Positions 1 to 64,000 of a stretch of 64,000 nucleotides of DNA are shown piece after piece. The stretch's first letter is position 1; each line of letters starts with the position of its first letter. The stretch comes from Pseudooceanicola endophyticus (GTDB lineage Bacteria > Pseudomonadota > Alphaproteobacteria > Rhodobacterales > Rhodobacteraceae). The translations under genes and the position numbers were made by a program. The notes under the pieces were generated by a model, which saw only the letters and a program-made list of their open reading frames with translations, had not been told where the DNA came from and did no database searches. The DNA lies in contig NZ_JAHIAB010000002.1 of NCBI RefSeq assembly GCF_018760365.1, positions 496,001 to 560,000 on the forward strand. Direction: 5' to 3'.

Positions 1-701
1 CGCTTCAGGCGCTGCTGGAGGCCGAGGGGCTGAAGGTTGCGCCGGTCCCGCTGGTGGAGACCGCGCTGGAGGTGACCGGGGGCGCCCGGCGCCTGCAACA
101 GCTGCAGGCCTTCGAGGACGGGCTGTTCGAGATGCAGGACGCCGCCAGCCAGGCGATCTGCGCGGCGATCCCGCTGGCGCCCGGTGCGCGGGTGCTGGAC
201 TACTGCGCGGGCGGTGGCGGCAAGACCCTGGCGCTTGGCGCCCGGGGCGGGCTGGACCTGACCGCCCATGATGCCGCTCCGGCGCGGATGAAGGACCTGC
301 CGGCGCGTGCCGCGCGGGCCGGGCTGTCGGTGCAGCTGGCCTCCACCTCCGAACTGTCGCGGCTGGGGCCCTTCGATCTGGTGCTTTGCGATGCGCCCTG
401 TTCCGGCAGCGGTGCCTGGCGCCGTGCGCCCGAGGGCAAGTGGCTGCTGACCCCCGAACGCCTGGACGAGGTGCGTGCCATTCAGGCGCAGATCCTGGAT
501 CAGGCGCGCGATCTTGTGGCGCCGGGCGGGCAGCTGGCCTATGCGACCTGCTCGCTTTTCGCGGCCGAGAATGGCGATCAGGCCGATGCCTTCCTGGCCC
601 GTCATGGCGCCGACTGGAGCGAAGAGGCGCGGCTGTCGCTGACGCCTGCCGATGGTGGCGACGGCTTCTTCCTGGCCCGGTTCCGGCGCCGCGCGGCCTA
701 G
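1..701 (+). CDS. RsmB-family 16S rRNA (cytosine-C5) methyltransferase, C-terminal part
   Basis: The open frame enters from the left edge (first whole codon at base 3), so only the C-terminal part is present. The catalytic domain is clear: SAM-binding motif I reads ARVLDYCAGGGGKT, motif IV reads DAPCSGSG with one of the two family cysteines, and motif VI reads YATCSLF with the second cysteine. This is the RsmB/NOL1/NOP2/Sun fold, which methylates cytosine in rRNA using S-adenosylmethionine. Which cytosine this paralogue modifies cannot be told because the N-terminal NusB-like region, if present, lies outside the window. It ends 120 bp before cckA on the same strand. Confidence 0.88.
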   Translation, partial: LQALLEAEGLKVAPVPLVETALEVTGGARRLQQLQAFEDGLFEMQDAASQAICAAIPLAPGARVLDYCAGGGGKTLALGARGGLDLTAHDAAPARMKDLPARAARAGLSVQLASTSELSRLGPFDLVLCDAPCSGSGAWRRAPEGKWLLTPERLDEVRAIQAQILDQARDLVAPGGQLAYATCSLFAAENGDQADAFLARHGADWSEEARLSLTPADGGDGFFLARFRRRAA

Positions 702-754
702 GGCGCCTGTAACGCGGTTCAGCCCTAGGATTTGGTGAACCTCCCAAAGGTCTG

Positions 755-769
755 TTAACCTCCGTTTAA
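755..769 (+). promoter_or_regulatory. CtrA box upstream of cckA
   Basis: The sequence TTAA-CCTCCGT-TTAA is an exact match to the full CtrA recognition site TTAA-N7-TTAA. It lies in the 120-bp gap before cckA, with 52 bases between the box and the ATG. CckA sits at the top of the phosphorelay that activates CtrA, so the site suggests feedback on cckA. Binding is inferred from the motif only. Confidence 0.65.
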
Positions 770-821
770 TCAGTTCTCGACACTGATATTAACGAGAGGT
801 TGCAGGCCGGGAGGGGCGCCT

Positions 822-3179
822 ATGGTCGACATCGGGGCGGATCGCGACATCGCGGATCTTGCAGTGCGGAGGCTGACCGCCCGGCGGCATGGGCTGATGG
901 CCTGTTCCGCGGCGTTCTTCCTGCTGGCGCTGGTGGTGCCCTCGGTCGAGGTTTCCCTGACTTTCGCGATGAGCGGGCTGGTGCTGGCCGGGGTCCTGCT
1001 GGGCCTGCGGCTGCGCGGGCGGGGCGCTGCGCGTCCGCTGCCCGGGGCAGAGGCGGCGCTGCGCAGCCTGGCCGATCACGATACCGCGGCGATTCTGGTG
1101 GCCGATGGCGACGGTGCGGTGCGCTTTGCCAATGCCGCCGCCGGGCGCGATCTGGGGGCCGAGCAGCTGCGCAGCGTCGATGCCGCCCTGTCGGAACGCA
1201 TCCACAGTGTCGGGCCGGTGATCGACCGCCTGCAGGAGGCCGCGCTTCAGGCCGGCTCCGCGCGCGAGGACGTGGTGACGCTGAGCGGCCATGCCCGGCT
1301 CAGCGTGCAGTCGCTGGATGATGGGCGCTTCTACTGGCGGCTGGAGGATTTCGGCCCCGGTCGCAGCGAGGCCGAGCTGGATGCCCGCCTGCCGATGGTG
1401 ACGCTGGGGCGGGGGGGCGCGGTGCTTTACATGAACGCCGCCGCACGGCGGCTGGCGGGGCGGCGTCCGCAGCAGCTTTCGGAACTTTTCCTGGGGCCCG
1501 TCCGGCCCGGTCACCCGGTCGAGGTGCGCACGCCCCAGGGCAGCGAACGCCGCCGCCTGGTCGAAATTCCGGGCGAGGGCGGGCGGCGCGACGCGCTGCT
1601 GCTGCCCCTGAGCGAGGAGGATACCCTGCCGGAAGGGCTCTCTCAGGCCGACCGCACGATCTGGGACCTGATCGACGGGCTGCCGGTGGCGATCCTGCGC
1701 CTGTCGCCGAGCGGCGAGATCGAGCTGGCCAATACCGCCGCCTGCGCGCTGCTGGACATCCCCCGGGGGCCCGAGATGAAGCTGGCCGACCTGATGGAGG
1801 GGCTGGGCCGCTCGATCCCCGGCTGGCTGCACGAGGTGGCGACCCACGAGGGTGATGCGCAGTACCGGCCGCGCTCGGAATTCCTGCGGCTGTCGCGTTC
1901 GGAGCGCGAGATCTTCGTGCAGGTGGTGATCAAGCCCGTCCGCCATGCCGGACGCCCGGCGCTGATCGCCGTTCTGAGCGACGCGACCGAGCTGAAGACC
2001 CTTGAGGCGCAGTTCGTCCAGACCCAGAAGATGCAGGCCATCGGCCAGCTTGCCGGGGGCGTCGCGCATGATTTCAACAACCTGCTGACGGCGATCTCGG
2101 GACATTGCGACCTGCTGCTGCTGCGCCATGACGCGGGCGATCCGGATTTCGCCGACCTTATCCAGATCAACCAGAACGCCAACCGCGCGGCGGCGCTGGT
2201 GGGCCAGTTGCTGGCCTTCTCGCGCAAGCAGACGCTGCGGCCCGAAACGCTGGATCTGCGCGACACGCTGTCGGATCTGACCCACCTTCTGAACCGTCTG
2301 GTGGGCGAGAAGGTGCGGCTGAACTTCACCTACGATCCCGTCCTGCCCGAGATCCGCGCCGACAAGCGGCAGCTGGAACAGGTGCTGATGAACCTGGTGG
2401 TCAATGCCCGCGACGCCATGCCCACCGGCGGCGAGATCCGCATCACCACCGAGGTGCTGCACCTGGCCGAGGCCATGACCTGCGATCGCGCCCTGGTGCC
2501 GGCGGGGGAATATGTCTCGGTCAATGTGACCGACACCGGGGTCGGCATCCCGCCGGACAAGCTCTCCAAGGTGTTCGAGCCCTTTTTCACCACCAAGCGC
2601 GTGGGCGAGGGGACGGGGCTGGGCCTGTCCACCGCCTATGGCATCGTCAAGCAGTCGGGCGGTTTCATCTTCGTCGACAGCACGCCGGGGGTGGGCACCT
2701 GCTTCACGCTGCTCTTCCCGGCGCTGCGTGACATCCGCGTGGCGCTGCCCGAAACGCAGCAGGCCGCCCCCCGCACCGAGGCCAACGGCGACGGCGTGGT
2801 GCTGCTGGTCGAGGATGAGGCGCCGGTGCGCGCCTTCGCCAGCCGGGCGCTGCGGCTCAAGGGGTTCTCGGTGCTCGAGGCCGCCAATGCCGAGCAGGCG
2901 CTGGAGACGCTGCGCGGCAGCCGGTTGCAGATCGACGTCTTCGTCACCGACGTGATCATGCCCGGCATGGACGGGCCCAGCTGGGTGCGCAAGGCGCTGG
3001 TCGAGCGGCCCGACGTGCGGGTGATCTTCGTCTCGGGCTACGCCGAGGACAGCTTCAGCGATTCGGCGGCGAAGATCCCCAATTCCGTCTTCCTGCCCAA
3101 GCCCTTCTCGCTGTCGGACCTGACCGAGACGGTGCGCGCCCAGGTCGAGGCCGGCAAGGCTCAGCGCAGCGAGGCATAG
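822..3179 (+). CDS. cckA: Cell-cycle hybrid histidine kinase CckA
   Basis: Membrane-bound hybrid kinase of 785 aa that feeds the CckA-ChpT-CtrA phosphorelay in alphaproteobacteria. Two hydrophobic segments lie near residues 25-66, followed by PAS-like regions, a HisKA domain with the CckA-typical H-box GGVAHDFNNLL (His416), an HATPase domain with DTGVGIPP and GEGTGLGLS near residues 570-605, and a C-terminal receiver with TDVIMPGMDG (Asp710). The ATG at 822 has a GGGAGGGG ribosome site 5-6 bases upstream. It is somewhat longer than Caulobacter CckA. Its last 19 bases overlap the end of a convergent sulfotransferase-like gene. A perfect CtrA box precedes it, which supports the identification. 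Confidence 0.93.
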   Translation: MVDIGADRDIADLAVRRLTARRHGLMACSAAFFLLALVVPSVEVSLTFAMSGLVLAGVLLGLRLRGRGAARPLPGAEAALRSLADHDTAAILVADGDGAVRFANAAAGRDLGAEQLRSVDAALSERIHSVGPVIDRLQEAALQAGSAREDVVTLSGHARLSVQSLDDGRFYWRLEDFGPGRSEAELDARLPMVTLGRGGAVLYMNAAARRLAGRRPQQLSELFLGPVRPGHPVEVRTPQGSERRRLVEIPGEGGRRDALLLPLSEEDTLPEGLSQADRTIWDLIDGLPVAILRLSPSGEIELANTAACALLDIPRGPEMKLADLMEGLGRSIPGWLHEVATHEGDAQYRPRSEFLRLSRSEREIFVQVVIKPVRHAGRPALIAVLSDATELKTLEAQFVQTQKMQAIGQLAGGVAHDFNNLLTAISGHCDLLLLRHDAGDPDFADLIQINQNANRAAALVGQLLAFSRKQTLRPETLDLRDTLSDLTHLLNRLVGEKVRLNFTYDPVLPEIRADKRQLEQVLMNLVVNARDAMPTGGEIRITTEVLHLAEAMTCDRALVPAGEYVSVNVTDTGVGIPPDKLSKVFEPFFTTKRVGEGTGLGLSTAYGIVKQSGGFIFVDSTPGVGTCFTLLFPALRDIRVALPETQQAAPRTEANGDGVVLLVEDEAPVRAFASRALRLKGFSVLEAANAEQALETLRGSRLQIDVFVTDVIMPGMDGPSWVRKALVERPDVRVIFVSGYAEDSFSDSAAKIPNSVFLPKPFSLSDLTETVRAQVEAGKAQRSEA

Positions 3180-3754
3180 AGGGCGAAATCGGCGGCATGG
3201 CGGCGGGCCAGCCGTGCCGCGGTTTCCGGGCTCAGCGTCAGCGGGGCGGCCGGAGAGACATTGCTGCGCGGCACCTCGATGCGGGTCTCCAGCCGGGCCT
3301 CCAGGAAGGCCCGCAGCTGCCCGGGATCCTCGTAGCGGAAGATCCGGTCGACGGCGCAGCCGTTCTTCGCCGGGGCGAGAAAGCGCGCCTGGCTGCCGAC
3401 TTCGGCATGGGGCGGGCGGTCGCCGCGGGTATAGGCCTGCACGAAATCGTCGAAGCTGAGGCCCCGGGTCGACACCGCCTGGCCGTCCAGGAAGGGGCGC
3501 TGGCGATACCGGTACCAGCTGCCCAGCCAGGAGACCGGCTCGCGCATGACCGCGATCACCTCGATCCCGGGGCCCAGGACCTTCTCCAGCATGGGGCGGA
3601 AGAAGCGGTTGTAGCGGTAGAGCGGCGCATGTTTCAGCTCCGGCGGATCGCGGACCACCAGCGCGGCCAGCGGTGCCAGCGCGGTTTCATAGGCAGTGGT
3701 GCCGGTTTTCGGCACCGAGAGCATGACCAGCCTGGCCTTGGAAAATACCAGCAT
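3161..3754 (-). CDS. Sulfotransferase-family protein
   Basis: Protein of 197 aa with the 5'-phosphosulfate-binding loop motif PKTGTT near the N-terminus (about residues 15-20) and the motif VMREPVSWLGSWYRYRQ further on, matching the PAPS-binding signatures of the sulfotransferase fold. Such enzymes move a sulfo group from PAPS to a hydroxyl or amine; the acceptor here is unknown. The gene converges on cckA with a 19-bp overlap and diverges from recA. A long inverted repeat containing a near-CtrA site lies just upstream (3792-3834). The family call is solid and the substrate open. Confidence 0.75.
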   Translation of the reverse strand: MLVFSKARLVMLSVPKTGTTAYETALAPLAALVVRDPPELKHAPLYRYNRFFRPMLEKVLGPGIEVIAVMREPVSWLGSWYRYRQRPFLDGQAVSTRGLSFDDFVQAYTRGDRPPHAEVGSQARFLAPAKNGCAVDRIFRYEDPGQLRAFLEARLETRIEVPRSNVSPAAPLTLSPETAARLARRHAADFALYASLR

Positions 3755-3791
3755 TTCAGACCTTTCGCGAAATCCGATCCTGCCGGAGCGC

Positions 3792-3834
3792 GGTAAACCA
3801 CTCCTTAACTCCTGACATGGGAGGGTGGTTTACC
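3792..3834. promoter_or_regulatory. Inverted repeat with near-CtrA site, sulfotransferase/recA gap
   Basis: Perfect 9-bp arms GGTAAACCA (3792-3800) and TGGTTTACC (3826-3834) enclose 25 bases. Inside, 3794-3808 reads TAAA-CCACTCC-TTAA, one base off a full CtrA site. It lies 38 bases upstream of the minus-strand sulfotransferase start and just outside the recA LexA boxes. It could be an operator, a hairpin, or both. Confidence 0.4.
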
Positions 3835-3850
3835 AAGAATTACTTGAAAT

Positions 3851-3865
3851 GTTCTCTCTTTGATC
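3851..3865 (+). promoter_or_regulatory. LexA (SOS) box 1 of recA
   Basis: GTTC-TCTCTTT-GATC matches the GTTC-N7-GATC form of LexA box described for Rhodobacter recA. It lies 77 bases before the recA start. Confidence 0.75.
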
Positions 3866-3877
3866 CCATACATCTGT

Positions 3878-3892
3878 GAACAAGAGGCGAAC
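3878..3892 (+). promoter_or_regulatory. LexA (SOS) box 2 of recA
   Basis: GAAC-AAGAGGC-GAAC is the exact reverse complement of GTTC-N7-GTTC, the alphaproteobacterial LexA site. It is 12 bases from box 1 and 50 bases before the recA start, so two LexA dimers could bind side by side. Confidence 0.8.
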
Positions 3893-3942
3893 ATCGGCAG
3901 TCATTGCCGCCCCCGCAGGGGTGTGAAATAAGGGTGCAAAGA

Positions 3943-5022
3943 ATGGCAACGGCAGATCTACTTTCCATGAGCGACAAACGCGACCCGAACAAGCAGAAGG
4001 CGCTGGACAGCGCTCTGGCCCAGATCGAACGCCAGTTCGGCAAGGGCTCGATCATGAAACTCGGGGGCAAGGATGCGATCCAGCAGATCGAATCCACCTC
4101 CACCGGCTCCCTCGGGCTCGACATTGCGCTCGGCATCGGCGGCCTGCCCAAGGGCCGCATCATCGAGATCTACGGCCCCGAATCCTCGGGCAAGACGACG
4201 CTGACGCTGCACTGCGTCGCGGAAGAGCAGAAGAAGGGCGGCGTCTGCGCCTTCGTCGACGCCGAACATGCGCTCGACCCGCAATATGCGCGCAAGCTGG
4301 GCGTCGATCTGGACGAACTGCTGATCTCTCAGCCCGACACCGGCGAACAGGCCCTTGAGATCACCGATACCCTGGTGCGCTCCGGCGCGGTCTCCATGGT
4401 CATCGTCGACTCGGTCGCGGCGCTGACGCCGAAATCGGAACTCGAAGGCGACATGGGCGACAGCAACGTCGGCGTCCACGCCCGCCTGATGTCCCAGGCC
4501 ATGCGCAAGCTCACCGGCTCGATCGCGCGCTCGAACTGCATGGTGATCTTCATCAACCAGATCCGCATGAAGATCGGCGTGATGTTCGGCTCTCCGGAAA
4601 CCACCACGGGCGGCAACGCGCTGAAGTTCTACAGCTCCGTGCGCCTCGACATCCGCCGCATCGGCGCCATCAAGGACCGCGACGAGGTGGTCGGCAACGC
4701 CACCCGCGTCAAGGTGGTGAAGAACAAGGTGGCCCCGCCCTTCAAGCAGGTCGAATTCGACATCATGTACGGCGAGGGGATCTCCAAGACCGGCGAACTC
4801 CTCGACCTCGGCGTCAAGGCCAGCGTGGTCGAGAAATCCGGCTCCTGGTATTCCTACGGCGATGAACGCATCGGCCAGGGCCGGGAAAATGCCAAGACCT
4901 TCCTGAAGGAAAACCCCGACCTCGCCTACGAGATCGAGGAAAAGATCCGCGCCGCCCACGGCCTCGACTTCGGCGCCGGCTACAAGGATGACGGCAACGA
5001 CGGCGACGTCATGGAAGGCTGA
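3943..5022 (+). CDS. recA: Recombinase RecA
   Basis: DNA strand-exchange ATPase and LexA co-protease; central to homologous recombination and the SOS response. The 359-aa protein shows the Walker A loop GPESSGKTT (about residue 78), the Walker B stretch [10 protein letters not shown] (about residue 153) and the conserved INQIRMKIG region. The start at 3943 (MATADLL...) matches the usual Rhodobacterales N-terminus; a second ATG at 3967 (MSDKR) is possible. An upstream in-frame ATG at 3904 would read through leader sequence and is less likely. Two LexA boxes precede it and a strong hairpin terminator follows, so it looks like a single-gene unit. Confidence 0.98.
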
Positions 5023-5045
5023 GCCGGTCTTGAACGACAGCGGGG

Positions 5046-5074
5046 AAGGGGTGGCCAGCGGCCACCCCTTTTCG
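5046..5074 (+). terminator. Rho-independent terminator of recA
   Basis: A perfect 11-bp stem, AAGGGGTGGCC (5046-5056) with GGCCACCCCTT (5060-5070), closes a 3-base loop and runs into a T tract, 24 bases after the recA stop. Confidence 0.9.
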
Positions 5075-5087
5075 CATTCCGGCTCTC

Positions 5088-5148
5088 TCATCTGGCCGGA
5101 AATATCCCGGGGGAATCGGGGCGCAGCCCCGATGGGGGCAGCGCCCCC
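5088..5148. repeat. REP-like intergenic repeat, copy A
   Basis: The stretch starts TCATCT, has GAAATATCCCGGGGGA, then two small palindromes, CGGGGCGCAGCCCCG and GGGGGCAGCGCCCCC. A closely similar arrangement is at 44935-44989 and a looser one at 8325-8397. All three lie between genes and look like a dispersed palindromic element. Confidence 0.55.
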
Positions 5149-5245
5149 GCGCGCGCACCGCCAAGGCAGCGCATTGCCCCTGTAGACACTCCCCGTCAGC
5201 CCCGCTAAATCACCTCAACGCCGTGCAACCGGAGAAGGCCACAGA

Positions 5246-7897
5246 ATGCAGACGCTGAACGAGATCCGCTCGACATTCCTGAACTATTTCAAGGCTCAGG
5301 GACATACGGTCGTGCCGTCCTCCCCGCTGGTGCCGCGCAACGATCCGACGCTGATGTTCGCGAATTCCGGCATGGTGCAGTTCAAGAACTGCTTCACCGG
5401 TGTCGAGACCCGCGACTACACCCGCGCCACCTCGGCGCAGAAATGCGTGCGTGCCGGCGGCAAGCACAACGACCTCGACAATGTGGGCTACACCGCCCGC
5501 CACCATACCTTCTTCGAGATGCTGGGGAACTTTTCCTTCGGCGACTACTTCAAGACCGAGGCGATCCCCTTCGCCTGGGACGTGGTCACCAAGGAGTTCG
5601 GAATCCCGAAGGACAAGCTGACGACCACCGTCTATCACACCGATGACGAAGCCTTCGAGATGTGGAAGAAGCTGGGCGTTCCGGAAAGCCGGATCATCCG
5701 CATCGCCACCTCCGACAACTTCTGGCAGATGGGCCCGACCGGTCCCTGCGGCCCCTGCACCGAGATCTTCTACGACCACGGCGAGAAGTTCTGGGGCGGC
5801 CCGCCCGGATCCCCCGAGGAAGACGGCGACCGTTTCATCGAGATCTGGAACGTCGTCTTCATGCAGAACGAGCAGTTCGAGGATGGCTCGATGCGCGCCC
5901 TCGACATGCAGTCGATCGACACCGGCATGGGCATCGAACGGGTCGCGGCCCTGCTCCAGGGCACCAACGACAACTACGCCACCGACCTGATGCGCGCGCT
6001 GATCGAAGCCTCGGCCAATGCCACCAGCTCCGACCCCGATGGCCCCGGCAAGACCCACCACCGGGTCATCGCCGACCACCTGCGTTCGACCTCCTTCCTG
6101 ATTGCCGACGGCGTGATGCCCTCCAATGACGGTCGCGGCTACGTGCTGCGCCGCATCCTGCGCCGCGCCGCCCGCCACGCCCACCTGCTGGGCGCCCAGG
6201 ATCCGCTGATGCACCGCCTGGTGCCGGAACTGGTGCGCCAGATGGGTGATGCCTATCCGGAACTGCGCGCCGGCCAGGCGATGATCGAGGAAACCCTGAA
6301 GCTTGAGGAAACCCGTTTCCGCCAGACCCTCGATCGGGGCCTCAAGCTGCTGGACGAAGAGCTGACCCATCTCCCCGAAGGGGCAGAGCTGCCCGGCGCC
6401 TCGGCCTTCAAGCTCTACGATACCTACGGCTTCCCGCTCGACCTGACGCAGGATGCGCTGCGTGAAAAGGGCCGCACCGTCGATACCGAAGGCTTCGATA
6501 CCGCGATGGCGGAACAGAAGGCCAAGGCGCGCGCCGCCTGGTCCGGCTCGGGCGAAAGCGCCGACAGCACCATCTGGTTCGAGATCGCGGATACCCATGG
6601 CGCGACCGAATTCCTGGGCTACGATACCGAAACCGCCGAAGGTCAGGTCCTGGCCCTGGTGCGCGACGGTGCCACCATCGCCTCTGCCAAAGCCGGCGAA
6701 GCGGTCACCCTGGTGCTGAACCAGACGCCCTTCTATGGCGAAAGCGGCGGCCAGGTCGGCGACACCGGCGAGATCCGCGTCGAAGGTGGCAAGGTCACCG
6801 TCACCGACACCAAGCGGGTGAACGGCGTCTTCCTGCATATCGGCGAGGTCTCCGAGGGCGAGGTCAAGCCGGGCCAGGCCGCGATCCTCGAGGTCGATCA
6901 TGCCCGCCGTGGCCAGATCCGCGCCAACCACTCGGCCACCCACCTGCTGAACGAGGCGCTGCGCGATGCGCTCGGCGATCACGTCGCACAGCGCGGCTCG
7001 CTGAACGCGCCCGACCGCCTGCGCTTCGACTTCACCCATTCCACGGCCCTGACGCCTGCGGAACTGGCGAAGGTCGAGGCCGATGTGAACGCCTTCATCC
7101 GCCAGAACACCCCCGTCGAAACCCGCATCATGACCCCGGATGACGCCCGCGCCCTCGGCGCCCAGGCGCTGTTTGGTGAAAAGTACGGCGACGAGGTCCG
7201 CGTGGTCTCCATGGGCCGCGCCGACACCGGCAAGGGCACCGATGGCAAGACCTGGTCTCTGGAACTCTGCGGCGGCACCCATGTTGCGCGCACCGGCGAC
7301 ATCGGCGCCTTCGCCCTGACCGGCGAAAGCGCCTCCTCCGCCGGTGTCCGCCGGATCGAGGCCCTGACCGGCGCCGCGGCGCTGGCCGAACTGCGCGGTC
7401 GTGACACGACGCTGGCCAGCATCGAGGGCCTGCTGAAGGCCACCGGCAGCGAGGCCATCGAACGCGTCAAGGCGCTGCTCGAGGAACGCCGCCACCTCTC
7501 GAACGAGGTCTCCCAGCTCAAGCGCGAGATCGCCATGGGCGGTACCGGCACCGGCGCGGGCCCCGAGGTCGAGACGGTGAACGGCGTGCCCTTCCTGGGC
7601 CAGGCGCTGCAGGGCGTCTCGGGCAAGGATCTGCGCGCGCTGATCGATGCGCACAAGCAGCGTCTGGGCTCCGGCGTCATCCTTCTGGTCGCCGAAGAGG
7701 ACGGCAAGGTTGCGGTCGCCTGCGGTGTCACCGATGATCTCACCGCCAAGGTCTCGGCCGTGGATGTGCTGAAGGCGGCCGTGCCGGCTGTCGGCGGCAA
7801 GGGCGGCGGTGGCCGTCCCGACATGGCCCAGGGCGGCGGCAAGGACTTTGCCGGTGCGGAAGCGGCGCTCGCCGCCGGTCGTGCCGTCCTCGCTTAA
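5246..7897 (+). CDS. alaS: Alanine--tRNA ligase
   Basis: Class II aminoacyl-tRNA synthetase that charges tRNA-Ala and hydrolyses mischarged Ser/Gly-tRNA-Ala. The 883 aa cover the N-terminal catalytic domain (motif 2 region with [11 protein letters not shown], then [14 protein letters not shown]), the tRNA-recognition domain, the editing domain with zinc ligands HSATH (residues 562-566) and CGGTH (675-679), and the C-Ala oligomerisation domain rich in glycine near the end. Length is normal for the family. The ATG has a GGAGAAGG ribosome site. It is followed after 10 bases by a DUF1330 gene, probably cotranscribed. Confidence 0.98.
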
Positions 7898-7907
7898 GGA
7901 GAGAGAG

Positions 7908-8201
7908 ATGCCCAAGGGATACTGGATCGCCCATGTGACGGTCACCGATGAGGAGGCCTATGGCCGCTACGCGAAGCTCGCCGGCCCGGCGATCGCGAAA
8001 TACGAGGGCAAGTTCCTCGCCCGTGGCGGTCGCTATGTCTGGCTGGAAGGCAATGAACACGTCCGCAACGTGCTCGCCGTCTTCCCGAGCCTGGAACAGG
8101 CCGAAACCTGCTACCGCAGCCCGGAATACCAGGAGGCCCTCAGCCATGCCCGCGGCGCCTCCGAGCGGGACCTGATGATCCTTGAGGGCGACGCCGACTG
8201 A
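7908..8201 (+). CDS. DUF1330 family protein
   Basis: A 97-aa protein beginning MPKGYWIAHVTV, with the YKGYAALAAPAIA-like core typical of DUF1330 (a ferredoxin-like dimeric alpha/beta barrel). Biochemical role is unknown. The start at 7908 is set by the ribosome site AAGGAGAGAGAG just after the alaS stop; the frame is open further upstream but without good start signals. It probably shares a transcript with alaS and ends just before a hairpin terminator. Confidence 0.85.
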   Translation: MPKGYWIAHVTVTDEEAYGRYAKLAGPAIAKYEGKFLARGGRYVWLEGNEHVRNVLAVFPSLEQAETCYRSPEYQEALSHARGASERDLMILEGDAD

Positions 8202-8228
8202 GGCGCCCACCTTTGAAGCAAACCAAAG

Positions 8229-8257
8229 CGCCGCCCCCGCAAGGAGGGCGGCGTTTT
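8229..8257 (+). terminator. Rho-independent terminator of alaS/DUF1330
   Basis: Stem CGCCGCCC (8229-8236) with GGGCGGCG (8246-8253), 9-base loop, followed by TTTT. Confidence 0.85.
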
Positions 8258-8324
8258 CATGTCCGCCCCCCCAATCCCGATCCCGGCAAAGGAAAAGGGC
8301 CGCCCCGAAGAGCGACCCTGATCA

Positions 8325-8397
8325 TTTTCTTGTTCCAAATACCTCCGCCGGAGGCTTGGCACCGCGCAGCGGTGCCAAATCCCGGGGCCGATGGCTT
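8325..8397. repeat. REP-like intergenic repeat, copy B
   Basis: Contains CCAAATACCTCCGCCGGAGG followed by a perfect hairpin, TTGGCACCGC (8356-8365), loop GCA, GCGGTGCCAA (8369-8378). It sits between the convergent DUF1330 and typA genes and could also act as the typA 3' end. It resembles copies A and C in order of parts more than in exact sequence. Confidence 0.4.
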
Positions 8398-8401
8398 CGG
8401 A

Positions 8402-10219
<1,818 letters not shown>

Positions 10220-10290
10220 TGAAAGGCGTTCCTCTTGGTATCGCGCCGGCGAGTATACTGGGCTGGGCGAAAAGGCCAGAAGAAAGCGTC

Positions 10291-11115
10291 TTATCGTCGC
10301 TTCTGCAAGAGGCCTGCGGCCCCGGATTGCCAGAGCCAGGCGTGACCTGCCCGAAAGATCCGCGCGCCGGTGCCCAGCTTGAAGCGTGCTAGGCCCGCTG
10401 TACAGGTGGTTTCCACCGTCCCGAGGTCGATTTGCGCGATCCCCTGGCGCTCCAGCCAGCGCATCGCCCGCCACAGAAGCAGGTTCTGGGCGGCACAGGC
10501 GCGCGCCTCGGGGGCGCTCCAGCCGATGTGGTAGCTGGCGGTGGGGGCATGCAGCAGGAACAGCGCGGCGGCGATGGGCGGCCCCGAGGGGCCGGCATGG
10601 GCGGTGAAAAGCCGGGTTTCGGGCCAGGCCAGCACCAGTGCGTCGGGCAGGCCGCGGTAGCGGCGCGCGCGGCGCTGCGCGGCTTCGGCGGCCAGCAGCC
10701 AGTGGCGGGGATCGGCGGGCAGGGGGGCATGGCGGATCGTCAGCCCGGCGCGCTCGGCCCCGGCCAGCCGGTTGCGCCATTTCGGCCAGAGCGCGCCGCG
10801 CTGCGCGGCCTCCGGTTGCAGCGTCAGCAGGGCGTGGTGCTGCGGGCTTAGCAGTGGCAGGGCGCCGCGCGCGCGCAGCTCTGCATCGGCCTGGGCATCG
10901 GCGGCATTGATCAGCAGCAGTCCGCCCAGGGGGCGCAGGTCCGGCAGCTGCGGCGGTTCGGGCAGCCAGGCCAGGGGCAGCGGCCCCAGCCGGCGGCGCA
11001 GCAGCAGCCCGCCCCCCGGCAACGCTTCGGGGGCAAGGCCCATCCGGCGCAGCGCCCGGGCGTAATGCGGGTGCTGGCGCAGACGGGGCAGATCGGGCGG
11101 GGCAATGTCCTTCAT
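10291..11115 (-). CDS. GNAT/FemAB-like acetyltransferase
   Basis: A 274-aa protein whose C-terminal half reads like a GNAT or FemAB-type acyltransferase domain: a strand with [10 protein letters not shown], the segment [27 protein letters not shown], and the closing [23 protein letters not shown]. This pattern (core strand, helix running after a donor-binding turn, and a late FKLGTG) is seen in lipid II or peptide acyltransferase-like proteins of the group. Donor and acceptor are unknown. It is downstream of nothing obvious and lies 71 bp before typA on the same strand. Arg/Ala/Leu-rich codon use is like the neighbours. Confidence 0.62.
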
Positions 11116-11174
11116 GGCTGATGTTAAGGGACAGGAAACCTACTTCGAGGTTAATGCCCGCAGGAGGACCCGAC

Positions 11175-11369
11175 ATGAGCCGTTCGCCCCCGCTGCCCGA
11201 GATCCCCGCACCGCGCCCGACCTGGCAGGCGGCGCTGCTGCTGGCCCTGGCTGCCGGTCTGCCGACCTTCCTGGCGCTGAGCACGGTCAGCTGGCTGCTG
11301 GCACCGCCCGCCCGGGCCCCGGATCCCGATCTGCCGCCGCAATTGCAGCCGCTTCTGCCGCCGCGCTGA
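11175..11369 (+). CDS. Small single-pass membrane protein
   Basis: A 64-aa frame starting MSRSPPLPEIP with a good ribosome site CAGGAGGA 6-7 bases upstream. It has one hydrophobic segment (about residues 18-43, AALLLALAAGLPTFLALSTVSWLLA) flanked by proline-rich ends. I do not recognise the family. The ribosome site and the terminator placed immediately after it support a real gene. It diverges from the GNAT gene. Confidence 0.5.
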   Translation: MSRSPPLPEIPAPRPTWQAALLLALAAGLPTFLALSTVSWLLAPPARAPDPDLPPQLQPLLPPR

Positions 11370-11375
11370 AACGGC

Positions 11376-11406
11376 ACCGCCCCCGCAGCGGGGCTGCGGG
11401 GGCGGT
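11376..11406. terminator. Hairpin between convergent small gene and ssb
   Basis: Perfect 14-bp stem ACCGCCCCCGCAGC (11376-11389) / GCTGCGGGGGCGGT (11393-11406), loop GGG. The minus-strand side is followed by GCCGTTTC, so it most likely ends ssb; the plus side lacks a T tract. Confidence 0.7.
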
Positions 11407-11428
11407 CATGTTCCGGATCAGGGCGAGG

Positions 11429-11983
11429 TCAGAACGGGATTTCGTCGTCGAAATCGCGCGACGGGGCCGCGCCGCCGCTGCCACCCTGGCTGCCGCCGCC
11501 GTAGCCGCCGCGGTCATCGTAGCCGCCCGAGGAGCGACCGCCGCCGCCACCACCGTAGCTGGAGCCACCGCCGCTGCCGCCGCCGTAGCCGCTGTCGCCA
11601 CCGCCATAGCCGCCGCCTTCACCGCCGCCGGAACGCCCGTCGAGCATCGTCAGCTCGGAGCGGTAGGGCCGCAGGGCGATCTCGGTCGAATAGCGGTCGG
11701 CGCCGTTCTGGTCCTGCCACTTGCGGGTTTCCAGCTGGCCTTCGATATAGACCTTGGAGCCCTTGCGCAGGTACTGTTCGCAGACCCGCACGAGGGGTTC
11801 GGAATAGACGGCGATCGTGTGCCACTCGGTCCGTTCCTTGCGCTCGCCGCTGTTGCGGTCCTTCCAGGTTTCGGAGGTGGCAATGCGCAGGTTGCAGACC
11901 TTGCCGCCATTCTGGAACGAGCGCACCTCAGGGTCGCGCCCGAGGTTGCCGATCAGGATCACTTTGTTGACGGATCCGGCCAT
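11429..11983 (-). CDS. ssb: Single-stranded DNA-binding protein
   Basis: Homotetrameric OB-fold protein that coats ssDNA in replication, repair and recombination. Of 184 aa, about the first 110 form the OB fold ([20 protein letters not shown]..., then [13 protein letters not shown]), followed by a glycine/serine/tyrosine-rich linker and the acidic partner-binding tip DFDDEIPF. The start at 11983 is preferred over an ATG two codons upstream because GGGGAG lies 6 bases before it. The divergent gene is a lytic transglycosylase. I found no clean LexA box in the shared gap. Confidence 0.96.
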
Positions 11984-12234
11984 TAGCATCTCCCCATGTC
12001 TGTCACGGTCAGGGCGCCCGGTCGATTCCGGGCGCGTCGGTTCCGAGCGTTACACCAAAGCGGAACAGAAAGGTCAAAGCTTTCCGAATCTCCGGGCCGG
12101 GTTCCGCAGGTTCCCCCTCCTGACGGGAAGATTTCATCATGCGCGGGGCGTTGCCGACAGGCGCAAGGGGAGGCGTGCAATTTTCCGCCAACTGTGCTTT
12201 CAAAGCACCGCGCAACAACAAGGACGCAAGGGAC

Positions 12235-12828
12235 ATGACGGGTAAGCGGGTCGCGGCGGCAGCCGTGTTTGGCCTGGCCATCTTCTGTGGCCAGCAGGCT
12301 TTGGCAGGTACGGGATCGGAGGCGGGGCGCCTGGCGCAGTTCCGCGCCAAGACCAAGGTCCTCGATGGCCGGCTCAGCGAACAATATGCCGCTTCGGTCG
12401 CGCTGACACCGCGCAGTTTCTCGGCCCCCAGCCAGTGGGACGGGCAGGGCTACAGCGGCAATTATGCCGGTCCCTACCTCGACATGGCACGTTCGGCGGC
12501 GTCCCGGCACGCGATTCCGGTGGGGCTGTTCCTGCGGCTGGTGCAGCAGGAAAGCGGCTGGAATGCGCAGGCGGTCTCGGCCAAGGGCGCGGTGGGGCTG
12601 GCGCAGCTGATGCCGGGCACCGCGCGCCACATGGGCGCCGATGCCCGCGATCCTTACCAGAACCTTGATGCGGGGGCGCGCTATCTGGCGGCGCAGTACC
12701 GCGATTTCGGCTCCTGGCCGCTGGCGCTGGCGGCCTACAATGCCGGCCCCGAGGTGGTGCGCCGCTACGGCGGAATCCCGCCCTATGCGGAAACTCAGGC
12801 CTATGTGGCGGCGATCTGGGGCAGCTGA
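12235..12828 (+). CDS. Periplasmic lytic transglycosylase (SLT domain)
   Basis: Cleaves the MurNAc-GlcNAc bond of peptidoglycan to give 1,6-anhydro ends. The 197-aa protein has an N-terminal signal peptide ending near ALAG, then an SLT fold: QQESGWN with catalytic Glu106, GAVGLAQLMPGTA, and the AAYNAGPEVVRRYGGIP motif. The ATG at 12235 has AAGGGAC just upstream and gives a proper signal peptide; the frame is open to 12139 without one. No partner genes are adjacent; secretion-system or flagellar roles are possible for such small SLT proteins but not indicated here. Confidence 0.88.
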   Translation: MTGKRVAAAAVFGLAIFCGQQALAGTGSEAGRLAQFRAKTKVLDGRLSEQYAASVALTPRSFSAPSQWDGQGYSGNYAGPYLDMARSAASRHAIPVGLFLRLVQQESGWNAQAVSAKGAVGLAQLMPGTARHMGADARDPYQNLDAGARYLAAQYRDFGSWPLALAAYNAGPEVVRRYGGIPPYAETQAYVAAIWGS

Positions 12829-12900
12829 GCCCCGCGACAGATCGCCGGGGCCCTCCGGGTTTTCGTGGTCTGGGATCGGCTGGGGCGCTACAACCGTGGC

Positions 12901-13269
12901 ATGTGCGCCCGAAGCCTGCCCCGCCTGACGCTTCTGCTGGCCGTGATCCTGATCACGGCTGCCTCCGTCCTGTCGGCGGCACGCATGGCGCCGCAGCGCG
13001 AGGCGCCGCTGCGGCTTGCCGCGCTGCTGGAGGGGGCGAGCTTGTGCGGCAGTACGCCGGACAAGCCCCATGCGCCCTGTGCCTTCTGCCATCTTCTGCC
13101 CGCCGGGCCGGGCCTGCGTGCCCCCGCCGATTCGCGCGCTCTGGGGCTTCTGCCTGCGGGGCCGGCGCGGCCTGCGGCCCGGATCCTGCCGGACCCGGGG
13201 GCGGGGCCGGGGATGCCCCGGGCGCCTCCGTCCCTCATGTCCCGGCCGCAAGCGGCCCGCCTTGCCTGA
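12901..13269 (+). CDS. CutF-like/DUF2946-like Cys- and Pro-rich secreted protein upstream of SCO
   Basis: A 122-aa protein with a signal peptide (LTLLLAVILITAASVLSA), a cysteine/histidine cluster (SLCG...HAPCAFCHLLPAG) and a proline-rich C-terminus ending near PRAPPSLMSRPQAARLA. This layout, and its place directly before a copper-protein gene, resembles DUF2946-type proteins and the CutF leader gene described before the multicopper oxidase CutO in Rhodobacter capsulatus, where the nascent chain controls translation of the next gene. The relationship is inferred from layout, not alignment. A GTG start at 12865 is an alternative. It is 75 bp before the SCO gene, with a short uORF and hairpin between. 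Confidence 0.6.
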   Translation: MCARSLPRLTLLLAVILITAASVLSAARMAPQREAPLRLAALLEGASLCGSTPDKPHAPCAFCHLLPAGPGLRAPADSRALGLLPAGPARPAARILPDPGAGPGMPRAPPSLMSRPQAARLA

Positions 13270-13309
13270 TGTCCGGCCCCGCGCCGGCCCCTTCCGACAC
13301 GAGGTTTCC

Positions 13310-13348
13310 ATGCTTTTCCCGTTCTCCACCTGCGCAGACGCAGGATGA
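13310..13348 (+). CDS. 12-codon upstream ORF coupled to SCO gene
   Basis: ATG at 13310 (ribosome site GAGG six bases before) opens the frame MLFPFSTCADAG, which stops at TGA 13346-13348, overlapping the SCO start as ATGA. The peptide contains a cysteine and two prolines or phenylalanine pairs but no known family. Its last codons run through a hairpin that covers the SCO ribosome site, so translating it should open that hairpin. Confidence 0.45.
   Translation: MLFPFSTCADAG
13329..13344 (+). promoter_or_regulatory. Hairpin hiding the SCO ribosome site
   Basis: CCTGCG (13329-13334), loop CAGA, CGCAGG (13339-13344), directly followed by the SCO ATG. The 3' arm contains the only purine-rich ribosome-site candidate for SCO. 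Formation of this stem would block initiation unless a ribosome comes through the uORF. Confidence 0.5.
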
Positions 13349-13935
13349 ACCGGCGCCGCATTGCCCTGCTGGGGCTGGCCGGATGCGCCGCCACCGCGCT
13401 TGGCCTCTGGGCCGGGATCGTTGCCGTCTCGCCACCCGATGCCCGCCGCCTTGGCGCGGTCATCGGGCGCGGCGACTACCGGCTGCAGACCACCGAGGGC
13501 ACGCCCTTCACCGAAGCCACGCTGAAGGGCGCCCCCTCGGCGGTGTTCTTCGGCTTCACCCATTGCCCCGAGGTCTGCCCGACGACGCTCGGCGACATCG
13601 CGCTTTGGCAGCAGGAGCTGGAAGGAGAGCCGCTGCGGGTCTTCTTCGTCACCGTCGATCCGGAGCGGGATACCCCTGACACCCTGCGCGACTACGTGTC
13701 CTGGGCGCCGGGTGTCACCGGGGTTTCGGGCAGCCGGGCGGAGATCGACAAGGCGATCCGCGCCTTCCGCGTCTATGCCGCGAAGGTCCCGCTGGAGGAT
13801 GGCGACTACACGATGGACCATTCCGCCAACGTGCTGCTGTTCGACGGCGCCGGGGCGTTCTTCGGCACCATCGGCTATCAGGAGCCGACCGAGCGCGCGG
13901 TGGCGACGCTGCGCCGGCTTGAGGCTGCGGGCTAG
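13345..13935 (+). CDS. SCO1/SenC/PrrC family copper chaperone
   Basis: Periplasm-facing thioredoxin-fold protein that helps load copper into the CuA site of cytochrome c oxidase. The 196 aa carry an N-terminal membrane anchor (about residues 6-27), the metal/redox motif CPEVCP (Cys74, Cys78) and the distal histidine in DYTMDHSA (His159), i.e. all three copper ligands. Start at 13345 has no strong free ribosome site and its ATG overlaps the stop of a 12-codon uORF. Upstream is a CutF-like gene. The last 4 bases overlap the convergent MpaB-family gene. Confidence 0.92.
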   Translation: MNRRRIALLGLAGCAATALGLWAGIVAVSPPDARRLGAVIGRGDYRLQTTEGTPFTEATLKGAPSAVFFGFTHCPEVCPTTLGDIALWQQELEGEPLRVFFVTVDPERDTPDTLRDYVSWAPGVTGVSGSRAEIDKAIRAFRVYAAKVPLEDGDYTMDHSANVLLFDGAGAFFGTIGYQEPTERAVATLRRLEAAG

Positions 13936-14789
13936 CGGCGCCCGGCGGGGGGCGGGCGGAAGGTGCCCAGCTCTTCGATCCGGTAGCCGCGCGGATAGCT
14001 GGCCCGGCGCCGCGCGGTGATCCGGCGCGGCCTGCGGCGCGGAGGCAGTCGCCGCAGCACCCGGGCCCGCAGCCGCAGGGCGCCCAGCACCAGCGCCTCC
14101 AGCGCGCGGGGGGGATCGGGCATGTCCATCGCCCGGCGCAGCCCCGGATCGCACAGCGCATGGATCAGCGGACGGCCCAGTGGCACCAGCCCCTTCGGCA
14201 GGTAGAAGGACAGCAGCAGGTCGCGGGTCTGCCGCGCCACCTCGGCATTGGTATCGGCATAGCGCTGATGGGCGGCCTCATGCGCGGCGGCGAAAGCCTC
14301 GATTTCGGCATAGGTCCCGGGGATGTCGGTGATCCCCATGCGCCGGCCAAGCGCCTGGTAGTAACGCAGGCAGGCGGTGATTTCCGCCGGGCTGAGCGGG
14401 CGGCGCCCGAAACGCGCCATCCAGCGCACCGGTTCGGTGATGAAGGTCGAAAGCACGTAAAGCATGTCGGCATTGTCGATCCGGTAGCGTCCGTGCATGG
14501 CGTTGATCCGGCCCAGGGCGGCCTGTCCGCGGTCGCTGTCCTGTCCGTTCTCGGAAATCTCCGACAGCAGCAGTTCGGTATCGTCGTAGCGCTTGCGGGT
14601 GTTGCGGCGGAATTCCCCGGTGCGCACCAGCAGCCCCGAGATCGACGGGATCGCATAGGTCCGGAACAGCGCGAATTCCAGCGCCTTCTCGGTGTCCCAG
14701 GCACATTCGCAGGTGCTGAGCAGCTGGTAGATGCGTTCGTAATCCGTTTCCGGGTCGAGGGTCTCGATCTCGGCCGACCAGCGCGACAT
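13932..14789 (-). CDS. Oxygenase MpaB-family (DUF2236) protein
   Basis: A 285-aa protein with the conserved features of the MpaB/rubber-oxygenase-like family (DUF2236): the segment AIPSISGLLVRTGEF near the start, and R-rich TFITEPVRWMARFGRRPLSPAE and DLLLSFYLPKGLVPLGR later. In the family these helices can hold a b-type heme, but most members have no known reaction. The ATG at 14789 has AGGAGG upstream on the minus strand; the longer open frame continues without a good start. It is convergent with the SCO gene and divergent from the MYG1-like gene. Confidence 0.7.
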   Translation of the reverse strand: MSRWSAEIETLDPETDYERIYQLLSTCECAWDTEKALEFALFRTYAIPSISGLLVRTGEFRRNTRKRYDDTELLLSEISENGQDSDRGQAALGRINAMHGRYRIDNADMLYVLSTFITEPVRWMARFGRRPLSPAEITACLRYYQALGRRMGITDIPGTYAEIEAFAAAHEAAHQRYADTNAEVARQTRDLLLSFYLPKGLVPLGRPLIHALCDPGLRRAMDMPDPPRALEALVLGALRLRARVLRRLPPRRRPRRITARRRASYPRGYRIEELGTFRPPPAGRR

Positions 14790-14952
14790 GCGGCCTCCTG
14801 GCTGTGCTTCACCTCCAGAATGGCGGGGCAGCACGGGGCAATCAACCTCTTGTTGGATGCTGTATACCGAAGTGCCGGGCCTGACGGCTTGCAACCGGGG
14901 GCGCGGGCCGCGTATCAGGCCCCGAACTGATCCAGCCCGAGAGAGCCAGCCC

Positions 14953-15900
14953 ATGTCCCCCCGTTACCTCGTCACCCATTCCGGCGGCTTCCATGCCGAT
15001 GAAGTGCTGTCCTCGGTCATCCTGACCCGCCTCTTCCCCGAGGCCGAGCTGGTGCGCAGCCGTGCCCCCGAATGGATCACCCCCGGGGCGGACCGGGTGA
15101 TCTACGACGTGGGCGGCGCCTATGACGCCGAGGCGGGGATCTTCGATCACCACCAGCGCGGCGCGCCGCTGCGCGAGGATGAAAAGCCCTACAGCTCCTT
15201 CGGGCTGGTGTGGAAGCATTTCGGCCTGGACTACCTGCGCGCCTCGGGCGTGCCCGAAGAGCATCTGGAAAGCGTCCATGGCTCCTTCGACCGGGGCTTC
15301 GTGCTGCCCGTCGATCTGGTCGACAACGGTGCCGTCAGCGTCTCTGAGGCCGGTCCGCTGTCGTCGCTGACCCTGCCGGGCCTGATCGAGACGCTGAAGC
15401 CGGTCTTCGACGAGCAGGACCCCGAGGCCGAGACCCGCGCCTTCCACGCCGCCGTCGCCATCGCCCGCCAGTTCGTCGAGGCCCGCGTGGCGCGTTCGGC
15501 TGCCAAGCTGCGCGCCGAGGCGCTGGTGCAGGGCGCCATCGAAGCCGCGGGCGAGGGCCGCATCCTGGAACTGCCGATGGGGATGCCGTTCCGCCCCGCG
15601 GTGATCAAGGCGGGCGCCGATCACCTGTGGTTCGTGGTCACGCCGCGCCAGGATGACGAATGGACCCTGGGCGGCATTCGCCTGGCGGACGAAGGGTTCA
15701 CCCTGCGCGCCGATCTGCCCGAGGCCTGGGCCGGCCTGACCGGCGCCGATCTGGATGCGGTCTGCGGCACCACGGGCGCGATCTTCTGCCACAACGGGCG
15801 TTTCATCGCCGCCGCGAAAAGCCGCGAGACCATCATGACCATGGCGCAGATCGCCGTGGCGGAGGCCGAAAAGACCTCCGCCGAGGCGTCTCAGGCCTGA
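14953..15900 (+). CDS. MYG1 family (UPF0160) exonuclease-like protein
   Basis: A 315-aa protein of the MYG1 family, which belongs to the DHH phosphoesterase superfamily; eukaryotic MYG1 is a 3'-5' RNA exonuclease, while bacterial members are little studied. Seen here are the N-terminal metal motif HSGGFHADEVLS, IYDVGGAYD and the DHH-like FDHHQ. The start at 14953 (MSPRYLVTHSGG) is where family similarity begins; the frame is open upstream without good signals. Its 3' end overlaps the convergent MFS gene by 10 bases. Confidence 0.87.
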   Translation: MSPRYLVTHSGGFHADEVLSSVILTRLFPEAELVRSRAPEWITPGADRVIYDVGGAYDAEAGIFDHHQRGAPLREDEKPYSSFGLVWKHFGLDYLRASGVPEEHLESVHGSFDRGFVLPVDLVDNGAVSVSEAGPLSSLTLPGLIETLKPVFDEQDPEAETRAFHAAVAIARQFVEARVARSAAKLRAEALVQGAIEAAGEGRILELPMGMPFRPAVIKAGADHLWFVVTPRQDDEWTLGGIRLADEGFTLRADLPEAWAGLTGADLDAVCGTTGAIFCHNGRFIAAAKSRETIMTMAQIAVAEAEKTSAEASQA

Positions 15901-17117
15901 GCCGAGAAGCGGCGCAGCACCCCGGCCAGCGCCGCCATTGCCGCGATGAGAAGACCGTAGCAGATCACGGTCTTCTCAAGCCCCAGCATGGGGACCAGCA
16001 GGCCCGCGATCACCACCGGCACGCCGAAGGCCAGGTAGCTGACGCAGAAGAGGGCCGCGAACATCTCTCCGCGCACTTCTGCCGGCGTCAGCGGCACGAT
16101 GGAGCGGATGAAGCCGTAGAAGCAGGTGCCGAAGCCGGTGCCGACGACGGCCAGCGCGACCAGATACAGCCACAGGATCTGAAGGTGCACGCCCAGCAGC
16201 GTCACCAGCGTGCCAAGCGCCAGCGCCGTCGTGCCGAACAGCACCACGTTGCGGGCGCTGTGCTTGCGCGCCAGGAAGCAGGCCAGCGCCCCCATGCCCG
16301 ACAGCAGCGTCACCACCAGCCCCTGCACCACGACGCTGTGGATCTGGAAGACATGGGACACGATGGAGGCCCCGAGCGACAGGTAGAGCCCGCCGGTGGC
16401 CCAGCCCGCGAAGAGCGCCGGCGCGCCTTTCCAGAACGGTGCCTTCACCGGGCCGGGCAGGCCGACCTGTGGTTTCAGCGCCTGCCAGAGGCCCTCATGA
16501 CGGGGCGATGTCTCGGGCAGGGCCCAGGTGGCGACCAGCAGGATCAGGCTGAGGACCGCGATGGCGTGGAAGATGTCGGCCTTGGGGGCCTCCAGCAGGT
16601 CCATGGCAAAGCCCGAGGCCAGCGCGCCGATCGCCAGCCCCACCAGCGGGATGACAGAATTGCAGATCGCCGCCAGCCCGGGAAACTCCGGCGGTTCCAG
16701 ATCGGTGATGGTGGCCGAGAGGGTCGAGAGCAGCAGCCCGCAGGCCACGCCCTGAACCGCCCGCGCCAGGAACAGCTGGCCGACCGTGCCCGACAGGTCG
16801 AAGCCGATGGAGGAAAGCGCCAGCAGGGCAAAGCCCAGCGACAGCACCGGGCGGCGGCCCACATGGTCGGAGATGGAGCCGAGCACCAGCAGCTTGATCA
16901 GCAGCACGATGGCGTAGATCGCGAAGATCCCCGACATCACGAAGGCGGAAAAGCCCATCTGGCTTTGCAGCATCGGGTAGAACGGCGAGGGCGCGCTGGC
17001 CGAGGCCATCATCAGGGCGCTTCCCGCCAGGACGATGGCAAAGCCGGCCCGGTGGCGCGCCGGGGAATGGGTCAGGGTCAGGGGCATCCGGAGGGGTGTC
17101 CTTTCGGAGGAGGTCAT
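15891..17117 (-). CDS. MFS transporter paired with ArsR regulator
   Basis: A 408-aa protein with about twelve hydrophobic segments and the MFS loop motif SDHVGRRPVL between helices 2 and 3. Substrate is unknown; divergent pairing with an ArsR-type regulator hints at export of a metal, metalloid or organic toxicant, but this is inference. No strong ribosome site precedes the first ATG; MPLTLTHS eleven codons in is an alternative start. The operator-like palindrome 17127-17144 lies directly upstream. Confidence 0.85.
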   Translation of the reverse strand: MTSSERTPLRMPLTLTHSPARHRAGFAIVLAGSALMMASASAPSPFYPMLQSQMGFSAFVMSGIFAIYAIVLLIKLLVLGSISDHVGRRPVLSLGFALLALSSIGFDLSGTVGQLFLARAVQGVACGLLLSTLSATITDLEPPEFPGLAAICNSVIPLVGLAIGALASGFAMDLLEAPKADIFHAIAVLSLILLVATWALPETSPRHEGLWQALKPQVGLPGPVKAPFWKGAPALFAGWATGGLYLSLGASIVSHVFQIHSVVVQGLVVTLLSGMGALACFLARKHSARNVVLFGTTALALGTLVTLLGVHLQILWLYLVALAVVGTGFGTCFYGFIRSIVPLTPAEVRGEMFAALFCVSYLAFGVPVVIAGLLVPMLGLEKTVICYGLLIAAMAALAGVLRRFSAQA

Positions 17118-17126
17118 GCGTTATGG

Positions 17127-17144
17127 GTTCGAAAAAATTCGAAC
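17127..17144. promoter_or_regulatory. Palindromic operator in MFS/arsR gap, site 1
   Basis: GTTCGAA (17127-17133), spacer AAAA, TTCGAAC (17138-17144): a perfect 7-bp inverted repeat 10 bases upstream of the MFS start. Likely operator for the divergent ArsR-type regulator. Confidence 0.6.
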
Positions 17145-17169
17145 GGATTCCTAATTCCCTTTCGTCGAA

Positions 17170-17189
17170 GGTTCAAGTATTATCGAACC
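17170..17189. promoter_or_regulatory. Palindromic operator in MFS/arsR gap, site 2
   Basis: GGTTC (17170-17174) and GAACC (17185-17189) with a 10-base spacer, sharing GTTC/GAAC half-sites with site 1 and abutting the regulator start codon. Confidence 0.45.
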
Positions 17190-17534
17190 ATGACACGGAA
17201 CACCATGACAGCGCCGCCGAACGGGTCCAGCCACGATCTTGCACACCCGCAGGAACAGGACCTGGACCTGACGCAGGTCCTGTTTGCCCTGTCCGATCCC
17301 GGGCGGCTGGAAATCGTGCGTCAGCTGCGCGACGGACCCGTCGAGATGGCGCAGTGCAACCTGGCGGACCCGACCGTCGCGAAATCCACGAAATCACACC
17401 TTTTCAAGGTACTGCGCGAAGCGGGCGTGATCCTGAACCTGCCGAAAGGGCGCGGGCGGCTGCTGTCCCTGCGTCGCGAGGAACTGGACCGGCGTTTTCC
17501 GGGATTGCTGGACGCGGTGCTGGACGCCTCCTGA
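17190..17534 (+). CDS. ArsR-family winged-helix transcriptional regulator
   Basis: A 114-aa protein with the ArsR winged-helix pattern: FALSDPGRLEIVRQLRDG as helix 1-2, then ADPTVAKSTKSHLFKVLREAGVI as the recognition helix, and a basic wing (LPKGRGRLLSL). It has one cysteine (MAQCNL) but no classical metal-binding CxC pair, so the inducer may not be a metal. It diverges from the MFS gene and most likely represses it through palindromes 17127-17144 and 17170-17189. Starts at 17190 and 17205 are both possible; neither has a clear ribosome site. Confidence 0.82.
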   Translation: MTRNTMTAPPNGSSHDLAHPQEQDLDLTQVLFALSDPGRLEIVRQLRDGPVEMAQCNLADPTVAKSTKSHLFKVLREAGVILNLPKGRGRLLSLRREELDRRFPGLLDAVLDAS

Positions 17535-17675
17535 TCCCGGGGCCGGTGTGCGGCAGGGCCAGACGAGAAAAGTTGCATTTTTCTTGCGTCATATGAAACC
17601 AAACGCCGGGCGCCTCCGTAACCAATGTGTTGCAGGCGGCGAGACAGCCTCCTGCGGAACAACCTGGAGGAAGTC

Positions 17676-18248
17676 ATGTTCAAGAAACTCGCCCTCGCAT
17701 CCGGCCTTGTTGCCGCGTCCCTCACCATGGCCCATGCCGCGCAGGAGATGTCGGAGAACCCCATGGTCGGCGGCGCCCCGATGTATGCTGACAAGACCAT
17801 CGTCGAGAACGCCAGCGCCGCGCCGAATCTCTCGACCCTCGTGGCGGCGGTGAAGGCCGCCGACCTTGTCGACACGCTGTCGGGCGACGGTCCGTTCACC
17901 GTCTTCGCGCCCACCGATGCGGCCTTCGCGATGATCGACAAGGACACCCTGAACACCCTGCTGATGCCCGAGCACAAGGCCCAGCTTCAGCAGATCCTGA
18001 CCTGCCATGTCGTCGCCGCCGAGGCGTTTTCGACCGATGTCGCCAAGATGATCTCGGATGACGGGGGCATGCATGTGATCCCGACGGTCGGCGGCTGCAA
18101 GCTTGAGGTCTACATGGAAGGCGGCGAACTGAAGCTGAAGGACGAGAACGGCCGCGTCGCCACCGTGACCACCGCCGATGTCGACCAGTCGAACGGCGTC
18201 GTCCACGTGATCGACCGCGTGCTGCTGCCTGCCGGTCAGGCCGGCTGA
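17676..18248 (+). CDS. Secreted fasciclin-domain protein
   Basis: A 190-aa protein with a signal peptide (MFKKLALASGLVAASLTMAHA) and one fasciclin (FAS1) domain: the H1 motif GPFTVFAPTDAAFAMI and the H2 motif NGVVHVIDRVLLP. FAS1 domains act in adhesion or in periplasmic stress responses; the ligand is unknown here. The start at 17676 is set by CTGGAGGAAG upstream and by the signal peptide. It has its own strong terminator, so it is a single-gene unit. Confidence 0.92.
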   Translation: MFKKLALASGLVAASLTMAHAAQEMSENPMVGGAPMYADKTIVENASAAPNLSTLVAAVKAADLVDTLSGDGPFTVFAPTDAAFAMIDKDTLNTLLMPEHKAQLQQILTCHVVAAEAFSTDVAKMISDDGGMHVIPTVGGCKLEVYMEGGELKLKDENGRVATVTTADVDQSNGVVHVIDRVLLPAGQAG

Positions 18249-18266
18249 GCCACCTTTCGATGTGAA

Positions 18267-18293
18267 AAAGGGGCGCCCGCGGGGCGCCCCTTT
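18267..18293 (+). terminator. Terminator of fasciclin gene
   Basis: Stem AAAGGGGCGCCC (18267-18278), loop GCG, GGGCGCCCCTTT (18282-18293), perfect 12 bp, then GCGTTTT. Confidence 0.88.
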
Positions 18294-18313
18294 GCGTTTT
18301 CAGATATGCGTCT

Positions 18314-19225
18314 TCAGCCCAGGGTGCGGGCGAAGAAGGCGCGGATGGTTTCGAAGATCTCCGCCTCCACCTCGTTTGCCGCATCGGGGTCCGAGGACAG
18401 CCGCCGCTCCATCCGGTGCGGGCCGCCATCATCCAGATCGTTGCGGTTCAGGAACCCGTGGCCCAGCCCGTGAATGCCAAGGAATTCGGCCTCCGCGCCC
18501 TTCTCGGCCAGGGCCCGGAACAGCAGGCGGCTTTGATGCTGGGGCACATGGGCGTCGCAATCGCCGTGCAGGATCAGGAAGGGGCAGGCCCCGGCCGTCG
18601 CGTAGGCGGCGGGGTTGGCCCGGGCCACGACCTCGGGCGCCTCGTTGATCGGGGCGCCGATGAAGCGGCTTTCCATGGACCCGGAATCGGCCGAGGGGCC
18701 GGGCGGCGGCAGCCGCGCGGATTCGGGATCATTGCCGGGCAGGGCGTCGGGGTTCTGATGCCCGTCGATCTGCAGGAAATCCGTCGGCCCGTAGCCATCG
18801 GCCACCGCCTGCACGTCATCGGGGAACCCGGCCCATTCGTCGGAGCGGAAGGCCGCGCCCGACAGCGCCGCCAGCGCCCCCAGATGCGCCCCCGCAGAAG
18901 AGCCCCAGAGGCCGATGGCCCGCGGATTCAGCGCGTAGGTCCCGGCGACCGAGCGGATCCAGCGGATCGCCGTCTTCACGTCGATGACGGCGGCGGGGAA
19001 CTTGGCCTCATCGCTCAGCCGGTAGTCGATCGAGACCATGGCAAAGCCCTTGTCGGCAAAGAAACGCCCCAGATCGGGGGCCAGCCGCCGGTCACCGAAG
19101 CGCCAGCCGCCCCCGTGCAGGAACAGGATCACCGGATGCGGCCCGGCCCCTTCGGGCAGGTAGAGATCGGCCAGCCGATCCTGTCCGCCCGCGCGGGAAT
19201 AGACCAGATCGTCGTGGCGCATCAT
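18314..19225 (-). CDS. Alpha/beta hydrolase, HSL/BD-FAE type
   Basis: A 303-aa esterase-like protein. The oxyanion motif HGGG (37-40), the nucleophile elbow GSSAG with Ser110, the acid Asp224 (GDCDAHVP) and His256 (GLGHGF) form a complete catalytic triad of the hormone-sensitive-lipase/BD-FAE group, which hydrolyses small esters or sugar-attached acyl groups. It begins at the end of the bicupin gene (start 19225 or 19222, stop of the upstream gene at 19222), so the two are translationally coupled and probably act in one pathway. Confidence 0.88.
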   Translation of the reverse strand: MMRHDDLVYSRAGGQDRLADLYLPEGAGPHPVILFLHGGGWRFGDRRLAPDLGRFFADKGFAMVSIDYRLSDEAKFPAAVIDVKTAIRWIRSVAGTYALNPRAIGLWGSSAGAHLGALAALSGAAFRSDEWAGFPDDVQAVADGYGPTDFLQIDGHQNPDALPGNDPESARLPPPGPSADSGSMESRFIGAPINEAPEVVARANPAAYATAGACPFLILHGDCDAHVPQHQSRLLFRALAEKGAEAEFLGIHGLGHGFLNRNDLDDGGPHRMERRLSSDPDAANEVEAEIFETIRAFFARTLG

Positions 19226-20226
19226 GCACCGGCCTCCGGCGGACGGCCCAGCGGCACGATGTCCAGTTCGTCCAGCTTGGCGATGACCCGGTCGAAGCGG
19301 AAGGGCGCCGGGGTCTGCGGATAGCGCGTCAGCTCGGTCGGATCGCCCAGGGTGTGGAAGAAGGGTTCGAAGATGCCCGGTTGCAGCCAGCCGATCATGT
19401 TCGTGAAGGGGCGCAGGAACTGGTAGGCATGGGGCGTGCCGCGCGGCACGAAGCAGAAATCGCCCGGTGCCAGTTCGATCAGCTCGTCTCCGGCCTTCAG
19501 GCGCATCGCCCCGTCGAGGCAGAAGAACAGCTCGTCGTGCAGCAGGTGCTTGTGCGGCGGGATCATGTCGCCCTGGGGGCCCTGGGTCATCACCGAAAGA
19601 TACTGGTCGCCGGTCTGCCTGTTGCCGGCCACGAAGGTGAACAGCTGATCGGCGACCAGCAGGCGTTCGCCCATGCCCGCTTCCAGCACGTAGGGCACAG
19701 AGGTCTCGGGCAGGGTGGTCAGGGCTTCGGCGAAATCCGTGCCCTCGGGCAGGGCGCCCAGAACGGTGGTGCCGGGGAAGTCGCCCTTCAGCAGGTCGGC
19801 GGGGCCGGTGGCGTCATCCTCGGCGGGGATGAAGCCGTCATAGGGGGCGCCGGCCAGCAGGCTGTCGAGCGCGGTTGCGGTGGCATAGGCCATCAGCACC
19901 GTGCGGGCACGCGTCATGACAAAGCCGTAGGCGGTGCCGGCGGGCACCAGCGCGCTGTCGCCGCGCCCCATCCGGTAGCGCTGGCCGTCCAGCACCAGCT
20001 CCAGCGCGCCATCCAGCACATAGAGCGTCACATGGGCCTCGGAATGGCTGAGCAGCGGCAGGCCGCTGCCCTTGGCGCCGGTCAGCATGTGCAGCGTGTA
20101 GGCACCTTCGGATTCCGCGCCCGAGACATAGGTCGAGGCGACCATGCCCGCGACGGCGCGGCGCGGGCCTGCGCCATTGCGGATGCCATAGGGCGCGCGG
20201 GCGCCGGGAAGAACGTTGAACTCCAT
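19222..20226 (-). CDS. Quercetin 2,3-dioxygenase-like bicupin
   Basis: A 334-aa protein with two cupin domains. The second (about residues 225-290) has the full metal-ligand set in PPHKHLLHDELFF and the quercetinase-like closing GIFEPFFHTLGDP. The first (about 60-110) reads LLSHSEAHVTLYVLDG, with the usual HxH and Glu only partly kept, so one active metal centre is likely. Quercetinases cleave flavonols to a depside, which a linked esterase can hydrolyse; the coupled alpha/beta hydrolase fits this, though the true substrate is unknown. Start 20226 has AGAGGA upstream. A LysR regulator lies upstream on the same strand. Confidence 0.75.
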   Translation of the reverse strand: MEFNVLPGARAPYGIRNGAGPRRAVAGMVASTYVSGAESEGAYTLHMLTGAKGSGLPLLSHSEAHVTLYVLDGALELVLDGQRYRMGRGDSALVPAGTAYGFVMTRARTVLMAYATATALDSLLAGAPYDGFIPAEDDATGPADLLKGDFPGTTVLGALPEGTDFAEALTTLPETSVPYVLEAGMGERLLVADQLFTFVAGNRQTGDQYLSVMTQGPQGDMIPPHKHLLHDELFFCLDGAMRLKAGDELIELAPGDFCFVPRGTPHAYQFLRPFTNMIGWLQPGIFEPFFHTLGDPTELTRYPQTPAPFRFDRVIAKLDELDIVPLGRPPEAGA

Positions 20227-20330
20227 GAATGTCCTCTTGCAATCAGGGAAATCCGCCCCGTCGGGGCGTTGGCCCCTGTCTAGGCGAGGCGCGGTCATTT
20301 GAAAAATTGATTGATTGGATTTTCATGCAT

Positions 20331-21248
20331 TCATGAAAGTGAAAGGTGATTCGGCTCAGGGGTTTGCGCCAGCTGTTCGACGATCCATTGCAGCCCGTGA
20401 TCATGATCGCGGCGCCGGTTCCACTGCACAACGATGGTGTTGGCGGCCACGGCGAAGGGCAGCGGATGCAGCCTCAGGGGCAGGTGATCGGCAAAGCGGC
20501 GCGCCAGCCGGGCGGGCAGGGTGCCGATGCGGTCGGTGCCGATCAGGTACCAGGGCATCTGCGACTGGCTTGAGACGGTGACGGCACTGTTGAGCGGCCC
20601 GTGCGCCTGCTCGATGATCGCGTGGTCGATGGGCATCTTGCGCTCCGGCCCGATCAGCACGGTGACGTGATCGGCGGCCAGGTAATCCTTGGCACTGACG
20701 CCCTTGTCCCAGCGGCTGCCCCGGGCGGTGACGATGACGAAGGGCTCCTCGTGCAGGGCGCGGCTGGGATGGCCGGGGGCGGCGAACTGGCGCGGGATCA
20801 CCAGCAGATCGACCAGCCCGCGCTCCAGGTGGGTCTGCGGCTTGTCGATCGCGGGGCGGATGGTCAGCCGGGTCTGCGGGGCGATCCGGGCCAGGTGGGC
20901 GGCGGCGGCGGACAGGAACTCGGTCGCCAGGGCATCGGGGGCCATGATGGTGACATGGGCGGGGCCGCGCGCCGGGCCGTCGCCGGGGGGGCTCAGCAGG
21001 CGGTCGTGGATCTGTGCGAGGACCTGGGGCAGGTCCTCCTTCAGGCGGCGGGCGCGGTCGGTCAGCACCAGGGCGCGGCCGTCGCGGCGCAGCAGGTCGT
21101 CGCCCAGTGCCTCGCGCAGCCGCGCCAGCGCGTTGGAGGTCGCCGCCTGACTGAGGTTCAGCCGTTCCGCCGCCCGGCTGACCGAGGCAGTGTCCAGAAG
21201 CGCATCCAGCGCCACCAGCAGGTTGAGGTCGAGACCGTGAAAACGCAT
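20331..21248 (-). CDS. LysR-family transcriptional regulator
   Basis: A 305-aa protein with the N-terminal LysR winged helix (DLNLLVALDALLDTASVSRAAERLNLSQAATSNALARLRE) split here into the usual helix-turn-helix spanning about residues 5-60, followed by the two-subdomain effector-binding region. The start at 21248 has AGGAGG upstream. The gene lies 104 bp upstream of the bicupin/hydrolase pair on the same strand and most plausibly controls it. The sequence of the helix resembles NodD/LinR-like members that answer to aromatic compounds; this is inference. Confidence 0.88.
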   Translation of the reverse strand: MRFHGLDLNLLVALDALLDTASVSRAAERLNLSQAATSNALARLREALGDDLLRRDGRALVLTDRARRLKEDLPQVLAQIHDRLLSPPGDGPARGPAHVTIMAPDALATEFLSAAAAHLARIAPQTRLTIRPAIDKPQTHLERGLVDLLVIPRQFAAPGHPSRALHEEPFVIVTARGSRWDKGVSAKDYLAADHVTVLIGPERKMPIDHAIIEQAHGPLNSAVTVSSQSQMPWYLIGTDRIGTLPARLARRFADHLPLRLHPLPFAVAANTIVVQWNRRRDHDHGLQWIVEQLAQTPEPNHLSLS

Positions 21249-21281
21249 GGCATCCTCCTGCACGGGGGACCTTCGGTCTAG

Positions 21282-22301
<1,020 letters not shown>

Positions 22302-22324
22302 TCCGCGGCCCCGGAAGGGTGTGA

Positions 22325-22340
22325 AGGGCGGTCCCGCCCT
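22325..22340 (+). terminator. Possible terminator hairpin after bluB
   Basis: AGGGCGG / CCGCCCT around a very short centre, 24 bases after the bluB stop; no strong T tract. Confidence 0.4.
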
Positions 22341-22473
22341 CTAAGTGGCCAGTCGGAATTTTGATTTCGGGTCTGCAGGTTACGGTATGGGGCGCGCGCC
22401 CATGCTGGCGCCGAAGCCGGCGGGACCCTGCCTGTTTTCTGTTGCCTTGGAGCCCGGTCTGGTGCCTTCTTTC

Positions 22474-22605
22474 AAGGCCCAAGGCCCAAGGCCCAAGGCC
22501 CAAGGCCCAAGGCCCAAGGCCCAAGGCCCAAGGCCCAAGGCCCAAGGCCCAAGGCCCAAGGCCCAAGGCCCAAGGCCCAAGGCCCAAGGCCCAAGGCCCA
22601 AGGCC
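22474..22605. repeat. Perfect 7-bp minisatellite (AAGGCCC)n
   Basis: Eighteen exact copies of AAGGCCC plus six more bases. The unit contains the palindrome GGCC. As no frame meets a stop within it, it creates false open frames on both strands. No flanking gene includes it. Confidence 0.97.
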
Positions 22606-22879
22606 GGGCGATCTCTCTGGGGGATCGCAGTCATCGGACGCCAGGTTTTGAGCTTTTCCGCCCATCGCCGGGCTGGCCCGCTTGAGCGTGCACGACACCT
22701 TTGAGCGAGTCCGGTGGCCAATCCCGTAGGGAGATCGCCCTCTGCCTGCTGCCTCCGGATTATCGCGGTTTTCACAGACCGAGAGGCGTTTCGGGCCGCG
22801 TTATGCCGCCATGGGAATCTGCCGGAACGACGGGTCTTGGGACGGCCCGGATAGCGAGGCTCAGAGCGCGTGTATGGAC

Positions 22880-22960
22880 TTTGCAACACCCAGAAGCATC
22901 CTTTGCAAAGCGCATCGAGGCGAGAAGACCTTTGCAAACGGAGTTGGCGAAATTTGCAAA
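22880..22960. promoter_or_regulatory. Cluster of four TTTGCAA(A) motifs
   Basis: TTTGCAAC at 22880, TTTGCAAA at 22902, 22931 and 22953. Start-to-start spacings are 22, 29 and 22. TTTGCAAA is the half-site I associate with ScfR-type acyl-CoA-responsive regulators (PccR, RamB). The same motif pair with spacing 22 recurs at 55700-55729. No gene start lies close downstream. Confidence 0.4.
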
Positions 22961-23106
22961 GGTAACCCTCGGCACCTGAGGCTTTGGAAGACTTGGCAAG
23001 GGCCATGTGGCTTGCCGGCAGATCGGGCGAAGCGCTGGGCTCGGGACAAGCCAACGCCGTGAAGGCGGCGAAGACCATCCTGCGGGCCAGCAAACCTGCA
23101 GCTAGG

Positions 23107-23346
23107 AAAGCCACCAGACCGGAAAGCCAGCGGACGGGCAAACCATTGGACCGGCAGACCATTGAATCGGCAGATCATTGATGCGGCAGGCGATTGGACC
23201 GGAAGTAAATTGAATGGGCGGGCCATTGGATCTGTAAACCATTGGATGGGAAGGCCATTGGGCCCTTAGTCCATTGGATCGGCAGACCAGCGGACCAGTG
23301 GACGGGTAGACCGCCAAACCGTAGAACTGCCAGGCCGCCAGACCGG
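23107..23346. repeat. Degenerate 16-bp tandem repeat, 15 units
   Basis: Fifteen consecutive 16-base units with consensus close to CAGACCATTGGATCGG (for example at 23139, 23155, 23235). The period is kept exactly over 240 bases although units differ by several bases, showing an old array that has diverged by substitution, not by indels. Confidence 0.85.
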
Positions 23347-23766
23347 CGGGACGCAAAAACAGCAGGCCGAAAAACCTGCGCCCGGAACATCAAGCCTGTG
23401 TAAGCCCTGCCGGGGCGCTGTCCGGAGCCTCGAAACGGTCGTTCCGGGCCATGCCCCGCCGCATGGTCGACCTGGCCCGGCCTGGCCGGAGGCAGGCGGG
23501 ACGCGGCAAAGGGCCGAACCAGGGGGCGGGCCGGTTTGTCCGGGCGCAACAGGTCGGATGCGCCCGACAGGGTCTGCCGGATGAGGCCCGTTGGCGTGCC
23601 GACCGGACGCAACGGCGGCCCTCGGGGCGGTGCGGTCTTCGGGCTGCGGCAGGGCCGGGTAGCTGAAATTTCGTCTTTGATTGGCATACAGGGGCCGCGA
23701 CTTCCCTTTTGGGTTGATCTTGGCGCGGGGCTGCGCAGCGCTGGGGGCATCGTCTGGAGAGCTGCG

Positions 23767-25107
23767 ATGAAGACACCTGCCGAAACGCTCAGGCTGCGCC
23801 TGCGTGCCCCGATGGCCCTGCCGCCGAATGCCCCCTTCGTGATGTCGCCGCTGCTGCTGGCGACCCTTGCCGCCTGTGCGGGGGGCGGTGGAACGCCGAA
23901 CGAGAGCGGCACCATTGCCGGGGCCGGGGGGCTGGTCGTGCTGGGACGCGTCAGCGGGCTCAGCTTTGCCAACGAGGACGGCGTGATGCCGACCTTCTTT
24001 TCCCCCTATGCCGCCGATCTGAACGGTGACGGCATCACCGATTTCGTCATCGCGGCCGGCAGCTATCCCCCCGATGACCCGGCCAGCTTCGCGCCGCAGA
24101 TCCTGCTGTCCGGGACCGATGGCTACACGGTCATCGACGATCTGACCACCGGCACCACCCATCCGCGGGAACTGGACACCGGCGATTTCAACGGCGACGG
24201 GGTGACCGATTTCATCCTGATCGGCCATGGCTACGATGCCGATCCCTTCCCGGGAGAGACCAACGCCCTTTACCTCGGGACCGGCAGCGGCTTTGAGGAC
24301 GCGTCCGACTGGTTGCCCGACAGCGCCGATTTCAGCCATTCGGTCACCGTCTCGGACATCAATGGCGATGGTTATGACGACATCTTCATCGGCAATATCT
24401 GGGGCGAGGAACAGGTGCTGCCCTACCTGCTGATCAACCAGGGCGGCAGCGGATTTGCGAAGCTGGCGCTGAATGCCGATGTCTTCGACTATACCGCCGG
24501 CAGCGCCTCCGGGACCCGGCTTTACACCACCTCGCTGTTTGCCGATCTGGATGGCGACGGCACCGACAGCCTGATCCTGGGGATGGACAAGAACTCCAGC
24601 TCGCTGATCCTCGATTTCGATCCCCTGACCGAGGATTTCATCGTCTCGCAGACCTTGCCGGACGGGGTCTTCGGGCGCAGCAGCGTGACCGTCGATATCC
24701 AGGTCGGCGACGTCAACGGGGACGGGCTGGCCGATATCGTGATGAGCCAGACGCCCGAGGATTACGACGGGCGCGGCCTGCAGCTTCTGCTGCAGACCGC
24801 CGATGGCAGTTTCGAGGATGCCACGGCCAGCGCCTTTGACGGGTTCGACACCTCAGGCGACTGGATCATGTTCATCCTGCTGGACGATTTCGATGGCGAC
24901 GGCGATCTGGACCTCGCCGGCACCAATGCCTTCGGACTGACGCTGCTGGAGAACGACGGCACGGGCCGGTTCACCGATCTGACCGATGGCGGCGTGCTGG
25001 GGGGCTCCGAGGACAGCCTGGTCACTTTCGATTACGCCCTCTCGGAGATCTACGCGCTGAGTTTCACCTCCGGCGACAGCACCATCGTGATCGAGCAATA
25101 TGCCTGA
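23767..25107 (+). CDS. FG-GAP/VCBS-repeat lipoprotein
   Basis: A 446-aa exported protein with a lipobox LAAC (residues about 34-37 of the encoded frame) after a hydrophobic stretch, then at least six calcium-binding FG-GAP/VCBS repeats of the type DLNGDGITDFV, DFNGDGVTDFI, DINGDGYDDIF, DLDGDGTDSL, DVNGDGLADIV and DFDGDGDLDLA. These form a beta-propeller, usually for surface binding or adhesion. The ATG at 23767 has GGAG upstream; the signal sequence could equally begin at the ATG at 23842. The protein is acidic. It is convergent with the L,D-transpeptidase gene and has no obvious partner. Confidence 0.8.
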   Translation: MKTPAETLRLRLRAPMALPPNAPFVMSPLLLATLAACAGGGGTPNESGTIAGAGGLVVLGRVSGLSFANEDGVMPTFFSPYAADLNGDGITDFVIAAGSYPPDDPASFAPQILLSGTDGYTVIDDLTTGTTHPRELDTGDFNGDGVTDFILIGHGYDADPFPGETNALYLGTGSGFEDASDWLPDSADFSHSVTVSDINGDGYDDIFIGNIWGEEQVLPYLLINQGGSGFAKLALNADVFDYTAGSASGTRLYTTSLFADLDGDGTDSLILGMDKNSSSLILDFDPLTEDFIVSQTLPDGVFGRSSVTVDIQVGDVNGDGLADIVMSQTPEDYDGRGLQLLLQTADGSFEDATASAFDGFDTSGDWIMFILLDDFDGDGDLDLAGTNAFGLTLLENDGTGRFTDLTDGGVLGGSEDSLVTFDYALSEIYALSFTSGDSTIVIEQYA

Positions 25108-25113
25108 GGCGGA

Positions 25114-25668
25114 TCAGATCAGCCGGACCTGGGTGCCGATGGGCGCCAGCTCGAACAGCTCTTCGATCTTGCTGTTGTAAAGGCCGATGCAGCCGTCCGA
25201 GGATCGCCGGCCGATCTTGCGGGTGTCCTGGGTGCCGTGGATCGCATAGGCGGGCCAGCTGAGATACATCGCCCGGGTGCCCAGCGGATTGGCGGGGCCG
25301 GGCGGGATCGGCTTCCAGTCGGGGTGGCGTTCCAGCTGGGACCGGGTCGGTGTCCAGGAGGGGCCGACGCGCTTGCGCACGATCTCGGTATAGCCGCGCT
25401 TGGTCAGCTCGTCCGTCAGCGGCACCGAGGTCGGGTAGATCTTGTAGACCGACCCGTCATGGTTCCAGAAATGCAGCGCGCGGGAGGTGGTGTCGGCCAC
25501 GATGGCGCCCTTGCCGAGATGGTCGAAATGGTCCTGCCAGTCCTGGCGCGCGAAGCTCGAGATATTGTGGCGGGCGATCTCGGCGCTGGCCAGCGCCGGG
25601 CTGGCCAGCGTGGTGGCGGCGGCAAGGCCGCCAAGCAGCACATGGCGGCGGCCGGGGGTAAGGGTCAT
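25114..25668 (-). CDS. L,D-transpeptidase (YkuD domain), Tat-exported
   Basis: Crosslinks peptidoglycan 3-3 or anchors proteins to it. The 184-aa protein has a twin-arginine signal (RRHVLLGGLAAATTLASPALA) and the YkuD catalytic motif with His144 (AIHGT) and Cys160 (SSDGCIGLYN). The start at 25668 has AGGAGG upstream. It diverges from a two-component system, with two PmrA/QseB-type boxes in the gap, so it is a likely target of that system. Confidence 0.9.
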   Translation of the reverse strand: MTLTPGRRHVLLGGLAAATTLASPALASAEIARHNISSFARQDWQDHFDHLGKGAIVADTTSRALHFWNHDGSVYKIYPTSVPLTDELTKRGYTEIVRKRVGPSWTPTRSQLERHPDWKPIPPGPANPLGTRAMYLSWPAYAIHGTQDTRKIGRRSSDGCIGLYNSKIEELFELAPIGTQVRLI

Positions 25669-25731
25669 GATAACCTCCTGGGTCGTGAAAGGGCGGGGGC
25701 GGACCCCCGGGGCCTTGTTCTGCACCCGGGC

Positions 25732-25748
25732 CTTAAGCCAGCCTTAAG
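25732..25748. promoter_or_regulatory. PmrA/QseB-type box 1
   Basis: CTTAAG-CCAGC-CTTAAG: two identical hexamers with 5-base spacer, fitting the YTTAAK-N5-YTTAAK box of PmrA-type response regulators. It lies 63 bases upstream of the L,D-transpeptidase start. Confidence 0.65.
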
Positions 25749-25796
25749 GCCCCGCAGCGCCCTTGCGGGAAGGTGCCGGGCACGGCAGACAGAGGC

Positions 25797-25813
25797 CTTA
25801 AGACTGGCTTAAG
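25797..25813. promoter_or_regulatory. PmrA/QseB-type box 2
   Basis: CTTAAG-ACTGG-CTTAAG: same architecture as box 1, 52 bases upstream of the response regulator start. The pair of boxes is 65 bases apart, start to start. Confidence 0.65.
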
Positions 25814-25865
25814 CTGGGCCGGGCACCGCACGCGGGTCCGGGCGCGTGCCCCTGAAGGAGACAGA

Positions 25866-26549
25866 ATGCGAATCCTGATCGTCGAGGACGACGCGGTGCT
25901 GGCGGACGGGCTGCTCGTCGGGCTGCGGCTGTGCGGGTTCACCCCCGATCACGTCGGCGATCTGGCCGATGCCCGCGCCGCCCTGGCCACGGCCGAGTTC
26001 GAGGCGATGATCCTTGACGTGATGCTGCCCGATGGGCTGGGCCTTGATCTGCTGAGAGAGATGCGTGCGGCCCAGAGCACCCTGCCGGTGCTGCTGCTGA
26101 CCGCCCGCGACCGGGTGCGCGACCGGGTCGAAGGTCTGGATCTGGGCGCCGACGACTACCTGGGCAAGCCCTTCGACCTGGAGGAGCTGGCGGCCCGGCT
26201 GCGCGCCATGCTGCGGCGGCGCGGCGGGCGGGGTACGGCGGGGCTGTCCTGGAACGGGCTTTCGGTCGATCCGGCGACGCTGTCGGGGCAGCAGGACGGG
26301 CGCGCGGTCAGTTTCTCGCGCCGGGAATTCGCCGTGCTGCAGGCGCTGCTCGAACATCCCGGCCATATCCTGTCGCGCGGCACGCTGGAGGATCGCCTCT
26401 ACGGCTGGCAGGATGAAATAGAGAGCAATGCCGTGGAGGTCCATGTCCACAATCTGCGCGCCAAGCTGGGCCGCGGCTTCATCGAAACCGTGCGGGGCCT
26501 GGGCTACCGCGTGGCCCAGGGGGAGGGTGCGCCATCTCGATCCGGCTGA
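25866..26549 (+). CDS. OmpR-family response regulator (QseB/PmrA/TctD type)
   Basis: A 227-aa regulator with an N-terminal receiver (phosphoacceptor Asp51 in LDVMLPDG, Lys102 in GKPF) and a C-terminal winged helix ending HVHNLRAKLGRGFIETVRGLGYRV. The start at 25866 follows GAAGGAGAC. It overlaps the kinase gene by 16 bases. Two CTTAAG-N5-CTTAAG boxes in the upstream gap suit its subfamily and suggest control of itself and of the divergent L,D-transpeptidase. Confidence 0.93.
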   Translation: MRILIVEDDAVLADGLLVGLRLCGFTPDHVGDLADARAALATAEFEAMILDVMLPDGLGLDLLREMRAAQSTLPVLLLTARDRVRDRVEGLDLGADDYLGKPFDLEELAARLRAMLRRRGGRGTAGLSWNGLSVDPATLSGQQDGRAVSFSRREFAVLQALLEHPGHILSRGTLEDRLYGWQDEIESNAVEVHVHNLRAKLGRGFIETVRGLGYRVAQGEGAPSRSG

Positions 26550-27868
26550 GACTGATCCTGATCCTGTGCCTGGCCACCGGCGCGGTCTGGCTGTCGGCGG
26601 TGGTCTGGATCGATTATTCGACCCGCGCCAAGGTGGAGGCCGTGCTGGACGCCCGACTGGAAGAGGCTGCGCGCATGGTGTCCTCGCTTCTGTCGGACCA
26701 CCGGATCGCGGTGGCGGGGCCGGGATCCTTGCCCGCGACGCTCCATGCGCTGCCCGGCGACACGGTGACCCGCCAGCTTTCGTGCCAGATCTGGTCGCTC
26801 AGCGGCACGCTGGTCGGCCGTTCCGGCGGCGCGCCCCGTGACAGTCTGGCGGCCACCGCGCAGGAGGGGTTCTCGCGTTCGGTGGTCGATGGCGAGGGCT
26901 GGCGCGTCTACGCCCTGACCAACGAGGCACTGGGCCTGCGGGTGATGGTCGGCGACAGCCTGGCGGTGCGCGACCGGCTGGTGCGCGACGTGATCGAGGG
27001 GCTGCTGGTCCCCGCGGCTGTGATCCTGCCGCTGCTGGCATTGCTGATCTGGATCAGCGTGGCGCGCGGCCTGGCGCCCCTCGACCGGCTGACCCGGGAG
27101 CTGCATGACCGCGCGCCCTCTGATCTCAGCCCGCTGGCCGCCGGCCCCGCCGCCAGAGAGATCCGCCCGGTGCGGGCCGCGCTTGACCGCCTGCTGGCCC
27201 GCGTGGCGGCGGCGCGCGAGGCCGAGCGCGATTTCACCACCTACGCCGCGCATGAGTTGAAGACCCCGCTGGCCGGGCTGCGCACCCAGGCCCAGGTGGT
27301 GCGTCTGGCGCCCGATGCCGAAACCCGCGCCAGCGCGATCCGCGCCATCGAGACCTCGGTCGATCGCACCGACCGGATGGTGCGCCAGCTTCTGGAACTG
27401 GCCGAGGTCGACCGCGCCGTTCCCCATCCCGAACCCTGCGACCTGCGGGCGCTGCTGCATCAGGTGGCCGAGGATCTGGGGCCTCTGGCCCGAAGCCGTG
27501 ACGTCGCGTTCCGGATCGCGCCGGGGCCGGAGGCGCGCTGCGACACGACCCCCTTCCTGCTGGGCGCGGCGCTGCGCAATGTGGCCGAGAATGCGGTGCT
27601 GGCCTCCTCTCCGGGCGGCGCGGTCCTGCTGTCGGTGTGGCAGGCGCGGGGCCTCGAAGTGCGCGACCAAGGGCCCGGTCTGCCCGAGGCGCTGCGCCCC
27701 CGGGTGACCGAACGCTTCACCCGCGGTCCCACCAGCGCGCCCCAGGGCAGCGGGCTGGGCCTGTCGATCACCGCCAGCGCCATGGAGCGGCTGGGGGGCA
27801 GGGTCAGCTTCGCCGATGCGCCGGGGGGCGGGCTGATCGTCCGGCTGGATCTGGGCCCGCTGGCCTGA
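26534..27868 (+). CDS. Sensor histidine kinase (QseC/TctE type) with apparent ATC start
   Basis: Inner-membrane kinase, 444 aa from the proposed start. It has an N-terminal membrane helix (LRLILILCLATGAVWLSAVVW), a periplasmic region, a second helix (VPAAVILPLLALLIWISVA), HAMP, HisKA with AAHELKTPLAGL (His240), and an HATPase with NVAENAV, RDQGPGLP and GSGLGLSI. No ATG, GTG or TTG precedes the first helix in this frame. The codon where family members start (M)SIRLRL is ATC at 26534, with GGAGG 7 bases upstream. A GTG at 26600 would delete the first helix; a CTG at 26546 is another option. Confidence 0.85.
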   Translation: MSIRLRLILILCLATGAVWLSAVVWIDYSTRAKVEAVLDARLEEAARMVSSLLSDHRIAVAGPGSLPATLHALPGDTVTRQLSCQIWSLSGTLVGRSGGAPRDSLAATAQEGFSRSVVDGEGWRVYALTNEALGLRVMVGDSLAVRDRLVRDVIEGLLVPAAVILPLLALLIWISVARGLAPLDRLTRELHDRAPSDLSPLAAGPAAREIRPVRAALDRLLARVAAAREAERDFTTYAAHELKTPLAGLRTQAQVVRLAPDAETRASAIRAIETSVDRTDRMVRQLLELAEVDRAVPHPEPCDLRALLHQVAEDLGPLARSRDVAFRIAPGPEARCDTTPFLLGAALRNVAENAVLASSPGGAVLLSVWQARGLEVRDQGPGLPEALRPRVTERFTRGPTSAPQGSGLGLSITASAMERLGGRVSFADAPGGGLIVRLDLGPLA

Positions 27869-28265
27869 AGCAGAGCTGTGGGCCCGTGCGGGGCCATGGC
27901 GGCAGGGGTGGTTCCGGGGCAGCGTAAGGTTTGTCCGGAAGGCACTGGTCTGCAATGGAATTGCCGGCTGTGTGCTGAAAGCGGATTGACTTGACCTGCC
28001 CGTCAGGCCGTGATTTTCCGCGCCAACCGCGCCAACCGCGCCAACCGCGCCAACCGCGCCAACCGCGCCAACCGCGCCAACCGCGCCAACCGCGCCAACC
28101 GCGCCAACCGCGCCAACCGCGCCAACCGCGCCAACCGCGCCAACCGCGCCAACCGCGCCAACCGCGCCAACCGCGCCAACCGCGCCAACCGCGCCAACCG
28201 CGCCAACCGCGCCAACCGCGCCAACCGCGCCAACCGCGCCAACCGCGCCAACCGCGCCAACCGGA
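27869..28265. other. Intergenic region with 9-bp minisatellite
   Basis: No gene. The first 150 bases after the kinase hold no strong terminator; the rest is a 27-copy 9-bp array (28021-28263) ending two bases before the stop codon of the convergent receiver-kinase gene. Confidence 0.75.
28021..28263. repeat. Perfect 9-bp minisatellite (CGCCAACCG)n
   Basis: Twenty-seven exact copies of CGCCAACCG between convergent genes. In frame it would encode Ala-Asn-Arg repeats, and Leu-Ala-Arg or Val-Gly-Ala on the other strand, but no gene signal supports translation. Confidence 0.97.
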
Positions 28266-29369
28266 TCAGCCCGTCCGGGCAGCGGCCATTGGAGCGGCGA
28301 CCATCGGGAAGCGGGCGCGGAAGCAGGCGCCCCGGCCATCGGGCGGCTCCGCGCACCAGATCCGCCCGCCGTGACGCTGGACGATCTTGCGGCAGGTGGC
28401 CAGCCCGAGGCCGGTGCCGCTGCTGTCGCGGGCGCCGCGCAGCCGGCGGAACGGCTCAAAGATCATGTCCCGCTTGTCCGCGGGGACCCCGGGGCCGTTG
28501 TCACAGACCTCGAATTCCATCCAGCCACCGGCAAGCCTTGCGCGGATGGTGATCTCGGGCGGGCTGGCCTCGGAATAGCGCAGGCTGTTCGCCACCAGGT
28601 TCTGCACCAGCAGGCTGACCTGGGGCGGATCGCAGTCGAAGGCGGTGTCGCACAGCTCGGTGCGGATGCGGGCGCCGCGTTTGCCGATCTCGCCCTCCAG
28701 CAGGGTCAGCGCCGAGGTGACGATGCTGTTGGGCCGGGTTCGCAGCCGTTGCGGCACCCGGTCGTTGCGGATGTAGCTGGCCAGGCTGTCGATCAGATCC
28801 CCCATCAGCCGGGCCGAGCGCTGCACCAGAGCCGCCTCGCGGGTGACCGTCTCCAGGTCGCCCTCGGCGACGCTTTCGGCGATGATCTCGCTCAGGGCGC
28901 GGACCGAGTTGACCGGTGCGCGCAGGTCGTGGACCAGCACATGGGCGAAGGTTTCGAGCTCCCGGCGCTGCTCGTCCAGCTGGGCCCGCATCCGCGCGGT
29001 CTCCAGCCCGCGGCGCAGGATGCGCGAGACCGAGGCGGCGGTCAGCTGCTTTTTCGACACGTAATCCACTGCGCCCTGCTGGATCGCGCTTTTGGCGGTG
29101 TCCTCGCTGCCCTGGCCGGTCATCAGGACGACGGCGGTGCGCGGGTAGAGCCTGCGCAGGTCGGGCAGCAGCGCCAGGCCCGTGGTGCCGGGCAGCAGGT
29201 GGTCGAGGAAGATCAGCTCGGGTGTAGTGTCGCGCGGGGTCAGCGCCGCCGAGGCGCTGTCGGCCTCCTCGGCACTGGTCTCGATCTCGATGTCGTTCAG
29301 CAGGCGGCGCAGCAGCTTGCGATCCCCGGGGTCGTCGTCGACGATCAGGACACGGGTCGGCGCGGTCAC
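28266..29369 (-). CDS. Receiver-histidine kinase (REC-HisKA-HATPase)
   Basis: A soluble 367-aa protein with an N-terminal receiver (Asp56 in IFLDHLLPG) joined to a kinase core: H-box FAHVLVHDLRAPV (His147), then NLVANSLRYS, DNGPGVP and GTGLGLA. The receiver-first order lets the kinase be controlled by phosphorylation. It starts in the ATGA overlap with the receiver gene upstream, so the three genes 31236 to 28266 form one coupled operon. The stop codon lies 2 bases from a 9-bp minisatellite. Confidence 0.9.
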   Translation of the reverse strand: MTAPTRVLIVDDDPGDRKLLRRLLNDIEIETSAEEADSASAALTPRDTTPELIFLDHLLPGTTGLALLPDLRRLYPRTAVVLMTGQGSEDTAKSAIQQGAVDYVSKKQLTAASVSRILRRGLETARMRAQLDEQRRELETFAHVLVHDLRAPVNSVRALSEIIAESVAEGDLETVTREAALVQRSARLMGDLIDSLASYIRNDRVPQRLRTRPNSIVTSALTLLEGEIGKRGARIRTELCDTAFDCDPPQVSLLVQNLVANSLRYSEASPPEITIRARLAGGWMEFEVCDNGPGVPADKRDMIFEPFRRLRGARDSSGTGLGLATCRKIVQRHGGRIWCAEPPDGRGACFRARFPMVAAPMAAARTG

Positions 29370-29842
29370 GATGCGGCTCCGGGCGGTGGCATCCGGGGCA
29401 GCTCGATGACGCGCCAGTAATGGTCGAGCGTGCCGACCAGATCGAGGAAATCGGCGCCGGCGCGGTTCTTCAGGATGTAGCCGGCAATGTTCTGGGCATA
29501 GGCTTCGAACTTGTCGCGTTCGTCCCCCGATGTGGTCATGATGAAGACGATGGCCTGACGCAGGTTGGGATCGCGGCGGATCTCGGCCACCAGCTCCAGC
29601 CCGGTCATGCGCGGCATCTTGATATCGGCCAGGATCACGTAGGTTTCCGGCGGGGTGCCGGTTTCGCCGCGCAGGAAGGCCAGCGCCTCCAGCCCGTCGC
29701 GGAAGCGCAGGATCGGGTTGGCGATGCGGGCGCGGGCAAAGGCCCGCAGCACGGCCTTGGCATCGCCGTCGTCATCCTCCACCAGAATGATGTTGAGCGC
29801 CCGGGACAGGCGCTCGGGCGCGGGGGGCAGCGGCGGGCTCAT
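29366..29842 (-). CDS. Single-domain response regulator (Rcp1-like)
   Basis: A 158-aa receiver-only protein: acidic pocket VEDDDGD near the start, phosphoacceptor Asp73 in LADIKMPRMTG, Thr/Ser in MTTSG, Lys in LKNRAG. Such Rcp1-type receivers serve PAS or phytochrome kinases. The start at 29842 overlaps the stop of the upstream kinase (ATGA), and its own stop overlaps the next start, so it is made in step with both kinases. Confidence 0.9.
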   Translation of the reverse strand: MSPPLPPAPERLSRALNIILVEDDDGDAKAVLRAFARARIANPILRFRDGLEALAFLRGETGTPPETYVILADIKMPRMTGLELVAEIRRDPNLRQAIVFIMTTSGDERDKFEAYAQNIAGYILKNRAGADFLDLVGTLDHYWRVIELPRMPPPGAAS

Positions 29843-31236
29843 GCGGCGGTCTCCGTCCGGGGCGGGCACAGGGCCGCGCGGGGCCAGGTGACGCGGAAGG
29901 TGGTGCCGCGACCGCTGTCCGATTGCAGCTCGATCGTGCCGCCGACCAGCTGGACGGTCTTCTGCACCAGGGCCAGGCCCATGCCGCTGCCGTCGACCTC
30001 GTCCCGGGGGCGCAGGGTCTGGAACATCTCGAAGACCTTGTCGTGGAAGGCGGGCGGGATGCCGGGGCCATCGTCGCGGATGCTGAAGACCACCTGCGCC
30101 TCTGTCGGCGCGGCCTCCAGGTGCACGGTGCCGTTCGGGCGGTCGTGATGTTTCACGGCGTTGCCGATCAGGTTCAGCAGCACGCCCTGAAGCGGCATCT
30201 GGCGCATCTCCAGCGCCTCGAACACGGGGTCCGCGGTCACCTGAATGCCGGGCGGGCAGGCGATCAGGGCGCGGATCGTCTCCAGCATCTCGGCGCCGGT
30301 GACCATGCGTCCGCTGCCTTCGGTGCTGCGCCCGATGCGGGAATATTCCAGCAGGTCGTCCAGCAGCCGCTCCATCCGCTGCACCCGGCTGCGCAGCAGG
30401 TGCAGGCTTTCGCGGGTGTCCTCTGTCAGATGCGGCTCCAGGTCTTCTTCCAGCCAGCGCGAGGCATTGTCGATCACCCGCAGCGGCGCCTTCAGGTCAT
30501 GGGAGGCGACATAGGCGAAGGTGTCGAGCTCGGCGTTGGAGCGTTCCAGTTCCGCCACCAGCTCGCGCGTGCGGTGTTCGGTGGCGCGGGTGCCCGAGAC
30601 GTCACGGATCACCCCGATGTAGCGCGGCCCGACAGGGGTGGTCATGCGGCTGACCGACACTTCGATCGGCAGGGCGCGGCCATCGCGGTGACGCCCGTCC
30701 AGTTCGCGCCCGTCGCCCATCAGGATGGTCTCGTGGTTGAGCGCGCTGCGGGCCAGCCAGCCGGCATGGGTGCGGGCGATCTCCTCGGGCATGAGCCGCT
30801 CGATCGGCTGGCCGAGAAGTTCCTGCCGGGAAAAGCCGAACAGCCGCTCCGTGGCGGGGTTCAGCATTTCGATCCGGCCCTGGGCATCGGCGACGACGAC
30901 GCCGTCAACCATGCTGTCGATGATGGCATGGGCATCCGACATGCCCTGACGCAGCGCGGACTGCTGGGCGCTCAGCCGGTGGGCCAGCTGCTGCAGGCTG
31001 TCGGGCAGCGCCTCGGGCAGGGGGGCGCCACCGCCGGGCAGGCTGCGCGCCAGCCGCGCGATGTCGCGGCAGCGCGACAGCAGCAGCCAGCCGGTCAGCC
31101 CGGAGGCCAGCAGCGCCGGCAGCAGCTGTGCCGCCCAACCGGGCAACAGCGCGTCGCCCAGCAGGCCGGCGCCAAGGACCAGGGCCAGGCTGGCCAGCGA
31201 GGGCACGAGGACTTCCAGGCGCGGCAGCGGCAACAT
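29839..31236 (-). CDS. PAS-domain membrane sensor histidine kinase
   Basis: A 465-aa kinase with two hydrophobic segments in the first 55 residues and almost no periplasmic loop, a PAS domain (about 101-215, with NPATERLFGFSRQELLGQ), a HisKA with FAYVASHDLKAPLRVI (His246), and an HATPase with NLIGNAVKHHD, DDGPGIP and GSGMGLALV. It is the kind that sits beside Rcp1-like receivers. First gene of a three-gene coupled operon. Ribosome-site support for 31236 is weak (GGACGAG). Confidence 0.88.
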   Translation of the reverse strand: MLPLPRLEVLVPSLASLALVLGAGLLGDALLPGWAAQLLPALLASGLTGWLLLSRCRDIARLARSLPGGGAPLPEALPDSLQQLAHRLSAQQSALRQGMSDAHAIIDSMVDGVVVADAQGRIEMLNPATERLFGFSRQELLGQPIERLMPEEIARTHAGWLARSALNHETILMGDGRELDGRHRDGRALPIEVSVSRMTTPVGPRYIGVIRDVSGTRATEHRTRELVAELERSNAELDTFAYVASHDLKAPLRVIDNASRWLEEDLEPHLTEDTRESLHLLRSRVQRMERLLDDLLEYSRIGRSTEGSGRMVTGAEMLETIRALIACPPGIQVTADPVFEALEMRQMPLQGVLLNLIGNAVKHHDRPNGTVHLEAAPTEAQVVFSIRDDGPGIPPAFHDKVFEMFQTLRPRDEVDGSGMGLALVQKTVQLVGGTIELQSDSGRGTTFRVTWPRAALCPPRTETAA

Positions 31237-31363
31237 CTACATCTCGTCCATTGGCAACAGGAAGAGCAGGCACAGGGCAGCACCCGGGCGGGCGGCCTGA
31301 CACGGGGGTAACCGAGGAAGTGTTGTGATCGGGTTAGCAGGCGCGGAAAAACCGCCCTGGTGC

Positions 31364-31828
31364 CTAGCCGTGCCACTCCAGCGCGAAAGTTTCGCACTGC
31401 CGGCGGGCCTTCCGGGTCTGCCAGGCCCAGAACAGCCGCAGCCGGTCGCCGGGACGGGCGCCGCGCAGCTTGATCTCCAGCCGGGTGAAATCGCTGGTGT
31501 TGCGGCGCGCGCCGTCCTCGGGCCGGGGCGGGGCGGCGCAGATGCTCTGGTCCAGCAGGATGCGGCCATGGGCCATCGCCTCGCGCAGCTGCAAGGCCAC
31601 GGCGCGGTTGCTGCAGCGCAGCTCCAGCAGGTCGACGGCCACGGTGCTGGTGTTGCGCACGGCGATGATGCAGGTGACGCCACCGTCGCCGGAATCGAAT
31701 TGCCAGAAGTCGAAATCGGGATGCGCCAGCGCCCGCATCCGCCGGCGCCGGATCAGCACGATCCCCCCCGCGAGCCCCAGACAGACATAGAGCAGGCAGA
31801 GGCCTTCGGTGAACAGCGTGGCGGTCAT
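31364..31828 (-). CDS. Hypothetical membrane-anchored protein
   Basis: A 154-aa protein with one N-terminal membrane helix (GLCLLYVCLGLAGGIVLI) followed by basic residues and a soluble domain that reads like a beta-sandwich (CIIAVRNTSTVAVDLLELRC, then RLRLFWAWQT). I do not recognise the family. It lies upstream of the PAS kinase operon on the same strand and downstream of a near-CtrA site (31950-31964), which suggests membership in the same signalling neighbourhood. Confidence 0.6.
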   Translation of the reverse strand: MTATLFTEGLCLLYVCLGLAGGIVLIRRRRMRALAHPDFDFWQFDSGDGGVTCIIAVRNTSTVAVDLLELRCSNRAVALQLREAMAHGRILLDQSICAAPPRPEDGARRNTSDFTRLEIKLRGARPGDRLRLFWAWQTRKARRQCETFALEWHG

Positions 31829-32057
31829 CTCGGAGCCTTTCGGGGCAGCGGGCGGGCGCGCGAAGGCTGCGGAAGGCCGAAGTCCGGAGCCCGGAACGAC
31901 GATTTGCAGGCGCGCTGGAAGCAGGCGGGCGGACGAGTCTGGGGCGTGATTAACCGCAAGTTGACCAAGCTGCCAAGTTTTTTGACCGTCCGGACGAGGG
32001 AAAACCCGTGTTCACATCGATTGTACACGCGAACGTGCGCATTTCCCGGCCGATCGC
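31829..32057. other. Intergenic gap upstream of the 154-aa gene
   Basis: No gene seen. Apart from the near-CtrA motif at 31950-31964 (TTAA-CCGCAAG-TTGA, one base off), nothing stands out; likely promoter DNA. The segment is less GC-rich than its surroundings. Confidence 0.5.
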
Positions 32058-32252
32058 TCAGCGGAAGTCCGTGCGGGCCGCACGCAGCAGGTCGAAAAGC
32101 GCATCGGTGCCGCTGCGGTCAAGCTTGAGGCAGCAGGGGCCGCCGGGCGACATCACCTCGATCTCGCAGCCGGTCAGGCGACCGTCGCCATCGCTGCGCA
32201 GGCGACCGCCCAGAATGCGTCGGATCTCGATCGGGGGAAGGGTTGCTGGCAC
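32058..32252 (-). CDS. Small hypothetical protein linked to a CtrA box
   Basis: A 64-aa frame starting at GTG 32252 with AAGG seven bases upstream. The protein looks like strand-strand-helix (GCEIEVMSPGGPCCLKL, then GTDALFDLLRAART) and has three cysteines. I do not recognise it. A perfect CtrA box (32305-32319) lies 52 bases upstream, exactly the distance seen at cckA, which supports this being a real gene. Confidence 0.5.
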   Translation of the reverse strand: MPATLPPIEIRRILGGRLRSDGDGRLTGCEIEVMSPGGPCCLKLDRSGTDALFDLLRAARTDFR

Positions 32253-32304
32253 CGGGACACCTTTCGGGCTGAGCGGGAGGTGTCCTGAGCTAAGGCCGCC
32301 GCGG

Positions 32305-32319
32305 TTAATGGGCGGTTAA
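32305..32319 (-). promoter_or_regulatory. CtrA box upstream of the 64-aa gene
   Basis: TTAA-TGGGCGG-TTAA, a perfect TTAA-N7-TTAA site followed by C, between the lone receiver gene and the small gene. Confidence 0.6.
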
Positions 32320-32389
32320 CGCTGCTGTGCAGCATTAGGGCAGTCGCAGGGTTTCCGGCGCGGGCCGGTGGACGGCCCGGCGGAGGTGG

Positions 32390-32761
32390 TCAATGGACGG
32401 GACCCAGGGCCTCTTCCAGGACGTCGCGCAGGGCGTCGAGGGACAGCGGCTTGCGCAGGATCCGGGCGTCGGCGAAATCGGCCGGTCGGCTGGCGGCCTG
32501 GCCCAGACCGGAGACAAAGCGCAGGGTCAGGGCGGGCCGGCGCTGGCGCAGCCGCGCGGCCAGGGCAAAGCCGGTGTCGCCGGGGCCCGGGCGGATGTCG
32601 ATCAGCGCCAGGGCGATGCCGGGTTCGACCGCCAGCGCCGCCAGGGCGGCCTCGGCACCGCTGGCGGTCAGGGCCGGGTAGCCCAGCCTGCAGCAGGCTT
32701 TGGCCGTGATGTCGGAAAGCTCGGCGTCGTCGTCGATGATCAGCAGGCTGCAGGCGGTCAT
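32390..32761 (-). CDS. Single-domain response regulator
   Basis: A 123-aa receiver: acidic pocket LLIIDDDAELS, phosphoacceptor Asp55 in ALIDIRPG, conserved Ser/Thr as VSG, Lys in ILRKPLSLD. No output domain, so it acts by protein contact or as a phosphate sink. Start 32761 has GGAGTG upstream. Members of this type often serve hybrid kinases; nearby candidates are the PAS kinase and receiver-kinase. Confidence 0.85.
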   Translation of the reverse strand: MTACSLLIIDDDAELSDITAKACCRLGYPALTASGAEAALAALAVEPGIALALIDIRPGPGDTGFALAARLRQRRPALTLRFVSGLGQAASRPADFADARILRKPLSLDALRDVLEEALGPVH

Positions 32762-32792
32762 TGGCACTCCGGTCCGGATGGCTGGGATCAGC

Positions 32793-34220
32793 CTAGACGC
32801 CGGTGGGGCCGTCCAGCAACCGTCGCGCGGCCTTTCCGAGGCTGCGGGCCCCGCGACGAATTGCCGTAAGGTCATGGCCGGAGAATCCAAGGATCAGAGC
32901 TTCCTCTCCCGGCGGGCCGAAGCGACAGTCCGAAAGCAGTCGCAGCACCGGGCCGTCGCTGCGGCGCAGCTTCGCCAGTGCCCTAGGCGAAAGCCCGGGA
33001 CCGGCGCGCACCACCATGTGCAGCCCCTGGTCGGGAACCTCGGGGACCAGCGCGCCGCCGGAACTTTCGCGCAGCTCGGCGGCCAGCAGGTCGCGGGCGG
33101 TGCGGTAGCTGCGCCCGACCCGCCGCAGGTGGCGCGCCAGGTGGCCCTCGCGCATCAGCTCGGCCAGGGCCTCCTGCAGGAAGGGGGCCGAGAACCGGTC
33201 GAGGGCGGCGCGCGCGGCCAGCACCGGGCGCAGCGCGCGCGGCGGCAGCACCAGATAGCCGATCCGCAGACCGGGAAAGACCATCTTGGCGAAGGTTCCG
33301 ATGTAGATCACGTGGTCCGGCGCCAGACCCGCCAGCGCCGAGAGCGGCGGCCCGGCATAGCGGAATTCGCTGTCGTAATCATCCTCAAGGATCCAGGCGC
33401 CGGTGCTGCGTGCCCAGTCGATCAGCTGGACACGGCGCGTCATCTCAAGCGTGCGGCCCAGCGGAAACTGGTGCGAGGGGGTGACATAGGCGGCAACCGC
33501 CTGCGGGGAGAGCGCGCGCCCCGCCGCCACGTCGATCCCGGCGGCATCGACGGGCACCGGCACGGGGGACATCCCCGCCGCGATCAGCGTATCGCGCGAG
33601 GTGGTGTAGCCGGGATCCTCCATCCAGACCGGGGCGCCGTCGGGCAGCAGCGCATCAAGGCAAAGCCGCAGCCCGTGCTGGGTGCCGCTGACCACGACGA
33701 TGCAGTCGGGATCGCAGGCCAGGCCGCGATGGGCGGCCAGGAAGGCGGCGATTTCCCGGCGCAGGGCGGGCGACCCGCGCGGATCGCCGTAGCTCAGCAG
33801 GTCGGGGCCGGCCTGGGCGATGGCCCGGCGGGTGGCGGCGCCGAGGCGCGCCAGAAGATCCGGCGTCGCCTCGGTCTGGCCCAGGGCGAAGGCCTCCTGC
33901 CGGCGGTCCCACAGATCGGGCTGCGGCGGTTGCGCGGGGGCCTCGTGCGGCGGCGGGGGCAGGCTGGCGGCCACGAAGGTCCCGGCGCCGGGGCGCGCCT
34001 CGGTCAACCCGTCGGCGGCCAGCTGTTCATAGGCCTCGACCACCATGTTGCGCCCGAGGCCCAGCTGGCCCGCCAGCGCCCGCGACGAGGGCAGCGCGCG
34101 CCCCGGCGCCAGCCGTCCCGACAGGATCGCCGCGCGCAGCCCCATGTGCAGGCGCCGCGCCTGTCCGTGGATCGCCGGATCAAGGTCGAGCGGGGGAAGG
34201 GGTAGCGAAGTGGTTGGCAA
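32793..34220 (-). CDS. MocR/PdxR-type GntR regulator with aminotransferase-like domain
   Basis: A 475-aa regulator: GntR winged helix at the N-terminus (LRAAILSGRLAPGRALPSSR, then LGLGRNMVVEAYEQL), a linker, and a fold-type I aminotransferase-like domain that binds PLP (SYGDPRGSPALRREI, VSGTQHGL, EDDYDSEF, and the PLP lysine in GTFAKMVFPGLRIGY). The best start is TTG at 34220, five bases after GAGG and where family homology begins; an ATG at 34146 would cut into the DNA-binding domain. Divergent from a flavin-oxidase-like gene that it probably controls. Confidence 0.9.
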   Translation of the reverse strand: MPTTSLPLPPLDLDPAIHGQARRLHMGLRAAILSGRLAPGRALPSSRALAGQLGLGRNMVVEAYEQLAADGLTEARPGAGTFVAASLPPPPHEAPAQPPQPDLWDRRQEAFALGQTEATPDLLARLGAATRRAIAQAGPDLLSYGDPRGSPALRREIAAFLAAHRGLACDPDCIVVVSGTQHGLRLCLDALLPDGAPVWMEDPGYTTSRDTLIAAGMSPVPVPVDAAGIDVAAGRALSPQAVAAYVTPSHQFPLGRTLEMTRRVQLIDWARSTGAWILEDDYDSEFRYAGPPLSALAGLAPDHVIYIGTFAKMVFPGLRIGYLVLPPRALRPVLAARAALDRFSAPFLQEALAELMREGHLARHLRRVGRSYRTARDLLAAELRESSGGALVPEVPDQGLHMVVRAGPGLSPRALAKLRRSDGPVLRLLSDCRFGPPGEEALILGFSGHDLTAIRRGARSLGKAARRLLDGPTGV

Positions 34221-34231
34221 ATTCGCCTCGG

Positions 34232-34255
34232 AACTGGACCTGTTTGCAACCAGTT
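34232..34255. promoter_or_regulatory. Inverted repeat between MocR gene and PNPOx-like gene
   Basis: AACTGG (34232-34237) and CCAGTT (34250-34255) with a 12-base spacer, inside the 78-bp divergent gap. Candidate MocR operator. Confidence 0.3.
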
Positions 34256-34298
34256 TGCCGCCGTACTGCTGGGTCAGCAAGAGAAAGGATGCCTTCCC

Positions 34299-35027
34299 AT
34301 GTCCGAGATGACCCAGACCGCCAGCTATCCCGTCGATGCCACCAACCGCGTCAAGCGCGCCCATGAGCGGGGCGCCTATGACCACGAGACGGTGCACCTG
34401 CTGCTTGATTCCGCGATGCTGGCCCATGTGGCCTATGTGATCGACGGCCAGCCCTTCTGCACGCCGACGCTGTTCTGGCGCGAGGGGACGCGGCTCTACT
34501 GGCACGGCAGCTCGGCCAGCCGGATGCTGCGCAACCTCTCGAAGGGGGAACCGGCCTGCCTGACGGTGACGCATTTCGACAGCGTGGTGCTGGGGCGCTC
34601 TGCGATGCACCATTCCGCCGATTACCGCGCGGTGATGGCCTTTGGTCAGGCCAGGCTGGTCAGCGATCCGCAGGAGAAGGCGCAGGCGCTGACCATGATG
34701 GTGGACCGCTTCTTCCCCGAGCGCACGGCGCTGCTGCGCCCGATGACGGTGCAGGAAAGCAAGGCGACCTCGGTCGTGGTGATGGAGATCGAGAAGGCCT
34801 CGGCCAAGATCCGCGACAAGGGGATCGCCGATGACGAGGAGGACTACGCCCTGCCGATCCATGCCGAGCGCATCCCGCTGCACACGGTGATCGGCACGCC
34901 CGAACCCTGCGTGCGGATGCCTGCCGGTGTTGCGCGCCCGGACACCCTGGCGGAGTGGGCCGACGGGCGGCTGCTGGAAAAGACCCTGCGGCGGGCCTAT
35001 GCCAGCGCCTATGCGGTACCGGCGTAG
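34299..35027 (+). CDS. Pyridoxamine 5'-phosphate oxidase-like flavoprotein
   Basis: A 242-aa protein with the split-barrel FMN-binding fold: LLDSAMLAHVAYVIDGQPFCTPTLFW at the N-terminus, RLYWHGSSASRML, then a strand with VVLGRSAMHHSADYR. These are features of the PNPOx-like (Nim-type) FMN proteins, which are often the divergent partner of a MocR regulator. Substrate is unknown and it need not oxidise pyridoxamine phosphate. Its end overlaps convergent cbiZ by 19 bases. Confidence 0.82.
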   Translation: MSEMTQTASYPVDATNRVKRAHERGAYDHETVHLLLDSAMLAHVAYVIDGQPFCTPTLFWREGTRLYWHGSSASRMLRNLSKGEPACLTVTHFDSVVLGRSAMHHSADYRAVMAFGQARLVSDPQEKAQALTMMVDRFFPERTALLRPMTVQESKATSVVVMEIEKASAKIRDKGIADDEEDYALPIHAERIPLHTVIGTPEPCVRMPAGVARPDTLAEWADGRLLEKTLRRAYASAYAVPA

Positions 35028-35656
35028 GCGCGGCGCCAGTCCTGCACGCCGGCAGAGATGACCGCCAGCACGGCACGGCCGATGGCCTCGCCCAGGGGGG
35101 TGTGCAGCCCGGCATGAAGGGCGCTGCCCTCCGGCGCGGCGATGGCGATGCAATCGGTGCCGGTCCCGGTGGCGGGGCCGGTCTCCAGCGGCAGCTGCGC
35201 TTCCAGCAGGGCGGTGGTGCGGGCCTGCGTGGCGATCGAGAGCGCCTCGATCAGCGCGGCGGGGGCCAGCGGCAGGGCGCATTTCACGGCCAGGTTGATG
35301 GTGCCCCAGCTGCGCGGGATCACCGGACGCCGGGTGCCGATACGTTCGGCATTCGACAGGCCCAGGGTGGCCACGGCGGTGACATGGACACCCTCCACCT
35401 GCGCCTCGGCGCGGTGGTGGGCGGAAACGTCGCGCGCGGTCAGGAAACAGACCGCATCGGAGGCGTCGCGGGCGACCAGCTGGCGTTCCAGCCAGTCGGT
35501 GGCGTCCAGATGCGGCGGCAGGTCGGCATTGCGGACCTCGCGCCACAGGATGCGGGAGGCGGGAACGAGGCCGGGGCGCCAGGGCGCCCAGCTCAGGACC
35601 TGGCAGGAATCCTCAAGGTCGAAATCCAGCCAGGGGCGGTGCAGGGTCAGGGTCAT
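35009..35656 (-). CDS. cbiZ: Adenosylcobinamide amidohydrolase CbiZ
   Basis: Cleaves the aminopropanol side chain from adenosylcobinamide or pseudocobalamin to give adenosylcobyric acid, allowing remodelling of scavenged corrinoids. The 215 aa include the CbiZ motifs GLSNAERIG, SWGTINLAV and GTGTDCIAIA. It is the last gene of a coupled operon with the ABC importer genes, in ATGA-type overlap, which is the usual context. With bluB at 21588 it makes a salvage-plus-lower-ligand set. Confidence 0.93.
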   Translation of the reverse strand: MTLTLHRPWLDFDLEDSCQVLSWAPWRPGLVPASRILWREVRNADLPPHLDATDWLERQLVARDASDAVCFLTARDVSAHHRAEAQVEGVHVTAVATLGLSNAERIGTRRPVIPRSWGTINLAVKCALPLAPAALIEALSIATQARTTALLEAQLPLETGPATGTGTDCIAIAAPEGSALHAGLHTPLGEAIGRAVLAVISAGVQDWRRAYAGTA

Positions 35657-36396
35657 AGCGTTGTCAGGGGTTGGAAAACGGGACCATTGGGCGTGTCGGC
35701 CCGGTAGGCGGTGATGCGGAAGGCGCGGGCGACCAGGCCCGGGCTCAGGACCTCTTCGGGCGGGCCGTCGGCCAGCAATTGCCCCTCGGCCAGCAGGATC
35801 AGCCGGGTGCAGTGGCGCGCGGCAAGGCCCAGATCGTGCAGCGACAGGATCACGCCGCGCCCCTCGTCGGCGAGCATCCGAAGGGCGGTCATGGTGGCGA
35901 TCTGGTGCTCGGGATCAAGCCCGGCGATGGGTTCGTCCGCCAGCAGCACCGGGGCCTCCTGCGCCAGGGCGCGGGCCAGCAGCACCCGCGCCTGTTCCCC
36001 GCCCGAAAGCCGCGTCGCGCGGCGGTGGCGCAGCCGTTGCAGGCCCATCCGGTCCAGCGCCGCCTCGATGGCGGCATGGTCCTGGGCCGGGCGGGCGCGG
36101 TGCGGCAGGCGCCCCAGGGCCACCAGATCCTCGACCCGCACCGGCCAGGCAATGTCGCGTGCCTGGGGCATCCAGGCGGCCTTCAGCGCCCGCGCCCCGG
36201 GGGACAGGGCCGCCAGAGAGCTGCTGCCGCCATGGGGCAGCAGCCCCAGGATCGCCCGCATCAGCGTGGTCTTGCCGGCGCCGTTGGGCCCGATCAGCCC
36301 GACCAGCTCTCCGGGGGCCAGATCAAGGGAGACCTCTTCGAAGATCACCCGGTCGCGCAGGGTGACGGCCAGGTTGCGGCAGGACAGCAGGCTCAT
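35653..36396 (-). CDS. btuD: Corrinoid ABC transporter ATP-binding protein
   Basis: A 247-aa ATPase of the FecE/BtuD class: Walker A GPNGAGKTT (36-44), signature LSGGEQARV, Walker B VLLADEP and the switch His in ILSLHDL. Overlaps btuC upstream and cbiZ downstream by 4 bases each. Corrinoid specificity is inferred from cbiZ. Confidence 0.9.
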   Translation of the reverse strand: MSLLSCRNLAVTLRDRVIFEEVSLDLAPGELVGLIGPNGAGKTTLMRAILGLLPHGGSSSLAALSPGARALKAAWMPQARDIAWPVRVEDLVALGRLPHRARPAQDHAAIEAALDRMGLQRLRHRRATRLSGGEQARVLLARALAQEAPVLLADEPIAGLDPEHQIATMTALRMLADEGRGVILSLHDLGLAARHCTRLILLAEGQLLADGPPEEVLSPGLVARAFRITAYRADTPNGPVFQPLTTL

Positions 36397-37379
36397 GCGC
36401 GTTCCCTCCGGGTGGCCCAGACCAGATGCAGGAAGAAGGGCGCGCCGATCAGCGCGGTCAGCACCCCCAGCTTCAGGTCGCGGTCGGGCAGGATCAGGCG
36501 CACCGCCACATCGGCGGCCAGCACCATGACCGCTCCGCCCAGCATCGAGGCCCAGAGCAGCCGCCCGGGCCGTGCCCCCACCAGCGGGCGCAGCAGATGC
36601 GGAACCACCAGCCCGACGAAACCGATGGAGCCCGCAACGGCGGTGCCCGCGCCCACCATGCAGGCGGTGCCCAGCACGATGCGCAGCCGCAGCGCCGGCA
36701 GGGCGATGCCAAGGGAGGCTGCTGCATCCTCTCCCAGCGTCAGCGCCTCAAGGCCGCGGCCCACGGGCAGGAACAGGATCAGGCCGAGCGCCATGAAGGG
36801 CGCGGCCAGCCAGACATGGCTCATGGAGCGGTCGGCGAGCGAACCCATCATCCAGAACACGATCTCGGAGGTGGCGAAGGGATTGGGAGAGAGGTTCAGC
36901 ACCAGAGAGGTCGCGGCCCCGGTCAGCGCGCTGATGGCGATGCCCGAGAGGATCAGCGTCAGCGATCCGGCGCGCCGTCCGCTCATCCCCAGCAGCACCA
37001 GCACGGCAATCAGCGCGCCCCCCAGCGCGGCGAGCGGCAGCGCCAGGGCGAACAGCGCCGCCAGCCCGGTCTGGATCGCCAGCACCGCCCCAAGGGCCGC
37101 CGCGCCCGAAATGCCGATGACCCCGGGTTCTGCCAGCGGGTTCCTGAGGTAGCCCTGAAGCGCCGCCCCCGACAGGCCGAGCGATCCGCCGATCATCACC
37201 GCCAGCAGGGTGCGGGGCAGGCGGATTGCCCGCAGGATCACCGGCAGCGGGCCGTCGCCGCCCAGCAGCAATGCCTTCAGCCCCTGGAGCGGGGACAGCG
37301 CCACCGGCCCGGTCGACAGCGACAGCAGCGCCAGCAGCAGGGTCGCCAGCAGCAGGAGGGGGATCAGCCCGCGCGTCAT
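36393..37379 (-). CDS. btuC: Corrinoid ABC transporter permease
   Basis: A 328-aa FecCD/BtuC-type permease with about ten hydrophobic helices and the class motifs RLPRTLLAVMIGGSLGLSGAALQ at the N-terminal third, and GFVGLVVPHLLR near the C-terminus where the ATPase docks. Four-base overlaps on both sides tie it to btuF and btuD. Confidence 0.9.
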   Translation of the reverse strand: MTRGLIPLLLLATLLLALLSLSTGPVALSPLQGLKALLLGGDGPLPVILRAIRLPRTLLAVMIGGSLGLSGAALQGYLRNPLAEPGVIGISGAAALGAVLAIQTGLAALFALALPLAALGGALIAVLVLLGMSGRRAGSLTLILSGIAISALTGAATSLVLNLSPNPFATSEIVFWMMGSLADRSMSHVWLAAPFMALGLILFLPVGRGLEALTLGEDAAASLGIALPALRLRIVLGTACMVGAGTAVAGSIGFVGLVVPHLLRPLVGARPGRLLWASMLGGAVMVLAADVAVRLILPDRDLKLGVLTALIGAPFFLHLVWATRRERA

Positions 37380-38236
37380 TCCAGGGCCTTTCGGGTTTCG
37401 GCCAGTGCCGCGATGGCCTCCAGCACATGGGGGGTGCCGCAGATCCAGTCATGGTCCAGCACGGTGGTGGTGTGGCTGCGGGCGCGGATGTCCCGCACCA
37501 CCGGGTGATGCAGGATCTCCTCCGCGCGCGAGGCCCCGGGATAGGGGACGGAGGTGATCAGCACCTCGGGGTCGGCCATCACCAGCTTTTCCAGCGGCAG
37601 GAAGGTGCCGCCGCCGGGACCGGCGACATTGTCGAACCCGGCGGCCTCAAGGATCTCTCCGGCCAGCGTGGCATCGCCCGAGGAATAGCCGTTGGCCTGA
37701 TAGATCGCGGCGCGCGGGCGGCGGCGGACCTCGGCGCGCAGGGCGGCAAGGCGGGTGTCGAAATCGGCGATCAGGGTGTCGGCCTGCGCCGTGCGGCCAA
37801 GCGCATCGCCGACCTGGCGCAGCAGCTTGTCGACATCGGACAGCGACCGCGCGGGCTGGACCTGAAGTACCGGCACGCCCAGCCGCTTCAGCAGCGTCAC
37901 CGTCGCGCGCGCGGTATAGCTGCCGGCGATCACCAGATCGGGGCGCATCTGCCAGATCTCCTCGGCCTGGCCGTGGTTTTGCGGATAGCTGCGGGCCTGC
38001 TGCGCCATGGCCGAGCTGCGCGGATCGGCAGCCAGCCTTGAGACCGACACCAGCTGCCCCGGCGCAGCCAGCAGCATCGCCAGCTGGTCGGTGCACAGGT
38101 TCATCGAGACGACGCGGCGGGGGGCGGGATCGGCGGCCAGCACGGGCGTCGCCAGCAGGAGCGCAAGCAGCGACAGGCGGACCCGGGACAGGACCGGCCG
38201 CCGGGATAGCCTGGCCGTCGCTGCTGAGACCGGCAT
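37376..38236 (-). CDS. btuF: Corrinoid ABC transporter periplasmic binding protein
   Basis: A 286-aa class III binding protein: signal peptide (RLSLLALLLATPVLA), then RRVVSMNLCTDQLAMLLAAP, MRPDLVIAGSYT and the long backbone helix KLLRQVGDALGRTA between two lobes. First gene of the btuF-btuC-btuD-cbiZ operon. The start at 38236 has GAGG upstream. I looked for a cobalamin riboswitch in front and did not find the core; instead three helically phased GATGCA motifs are present. Confidence 0.88.
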   Translation of the reverse strand: MPVSAATARLSRRPVLSRVRLSLLALLLATPVLAADPAPRRVVSMNLCTDQLAMLLAAPGQLVSVSRLAADPRSSAMAQQARSYPQNHGQAEEIWQMRPDLVIAGSYTARATVTLLKRLGVPVLQVQPARSLSDVDKLLRQVGDALGRTAQADTLIADFDTRLAALRAEVRRRPRAAIYQANGYSSGDATLAGEILEAAGFDNVAGPGGGTFLPLEKLVMADPEVLITSVPYPGASRAEEILHHPVVRDIRARSHTTTVLDHDWICGTPHVLEAIAALAETRKALE

Positions 38237-38278
38237 GACGCTGCATCCTCTCGGTGCCTCTCCCTGTTCCCGCAATAG

Positions 38279-38314
38279 GATGCATCGCCCGCCTTGTCGA
38301 TGCATGACGATGCA
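38279..38314. promoter_or_regulatory. Phased GATGCA motifs upstream of btuF
   Basis: GATGCA at 38279, 38299 and 38309, two of them extended to the palindrome ATGCAT. Spacings of 20 and 10 put them on one face of the helix. They lie 43-79 bases upstream of btuF and 130-170 before the divergent MFS gene. Candidate operator; no regulator known. Confidence 0.3.
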
Positions 38315-38445
38315 CGAGTGCGTGCGCGCGGGGGGCACCGGGCCGCAAACGGCGCTGCGGCGCCGCTGGTGCCCCGCCACGCCGCGCGGTATCGAGGCCG
38401 CAGCGGGCGCGGTGCCTGGAGGGGTCACATGACGGGGGTTCACGG

Positions 38446-39663
38446 ATGAGCACGCAGGACGGTGTCAGCCTGGCGCGCAACAGGGATTTTCTTTTCTTCA
38501 TCGCCAGCCGGGGCGGCTCCATGGCGGGGTTCCAGGTGCTGGCGGTGGCGGCGGGCTGGCATGTCTACGCGCGCAGCCAGGACGTGCTGAACCTCGGGCT
38601 GATCGGGCTGTTCATGTTCCTGCCTTTCCTGCTGCTGTTCCTGGTGGCGGGGCTGGTGGCCGACATGGTGGACCGGCGCTGGATCCTGGGGATCGGCAAC
38701 CTGGTCCATGCGGTGAACATGCTGGCGCTGGGCGCCTGGTTCCTGTCGGGGCAAAGCGCGCTCTGGCCGGTCTTCGCGCTGCTGGTGGTCAGCGGCAGTG
38801 CCCAGGCCTTCCTGCATCCGGCGCAGCAGGCGATCCTGCCCGGCATCGTCAGTCGCGCGGAGTTTCCCCGGGCCGTCGCGGTCTCCTCCTCCGTGACCAC
38901 GGTGGCGCAGCTGGGCGGGCCGGCGCTGGCGGGGCTGCTGCTGGCGGTGCTGGATGAACATATCTACTGGGTGGCCTCGGGCCTTTACCTGGTGGCGGGG
39001 ATCGGCGGCGCGCTGATCCGGGCTCGGCTGCACATCCATGGCCGCGAACCCTTCGGCCCGGAACTGCTGTTCGGCGGCTTTCGTCACATCGCCCGCACGC
39101 CGGAGGTGCTGGGGGCGATCTCCATCGATCTGGTGGCGGTGCTGTTCGGCGGCGTGATGGGAATCCTTCCGGTCTATGCCCAGGACATCCTGCATGTCGG
39201 CCCGCTGGGGCTGGGGGTGATGCGCGCGACACCGGCTCTGGGGGCGCTTCTGGTGGCGCTGTGGCTGACCCGTTTCGGCATGCCGTTCCGTGCCGGCCCG
39301 GGGTTCCTGTGGTCGATCGCGGTGTTCGGCCTGTCGATCCTGGTCTTCGCCCTGTCGCATGTCTTCTGGCTGTCGGTGCTGGCGCTGGCGGTCTATGGCG
39401 GGTCGGACATGATCAGCATGAACATCCGCCAGACCCTGGTGCAGATGCGCACCCCCGACGCGCTGCGCGGCCGGGTCGCGGCGGTCAACGGCGTCTGCAT
39501 CAATGCCTCCAACCAGCTGGGCGATTTCCGCGCCGGGCTGATGGCGGCCTTCACCGGCACCCCGGCCACGGTTGCCATCGGCGGTGCGGTGACGCTGGGG
39601 GTGGTGGCACTCTGGGCGCGGCTGTTCCCGCAGCTGCGCCAGATGGAGCGGGCCGACATCTAG
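38446..39663 (+). CDS. MFS transporter, EntS-like (MFS_3)
   Basis: A 405-aa protein with about twelve hydrophobic segments; LVADMVDRRWIL marks the loop between helices 2 and 3, and the AQAFLHPAQQAILPGIV stretch is typical of EntS-like exporters (MFS_3), many of which export siderophores or drugs. Substrate not predictable. Divergent from btuF, with no sign of shared function. A hairpin follows. Confidence 0.85.
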   Translation: MSTQDGVSLARNRDFLFFIASRGGSMAGFQVLAVAAGWHVYARSQDVLNLGLIGLFMFLPFLLLFLVAGLVADMVDRRWILGIGNLVHAVNMLALGAWFLSGQSALWPVFALLVVSGSAQAFLHPAQQAILPGIVSRAEFPRAVAVSSSVTTVAQLGGPALAGLLLAVLDEHIYWVASGLYLVAGIGGALIRARLHIHGREPFGPELLFGGFRHIARTPEVLGAISIDLVAVLFGGVMGILPVYAQDILHVGPLGLGVMRATPALGALLVALWLTRFGMPFRAGPGFLWSIAVFGLSILVFALSHVFWLSVLALAVYGGSDMISMNIRQTLVQMRTPDALRGRVAAVNGVCINASNQLGDFRAGLMAAFTGTPATVAIGGAVTLGVVALWARLFPQLRQMERADI

Positions 39664-39707
39664 GCCTTCGGGCCGCTTCGGATTTTAGGCAATCCCCCTG
39701 TCCGGGG

Positions 39708-39740
39708 CCCCGCCCGCATTAAGGGCGGGGAAAGCCTTTT
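39708..39740 (+). terminator. Terminator after MFS_3 gene
   Basis: Stem CCCCGCCC (39708-39715) / GGGCGGGG (39723-39730), 7-base loop, followed by AAAGCCTTTT. Confidence 0.6.
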
Positions 39741-39786
39741 GCGCCAAGGTCCGCGCCCGAGACCATCGCGAACCGAGGATATGTAG

Positions 39787-40359
39787 ATGAGAAAACGCAC
39801 CGCCGGGCTGCTTCTGGCCACCGTCACCGCACTGCCCCTGCACGCCAATGATTTCGAGGCGTCGATGCGCGACTACCTTGAAAGCGAGGTGCTGCTCTGG
39901 GCCTTCGATCCGCAGATCCTGGCGGCGGTGCGGGCGCAGAACAGCGCGCATGAGGGGCTGAGCCAGGATCAGATCCTGACCCTGGATGGCCAGTGGCGGG
40001 CAGAGGTCGGCACGCCCAACGAACCGATGGTGGATGCGGTCACCAAGACCCCCCTGGCGGATTTCCTGCGTGACCGGATGGCCGGCTCCGGCGGGATCGT
40101 GACCGAGATTTTCGTGATGGACGACAAGGGGCTGAACGTCGCGGCCACCGGCGCCACCTCGGATTACTGGCAGGGGGACGAGGGCAAGTTCACGGAGACC
40201 TACGGCAAGGGCGTCGGCGCCGTGCATGTCGGCGAGGTGGAGTTTGACGACAGTGCCCAGACCTACCAGGGCCAGATCTCGGTCAGCGTCGCCGATCCCG
40301 CCACGCGGGAGCTTCTGGGCGCGCTCACCGTCGGCCTGAACGCCGAGATGCTGTACTGA
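39787..40359 (+). CDS. Secreted PDC/Cache-like sensor domain protein
   Basis: A 190-aa protein with a signal peptide ending at LHA, then a free-standing PDC (Cache-like) domain: an N-terminal long helix ([30 protein letters not shown]), later [25 protein letters not shown], and [26 protein letters not shown]. These are ligand-sensing signatures found in chemoreceptor periplasmic domains, here without a membrane or output part. It lies 61 bp upstream of a large chemoreceptor on the same strand and may hand a ligand signal to it (inference). Confidence 0.65.
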
Positions 40360-40420
40360 CACGGCCCCGGCCGGACACGAAGGCTCCGCGCGATGCCCGC
40401 GCGGAGGGCAGGAAGGTCAC

Positions 40421-43024
40421 ATGAGGGGTGAGAAGATGGCCAGCAGCGCAGAGGCAAAGCAGAGCCCGGGTCCGGCGCCGGACAGCGGCAGCGGGACGTT
40501 GAAGGTGCCGTTCCTGCGATCGGCCTTCTTCCGGGCGACCCTGATCGTGGCCGCCTGCGTGCTGATGGTTGTCGCCACCACCGAGGTGATCGCGCTGAAC
40601 AGCGTGAAACGCTCGGTCCGGGACTGGACGGATGTGCGGGCCGGGGAGGCGATGCGCGGCCTGTCGGCACAGTTTGCCGGGGCGCTGCGCTTCGGCACGG
40701 CCGGTCCCTTGCAGGAGGGCCTGGAAAGCTTCGCCGAGGCCGTGCCGGACGATCTGCGCGGCGTGCTGGCGCTGCGGGCCGATGGCAGCGAACTGGCCCG
40801 GGTGGGCCGGCCCGGCTTTGCCGCCGACCCGGCGCGGGCCCTGGCGCAGGAGGCGCTGACCTCCGGGCGGCCGGTGCGCGATCCCCTGACGCTTCTGTGG
40901 GCGGCGCCGGCACTTTTCGGGCCCGACAGGACGGTCGTCGGGGCGCTGGTCAGCCAGTGGACGCTGGATCACCGCACCGCCGAGGCCATTCGCGGACGCG
41001 GCAATGCCCCGCTGGTGGCCCTGGGCGTGTTCCTGGCCGCGCTCTGCCTGGCGGCGGGACTGTTCTATCAGGTCTTCTCGAAACCGCTGCGCCGGGTCGC
41101 CCGGGAAATGAGCGCGGTGGCCGAGGGCGAGTACGATGTCGCCATCCATGGCGCCGCCCGCCGGGACGAGATCGGCGGGATCGCGCGGCGGCTGGCCGAA
41201 TTCCGCGACGGGCTGAAGGCCGCCCGCGGCACCGAGCGCGAGAACGCCTTTCGCAGTGCCGCCATCGACAGTTCCGGCGCCGCACAGCTGCTTCTGGATG
41301 GCGCGTTGAAGATCGTCTTCGCCAACCCTGCCTGCCTGGAACTGCTGTCGAATTTCAGTCAGGCCATCGGAGACACCTGGTCCGGCTTCCGTCCCGAGGC
41401 GGTGACGGGCCATGCGGCGCAGGATCTGCCCGGGCTGGGGGCGGTGCTGGCCGATATCGGCTCGGGCGCGCTGGCCCTGCCGCACCAGGCCGAGCTGAAA
41501 TGGGGCGGCGCCCGGATTGCCGCCCGCATCGACCGGGTGACGAATGCCGAAGGCACGACCATTGGGTATGTCTCTGAACTGAAGGATGTGTCGCTGGAAC
41601 GGCTGAACGCGGCGGTGCTGGCCGCCATCGAGGCCCACCAGGTGCGGTTGGATTTCGATGCCGATCAGCGGCTTCTGTCCAGCAACGCGGGGTTCCGCGG
41701 GGCCGTCGGCGCCGAGGACAAGACGCTGGCGCGGCGCCCCCTGGCCGAGGTGATCCGCGCCCTGGAAGCCTCCGAGGGCGAGCGGCAGGAGCAGATGCGC
41801 CGGCTGGCCGCCGGCAAGGCGGTGACCGGCACCTTCGTCCATCCCGGTGCCCGGGAGGCGATCTTCGAAGGCAGCATCAGCCCGATCCTGGGCCGCGACG
41901 GCAAGATGCAGCGGCTGGTTTTCATCGGCTCCGATGTCACCGCCAGCCACCAGGCCATGCGCGCCGCCGAGGACAGCCGCCGCGAGGTCGAGCAGCAGCA
42001 GCAGCAGGTGGTCGACACGCTGAAGGTCGGCCTGCAGAACCTTGCCGAGGGCGACCTGACGTCGATGATCGCGCAGCCCTTCCGGGCGGAATACGAACAG
42101 CTGCGCAGCAATTTCAACCAGGCGGTCGAGGCGTTGCACGATGCCATGTCGGCGGTGGTGCAGAATGCGGAATCAATCCGCGGCGAGACCGGAGAGATCA
42201 GCAATGCCGCCGACGACCTGGCCCGGCGGACCGAGAAACAGGCGGCCACGCTTGAGGAAACCGCCGCCGCGCTGGATCAGCTGACGGCCTCGGTCAAATC
42301 CGCGGCCAGCGGCGCCGATGAGGCCAGCCAGATCGCCACCAATGCCCAGGCCAAGGCCGAACAGGGGGGCGCCGTGGCCCGCCAGGCGGTGGCGGCGATG
42401 GATGCGATCAAGGCCTCCTCGCGGGAGATTTCGAAGATTACCGGCGTGATCGACGACATCGCCTTCCAGACCAACCTGCTGGCGCTGAACGCCGGGGTCG
42501 AGGCCGCGCGCGCGGGTGAGGCCGGGCGCGGTTTCGCCGTGGTGGCAACCGAGGTGCGGGCGCTGGCGCAGCGCTCCTCCGAGGCCGCGCGCGAGATCAA
42601 CCAGCTGATCTCGGCCAGCGGTGGCCATGTGAAATCCGGAGTGGAACTGGTCGACCGCACCGGAGCGGCCCTGGCCGAGATCGTGACGGCGGTGGTCGAC
42701 ATTTCCGCCCGGGTGACTTCGATCGCCACCTCTGCGCGGGAGCAGTCCACCGGCCTCAACGAGGTCAACAGCGCGATGAACGACCTGGATCAGGTGACCC
42801 AGCAGAATGCCGCCATGTTCGAGGAAACCACCGCTGCCAGCCACGCCCTGACCAGCGAGGCCAATGCCCTGGTCGAGGCGGCGGGCAAGTTCCGCATCAA
42901 GGGCGAGCGCGGGCCCCGCAGGTCCGCCCGCCGCGACACCCCTTCAGCCAGGTCCCCCCGCCGCAAGGCCGTCGTCGGCGCTGTGCCGCCGGAGGAGACG
43001 CCGCCCAGCTGGGAAGAGTTCTGA
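40421..43024 (+). CDS. Methyl-accepting chemotaxis protein with PAS domains
   Basis: A long 867-aa chemoreceptor. Membrane helices at about 35-58 and 198-220 enclose a periplasmic sensor; then HAMP, two PAS-like regions (about 280-540), a second HAMP-like stretch ([11 protein letters not shown]), and the coiled-coil signalling domain with the hairpin tip [20 protein letters not shown] (about residue 677 on). The C-terminus ends SWEEF, like the NWETF-type pentapeptide that tethers CheR. Start 40421 has GGAAGG upstream; 40436 is an alternative. The PDC protein gene just upstream is a likely partner. Confidence 0.92.
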
Positions 43025-43060
43025 TGACCGCCGCCCCCGGGGCAAGGGGGGCAAGAGAAA

Positions 43061-43085
43061 GGGCCGCGCGATCACCGCGCGGCCC
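43061..43085. terminator. Bidirectional terminator, MCP/metG
   Basis: Perfect 10-bp stem GGGCCGCGCG (43061-43070), loop ATCAC, CGCGCGGCCC (43076-43085) between convergent genes. On the minus strand it runs into TTTCTCTT, so it mainly serves metG. Confidence 0.8.
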
Positions 43086-43117
43086 TGAAGCCTTCCGTTG
43101 TCCCTGGCGGGGCCGGT

Positions 43118-44830
43118 TCAGTCGCGCTTGCCGCTGAACCGCGCCTGCCAGTCCTCGCGCTCTTCGTCCAGGACCTTGCGGAACAGGTTCTCGGGCACGC
43201 TGAAGGCGGCGCCGGGGGCCAGCGCTTCCAGCGCTGCCGCCAGATCCTCGGGCCAGTCCAGCGTCTCAAGCTTCATGGCTTCCTTCAGCACCGCAGAAGT
43301 GTCGGGGATGAAGGGCGCCGAAAGCACGGCGTAAAGCCGGATCAGGTTCAGCGACAGGCGCACGATGGCGGCGGCGCGCTCGGGGTCTTCCTTGTAGGCG
43401 GCCCAGGGCGCGGCGGTCTGCAGGTATTCGTTGCCGGCGGCCCAGATGGCGCGCAGCTCACCGGCGGCCTTGCGGACCTCGATGGCATCCATCGCCGCCT
43501 GGTAGCGGGTCAGACGTGCGCTCAGGTCGGCGATCAGCGCCGCTTCCTGTTCGCCGTAAGCGCCGCCCTCGGGCACCACCTCGCCGAACTTGGAACGGCA
43601 GAACTTGGTCACCCGGCTGACGAAGTTGCCCAGCACGTCGGCCAGGTCCTTGTTGACCGAGGCCTGGAAGTTTTCCCAGGTGAATTCGCTGTCCGAGCTT
43701 TCGGGCGCATGGCTCAGCAGCCACCAGCGCCAGTAATCCGACGGCAGCACCGCCAGCGCCTGGTCCATGAACACCCCGCGCCCGCGCGAGGTCGAGAACT
43801 GGCCGCCCTCGTAATTCAGATAGTTGAAGGACTTGATGTAGTCGACCAGCTTCCAGGGCTCGCCGCTCCCGAGGATCGTCGCCGGGAATCCGAGGGTGTG
43901 GAAGGGCACGTTGTCCTTGCCCATGAACTGGGTATAGGTCACGTCCGAGGCGCCCTTGTCGGTCAGCCACCAGCGTTCCCAGTCGCTGCCCTTGCCGGCC
44001 TCGACCCATTCCTGCGCGCAGGCGATGTATTCGATCGGCGCGTCGAACCAGACGTAGAAGACCTTGCCCTCCATGCCCGGCCAGTCCTCGGTGCCCTTTT
44101 TCACCGGCACACCCCAGTCGAGGTCACGGGTGATGCCGCGGTCCTGCAGCCCGTCGCCGTCATTCAGCCATTTCTTGGCGATCGAGGTGGTCAGCACCGG
44201 CCAGTCGGTCTTGCTGTCGATCCAGGCCTCCAGCTCGTCCTTCATGGCCGATTGGCGCAGGTAGAGGTGCTTGGTCTCGCGCATCTCCAGGTCGGTCGCG
44301 CCCGAGATCGTCGAATGCGGGTTGATCAGGTCGACCGGGTCCAGCTGCTTGGTGCAGTTGTCGCACTGGTCGCCGCGGGCGCTCTCGAAGCCGCAGTTCG
44401 GGCAGGTGCCCTCGATGTAGCGGTCCGGCAGGTAGCGCCCGTCGGTGGGCGAATACATCTGCTTTTCAGAGACTTCCCGGATCAGCCCGCGTTCGGCCAG
44501 GACGCCGGCGAAATGCTGGGTCAGCACGCGGTTCTGCGGGCTGGAGGAACGGCCGAAGTGATCAAAGCTCAGCCGGAAGCCGCGGGCGATCTCGGCCTGG
44601 ACCTCGTGCATCTCGGCGCAGTACTCGGCCACCGGCTTGCCGGCCTTGGCGGCGGCCAGCTCGGCGGGGGTGCCGTGCTCGTCGGTGGCGCAGAGGAACA
44701 GCACCTCGTTGCCGCGTCCCCGCTGGTAGCGGGCGAAAAGGTCGGCCGGCAGCTGCGACCCGACAAGATTGCCCAGGTGCTTGATCCCGTTGATGTAAGG
44801 GATGGCCGAGGTGATGAGATGCCGCGCCAT
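43118..44830 (-). CDS. metG: Methionine--tRNA ligase
   Basis: Class I synthetase that charges initiator and elongator tRNA-Met. The 570-aa protein shows the HIGH-region variant INGIKHLGN, four zinc-binding cysteines in CPNCG...GDQCDNC, and the KMSKS-region variant FSTSRGRG, followed by the helical anticodon-binding domain. There is no C-terminal EMAP-like domain. The start at 44830 ([12 protein letters not shown]) has AGGAGG upstream, five codons after an alternative ATG. Confidence 0.97.
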
Positions 44831-44905
44831 GGACGCCTCCTGCAAGCTGTTACGTTTCGCGCTCTACCGCTTTTGCTGCCTCTTATCCCGCCAGGCGCCG
44901 AAGCA

Positions 44906-44935
44906 AAAGGGCCGCCTTGCACCGGGCCGCCCTTT
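44906..44935 (-). terminator. Terminator of the minus-strand MFS gene
   Basis: Outer stem AAAGGGC (44906-44912) / GCCCTTT (44929-44935), with three more pairs after one mismatch; on the minus strand it is followed by TTTTGC. It lies between the MFS stop (45003) and the metG start. Confidence 0.5.
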
Positions 44936-44989
44936 CATCTTTCCGAAAATATGTCGGGGGAGGCCGCAGGCCGGGGGCAGAGCCCCCCG
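44935..44989. repeat. REP-like intergenic repeat, copy C
   Basis: TCATCTTTCCGAAAATAT, then GTCGGGGGA, a GGCCGCAGGCC palindrome and GGGGGCAGAGCCCCC. Same order of parts as copy A at 5088-5148. Confidence 0.55.
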
Positions 44990-45002
44990 CGACGCCGCCC
45001 CG

Positions 45003-46238
45003 TTACCTGTCGTTACCGCGCTCGCGCTGGCCGCGCAGCAGCCGCCCGATGATGAAGGTGGTTCGCGGTGCATAGGTGAAGCGGGTGCGGGCCTCGCGCG
45101 CGGGGGTGGGGCGCACCCGCATCCGGCCCAGCCCGTAGAGCAGCAGCGCGACGTGGCCCGCGCCCACCATCAGGTAGATGGAGCGCGGTCCGAACCAGCC
45201 GATCAGCTGCGCGGACAGCCAGGGCGCCACCATCGCGCCGACCGCGTAGTAGAACAGCAGGGCCGCCGAAAGCTCCGTGCGTTCATGGCTTTCGGCAAAA
45301 TCGTGGGCATGGGCCGAGGCGATGGAATAGACCGGGTAGGTGGCGACGCCGAAGAAGAAGACATTGATCAGCACCATGGGGATCGAGGCCGGTGCCAGCG
45401 CCGAGGCGGCGCAGCTGGCAAGCGTTGCCAGCGACACCCCCACCAGCACTTTTCGGCGGTCGAAGCGGTCCGCCAGCCAGCCCGCCGGCACCTGCGCCAC
45501 CGCGCCCCCCAGCAGGAACAGCGCCAGGAAATACGAGATCTGGTGGGTATCCAGCCCCATCTCCTGACCGTAAACCGGGCCCATCATCCGGAAGGTGGCC
45601 GCCGAGAGCGCCGAGACGATGACCGCCACCACCGCCAGCGGAGAGCGTTTCAGCGCCAGCCCCGGTTGCAGGCGGGGCGTGGCGCCCAGGGCCGGGGCCG
45701 GGGCCCGGGTCAGCACCAGCGGCAGCAGCGCCGCACAGCACAGGATCGCGATGATGTTGTAGGCCACGTAGCTGGCCGGGCTCAGCACGCCGATCAGCAG
45801 CTGCGCCACCAGAGAGCCCCCCATGTCGCCCAGCCGGTAGACGCCGGTCACCTTGCCGCGCTCGGCATTCGACAGCTTGGCCATCAGCCAGCCCTCGATC
45901 ACCGTGTAGCAGCCGGCGATGCAGATCCCCGAGGCGACCCGCATCAGCGCCCAGGCCAGCGGATCGACCACCAGCATGTGCAGGAGCGCGGCAATCGCCC
46001 CAAGCGCGGTCAGCGCGGCGAAGGCGCGGGCATGGCCGACCCGGCCCATCAGCCGCGGCGTGCCCCAGCAGCCGATGAAGAAGCCCAGGAAATGCGCCGA
46101 TCCCAGCAGGCCGATCTCTCCGCGGGTAAAGCCCAGCTTCAGTCCCGAGAGCGCGTCCAGCGGAGAGACCGCGCCCGAGGAAAGTTGCAGCAGGATCACC
46201 GAAAGGATGAGGGCGGAGAAGGAGATGACGGTACGCAT
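45003..46238 (-). CDS. MFS transporter (YcaD/CynX-like)
   Basis: A 411-aa protein with about twelve hydrophobic segments; helix-2/3 loop reads WGTPRLMGRVGHARAFA and the mirror motif ADRFDRRKVL appears between helices 8 and 9. The segment GCYTVIEGWLMAKLSNAERGKVTGVY is typical of YcaD-like members. Substrate unknown. Start 46238 has CAGGA upstream; frames upstream lack signals. It lies downstream of imuA on the same strand but 109 bp away, so cotranscription is uncertain. Confidence 0.85.
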   Translation of the reverse strand: MRTVISFSALILSVILLQLSSGAVSPLDALSGLKLGFTRGEIGLLGSAHFLGFFIGCWGTPRLMGRVGHARAFAALTALGAIAALLHMLVVDPLAWALMRVASGICIAGCYTVIEGWLMAKLSNAERGKVTGVYRLGDMGGSLVAQLLIGVLSPASYVAYNIIAILCCAALLPLVLTRAPAPALGATPRLQPGLALKRSPLAVVAVIVSALSAATFRMMGPVYGQEMGLDTHQISYFLALFLLGGAVAQVPAGWLADRFDRRKVLVGVSLATLASCAASALAPASIPMVLINVFFFGVATYPVYSIASAHAHDFAESHERTELSAALLFYYAVGAMVAPWLSAQLIGWFGPRSIYLMVGAGHVALLLYGLGRMRVRPTPAREARTRFTYAPRTTFIIGRLLRGQRERGNDR

Positions 46239-46347
46239 AGGGTCCTGTCCGACGCATGTTCCGGCCCCGCATGCCTGTTTTCGACATGGGGTGACGTTTC
46301 CGACGCTTTCCGGGCGGCGGCGCAGCATTTTTTCCCGGAACGTGGGG

Positions 46348-47094
46348 TCAGTCGCGTTTCGGACGGGGGATCCAGTCGACCGTCATGTCGGGGGGCGGCC
46401 CGGGGGGCAGCGGCGGGCCCAGGCTGAAGCCGCCGGTGGCATCGCGCAGGGCCAGGTCGTGGCTGAAATGGTGGTGCAGCGCCCAGGCGCGCGGCGGGGC
46501 CATGCGGGCCCGGCGCCGCTCCAGCCGCCACAGCCGGTGTTCCAGCGCCATCAGCCGGCGCTCGGCCCTCAGGTGGTCGGGGGTGACGTGCCAGCGGCTC
46601 TCGACCCCCTGGGCGCCGCCATCGCCAGGGGTCAGGATCAGCCCCAGGGGCGCACAGATGCCGTTGTCCCGGCCCTGTTCGGCGGCCAGGTGCAGGCGGC
46701 GCACCTGGGTCAGGGTCGGCAGACGGTCCAGCTCGGCCACGGCGAGGGGAACAAGACCGGAACGCAGCACTTCTTCCAGCACCCAGAGCAGGTCCTCGCC
46801 CCGCCGGGGAGAGGCAAAGATCACCCGCCCGGGATCCAGGAAGGCGGCCATGCCGGGGGCATGCAGCGGCGCCCGGTTCCAGGCCGGAGAGATCCAGTAG
46901 ATCGGCGCTTCGGCATCATCGCGGGCGCGGGCCTCCGCGAGGGCGCGGGCGCCGATAAAATGGGCAAAGGCATGGCGCCCGGCGCCGCAGGCTTCGTGCA
47001 GCCGGGCCAGGCGCAGCCCGGCCTCGGCCCCCAGCGCCAGTTCGGGCGCGCCTTGCCAGGAACCGCGTTGCAGGAGGGATCGATCGAGACTCAT
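46348..47094 (-). CDS. ImuA-like SOS mutagenesis accessory protein
   Basis: A 248-aa protein resembling the alphaproteobacterial ImuA family: HEACGAGRHAFAHFIGA, APIYWISPAW, LDPGRVIFASPRRGEDLLWVLEEVLRSG split over the core, RRLHLAAEQG and GAQGVESRWH. ImuA is the RecA-like helper of the ImuB-DnaE2 translesion polymerase complex. No imuB or dnaE2 follows here; the next gene is an MFS transporter. A perfect LexA box lies in its promoter, supporting the SOS assignment. The ATG at 47094 has no ribosome site but sits 7 bases after the -10 element. Confidence 0.75.
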   Translation of the reverse strand: MSLDRSLLQRGSWQGAPELALGAEAGLRLARLHEACGAGRHAFAHFIGARALAEARARDDAEAPIYWISPAWNRAPLHAPGMAAFLDPGRVIFASPRRGEDLLWVLEEVLRSGLVPLAVAELDRLPTLTQVRRLHLAAEQGRDNGICAPLGLILTPGDGGAQGVESRWHVTPDHLRAERRLMALEHRLWRLERRRARMAPPRAWALHHHFSHDLALRDATGGFSLGPPLPPGPPPDMTVDWIPRPKRD

Positions 47095-47101
47095 GCGCCC
47101 A

Positions 47102-47130
47102 AGAATAGAATGTTCGCAAAATGTTCTCAA
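47102..47130 (-). promoter_or_regulatory. Promoter of the imuA-like gene, probably leaderless
   Basis: On the minus strand: -35 TTGAGA (47130-47125), 17-base spacer, -10 TATTCT (47107-47102), then 7 bases to the ATG at 47094. The expected transcription start falls on or next to the start codon. Confidence 0.6.
47112..47126 (-). promoter_or_regulatory. LexA box in the imuA-like promoter
   Basis: GTTC-GCAAAAT-GTTC, a perfect GTTC-N7-GTTC site placed within the -35/-10 spacer, where LexA would block RNA polymerase. Confidence 0.8.
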
Positions 47131-47253
47131 GCCTGCAGGTGCGGCACCGCACAGCCCCGTCGCGGCAACGGGGGGAATTCTGCCTTGCATCGCGCAGGGA
47201 AATCGTAACGTTCCCCGCCTAACGATGTTTCCTGGGACGAGGGGAAGGTAAGA

Positions 47254-48300
47254 ATGCGCAAACATCAGCTTGGTCGCAGCGGGATCGAAGTGACGGATTA
47301 CTGCCTGGGGTCGATGACCTGGGGCAACCAGACCCGGAGCGAGGCCGCCCATGACCAGATCGACGCGGCTCTGGATGCGGGGATCAACCTGCTCGACACC
47401 GCAGAGATGTATCCGGTCAACCCCGTGCGGGCCGAGACCATCGGACGGACCGAACGCATCATCGGCCTGTGGCTGGAAAAGACGCCGCATCGCCGCCACG
47501 AGCTGGTGATTGCCAGCAAGGCCAGTGGCGAGGGGCTGGAACATGTGCGCGAAGGCGCGCCGATCACGCCCGAGACGCTGGAAGAGTCGATCACCGGCTC
47601 CCTGCGGCGGATGAAGACCGATTATATCGACGTCTACCAGTTCCACTGGCCGAACCGCGGCTCCTACCATTTCCGCAAGAACTGGAGCTACCACCCCGCC
47701 AAGACCGACACGGCGGCCGTGCTCGACAATATGCGCGCCTGCCTGGAGAAGCTGAAGCAGGAGAAGAAGAAGGGACGGATCCGCGCCTTCGGCCTCTCCA
47801 ATGAAAGCGCCTGGGGGATGGCCCAGTGGATTCGCCTCTCCGAAGAGCTGGATGCACCGCGCCCCGTTTCGATCCAGAACGAATATTCGCTGCTGGCCCG
47901 TCAGTTCGACACCGACCTGGCCGAGCTCTGCGTTTACGAGGATGTCGGGCTGCTGGCCTATTCGCCGCTGGCCACCGGTCTGCTGACGGGCAAGTATCAG
48001 GGACGCGCCGTGCCCAAGGACTCGCGCATGGCGATCAACGGCGATCTTGGCGGACGCAAGACCGATCGCGTCTTCCCCGCTGTGGACGATTACCTCGATG
48101 TCGCGCTCAAGCATGACCTCGATCCGGTACACATGGCGCTGTCCTTCGTCGCCAGCCGCAACTTCAACGGTTCGGTGATCTTCGGCGCCACCAACATGAC
48201 GCAGCTCAAGCGCATCATCGAAGGTCTGGATGTCACGCTGTCCGAAGAGGTGCTGAAGGATCTCGACGCGGTGCACCGCAAGCACCCGATGCCGTTCTGA
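47254..48300 (+). CDS. Aldo/keto reductase (Tas-like)
   Basis: NADPH-dependent (alpha/beta)8-barrel reductase of 348 aa. The catalytic tetrad is complete: Asp48 and Tyr53 (LLDTAEMYP), Lys89 (IASKAS) and His131 (YQFHWPNR). The insertion after the His and the overall length match the Tas/YghZ group. Substrate unknown. It starts 160 bp from the imuA-like gene, divergently, with GGGGAAGG upstream of the ATG. Confidence 0.92.
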   Translation: MRKHQLGRSGIEVTDYCLGSMTWGNQTRSEAAHDQIDAALDAGINLLDTAEMYPVNPVRAETIGRTERIIGLWLEKTPHRRHELVIASKASGEGLEHVREGAPITPETLEESITGSLRRMKTDYIDVYQFHWPNRGSYHFRKNWSYHPAKTDTAAVLDNMRACLEKLKQEKKKGRIRAFGLSNESAWGMAQWIRLSEELDAPRPVSIQNEYSLLARQFDTDLAELCVYEDVGLLAYSPLATGLLTGKYQGRAVPKDSRMAINGDLGGRKTDRVFPAVDDYLDVALKHDLDPVHMALSFVASRNFNGSVIFGATNMTQLKRIIEGLDVTLSEEVLKDLDAVHRKHPMPF

Positions 48301-48366
48301 ACCGGGCCCGCGCTGGGGGAGCGGCTGACACCGGCCTTCCCCCGGCGCTTCCGACATGAGGGGGCC

Positions 48367-49226
48367 ATGACACATGCCTGGATCCCCGTCACCCTTGCGG
48401 CCGTTCTGTTCCGGAACGGCCGTTTCATGTTGCAAAAGCAGCTTGCCGCCACCGGGCTCAGCGCCACGGGGGCGACCTTTGCCCGGTTTCTCTGGGCCGC
48501 GCCGCTGGTCTGGATTGCGCCGGGGTTAAGCGGTATTGCCTGGCCGCATCTGCCGCCCGCCTTCTGGCCCGTGGCGCTGATCGGCGGCATCACCCAGATC
48601 CTGGCCACGATCTGCGTCGTCGCCCTGTTCAAGAGCCGCAATTTCGCCGTCGGCATCCCCCTGAAGAAGACCGAAGTGCTGCTGACCGCGCTGATCGGGC
48701 TGATCCTGCTGGGCGATGCCATGAGCCTGCCGGCGCTGGGGGCGATCTGCCTGGGCCCTCTGGGGAACTGGTGCTGAGCGACAGGCCGGCGGGGCGGCTC
48801 TGCGCCGCCTTGCCAACCGGGCCGCGGCGCTGGGGGTGGCCCCGGGGCTGTTCTTCGCGCTCTCCGCGGCGCCTCTCTGATGGTGCCGGGCGCGGTCTGG
48901 CAGCGCGCGCTGGTGACGCTGGGGGTGGTCGTGACCGCGCAGCTGGTGCTGATGGCGGCCTGGCTGGCCTGGCGCGAGAAGGGAGAGATCGGTCGTGTCC
49001 TGCGCAGCTGGCGGCTGACCGGGCAGACCTTAGGGCTGGGCAGCTCCTGCTGGTTCGCCGCCTTTACCCTGCAGGGCGCCTCCTGTGTCTACGCCGTCGG
49101 CCAGTCCGAGGGGGTGCTGAGCCTGCTGGCCTCGGTCGTCCTCTTCCACGAGCGGATCACCCGGGGCGAGGGGCGGGCATCCTGCTGGTTCTGGCCAGCG
49201 TCCTCGGGCTCGTCCTGCCGGGCTGA
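48367..49226 (+). pseudogene. EamA/DMT-family transporter, frameshifted
   Basis: The sequence encodes a ten-helix drug/metabolite transporter, but in pieces. MTHAWIPVTLAAVLFRNG to about 48765 is in one frame, a short MLSDRPAG segment in a second, LRRLANRAAALGVAPG (48800-48872) in a third, then MVPGAVWQRALVTLG to about 49170 back in the first, and ILLVLASVLGLVLPG (to 49226) in the second. At least four frameshifts break it, though the protein-level match remains good. Either a recently lost gene or a stretch with sequencing errors. Confidence 0.75.
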
Positions 49227-49239
49227 GCGGCTGGTCGTC

Positions 49240-49923
49240 TCAGGCCACCAGGCCGCGGAACACCGGCCCGGAAGGTTGCTGGTCGTAGAACGGGATCGCA
49301 TCGGGGGCGCGGCCCCGGCGCAGCAGGGCGGCCAGTTCGGCCAGGGCGACGGCGGTGACGAAGGGCAGGTCCAGTTGGCGTGCCGCATCAAGCGGGACCC
49401 AGGCCAGGTCCGCCAGCTCTCCGGAGGCGGACGAGAAATCCTCGGGGTCGCCGGCGATGGCGCTGTCCTCGACCAGGAAGAAGCGAGCGTCGAAGCGGCG
49501 GGATTTGCCGGGCGGCGTCACTGCGCGGTAGATGCAGTCAAGCGCCCCGGCATCGGGCAGGAGCCCCGCGGCGGCAAAGCCCGCCCAGGTCGGATCGGTG
49601 GGCGGCGTGCCTGTCCAGATCCCGGGGCGGGCGATGCGCAGCCCGGTTTCCTCGGCGAATTCGCGCAGGGCGGCGGCGGCCAGCTGGGGCGCCAGCACCG
49701 GGTCGGCATCGACCTCCAGCAGGGCGCGGGTGCGCGGCGTCAGGGGGCGGGCAAAGGGCACATCCGCGTCGCAGGCATCCAGCGCGCCGCCGGGAAAGAC
49801 CATCTTGTTCGGCATGAAGACGGCCCCGGCCAGCCGCCGGCCCATCAGGATCCGCGGCCCGTCCCCGGCGCGTTGCAGCGCGATGATCGTGGCGGCGTTT
49901 CTGGGCTGGGCAGTGGCGTTCAT
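49240..49923 (-). CDS. NUDIX hydrolase
   Basis: A 227-aa protein of the NUDT19-like NUDIX group. The Nudix box is present but split by an insertion: FPGGALDACD, then after about 35 residues AALREFAEETGL, which carries the catalytic REFAEET glutamates. Members hydrolyse CoA or other nucleoside-diphosphate-linked compounds; the substrate here is unknown. It lies downstream of the DUF983 gene on the same strand (54 bp). Confidence 0.85.
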   Translation of the reverse strand: MNATAQPRNAATIIALQRAGDGPRILMGRRLAGAVFMPNKMVFPGGALDACDADVPFARPLTPRTRALLEVDADPVLAPQLAAAALREFAEETGLRIARPGIWTGTPPTDPTWAGFAAAGLLPDAGALDCIYRAVTPPGKSRRFDARFFLVEDSAIAGDPEDFSSASGELADLAWVPLDAARQLDLPFVTAVALAELAALLRRGRAPDAIPFYDQQPSGPVFRGLVA

Positions 49924-49977
49924 CGTCTGATCCTTGTCGGGTTCGGCATTTCAGGGGCGGGCGGCCACGGGGCCGGT

Positions 49978-50457
49978 TCACTCGGTGTCCGGTCCCTCGG
50001 GGCCGGGGCGGTCCGTGTCGGGTTCGGGCGCAGCGGCAAAGCCGTGCAGGCGGCGGGCCCACTGGAAGGCGATCAGCCCGCCCTTGACCCGGGGCAGCAT
50101 ATACAGCGACAGCGCGACGGCGAAAATCGCGAAGCCGGTGAACAGCATCATCGGGTCGGGTTGCCAGGTCATCCAGACCAGCCCCAGAAGCGGCGCCGAC
50201 AGATGGCCGACCACGAGGATCGTCAGGTAGGCCGGCCCGTCATCGGCCCGGTGGTGGTGCAGTTCCTGCCGGCAGACCGGGCAGCTTTCCCGGACGCTCA
50301 GGTATCCTTTCATCAGCGGCCCCGATCCGCAGTTCGGGCATCGCAGCCGCCAGCCCCGGCGCAGCGCGGGCCACAGGTCCCGGTCGCCGGACCCGTCCCG
50401 GGATCCCGCGCCGGCCCCGTGGGCCCCGGTCGGATGATCCTCTGGCTTCTGGGTCAC
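49978..50457 (-). CDS. DUF983 membrane protein
   Basis: A 159-aa protein with a zinc-ribbon-like pair, RCPNCGSGPLMKGYL and CPVC, the HHHRADDGPAYLTILVVGH motif typical of DUF983, and two membrane helices. DUF983 genes are often near cytochrome oxidase assembly genes, but not here. Start is GTG 50457 with AGGAG upstream on the minus strand. Confidence 0.85.
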   Translation of the reverse strand: MTQKPEDHPTGAHGAGAGSRDGSGDRDLWPALRRGWRLRCPNCGSGPLMKGYLSVRESCPVCRQELHHHRADDGPAYLTILVVGHLSAPLLGLVWMTWQPDPMMLFTGFAIFAVALSLYMLPRVKGGLIAFQWARRLHGFAAAPEPDTDRPGPEGPDTE

Positions 50458-50696
50458 GCGGGCTCCTGACAGGTCTCGGCCTGATGCCTGTCCTACCTTG
50501 GTCGCAGCCCCGCAGCTTGAGAAGACGGCGCGTGGTCGTGCGGCGCCATGTCGCAAACTTCCCGCAGGTCCGTGAATGCGCTCCGGCAAAAAAATGCGAC
50601 GGCGGCGACGGAAGCACCGGGCTGCCCCGTATCTATTAGCAGATGACCGGGGGCGAGGCCCTCGCATCCTTCTGAAGAGTTTAGAGGAGTAGTCCT

Positions 50697-51554
50697 ATGA
50701 AACGAGCAGTTCTTCTCGGCAGCATCGCAGCCCTTTCGCTGACGGCGTTCGCCTCCGGAGTGTCCGCTCAGGAGGCCGACACCGCTGCTGCCCCCAAGGC
50801 CCCGGTTTCGGCCCCCGCCAAGCCGCTGCCGCCGCGCATGAAGGCGCTCGACACCGACGGTGACGGGCAGCTCTCCCAGGAAGAGCGGGATGCGGCTCAG
50901 GCCAAGCGTTTCGCCGAGGCGGATGCCAATGGCGACGGTGAAGTCACCCAGGACGAGCTGGCAAGCTTCTTCGAGGCTCAGGCCCAGCAGCGTCGCGAAG
51001 CGCGCGAGGCCAAGATGGCCGAACGGATGATCCAGGAGATGGACACCAACGGCGACGGCAAGCTTTCGGCGGAAGAGATGAAGCCGAAATCCCCCGAGGA
51101 GCGCATGTTCGCCAAGCTTGACACCAACCATGACGGCCAGATCTCCATGGAAGAGTTCAAGGCCGGTCACGATAAGATGGCCGAACAGCGTGGCCCGGGC
51201 CGTGAAGGTCCGATGGGCCATGGCCGGATGGGCCCGCAGATGGGCATGATGGGCCAGGGCGGCATGGGTCCGCAGATGGGCATGATGGGCCAGGGCGGCA
51301 TGGGTCCGCAGGGCCACATGGGCCCGCAGGGCGGCTTTGGTCCCCAGATGGGCATGATGGGCCCGCAGGGCGGTCACGGCTGGGGCCACGGCCCGCAGGG
51401 CGGCCAGGGCTGGGGTGGTGATCGCCACGCCGACCGTGGTGATCACGGCGGGCGTCACGGCCAGGGCATGCCGATGCAGCGCATGATGCCGGCCCCCGAC
51501 GGGGCCCAGCCCCAGGCCGCACCGGCGCCGGCCCCCGAAAGCGACCAGGGCTGA
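50697..51554 (+). CDS. Secreted EF-hand protein with Gly/Met-rich tail
   Basis: A 285-aa exported protein: signal peptide (LLGSIAALSLTAFASGVSA), then four EF-hand calcium loops (DTDGDGQLSQEE, DANGDGEVTQDE, DTNGDGKLSAEE, DTNHDGQISMEE), then a long low-complexity tail rich in Gly, Met, Gln, Pro and His. Met/His-rich tails can bind copper or other metals; this is inference. It lies 171 bp upstream of an ECF sigma factor operon that ends with a heavy-metal-sensor-like gene, so the protein may belong to a metal or calcium response. Confidence 0.88.
   Translation: MKRAVLLGSIAALSLTAFASGVSAQEADTAAAPKAPVSAPAKPLPPRMKALDTDGDGQLSQEERDAAQAKRFAEADANGDGEVTQDELASFFEAQAQQRREAREAKMAERMIQEMDTNGDGKLSAEEMKPKSPEERMFAKLDTNHDGQISMEEFKAGHDKMAEQRGPGREGPMGHGRMGPQMGMMGQGGMGPQMGMMGQGGMGPQGHMGPQGGFGPQMGMMGPQGGHGWGHGPQGGQGWGGDRHADRGDHGGRHGQGMPMQRMMPAPDGAQPQAAPAPAPESDQG
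51228..51299. repeat. 36-bp tandem duplication inside EF-hand gene
   Basis: Two nearly identical 36-base units (51228-51263, 51264-51299) each encoding MGPQMGMMGQGG, followed by partial copies. Expansion of the Gly/Met tail by repeat slippage. Confidence 0.85.
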
Positions 51555-51578
51555 GGTCGCTTCGGCCCGGTGTCGCGG

Positions 51579-51604
51579 GATCCGTCCCCTTCGGGGGGCG
51601 GATC
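51579..51604 (+). terminator. UUCG hairpin after EF-hand gene
   Basis: Eleven pairs (one G-T wobble), GATCCGTCCCC (51579-51589) with GGGGGCGGATC (51594-51604), closed by a TTCG tetraloop. No T tract follows, so it may be a processing or stability element instead of a true terminator. Confidence 0.45.
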
Positions 51605-51725
51605 TGCCGGGGGATCTTGCCTCCGGGGGTGCGAAACGGGCGGAAAGTGGTTGAATTGGCGGGGCGATCCGGTGTCGGATTGCCCCGGGTAACGGAAACG
51701 GATACGCCGCTGAGGCATGAGAAAC

Positions 51726-52310
51726 ATGGCCTTCGACGATCCCGACGCCATTCCCGATGACGCGCTCCTGGTGCTTTATGCCAATGGAGACGCCGAGGCG
51801 GCGCGGCAACTGACCACGCGGCTTGCGCCGCGGGTGCTGGCGCAGGCTGCGCGGATCCTGGGTGACCGGGCCGAGGCAGAGGATGTGACCCAGGAAGCGA
51901 TGCTCCGGCTCTGGCGCATTGCCCCCGACTGGCGCCAGGGCGAGGCGCGGGTCACCACCTGGCTCTACCGGGTGACGGCGAACCTCTGCACCGACCGGTT
52001 GCGCCGTCGGCGTGGCGGGACGCGCGACGTGAACGACATGCCGGAGATCGCGGATGACGCGCCTTCGGCGGATCAGCGCATGCAGCAGGATGCCCGGATG
52101 GACGCCCTGCAGGGCGCGCTGAACGAGCTGCCGGACCGGCAGCGGCAGGCGGTGGTCCTGCGTCACATCGAGGGCCTGGGCAATCCCGAGATTGCCGAGA
52201 TCCTCGAGATCAGCACGGAGGCCGTCGAAAGTCTGACGGCCCGGGGCAAACGGGCGCTGACCCGCATCCTGTCGGGGCGGCGCGATGAACTGGGGTACGA
52301 CGATGACTGA
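51726..52310 (+). CDS. ECF-type RNA polymerase sigma factor
   Basis: A 194-aa sigma-70 family factor with only regions 2 and 4: region 2 contains RAEAEDVTQEAMLRLWRIAPDW and TTWLYRVTANLCTDRLRRRR as separate helices, region 4 contains ELPDRQRQAVVLRHIEGLGNPEIAEIL and a recognition helix STEAVESLTARGKRAL. Start 51726 is preferred (GAGG 10 bases upstream); 51717 is nearly on top of that site. The stop overlaps the next gene, a probable anti-sigma partner. Confidence 0.92.
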   Translation: MAFDDPDAIPDDALLVLYANGDAEAARQLTTRLAPRVLAQAARILGDRAEAEDVTQEAMLRLWRIAPDWRQGEARVTTWLYRVTANLCTDRLRRRRGGTRDVNDMPEIADDAPSADQRMQQDARMDALQGALNELPDRQRQAVVLRHIEGLGNPEIAEILEISTEAVESLTARGKRALTRILSGRRDELGYDDD

Positions 52311-52713
52311 GCGGAAAGCAGGGGACGTGCTGTCGGACGGCGCACTGGATGCGCTGTTCGCCGAAGCACGATTTGCGGAACCGGATCTGCCGGACGGCTT
52401 GACGGCCCGGATCCTGGAAGACGCGCAGATGGTGCAGGCCGAACGGCTGGCCGCAGAGGCGCGCCCGCCCGAGCCGGTGCGCCGGGCCTCGCTCTGGCAG
52501 CGCTTCGTGCGCGGCATCGGCGGCGCTCCGGCGCTGGCGGGGCTCGGCGTGGCGACCATGGCGGGCCTGTGGCTGGGGGTGATGCCGCCGGCCTTCGTGA
52601 CCTCGGGCGTCAGCGCCATCACCGGCACCACGACCAGCTACAGCCCCTACATGGTGGACAGCACCAGCGCCTTCGACTTCATCGTCGATGAAACAAGCAG
52701 CACCGGAGGCTGA
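52303..52713 (+). CDS. Single-pass membrane protein, possible anti-sigma factor
   Basis: A 136-aa protein with an acidic N-terminal half (DALFAEARFAEPDLPDGLTARILEDA), one membrane helix (APALAGLGVATMAGLWLGVM) and a Ser/Thr-rich periplasmic tail. The family is not known to me. It overlaps the ECF sigma gene by 8 bases and leads into the next gene after 2 bases. The position and topology fit an anti-sigma factor, without a recognisable ZAS zinc motif. Confidence 0.65.
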   Translation: MTERKAGDVLSDGALDALFAEARFAEPDLPDGLTARILEDAQMVQAERLAAEARPPEPVRRASLWQRFVRGIGGAPALAGLGVATMAGLWLGVMPPAFVTSGVSAITGTTTSYSPYMVDSTSAFDFIVDETSSTGG

Positions 52714-52715
52714 AG

Positions 52716-53324
52716 ATGACCGAACCGACCTCCGGACAGCGGCCCGCGCGCCGCAGCAGTCCCGCCCTGCGCATCCTGCTCTTCGCCTCGCTGGCGGTGA
52801 ACCTGGCCGTTGCCGGGGTTGTGGTGGGATCGCTGGTGCACAGCCGTCATGACCGACCCGGCGGCGGACCGCCGCGGATCGACCAGATCGGTGGCGTGCT
52901 GACCTTTGCGCTCAGCGATGACGACCGGCGGGCGATCGGGCGGGCCATCTGGAAGGACATGCGCGCCAATCGCCCCGACAAGGGCGCCGTGCAGGCCGAA
53001 TTCAGCCAGATCGTCTCTGCGCTGCGCGCCGAGCCCTATGATCCCACCGTGGTCGAGAACAGCCTGAAGCGCCAGCTGGACGAGGCGATGCGGCGCCAGG
53101 AGGTCGGTCAGACCATCCTGCTTCAGCGCATCTCAGAGATGGACCGCAGCGCCCGGCTGGCCTTTGCCGACCGGCTGGAAGAGGCGGCGACCAAGCTGCG
53201 TACCGAGGGGCCGAACGCGCTGCGTCCGGACCGCGCGGAAAAGGGCCATGACGGCAAGGCGGGTGGCAAATCCGGCGAGCGCCCGGCCGACAAGGCGCCG
53301 CCGCCGCCGCCCCCGGTCGAGTGA
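52716..53324 (+). CDS. Periplasmic heavy-metal sensor-like protein
   Basis: A 202-aa protein with an N-terminal membrane anchor (LRILLFASLAVNLAVAGVVVGSLV) and a helical periplasmic domain of the CnrX/Spy-like 'heavy-metal resistance' type: FALSDDDRRAIGRAIW, then EFSQIVSALRAEPYDPTVVENSLKRQLDEAM, with the tail ending in a proline run. CnrX-type proteins sense Ni/Co and control an ECF sigma factor via its anti-sigma partner, matching this three-gene order. Metal ligands cannot be assigned by eye. Confidence 0.75.
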   Translation: MTEPTSGQRPARRSSPALRILLFASLAVNLAVAGVVVGSLVHSRHDRPGGGPPRIDQIGGVLTFALSDDDRRAIGRAIWKDMRANRPDKGAVQAEFSQIVSALRAEPYDPTVVENSLKRQLDEAMRRQEVGQTILLQRISEMDRSARLAFADRLEEAATKLRTEGPNALRPDRAEKGHDGKAGGKSGERPADKAPPPPPPVE

Positions 53325-53325
53325 G

Positions 53326-54753
53326 CTAGTTCGAAAACGGGATCACCTTGCCCGGCCCGCTCTCCGGACCGGGATGCAGGGCAACCTGGTCGCGACCGGC
53401 ATGTTTGGCCCGGTAGAGCGCGGCATCGGCATCGGCCAGCAGCTGCGCCGGATCGCGGCGCCCGGCCAGGCCGAAGGTCAGCCCGACCGAGATCGTCACC
53501 GCCTGGTCCGGCGCCGGCAGGCCCTGCGCGCGCATCCGGTCGCGCACGCTGGCGCAGAGCCGGTCGGCGACATGGCGGGCGGCCTCGGGTCCGGTGTCGG
53601 GCAGCAGGATCAGGAATTCCTCTCCGCCGATGCGGGCCACCACGTCTTCCGCGCGCAGGCTGTCCTTGAGGATGCGCGCCACCGATTGCAGCGTGCGGTC
53701 GCCGGCGGCATGGCCGTGGCGGTCGTTCACCGCTTTGAAATGGTCGATGTCGGGCAGCAGCACGGCGAAGGGGCGGGCCTCCTGCGCGGCCTCGCGGGCG
53801 GCGCGCGCCAGCCGGGGCAGGGCGAAACGGCGGTTGCTGAGCCCGGTCAGCGGATCGGTGACCGAGGCCCGCATCCCCTCGCTCAGCTCGGCGTGCAACT
53901 GCCGGCGCTGCATCAGCCGGCCGTGCAGGCGGCGCAGCCGGGCGGCGATTTCCTCGGCATCGAAGGGGCCATCCATGACCGCGCTGGCGCCCAGGTCGTA
54001 GGCCCGCGCCCGCAGACGTACCGAACAGCCCGGCGCCAGCAGCAGCACCTCGCTGTCGAGCCGGTCGCGCCAGCTTTCCAGCGCCGCCAGGCGCCGCAGG
54101 CTGGCCTGCTCGGCATCGGCGCGCGCGCTCAGAAGGAACAGGCCGCACCGGGGCGGTGCCTCTGCGGGGCTGTCCTGACCCGGGCAAAGGCCGGGGGGCA
54201 ACTGCCAGGCCAGCTCAAGTTTCAGCCCCGGCATCCGCCCCAGCCGGTTCTGCCAGCTGCGCCCGGTCTCGGCGTCGGGGGGCAGGGCGACGATCCGTCC
54301 CAGCCCGGTGAATTGCAGTGCAGGTTCTGCCAGCCCCGGGGGATCCTGCGGTCCGCCCCGGAATTTCAGCGTCTCCAGCGTGTCGCGGGCCCGGTCATGG
54401 GCACGCAGCCTGGCCCGGAAGACCTCTTCGGGTTCGGCGCGCGACAGGATCTCGTCGGCGCCGGCCGCCAGCAGGCCGGTCCGCCCGACCTGGGCGCCGG
54501 GGGCGGTGATCACGAAAATCGTCACTTCGCTCAGCAGAGGATCGGCCCGCAGCGACTGGATGAAGCGGCCCGATGGCATCAGCCGCAGATCCTCTGCCAG
54601 CATCACCACCTGGGGATGCCAGTGCCGCGCGAGGGCCAGCGCCTCTCCGGGCGAGGCCGCAACCTGGATGTCGTAGAAATCCCCCGACAGCCGCGCAGCC
54701 AGGGTGATCCTGCGGGTGACATGTTCATCCAGGATCAGGATCCGTGCCGGCAT
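53326..54753 (-). CDS. pleD: PleD-type diguanylate cyclase (REC-REC-GGDEF)
   Basis: A 475-aa cyclase making c-di-GMP. Order: receiver 1 (1-120), a second receiver-like adaptor (about 150-280), and GGDEF domain with active-site GGEEF (about 376-380) and inhibitory I-site RAED five residues before it. Receiver 1 keeps the N-terminal acidic pair (LILDEHV) but reads VVMLAEDL where the phosphoacceptor Asp is expected, and SRAEP where the Lys is, so control by phosphorylation is doubtful. The start at 54753 has GGAGGGG upstream. Divergent from a DUF3572 gene, the usual neighbour. Confidence 0.88.
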   Translation of the reverse strand: MPARILILDEHVTRRITLAARLSGDFYDIQVAASPGEALALARHWHPQVVMLAEDLRLMPSGRFIQSLRADPLLSEVTIFVITAPGAQVGRTGLLAAGADEILSRAEPEEVFRARLRAHDRARDTLETLKFRGGPQDPPGLAEPALQFTGLGRIVALPPDAETGRSWQNRLGRMPGLKLELAWQLPPGLCPGQDSPAEAPPRCGLFLLSARADAEQASLRRLAALESWRDRLDSEVLLLAPGCSVRLRARAYDLGASAVMDGPFDAEEIAARLRRLHGRLMQRRQLHAELSEGMRASVTDPLTGLSNRRFALPRLARAAREAAQEARPFAVLLPDIDHFKAVNDRHGHAAGDRTLQSVARILKDSLRAEDVVARIGGEEFLILLPDTGPEAARHVADRLCASVRDRMRAQGLPAPDQAVTISVGLTFGLAGRRDPAQLLADADAALYRAKHAGRDQVALHPGPESGPGKVIPFSN

Positions 54754-54882
54754 CTTCCCCTCCATCGTCGCGCCGTTCCTGTGGTGTTCCGGTCCCGGGC
54801 GGCTTATGAAGGATGCTGGGTGTTTGGTTAACAAACCCTTGCCATGGTCCGACAGAATATATCCTTCGAAAGGATTTTCCCG

Positions 54883-55161
54883 ATGACGCCGAAACGCGCC
54901 GAAGAGATCGCCCTGGACGCCCTGACCTGGCTGGCTGGCAACGAGGAGCTGCTGCCGGTCTTCATGGGCTCGACCGGGCTGTCGCCCGATGATCTGCGCC
55001 GCGCCGCCGGCACGCCGGAATTCCTTGGCGCGGTGCTGGATTTCCTGACCATGGACGATGCCTGGGTGATGGCCTTCTGTCAGAGCCGCGCGCTGGCCTA
55101 TGACCAGCCGCTGCGCGCGCGCATGGCGCTGCCCGGCGGCGAGCAGGTGCACTGGACCTGA
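54883..55161 (+). CDS. DUF3572 family protein
   Basis: A 92-aa protein, mainly helical: AEEIALDALTWLAGNEELLPVFMGSTGLSPDDLRRAAG over the first half and LDFLTMDDAWVMAFC. DUF3572 is restricted largely to alphaproteobacteria and is commonly divergent from pleD, as here; function unknown. The start at 54883 has AAGGA eight bases upstream; an ATG at 54844 is in frame but weaker. Confidence 0.87.
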   Translation: MTPKRAEEIALDALTWLAGNEELLPVFMGSTGLSPDDLRRAAGTPEFLGAVLDFLTMDDAWVMAFCQSRALAYDQPLRARMALPGGEQVHWT

Positions 55162-55185
55162 GGCCTCCCGGTCCGCAAGCGGGCC

Positions 55186-55644
55186 TCAGAAGGTCCGAAG
55201 GCCGCCCTTGTCACCTTCCGAGACCTTGGCAAGCAGCCGCAGCAGCTGCTCCTTTTCACCGGGGGCAAGGCGGTCGGTCATGACGGCGGTGTTCTGCAGC
55301 GCGAAGGGGATGGCCTGGGCCAGCGCCATGTGGCCTTCGGGCGTCAGGCCGATCCGGCGGGTGCGACGGTCATCGGTGCCGGGGTCGCGCGACAGCAGGC
55401 CGGCCTCTTCCATCTGCCGCAACGCGCGCGAGGTGGCGGTGCGGTCGATGCCGACGAAATCGGCCAGTTCCGAAGGCTGGCTCAGCCCTTCGTTGGCCAG
55501 GCCCAGCAGGATGCACCAGGTGATCCGGGTCAGCCCGATCTCGCGCAGGCGGTCATCAAGGCGACGTTCCTGGAGGCGGGCGGCCAGCGACAGCCAGTAT
55601 CCAAGGGAGTCGTGAAGGCGATAGGGCGTGTTCTGCTCATCCAT
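55186..55644 (-). CDS. MarR-family transcriptional regulator
   Basis: A 152-aa winged-helix regulator: ITWCILLGLANEGLSQPSELADFVGIDRTATSRALRQMEEAGLLSR forms the DNA-binding helix pair and DDRRTRRIGLTPEG the wing. Inducer unknown. It diverges from a HAD phosphatase; the 150-bp gap contains two TTTGCAAA motifs and an inverted repeat. Confidence 0.9.
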   Translation of the reverse strand: MDEQNTPYRLHDSLGYWLSLAARLQERRLDDRLREIGLTRITWCILLGLANEGLSQPSELADFVGIDRTATSRALRQMEEAGLLSRDPGTDDRRTRRIGLTPEGHMALAQAIPFALQNTAVMTDRLAPGEKEQLLRLLAKVSEGDKGGLRTF

Positions 55645-55699
55645 GGGTTCAGAAGACCGAGCAACCGGTGAAAGTCAAGCGGCTGCCGTGGCGGGGTAG

Positions 55700-55737
55700 T
55701 TTGCAAAAGGCGTTGAAACCATTTGCAAACGCCTTGC
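55700..55737. promoter_or_regulatory. TTTGCAAA pair and inverted repeat, marR/HAD gap
   Basis: TTTGCAAA at 55700-55707 and 55722-55729, 22 bases start to start, and an overlapping inverted repeat AAGGCGTT (55707-55714) / AACGCCTT (55728-55735). Candidate operator for an ScfR-type acyl-CoA regulator or for the MarR protein. Confidence 0.45.
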
Positions 55738-55796
55738 GGGCTTGTGTCGCTGCGGGCTTTTGGGCAGGGTCCCGCAAACGATACGAGACAGGACCA

Positions 55797-56498
55797 ATGG
55801 TGGCAGGCATTCCCGTGCGCGGCATCCTTTTCGACAAGGACGGCACGCTTTTCGATTTCGGCGCAACCTGGAACGGCTGGGCCAAGGGCATTCTGACCGA
55901 GCTGGGGCAGGATCACCCCGATCGGACCGCGGCCATGGCCGAGGCGCTGCATTTCGACCTGGCCGCCGGGGCCTTCCGGCCCACCAGCCCGGTGATCGCC
56001 GGCACCAATGCCGAGGTGGCGGCGCTGCTGCTGCCCTCGCTGCCGGACTGGCAGGGCGCGCGGCTTGAAGGGTTCCTCTCGGAGCGGGCGGCCCGTGCCG
56101 CGCTGGTGCCCGCCGCGCCGCTGGTGCCGCTGCTGGAGGGGCTGCGCGGGCAGGGGCTGCGCCTGGGGGTGATGACCAACGATACGGAATTCAGCGCCCG
56201 CGCGCAGCTGTCCGGTGCCGGGGTGCTGGAGCTGTTCGATTTCATCGCCGGGCATGATTCCGGCCATGGCGCGAAACCGGCGCCCGATCCGCTGCTGGCC
56301 TTTGCCCGCGCCATGTCATTGCCGCCCGAAACCGTGGTCATGGTCGGCGACAGCACCCATGACCTGGAAGCGGGGCGCGCGGCGGGGATGCGGACGCTTG
56401 GGGTGCTGACCGGCATGGCCGGCCCCGCCGATCTGGCGCCGCTGGCCGATGCGGTGCTGGACGACATCGGCCATCTGCCGGGCTGGCTGGCGGCCTGA
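55797..56498 (+). CDS. HAD-family phosphatase (phosphoglycolate phosphatase-like)
   Basis: A 233-aa haloacid dehalogenase fold hydrolase: motif I FDKDGTLFDFG with both catalytic aspartates, motif II threonine in VMTNDTE, motif III Lys in GAKPAPDP and motif IV VMVGDSTHDLEAG. Belongs to the Gph-like group acting on small phosphates. The start at 55797 has CAGGA upstream and matches where the family begins. Confidence 0.9.
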   Translation: MVAGIPVRGILFDKDGTLFDFGATWNGWAKGILTELGQDHPDRTAAMAEALHFDLAAGAFRPTSPVIAGTNAEVAALLLPSLPDWQGARLEGFLSERAARAALVPAAPLVPLLEGLRGQGLRLGVMTNDTEFSARAQLSGAGVLELFDFIAGHDSGHGAKPAPDPLLAFARAMSLPPETVVMVGDSTHDLEAGRAAGMRTLGVLTGMAGPADLAPLADAVLDDIGHLPGWLAA

Positions 56499-56588
56499 GA
56501 GGCCCAGGATCCCGAAACAATTGGATATATTGAGCCGTTGTTAAGGCCCTTTGGCGATGCTTGCGAAAAGCAACAGGCTCCGAGGACC

Positions 56589-57176
56589 ATGCACGGCTTG
56601 ATCAACCGCTCTATCGAGTGCTTCTTGCGCGATACCTACGGCGTGGGTCTCTGGGCCGATGTCGCCCTGCGGGCGGATCTGCCGGGCACTTCCTTCGAAG
56701 CGATGCTGAGCTATGAGGATGCGCTGACCTGGCGGGTGCTGGAAGCGGCAGAGGCGCTGCTGAAGAAGCCGCGCGCCGTTCTGCTTGAGGATGTCGGCAC
56801 CTATCTGGTTTCCCATGCCAACAATGAGGGGTTGCGCCGGCTGCTGCGTTTCGCCGGCGTCGGCTACGAGGATTTCCTGCATTCGCTGGACGACCTGCCG
56901 GACCGGGCGCGGCTGGCGGTGGGGGATCTGATGATCCCGCCGCTGGAGCTGAGCCAGCAGGGCGACGGGCGGTTCGTGCTGCGCTGCGGCCCCGGGATGC
57001 CGGGTTTCGGCCATGCGCTGATCGGGGTTCTGCGGGCCATGGCGGATGATTACGGCGCTCTGGTGATGCTGGACCACCTGGGCAGCCGCCGCGGCATCGA
57101 GACGATCGAGATCCGCCTGGTCGAACGCGCCTTCACCGAGGGGCGCGAGTTCGAGCTTGGGGCGCGCACCGGATGA
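56589..57176 (+). CDS. H-NOX-like protein lacking heme-ligand signatures
   Basis: A 195-aa protein of the heme NO-binding (H-NOX) family, starting MHGLINRSIECFLRDTYG as in soluble guanylate cyclase beta and bacterial H-NOX. The proximal-histidine region reads FLHSLDDLPDRA where sGC has FLQNLDALH, so the ligand position (residue 104) is Pro; and the YxSxR heme-propionate motif is replaced by CGPGM (133-137). A His at 98 is near but offset. The gene overlaps a GGDEF cyclase by 4 bases and most likely regulates it. Whether it binds heme or senses another ligand is open. Confidence 0.82.
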   Translation: MHGLINRSIECFLRDTYGVGLWADVALRADLPGTSFEAMLSYEDALTWRVLEAAEALLKKPRAVLLEDVGTYLVSHANNEGLRRLLRFAGVGYEDFLHSLDDLPDRARLAVGDLMIPPLELSQQGDGRFVLRCGPGMPGFGHALIGVLRAMADDYGALVMLDHLGSRRGIETIEIRLVERAFTEGREFELGARTG

Positions 57177-58216
57177 CGGGCCGGGAGGGCGGGGCAAAGG
57201 GCCCCCTGGCCGGGGGGCTGGTGCCGGCGCTGCCGCAGGGCTCTCTCGACGTGCTCTGCCCGATGCATCTGGTGCTGGATGCGGCGGGGCAGGTCGTCCA
57301 CGCGGGGCCGACCCTGCGCCGCCTGCGCCCCGGACAGGTGCTGACGGGCCGCCCGTTCGAGGATCTGTTCGAAGTGCAGCGCCCGCAGCTGCCCGCCGGC
57401 ATGGCCGCTCTGCTGGATCAGGCCGGAACCCGGCTGCACCTGCGGCTGCGCGATCACCCGCGCACCGGGCTGAAGGCCGTCCTGGTGCCGCTGGCCCCGG
57501 ATGACGCCGGGCGCCGCGGCGCCGTGGTGAACCTGTCCTTCGGCATTTCCATCGATGAGGCGCTGCGGGATTATTCCCTGCATTCCAACGATTTCGCCCC
57601 GACCGACCTGGCGATCGAGATGCTGTACCTGACAGAGGCGAAGCTGGCGGTGCTGGACAGCTGGAAGGATCTGAACCAGCGCCTGCAGGGCGCCAAGATC
57701 GCGGCCGAGGAGCAGGCCTATACCGACACGCTGACCGGGCTGAAGAACCGCCGGGCGATGGATCACGTGCTGGCGCGGCTGATCCGGGCCGGAGAACCCT
57801 TCGCACTGATGCATCTGGACCTGGACTGGTTCAAGGCGGTGAATGATTCCCACGGCCATGCGGCGGGCGATCACGTGCTGCAGCACGTGGCCCGCGCCCT
57901 GGTCGATGAAACCCGGGGCGAGGATACCGTGGCGCGGATCGGCGGTGACGAATTCGTGCTTCTGTTCCCGCATCTGCTGCGCCGCGCCCGGATCGAGGAG
58001 ATCGCGCAGCGCCTGATCGCCCGGCTGGAAAAACCCATCCTGTTCGGCACCGCCGTCTGCCGGGTGTCGTGCTCCATGGGCACGACGCTGTCGTCCTTCT
58101 ATGCTGCCCCGCGCGCCGACGTGATGCTGGCGGATGCGGACGCGGCGCTTTATGCTTCGAAAAAGATGGGGCGGGCGCAACATTGCTTCTTCCGTCCCCG
58201 CGCCGAGGCCGGTTAG
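57173..58216 (+). CDS. Diguanylate cyclase with H-NOX-associated PAS domain
   Basis: A 347-aa cyclase. The N-terminal PAS-type domain carries RPFEDLFEVQRPQLP, characteristic of the HNOBA domain that pairs with H-NOX in guanylate cyclases; then a coiled-coil (LYLTEAKLAVLDSWKDLNQRL); then GGDEF (257-261) with an intact inhibitory site RGED (248-251). It makes c-di-GMP, probably in response to the H-NOX-like protein encoded just upstream with a 4-base overlap. Confidence 0.88.
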   Translation: MTGREGGAKGPLAGGLVPALPQGSLDVLCPMHLVLDAAGQVVHAGPTLRRLRPGQVLTGRPFEDLFEVQRPQLPAGMAALLDQAGTRLHLRLRDHPRTGLKAVLVPLAPDDAGRRGAVVNLSFGISIDEALRDYSLHSNDFAPTDLAIEMLYLTEAKLAVLDSWKDLNQRLQGAKIAAEEQAYTDTLTGLKNRRAMDHVLARLIRAGEPFALMHLDLDWFKAVNDSHGHAAGDHVLQHVARALVDETRGEDTVARIGGDEFVLLFPHLLRRARIEEIAQRLIARLEKPILFGTAVCRVSCSMGTTLSSFYAAPRADVMLADADAALYASKKMGRAQHCFFRPRAEAG

Positions 58217-58378
58217 TCTCGACGTCGAGAGGCGTGGCAAATGCGCAGCATATCTAGCTGTTGCGATTAGCGACTACCCAATCAGATGTGGACCCCCTAT
58301 ACTGATTGTGGATAAGATGAAGGGGCCCCATAGCTGCTGCGAACCGGGGCTGAAAGAATTTGGGGGCCCGTCCGGAAT

Positions 58379-58846
58379 ATGCGCTGTCCGTTTTGCGGAA
58401 ATATCGACACCCAGGTGAAGGATTCCCGTCCGGCGGAGGATCATGTCGCGATCCGGAGGCGTCGCCTCTGCCCGTCCTGCGGCGGTCGTTTCACCACCTA
58501 TGAACGCGTCCAGCTGCGCGACCTCGTGGTCATCAAGTCGAATGGCCGGCGCGAGGATTTCGACCGCGAGAAGCTGGAGCGCTCGATCCGGATCTCGATG
58601 CAGAAGCGTCCGGTGGAGCAGGAACGCATCGACCAGATGATCTCGGGCATCGTGCGGCGCCTTGAAAGCATGGGCGAAACCGACATCCGCTCCAAGGTGA
58701 TCGGTGAGATCGTGATGGAAGCCCTGGCCCGGATCGACACGGTTGCCTATGTGCGCTTCGCCTCGGTCTACAAGAATTTCCAGGCTGCCGACGACTTCGA
58801 CAAGTTCGTCAGCGAGCTGCGACCGAACATCCCGCAAGACAAGTGA
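58379..58846 (+). CDS. nrdR: Transcriptional repressor NrdR
   Basis: Zinc-ribbon/ATP-cone repressor of ribonucleotide reductase genes, 155 aa. Four zinc cysteines in MRCPFCGN and [16 protein letters not shown], then the ATP cone ([21 protein letters not shown]). It overlaps ribD by 4 bases, the usual alphaproteobacterial order. I saw no convincing NrdR box directly upstream. Confidence 0.97.
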
Positions 58847-59946
58847 GCCGCGACGAGGATCTGCGCTATCTGGCGCTGGCATTGTCGCTGGGGCGGCGCG
58901 GGCAGGGCAACACCTGGCCCAATCCGGCGGTGGGCTGCGTGCTGGTGCGCGAGGGTCGGATCGTCGGGCGCGGCTGGACCCAGCCGGGGGGGCGACCCCA
59001 TGCGGAACCCATGGCGCTGCGCCAGGCGGGGCCGCTGGCCAGGGGGGCCACCGCCTATGTCTCGCTCGAACCCTGTTCGCATTACGGTCAGACGCCGCCC
59101 TGTGCCAAGGCGCTGATCGAGGCCGGTGTTGCCCGTGTCGTGGCGCCCTTCGCCGATCTTGACCCCCGGGTCGAGGGGCGCGGCTTTGCCATGCTGCGCG
59201 AGGCGGGGATCGAGGTCGCCACCGGGCTGATGACCGGCGAGGCGGCCCGCGACCTGGAAGGATTCTTCCTGAACCGCGCCCAGGGACGGCCGCGCATCAC
59301 GCTGAAGCTGGCGCTGTCGCTGGACGGCAAGATCGCCACGGCCACCGGTGAAAGCCAGTGGATCACCGGGCCCGAGGCGCGGCGCGAGGTTCATGCGATG
59401 CGGATGCGCCACGATGCGGTGATGGTGGGCGCGGGCACGGCGCGGATCGACGATCCGAGCCTGACGGTGCGCGGCCTCGGCGCAAAGCGCCAACCGGTGC
59501 GCGTGGTGGTCTCGCGCCGGATCGACCTGCCGCTGCTGGGCACGCTGGCGCGCAGTGCGCGCGAGGTGCCGGTCTGGATCTGCCATGGCCGCGATGCCGA
59601 CGGCAAGCTGGTCAGCGCCTGGAAGGAACTGGGGGCGACGCTGATCCCCTGTGCGCTCCAGGGACGACAGCTGGATATTCTTTCGGTAATGCAGGGGCTT
59701 GGCAGCCACGGGCTGACGCGGGTCTTTTGCGAGGGGGGCGGCGCGCTGGCCGCGACCCTGCTGGGCGCGGATCTGGTGGACGAGCTGATCGTGATGAGCG
59801 CGGGCGTGCTGCTGGGGGCCGAAGGGCGCCCGGGCCTGGGCGCCATGGGCATCGACAAGCTGTCCGAGGCGCCGCGCCTGACCCTTGCGGAAGAGCGCCG
59901 CATCGGCCCGGACATGATGACCCGCTGGACCCGTCCGACGGCCTGA
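58843..59946 (+). CDS. ribD: Bifunctional riboflavin deaminase/reductase RibD
   Basis: Carries out deamination then NADPH reduction in riboflavin synthesis. The 367 aa have the deaminase zinc site (HAEPMALR, His53 and Glu55; [11 protein letters not shown], Cys78 and Cys87) and the C-terminal reductase domain ([35 protein letters not shown]). Coupled to nrdR by ATGA-type overlap. Convergent with the capsule export gene. Confidence 0.96.
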
Positions 59947-59952
59947 GCCGCC

Positions 59953-61098
59953 TCAGGGCAGCACGTTGCTGGCGGTGTTGAAATCGCTGAGCGATCCCAG
60001 CATGGCGGACACCGCCTTGTCCCACTGGGTGAAGGGCGCCTCGGTGACATAGAGCAGATCGCCGTCGCGGATCAGGAAATCCCCGGCCAGGAACAGCCCG
60101 TTGGGCTTGGTCAGGTCCAGCACGTAGACCATGCGCTGCGCGCCGCTCAGGTCGGTGCGGCCCAGCACCGGGCCGGCGATCTCGGGCGCCTCGTTGCGCA
60201 GCACGAAGACCCCGGTCGGATCGGCGGCATTGCTGCGCAGCCCGCCCGCCAGGGCAATCGCCTCAACCCCCGAAAGGGTGGGTCGTTCCAGCGGCACGAT
60301 CTTCTGGGCGCCGGCGGCGCCGAGCACGGTGAAGGAGCGCACGGTTTCCTGCACCAGGATACGGTCGCCATTGCGCAGCGCGATGTCGTCGCGGGGATTG
60401 TCGAAAATATCCTCGAACCGGGCGGTGGAGCGTTGCCGCCCCCGGATCACCGTGATTTCCGCCGCTTCGGGGTCGATCGACAGGCCGCCGGCAGCGGCCA
60501 GCATCCCCGACAGGCGCGTGGTCGGCCGTTCGATCAGGTGCACGCCCTGACCGGCGATCTTGCCCACCAGCGTCACCGTGGCGCCGTTTCCGGCGGTGCG
60601 CTGCAGCTCGACCTGGGGGTCGGGCGTCTGCTGCGCCAGCTTGTCCGAGATGATCTGGCGGATCGACTCGGGCGTGTTGCCGGCGGCCTTGATGCGCCCG
60701 GCATAGGGCACGAAGATGAAGCCGCCGTCATCGACCTGGATGCCGCCCAGCTGGGTGGCCCGCGCGCCGCCTGTGGCAAAGAGCCCGTCATCAACGTTCT
60801 CCCAGATCGTCAGCGCCAGCGTGTCGCCGGGCCGGATCGCGTCCGAGCTGAGGGCGCCGGCGCCGCGGAAGGCCGCCGAGAAGCCCAGTTTCGGCAGTAC
60901 CGCCGTGGTCCGGGTGACCCGGTCGTCGACCGAGACGACGAAGGCGTCGCCCTGGCGCTGGACCGAACCCTCGTAGATGTCGGACTTGTTTGGGCCGGTG
61001 CGGGGCAGGGACTGGCAACCGGCCAGGGCCAGCACGGCCAGCAGGCACAGGCCCTGGGCGGCGGTACGGCGGGGTCTTGCGAAGGAAGTGCGGTTCAC
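59953..61098 (-). CDS. Capsule polysaccharide export lipoprotein (KpsD/Wza-like)
   Basis: A 381-aa outer-membrane polysaccharide export protein with lipobox LALAGC (Cys28), a Poly_export domain beginning IRPGDTLALTIWENV and at least two SLBB domains (VTLVGKIAGQGVHLI and FTVLGAAGAQKIVPL). It forms the periplasmic-outer membrane channel for capsule. It lies downstream of a KpsS-like gene (95 bp), same strand; the two split the riboflavin genes. Confidence 0.9.
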   Translation of the reverse strand: MNRTSFARPRRTAAQGLCLLAVLALAGCQSLPRTGPNKSDIYEGSVQRQGDAFVVSVDDRVTRTTAVLPKLGFSAAFRGAGALSSDAIRPGDTLALTIWENVDDGLFATGGARATQLGGIQVDDGGFIFVPYAGRIKAAGNTPESIRQIISDKLAQQTPDPQVELQRTAGNGATVTLVGKIAGQGVHLIERPTTRLSGMLAAAGGLSIDPEAAEITVIRGRQRSTARFEDIFDNPRDDIALRNGDRILVQETVRSFTVLGAAGAQKIVPLERPTLSGVEAIALAGGLRSNAADPTGVFVLRNEAPEIAGPVLGRTDLSGAQRMVYVLDLTKPNGLFLAGDFLIRDGDLLYVTEAPFTQWDKAVSAMLGSLSDFNTASNVLP

Positions 61099-61192
61099 TG
61101 TCGATCTCCCGGTCCTTGGCGGACCTGTTCCGGATGTCCCGGCGTTCAGCCTATGGGGTAAAGACGTAAGGAAACGTTTCCGGCCCCCCGCA

Positions 61193-62485
61193 TCAGGGGA
61201 CCGCGTGAAGTTTCTGGCGCGGAGCGGCGGTGCCGCTGCGCAGGGCGTCGTAGGGGTCGTCCTCTGCCAGCATCATGTCGACGACCTGCCGCAGCAGCTG
61301 GCGCCGCCCGCGTGCGGAATAGAAGCCCCCGGCGACCTGGCTGGTTTCCAGCAGAAAGCGCCGGTAATCCCTGTAGGCGCGCCCGTCGGGCCGCGCGGCT
61401 CCGGCGAAGAAGGCCGGCAGCGGCTGGGCCGAGACGAACTCGGGCTTGTCATAGACCGCAGTGCCGAAGGTCTTCAGCGGAATGCCGCGATAAAGCACCT
61501 GCTGGGCGGCGGTGGAATTCACGGTCACCGCGCTGCGGCAATCATCCAGCAACGCCCCCAGCTTGCCGCCGCGCACGTAATGGACCCGGCCCCGAAGCCC
61601 GTGCAGCCGGGTCAGGCGCGCGATCTCGCGGCGCAGGGGCACGCGGCCGTCCTCAAGCGGATGCGCCTTCAGCACCAGATGGTGATGCCCCGGCGCGCCC
61701 TCGGCAAAGCCCTGCATCACCCGGTCGATGAACTCGGGCAGGGTGGCGAAGGGCGAATGGGCGCGGAACGAGGCATCATGCTCCAGTTGCAGAAGCGCGA
61801 CATGGTAGGGAAAACCGCCGCGCCGGATCCGGGCCGAGGCGCGGCGGCGCTCCAGCGCGCTCAGCGGCATCCGCAGCAGGCGGCGCAGGTAAAGGCGGAA
61901 TTCGGCGCCCGCGGGGATCGCGCGGTGCGGGCGGAACGCCCGGTAGCGATGATTCGCGGCGATCAGCAGGGCGTGGTAGAGCGCGCCGTAGAAGACGTGC
62001 TGGCGCAGGTCCCCCCAGCGGGCCGGTGGGAGGGGGGCGTCGAGATCACTCAGCGCCAGCATCTTGCGCATTTCCGGCAGCCCCAGCTCCATCAGCCGGG
62101 AATGGCCGTTGCTGCCGCCGCGTTCGTAGGTGACCCAGTAGGGCCGCAGGTATCCCTCTTCGAAGACATGGATGCGCAGCCCGGCGCGGCGGGCCCGGGC
62201 GATGGCGCGGGCATGGATCGGGCGGGTGTCGCCATAGAGCACCAGATCGGTGGCGTGGTGGGCGGCGGCCAGCCCGGCAAAGGTCTGTTCCCAGTCCTGG
62301 GCCGGGCCGCGGTAGGGGATGTAGCTGTTGCGGTCGGGCCAGAAGGCACTGTCTCCGGCGTTGAAGCCGACGCGCCAGACCTGCGCCCCGGTCCGCTGCA
62401 ACATGCGTCCGAGCTGGTGGAAGAACGGGCCATGCGGCCCCTGAAGGAACAGGAACACCCTGTGGGCGGAGCATTGTGCGATCAT
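61193..62485 (-). CDS. Capsular polysaccharide KpsS-like glycosyltransferase
   Basis: A 430-aa protein of the KpsS/KpsC (capsule_synth) family, which adds beta-Kdo to the lipid acceptor for capsule attachment. Seen are RVFLFLQGPHGPFFHQLGRML at the N-terminus, VFEEGYLRPYWVTYE, LVLKAHPLEDGR and the VTVNSTAAQQVLYRGIP motif, typical of the nucleotide-sugar-binding C-terminal lobe. A start at 62515 (10 codons upstream) is possible. Pairs with the KpsD-like gene downstream. Confidence 0.85.
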   Translation of the reverse strand: MIAQCSAHRVFLFLQGPHGPFFHQLGRMLQRTGAQVWRVGFNAGDSAFWPDRNSYIPYRGPAQDWEQTFAGLAAAHHATDLVLYGDTRPIHARAIARARRAGLRIHVFEEGYLRPYWVTYERGGSNGHSRLMELGLPEMRKMLALSDLDAPLPPARWGDLRQHVFYGALYHALLIAANHRYRAFRPHRAIPAGAEFRLYLRRLLRMPLSALERRRASARIRRGGFPYHVALLQLEHDASFRAHSPFATLPEFIDRVMQGFAEGAPGHHHLVLKAHPLEDGRVPLRREIARLTRLHGLRGRVHYVRGGKLGALLDDCRSAVTVNSTAAQQVLYRGIPLKTFGTAVYDKPEFVSAQPLPAFFAGAARPDGRAYRDYRRFLLETSQVAGGFYSARGRRQLLRQVVDMMLAEDDPYDALRSGTAAPRQKLHAVP

Positions 62486-62658
62486 CCCCCGAATATCGCG
62501 GATCCCTCTCAACAACCTATTGGGGAATCCTGAGGGATTTTAGTCGCTTTCGTCAAAGCTTTTGTGCGGTCGGCATGGCGAAAGGGCCAGTGGCCAGGAC
62601 GCTTGCGGTGCCCGGTCCGGGGCGCTACCCGTTGGGGATCATTATCCGGAGGACCAGG

Positions 62659-63249
62659 ATGTTCACTGGCATCATCACCGACATCGGCACCGTCACCGCG
62701 CTTGAGACGCGGGGCGTGCTGCGGGCGCAGATCGCCTGCGGCTACGACACTGCCGGGATCGCCCTGGGCACCTCGATCGCCTGCGCCGGCGTGCGCCTGA
62801 CGGTGACCGGGCTGAGCGCGGCGGGCTTTGCCGTCGAGGTCAGCGCCGAGACGCTGAAGCGCAGCACGCTGGGGGCCTGGACGGTCGGCTGCCGGGTCAA
62901 CCTGGAGCGCGCGCTGCGGGTCGGAGACGAGCTGGGCGGGCATATCGTGTCGGGCCATGTCGATGGCATGGCCGAGGTGCTGGCGCTGACCCCCGAGGGC
63001 GAGAGCACGCGGATCCGCCTGCGCGCCCCGCAGGGGCTGGCGCGCTTCATCGCCTCCAAGGGGTCGGTCGCGCTGGATGGTGTCTCGGTGACGGTGGCGG
63101 CGGTCGAGGGCGATCAATTCGACGTCAACTTCATTCCCCGCACCAAGGCCGTGACCACCTGGGGCCAGGTGCATCCGGGCGACCGGGTGAACCTGGAGGT
63201 CGACACCATGGCGCGCTACCTGGCCCGCCTGCAGGACATGGCCGGATGA
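62659..63249 (+). CDS. ribE: Riboflavin synthase, alpha chain
   Basis: Dismutates two 6,7-dimethyl-8-ribityllumazine molecules to riboflavin. The 196 aa show the MFTGII start and two lumazine-binding repeats, with SGHVDGMAEV in the first half and SVALDGVSVTV and VNFIPRT in the second. The start at 62659 has CCGGAGG upstream. No FMN riboswitch is visible. It overlaps the next gene by 4 bases. Confidence 0.96.
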   Translation: MFTGIITDIGTVTALETRGVLRAQIACGYDTAGIALGTSIACAGVRLTVTGLSAAGFAVEVSAETLKRSTLGAWTVGCRVNLERALRVGDELGGHIVSGHVDGMAEVLALTPEGESTRIRLRAPQGLARFIASKGSVALDGVSVTVAAVEGDQFDVNFIPRTKAVTTWGQVHPGDRVNLEVDTMARYLARLQDMAG

Positions 63250-63815
63250 GCAACGCCAGCCTGCCCGGAATCGGCCACAACCAGGGGCCCAGCATGGACC
63301 CGGGGCTGCGCTGGCGCATCCACAGCTGGACGCGGGCGAAGGCGCAGCATCCGGAGGCCCGGCTGCCGGTGGCGGTGGTGCGGATGCGCATCGCGCGGGC
63401 GAAGGAACTGGGCCTCAGCTATGCCGATTACGCCGCGCTGCGCCGCAGCGCAGGGCGCGACGTGGCGGGCTACCTGCTGTCCTCGAACGCGCTTGGGGTG
63501 CTGAAGCCGGGGCAGGCGGCGTCCAATGCGGTGCGCGAGCGGCTGGAAGGGCTGCGCCATGTGCGCCGGATCGGCCTGGCTCATGCGCCGCTCAGCCCCG
63601 AGGCCCTGCTGGAGCAGGTCGGCGCCCTGGACGAGGTCTGGCCGGCCCCGCCGCTGCTGGCGACGTTCGCCCGCCAGCGGGCTGTTCTGGCCCGCGCGCA
63701 GGGGCGGCTGCCGGCGGCGGGGCTGATCGCGGTGACCGCGCTGGCGCTGGAAAGCGACTGGCTGGCGGCGGGACGGCTGGGGGGCATCCTGCCGGCGGCA
63801 GCGCTGTTTGGCTGA
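63246..63815 (+). CDS. Conserved protein with N-terminal GIGHN motif
   Basis: A 189-aa helical, Arg/Ala/Leu-rich protein starting MSNASLPGIGHNQGPSM. The N-terminal GIGHN(Q/K)GP motif is found in assorted alphaproteobacterial and phage proteins and its purpose is unknown. The middle part (RMRIARAKELGLSYADYAALRRSAGRDVAGYLLSSNAL) looks like a helical nucleic-acid-binding or assembly segment. It overlaps ribE by 4 bases and leads to ribB, so it is made with the riboflavin enzymes. Function not assigned. Confidence 0.75.
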   Translation: MSNASLPGIGHNQGPSMDPGLRWRIHSWTRAKAQHPEARLPVAVVRMRIARAKELGLSYADYAALRRSAGRDVAGYLLSSNALGVLKPGQAASNAVRERLEGLRHVRRIGLAHAPLSPEALLEQVGALDEVWPAPPLLATFARQRAVLARAQGRLPAAGLIAVTALALESDWLAAGRLGGILPAAALFG

Positions 63816-63928
63816 ACGCCCGACAGACAGGCGCACAGCCACTTTGCATTCCTGAGGGGGCGCTATCGCTGGCAAATGGGGGCCGAGTGTACTATGCCCC
63901 GGTCATCAAGTCCGAAAGTGATGGCCCC

Positions 63929-64000
63929 ATGCCCGAAGCAGCCCCTGAATCCGCCTACGAAGCCCCCGGCCCGGTCGAGCAGAACTGGTCCGATGCGATT
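63929..64000 (+). CDS. ribB: 3,4-dihydroxy-2-butanone 4-phosphate synthase, N-terminal start
   Basis: Only the first 24 codons are in the window (MPEAAPESAYEAPGPVEQNW, then SDAI). The EQNWSDAI stretch matches how Rhodobacterales RibB/RibBA proteins begin, and the position after ribE fits. The assignment rests mainly on context. An overlapping ATG at 63921 is in another frame. Confidence 0.55.
   Translation, partial: MPEAAPESAYEAPGPVEQNWSDAI

Follow-up and report, generated by a model that had tools for sequence, protein, structure and literature searches.

H-NOX proteins are commonly described as heme NO sensors, and the locus analysed here raises the question of what such a protein can contribute to c-di-GMP control once the residues that hold the heme have been replaced. 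The locus lies in a stretch of 64,000 nucleotides from the marine bacterium Pseudooceanicola endophyticus (hereafter the window; the assembly of the genome comprises 5.2 Mb in 46 contigs) and consists of hnoX, encoding the H-NOX-like protein P0001, and dgc, encoding its neighbour P0002. A first-pass annotation had proposed that this lineage dropped heme and NO sensing and uses another signal to set c-di-GMP, while a database record of such a protein carries the annotation 'heme NO-binding'. The missing axial His is itself already in print for two relatives, the H-NOX proteins of P. denitrificans and, likewise, R. sphaeroides (Kumar & Spiro 2017, PMC5588039).

The gene pair and its heme-site residues

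The features of the locus are compiled in Table 1.

Table 1. Features of the hnoX-dgc locus, with positions counted from the first nucleotide of the window.
Feature	Position	Strand	Basis or remark
TTGA-N7-TTAA element TTGAGCCGTTGTTAA	56530-56544	+	59 nt 5' of hnoX start
hnoX, H-NOX/HNOB-fold protein P0001, 195 aa	56589-57176	+	ORF, HNOB profile, alignment, model
His2 codon, lineage signature	56592-56594	+	residue counts, alignment
Gly70 codon, invariant	56796-56798	+	residue counts
Pro104 codon CCG, site of proximal heme-ligating His	56898-56900	+	alignment to Nostoc H-NOX
Pro117 codon	56937-56939	+	aligned with heme-side proline of H-NOX
CGPGM replacing YxSxR, residues 133-137	56985-56999	+	alignment
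Gly146 codon, invariant	57024-57026	+	residue counts
hnoX/dgc stop/start overlap ATGA, 4 nt	57173-57176	+	
dgc, HNOBA/PAS-like, long helix and GGDEF, predicted diguanylate cyclase P0002, 347 aa	57173-58216	+	
HNOBA (PF07701) match, P0002 residues 21-92	57233-57448	+	27.6 bits, cut-off 23.4
GGDEF domain, P0002 residues 182-335	57716-58177	+	131.8 bits

P0001 matches the HNOB profile (PF07700) with 65.7 bits against a cut-off of 25.5, and its structural model (64 sequences, mean pLDDT 89.1) has an ordinary H-NOX fold that resembles known structures with Z scores of up to 22.0, in agreement with the claim that the fold has been kept. Both features of heme-based gas sensors, the proximal His on helix F and the YxSxR propionate motif, are missing. 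The alignment with Nostoc H-NOX pairs LDDLPDR of P0001 with LDNLHAR, without gaps nearby, and thereby places Pro104 on the heme-ligating His; C133, P135 and M137 line up with Y, S and R of the Nostoc motif YQSTR. Both losses had been noted by the first-pass annotation and are confirmed by this alignment, which puts no His at the ligand site of P0001. The view that proximal-His ligation has been dropped in P0001 is supported at the level of sequence, and the protein probably does not act as an ordinary heme gas sensor. By alignment, we take Gly70 and Gly146 to be the hinge glycines and Pro117 to be the heme-side proline of H-NOX proteins. His98 lies six residues before Pro104, and the protein contains two Cys residues, at positions 11 and 133. 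An alternative TTG start upstream of hnoX would add merely 17 residues, and Met1 is kept in 159/171 relatives that lack His104.

P0002 is a predicted diguanylate cyclase with intact GGDEF and RxxD motifs: the GGDEF residues 257-261 as well as R248 and D251 of the I-site are invariant in alignment A2 (49 rows, taking 48 of 70 usable loci). In its model (mean pLDDT 89.7, pTM 0.58), a strand-rich, PAS-like domain precedes a long helix and the GGDEF domain. The best structural matches are PAS-GGDEF proteins; sGC beta was retrieved with an E value of 5e-13, but with a TM score of 0.31 and an rmsd of 15.7, and is ranked behind them. The description of P0002 as a coupled HNOBA-GGDEF cyclase stands as far as the overlap of the genes, the GGDEF domain and the presence of an HNOBA match are concerned; the HNOBA match, however, is partial and covers profile positions 4-75 of 216.

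The upstream element, whose half sites we label 'CtrA-like', may serve either as a site for CtrA or as a -35 region. A TTAA that starts between -66 and -40 of the hnoX start is present in 163 of 199 loci, compared with 8.05 loci on average over 20 single-base shuffles, and it is usually preceded by TT 11 nt ahead (T in 149/163 and 142/163, respectively). The exact CtrA box TTAA-N7-TTAA was found in none of the 199 upstream regions of hnoX; with at most one mismatch it was found in 39, versus 5.55 in shuffled sequences. The HNOX gene of D. shibae and the cyclase rcc02629 of R. capsulatus are both reported to be under CtrA control.

Profile searches of the window's genome yielded one match to HNOB, one to FIST, described as the sensor domain of NosP, and 16 to GGDEF. 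One further GGDEF gene is situated nearby (53326-55152, minus strand); its receiver-domain match of 26.8 bits is just under the cut-off of 30.2, and we assume it to be PleD-like. An extra GGDEF gene on the opposite strand 5' of hnoX was seen in 8/78 named loci and also on a Phaeobacter plasmid. The remaining neighbourhood (54844-56498 and 58379-59946) contains genes for DUF3572, a MarR-type regulator and a HAD hydrolase upstream, and NrdR and RibD downstream.

Spread of the His loss and constraint on the protein

The family is common in Rhodobacterales: of the 390 genomes that were sampled from the order, 319 contain HNOB and 317 a match to P0001 at E <= 1e-5. The nearest named relatives, from Oceanicola sp. 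S124 and Pseudooceanicola species, share at most 73% identity with P0001. The window protein and those of 231 loci (L001-L231) were aligned, giving 232 proteins. The full YxSxR motif is found in 30 of them, all of which have His at position 104. The proteins without the motif derive from 200 loci, after the window copies L001 and L032 had been dropped, and were merged into 190 distinct sequences; since this group was selected for lacking YxSxR, the absence of the motif holds by definition. Position 104 is not His in 171 of these 190 proteins, including that of the window; 18 have His and one has a gap. Pro is by far the most frequent residue (138), followed by His (18), Ala and Gln (8 each), Ser (6), Glu (3), Asp, Gly and Arg (2 each), and Thr and Asn (1 each). 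It should be noted that loci were the best-scoring ones of each search, so that these counts are skewed towards near relatives of the window, and the YxSxR-bearing set towards top Pfam scores. In a subset spread over 80 genomes and 56 genera (L142-L221), His was found at position 104 in 13/80, with one gap. The conservation of the frame in named relatives, together with the frequency of residues other than His at position 104, excludes chance.

A class-wide search, in which at most eight candidates per genome were scored, matched 9/385 genomes; five belong to the family of the window, and the proteins of the remaining four retain both His and YxSxR. Remnants of Y, S or R of the motif are more common in proteins with His104 (9/18) than in those without (33/171), and the same is true for Tyr alone (4/18 versus 1/171). 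In trees that were built without the columns of position 104 and YxSxR, at least 16 changes between His and other residues are needed with FastTree and at least 15 with a thinned set of 154 rows. The thinned tree separates the 149 rows without YxSxR from the five with the motif (support 100); FastTree placed one long row, L215, among the YxSxR rows. The one protein with a gap at position 104 (L176) and two with split frames (L220, L221) were counted but left out of the trees. This pattern, read from aligned residues, fits an erosion of the clamp that was followed by repeated losses of the ligand, whereby regains are indistinguishable from losses. In L220 and L221, hnoX is split in two frames beside the cyclase gene, reflecting either a recent loss or a sequencing error.

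His2 is a signature of the lineage. It is present in 181/200 loci without YxSxR and in 0/30 with the motif, where Lys (21) or Tyr (9) takes its place, and it is invariant in alignment A1 (64 rows, taking 63 of the 80 loci of the relative search). A tie between His104 and nitrite reductase was considered and rejected: among 79 genomes other than that of the window (14 with His104, 65 without), a strong cytochrome d1-family match (E < 1e-100; NirS or relatives) was found in 6/14 versus 14/65 (Fisher p 0.17), and either such a match or NirK above its cut-off in 6/14 versus 21/65 (p 0.54), in a comparison that ignores kinship and contains few His104 genomes.

The body of the protein is conserved independently of the ligand. 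Gly70, Pro117 and Gly146 are each present in 171/171 proteins without His104, 18/18 with His104 and 30/30 with YxSxR; a conserved proximal proline that distorts the heme and two hinge glycines have been described for H-NOX proteins. From 49 pairs without His104 at 80-97% identity, the 37 with a dS of 0.1-2 were retained, and they have a median dN/dS of 0.07 (range 0.05 to 0.23). The invariant residues and the low dN/dS thus indicate that the lineage of P0001 is not decaying. Residues 4, 5 and 73 are mostly hydrophobic across relatives and residues 133-137 are loosely conserved; among the aligned relatives, no new invariant polar set that might mark a ligand site was found besides His2.

The partner is also fixed. 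A cyclase gene matching the P0002 profile lies 3' of hnoX on the same strand in 200/200 loci without YxSxR, with GG[DE]EF in 200/200 and the RxxD I-site in 198/200 of the encoded proteins. The junction is ATGA in 129 and GTGA in 19 of the 200 loci (148 together), and differs in 52. One locus, L189, encodes a natural H-NOX/GGDEF fusion of 549 aa, with His at position 104 and the Tyr remaining of YxSxR, which offers a handle on the interface between H-NOX and cyclase. The proposal of a lineage that dropped proximal-His ligation is supported for Rhodobacterales, with His absent in most of the distinct proteins and the GGDEF partner and the glycines kept. Phaeobacter sp. G2, which came from a culture of Emiliania huxleyi, carries the gene pair on a 120-kb plasmid (L233, 4001-5607).

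Possible roles of P0001

We tentatively favour the reading, which falls somewhat short of an even chance, that P0001 regulates the cyclase as a subunit that works without the proximal His and is probably inhibitory, and we prefer it to heme binding via another residue and to a new ligand in the pocket. The reading derives from the fixed cyclase partner, the constrained body and the phenotype in P. denitrificans. In P. denitrificans, the hnoX mutant has no BapA, is partly deficient in biofilm and shows faster NO consumption, while dgcAB overproduces biofilm; the authors propose an inhibition of DgcA by H-NOX, and they interpret their data as NO acting via H-NOX (Kumar & Spiro 2017, PMC5588039). 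The latter interpretation speaks against our reading, as does the reported inhibition of Dgc1 by NO-bound H-NOX in D. shibae (Bedrunka 2018, cited in PMC7232146 and PMC8846402).

In such a scheme, hnoX and dgc would form a two-gene c-di-GMP module. P0001 might dock onto the PAS and helix portion of P0002, much as the H-NOX domain of sGC beta does on PAS and coiled coil, and the docked protein would restrain c-di-GMP synthesis. In canonical signalling, NO breaks the Fe-His bond, after which helix F and the subdomains shift; P0001 has no proximal Fe-His bond that NO could break and therefore cannot use this classic switch. The least certain step of the preferred form is that P0001 would by default resemble NO-bound, His-off H-NOX in its conformation. 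H-NOX mutants without the His mimic the NO-bound state, and the title of a structure of such a mutant is among the matches of the P0001 model. The output might then be set by the amount of P0001, via the conserved promoter element, or by a second ligand.

The structural comparisons bear on this step. The model matches Nostoc H-NOX (2o09_A) with a Z score of 21.3 and an rmsd of 2.2 over 178 residues. Human sGC beta gave Z scores of 22.0, 21.9 and 21.4 in NO-activated structures, 20.5 and 20.2 in inactive or unliganded ones and 18.9 in the inactive, cinaciguat-bound form, and the Manduca protein gave 17.4 in the active and 16.5 in the inactive state. The compact and extended members of the pair of ligand-free Manduca mutants (9oxn/9p2r), with 18.9 and 12.5, respectively, argue against an NO-bound-like conformation. 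For Shewanella H-NOX, the Fe(II) form has the higher Z score (20.3, rmsd 2.9) and the NO-bound form the lower rmsd (2.4, Z 19.8). Since the differences are mixed, the models at most hint at an NO-bound-like resting state. A proline kink at position 104 was considered as well, but residues 93-110 of the model form a single unbroken helix without a kink at Pro104, which speaks against it, so that the idea of a lock rests on homology and the mixed Z differences. Moreover, residues other than Pro also occur at position 104, so that a lock formed by proline cannot apply to every relative.

The foremost rival, although unlikely, is that P0001 still binds heme, via His98 or via the N-terminal His2 on the distal side, and senses NO or heme availability, so that the coordination has changed and the function has been kept. 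His2 marks the lineage, and Met1 of Nostoc H-NOX borders a tunnel to the heme propionates, which may put residue 2 close to where the cofactor sits. In addition, the H-NOX of D. shibae is counted among the heme NO sensors. However, His2 occurs with His104 (12/18) as well as without it (159/171) and need not have arisen as a replacement, and the YxSxR clamp has been lost as well. His98 had been named by the first-pass annotation as a possible ligand; it is present in 114 of the 171 proteins without His104 and missing in 57, and was therefore rejected as a general substitute. Cys133 is found in 112/171, and 33 have neither His98 nor Cys133.

A new signal in the form of another hydrophobic or small ligand (a lipid, quinone or metabolite) in the emptied pocket is less probable again. 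It would be in accord with the retention of the fold under purifying selection, with the mostly hydrophobic residues 4, 5 and 73 and with the matches that follow the H-NOX entries, mostly TRAPP Bet3-type proteins with Z scores of 9.0-9.8, one of them bound to palmitic acid. Against it stand the lack of an invariant polar set other than His2 and the loose conservation of residues 133-137, and Z scores of this size may reflect just a common arrangement. It is highly improbable that H-NOX is a decaying relic and that the cyclase alone matters: the numerous changes at position 104 on the trees and the split genes in L220 and L221 would agree with decay, but they are opposed by the low dN/dS, the invariant residues, the adjoining cyclase in all 200 loci and the phenotype of the P. 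denitrificans hnoX mutant (PMC5588039). A redox sensor like the heme-free H-NOX of Vibrio cholerae is the least credible reading. Activity of a heme-free H-NOX exists, but it requires four Cys, three of which are zinc ligands (Mukhopadhyay 2020, PMC7108781); with two Cys in P0001, fewer than the three zinc ligands, and none at all in 16 of the 190 distinct proteins, the zinc-Cys mechanism was rejected for P0001.

A bolder generalization of the preferred inhibitory-subunit reading is doubtful as a whole. It states that, in most of an order, H-NOX would have become a heme-free cyclase subunit in an NO-bound-like conformation, a natural counterpart of the laboratory mutants without the axial His, which would be controlled by CtrA gene dosage or by a new pocket ligand; the 18 relatives with His would then represent either intermediates that still exist or reversals. 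Should most members in Rhodobacterales be unable to ligate heme via the proximal His, claims that link NO to c-di-GMP and biofilm in these bacteria need direct tests. The lineage provides natural ligand-site variants in which both the body and the partner are conserved, which makes control of the cyclase by ligation, by conformation or by dosage directly testable.

Comparison with known systems

H-NOX proteins without the proximal His are a known kind, while the breadth of the loss and its combination with a conserved body appear to be under-described. Searches of the openly licensed literature gave no account of such a loss throughout the Rhodobacterales lineage, and the H-NOX terms searched for are absent from a survey of alphaproteobacterial c-di-GMP genes (PMC9756655). 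The proximal His is kept in the 598 H-NOX sequences of the V. cholerae study (PMC7108781). The V. cholerae protein acts heme-free through a zinc-Cys site that P0001 lacks.

The alpha subunit of sGC contains a pseudo-H-NOX without heme, in which the His is gone in the human and YxSxR in the moth protein and the pocket is occluded by an N-terminal extension. P0001 shares with it an H-NOX fold with lost heme-site residues, the absence of heme being known for sGC alpha. In contrast, P0001 has no pocket-occluding extension and starts at a conserved MHG, and it is encoded by a separate gene, whereas the H-NOX of sGC alpha is a domain of a guanylate cyclase.

Canonical H-NOX proteins of Rhodobacterales (L002-type) differ from P0001 in that the His is intact in 30/30 and residue 2 is Lys or Tyr. 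A match to the P0002 profile adjoins at least 8 of these 30 YxSxR loci, for which short flanks were available; six of the eight neighbours score 296-320 bits and two about 195. In D. shibae, an H-NOX gene also adjoins a cyclase gene (H-NOX/Dgc1, Dshi_2815 and its neighbour), as in the window.

The closest described counterpart is the pair HnoX/DgcA of P. denitrificans, which resembles that of the window in its overlapping genes, the absence of the axial His and Pro at the site. There, hnoX is described as overlapping the GGDEF gene (Pden_3719/Pden_3720; PMC5588039), and the database record has the MHG start, Pro at the site equivalent to 104 and an adjoining cyclase match. The two H-NOX proteins share 38.9% identity. 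P. denitrificans respires nitrite to NO (PMC5588039), whereas the profile search of the window's genome gave zero matches to NirK and NirS.
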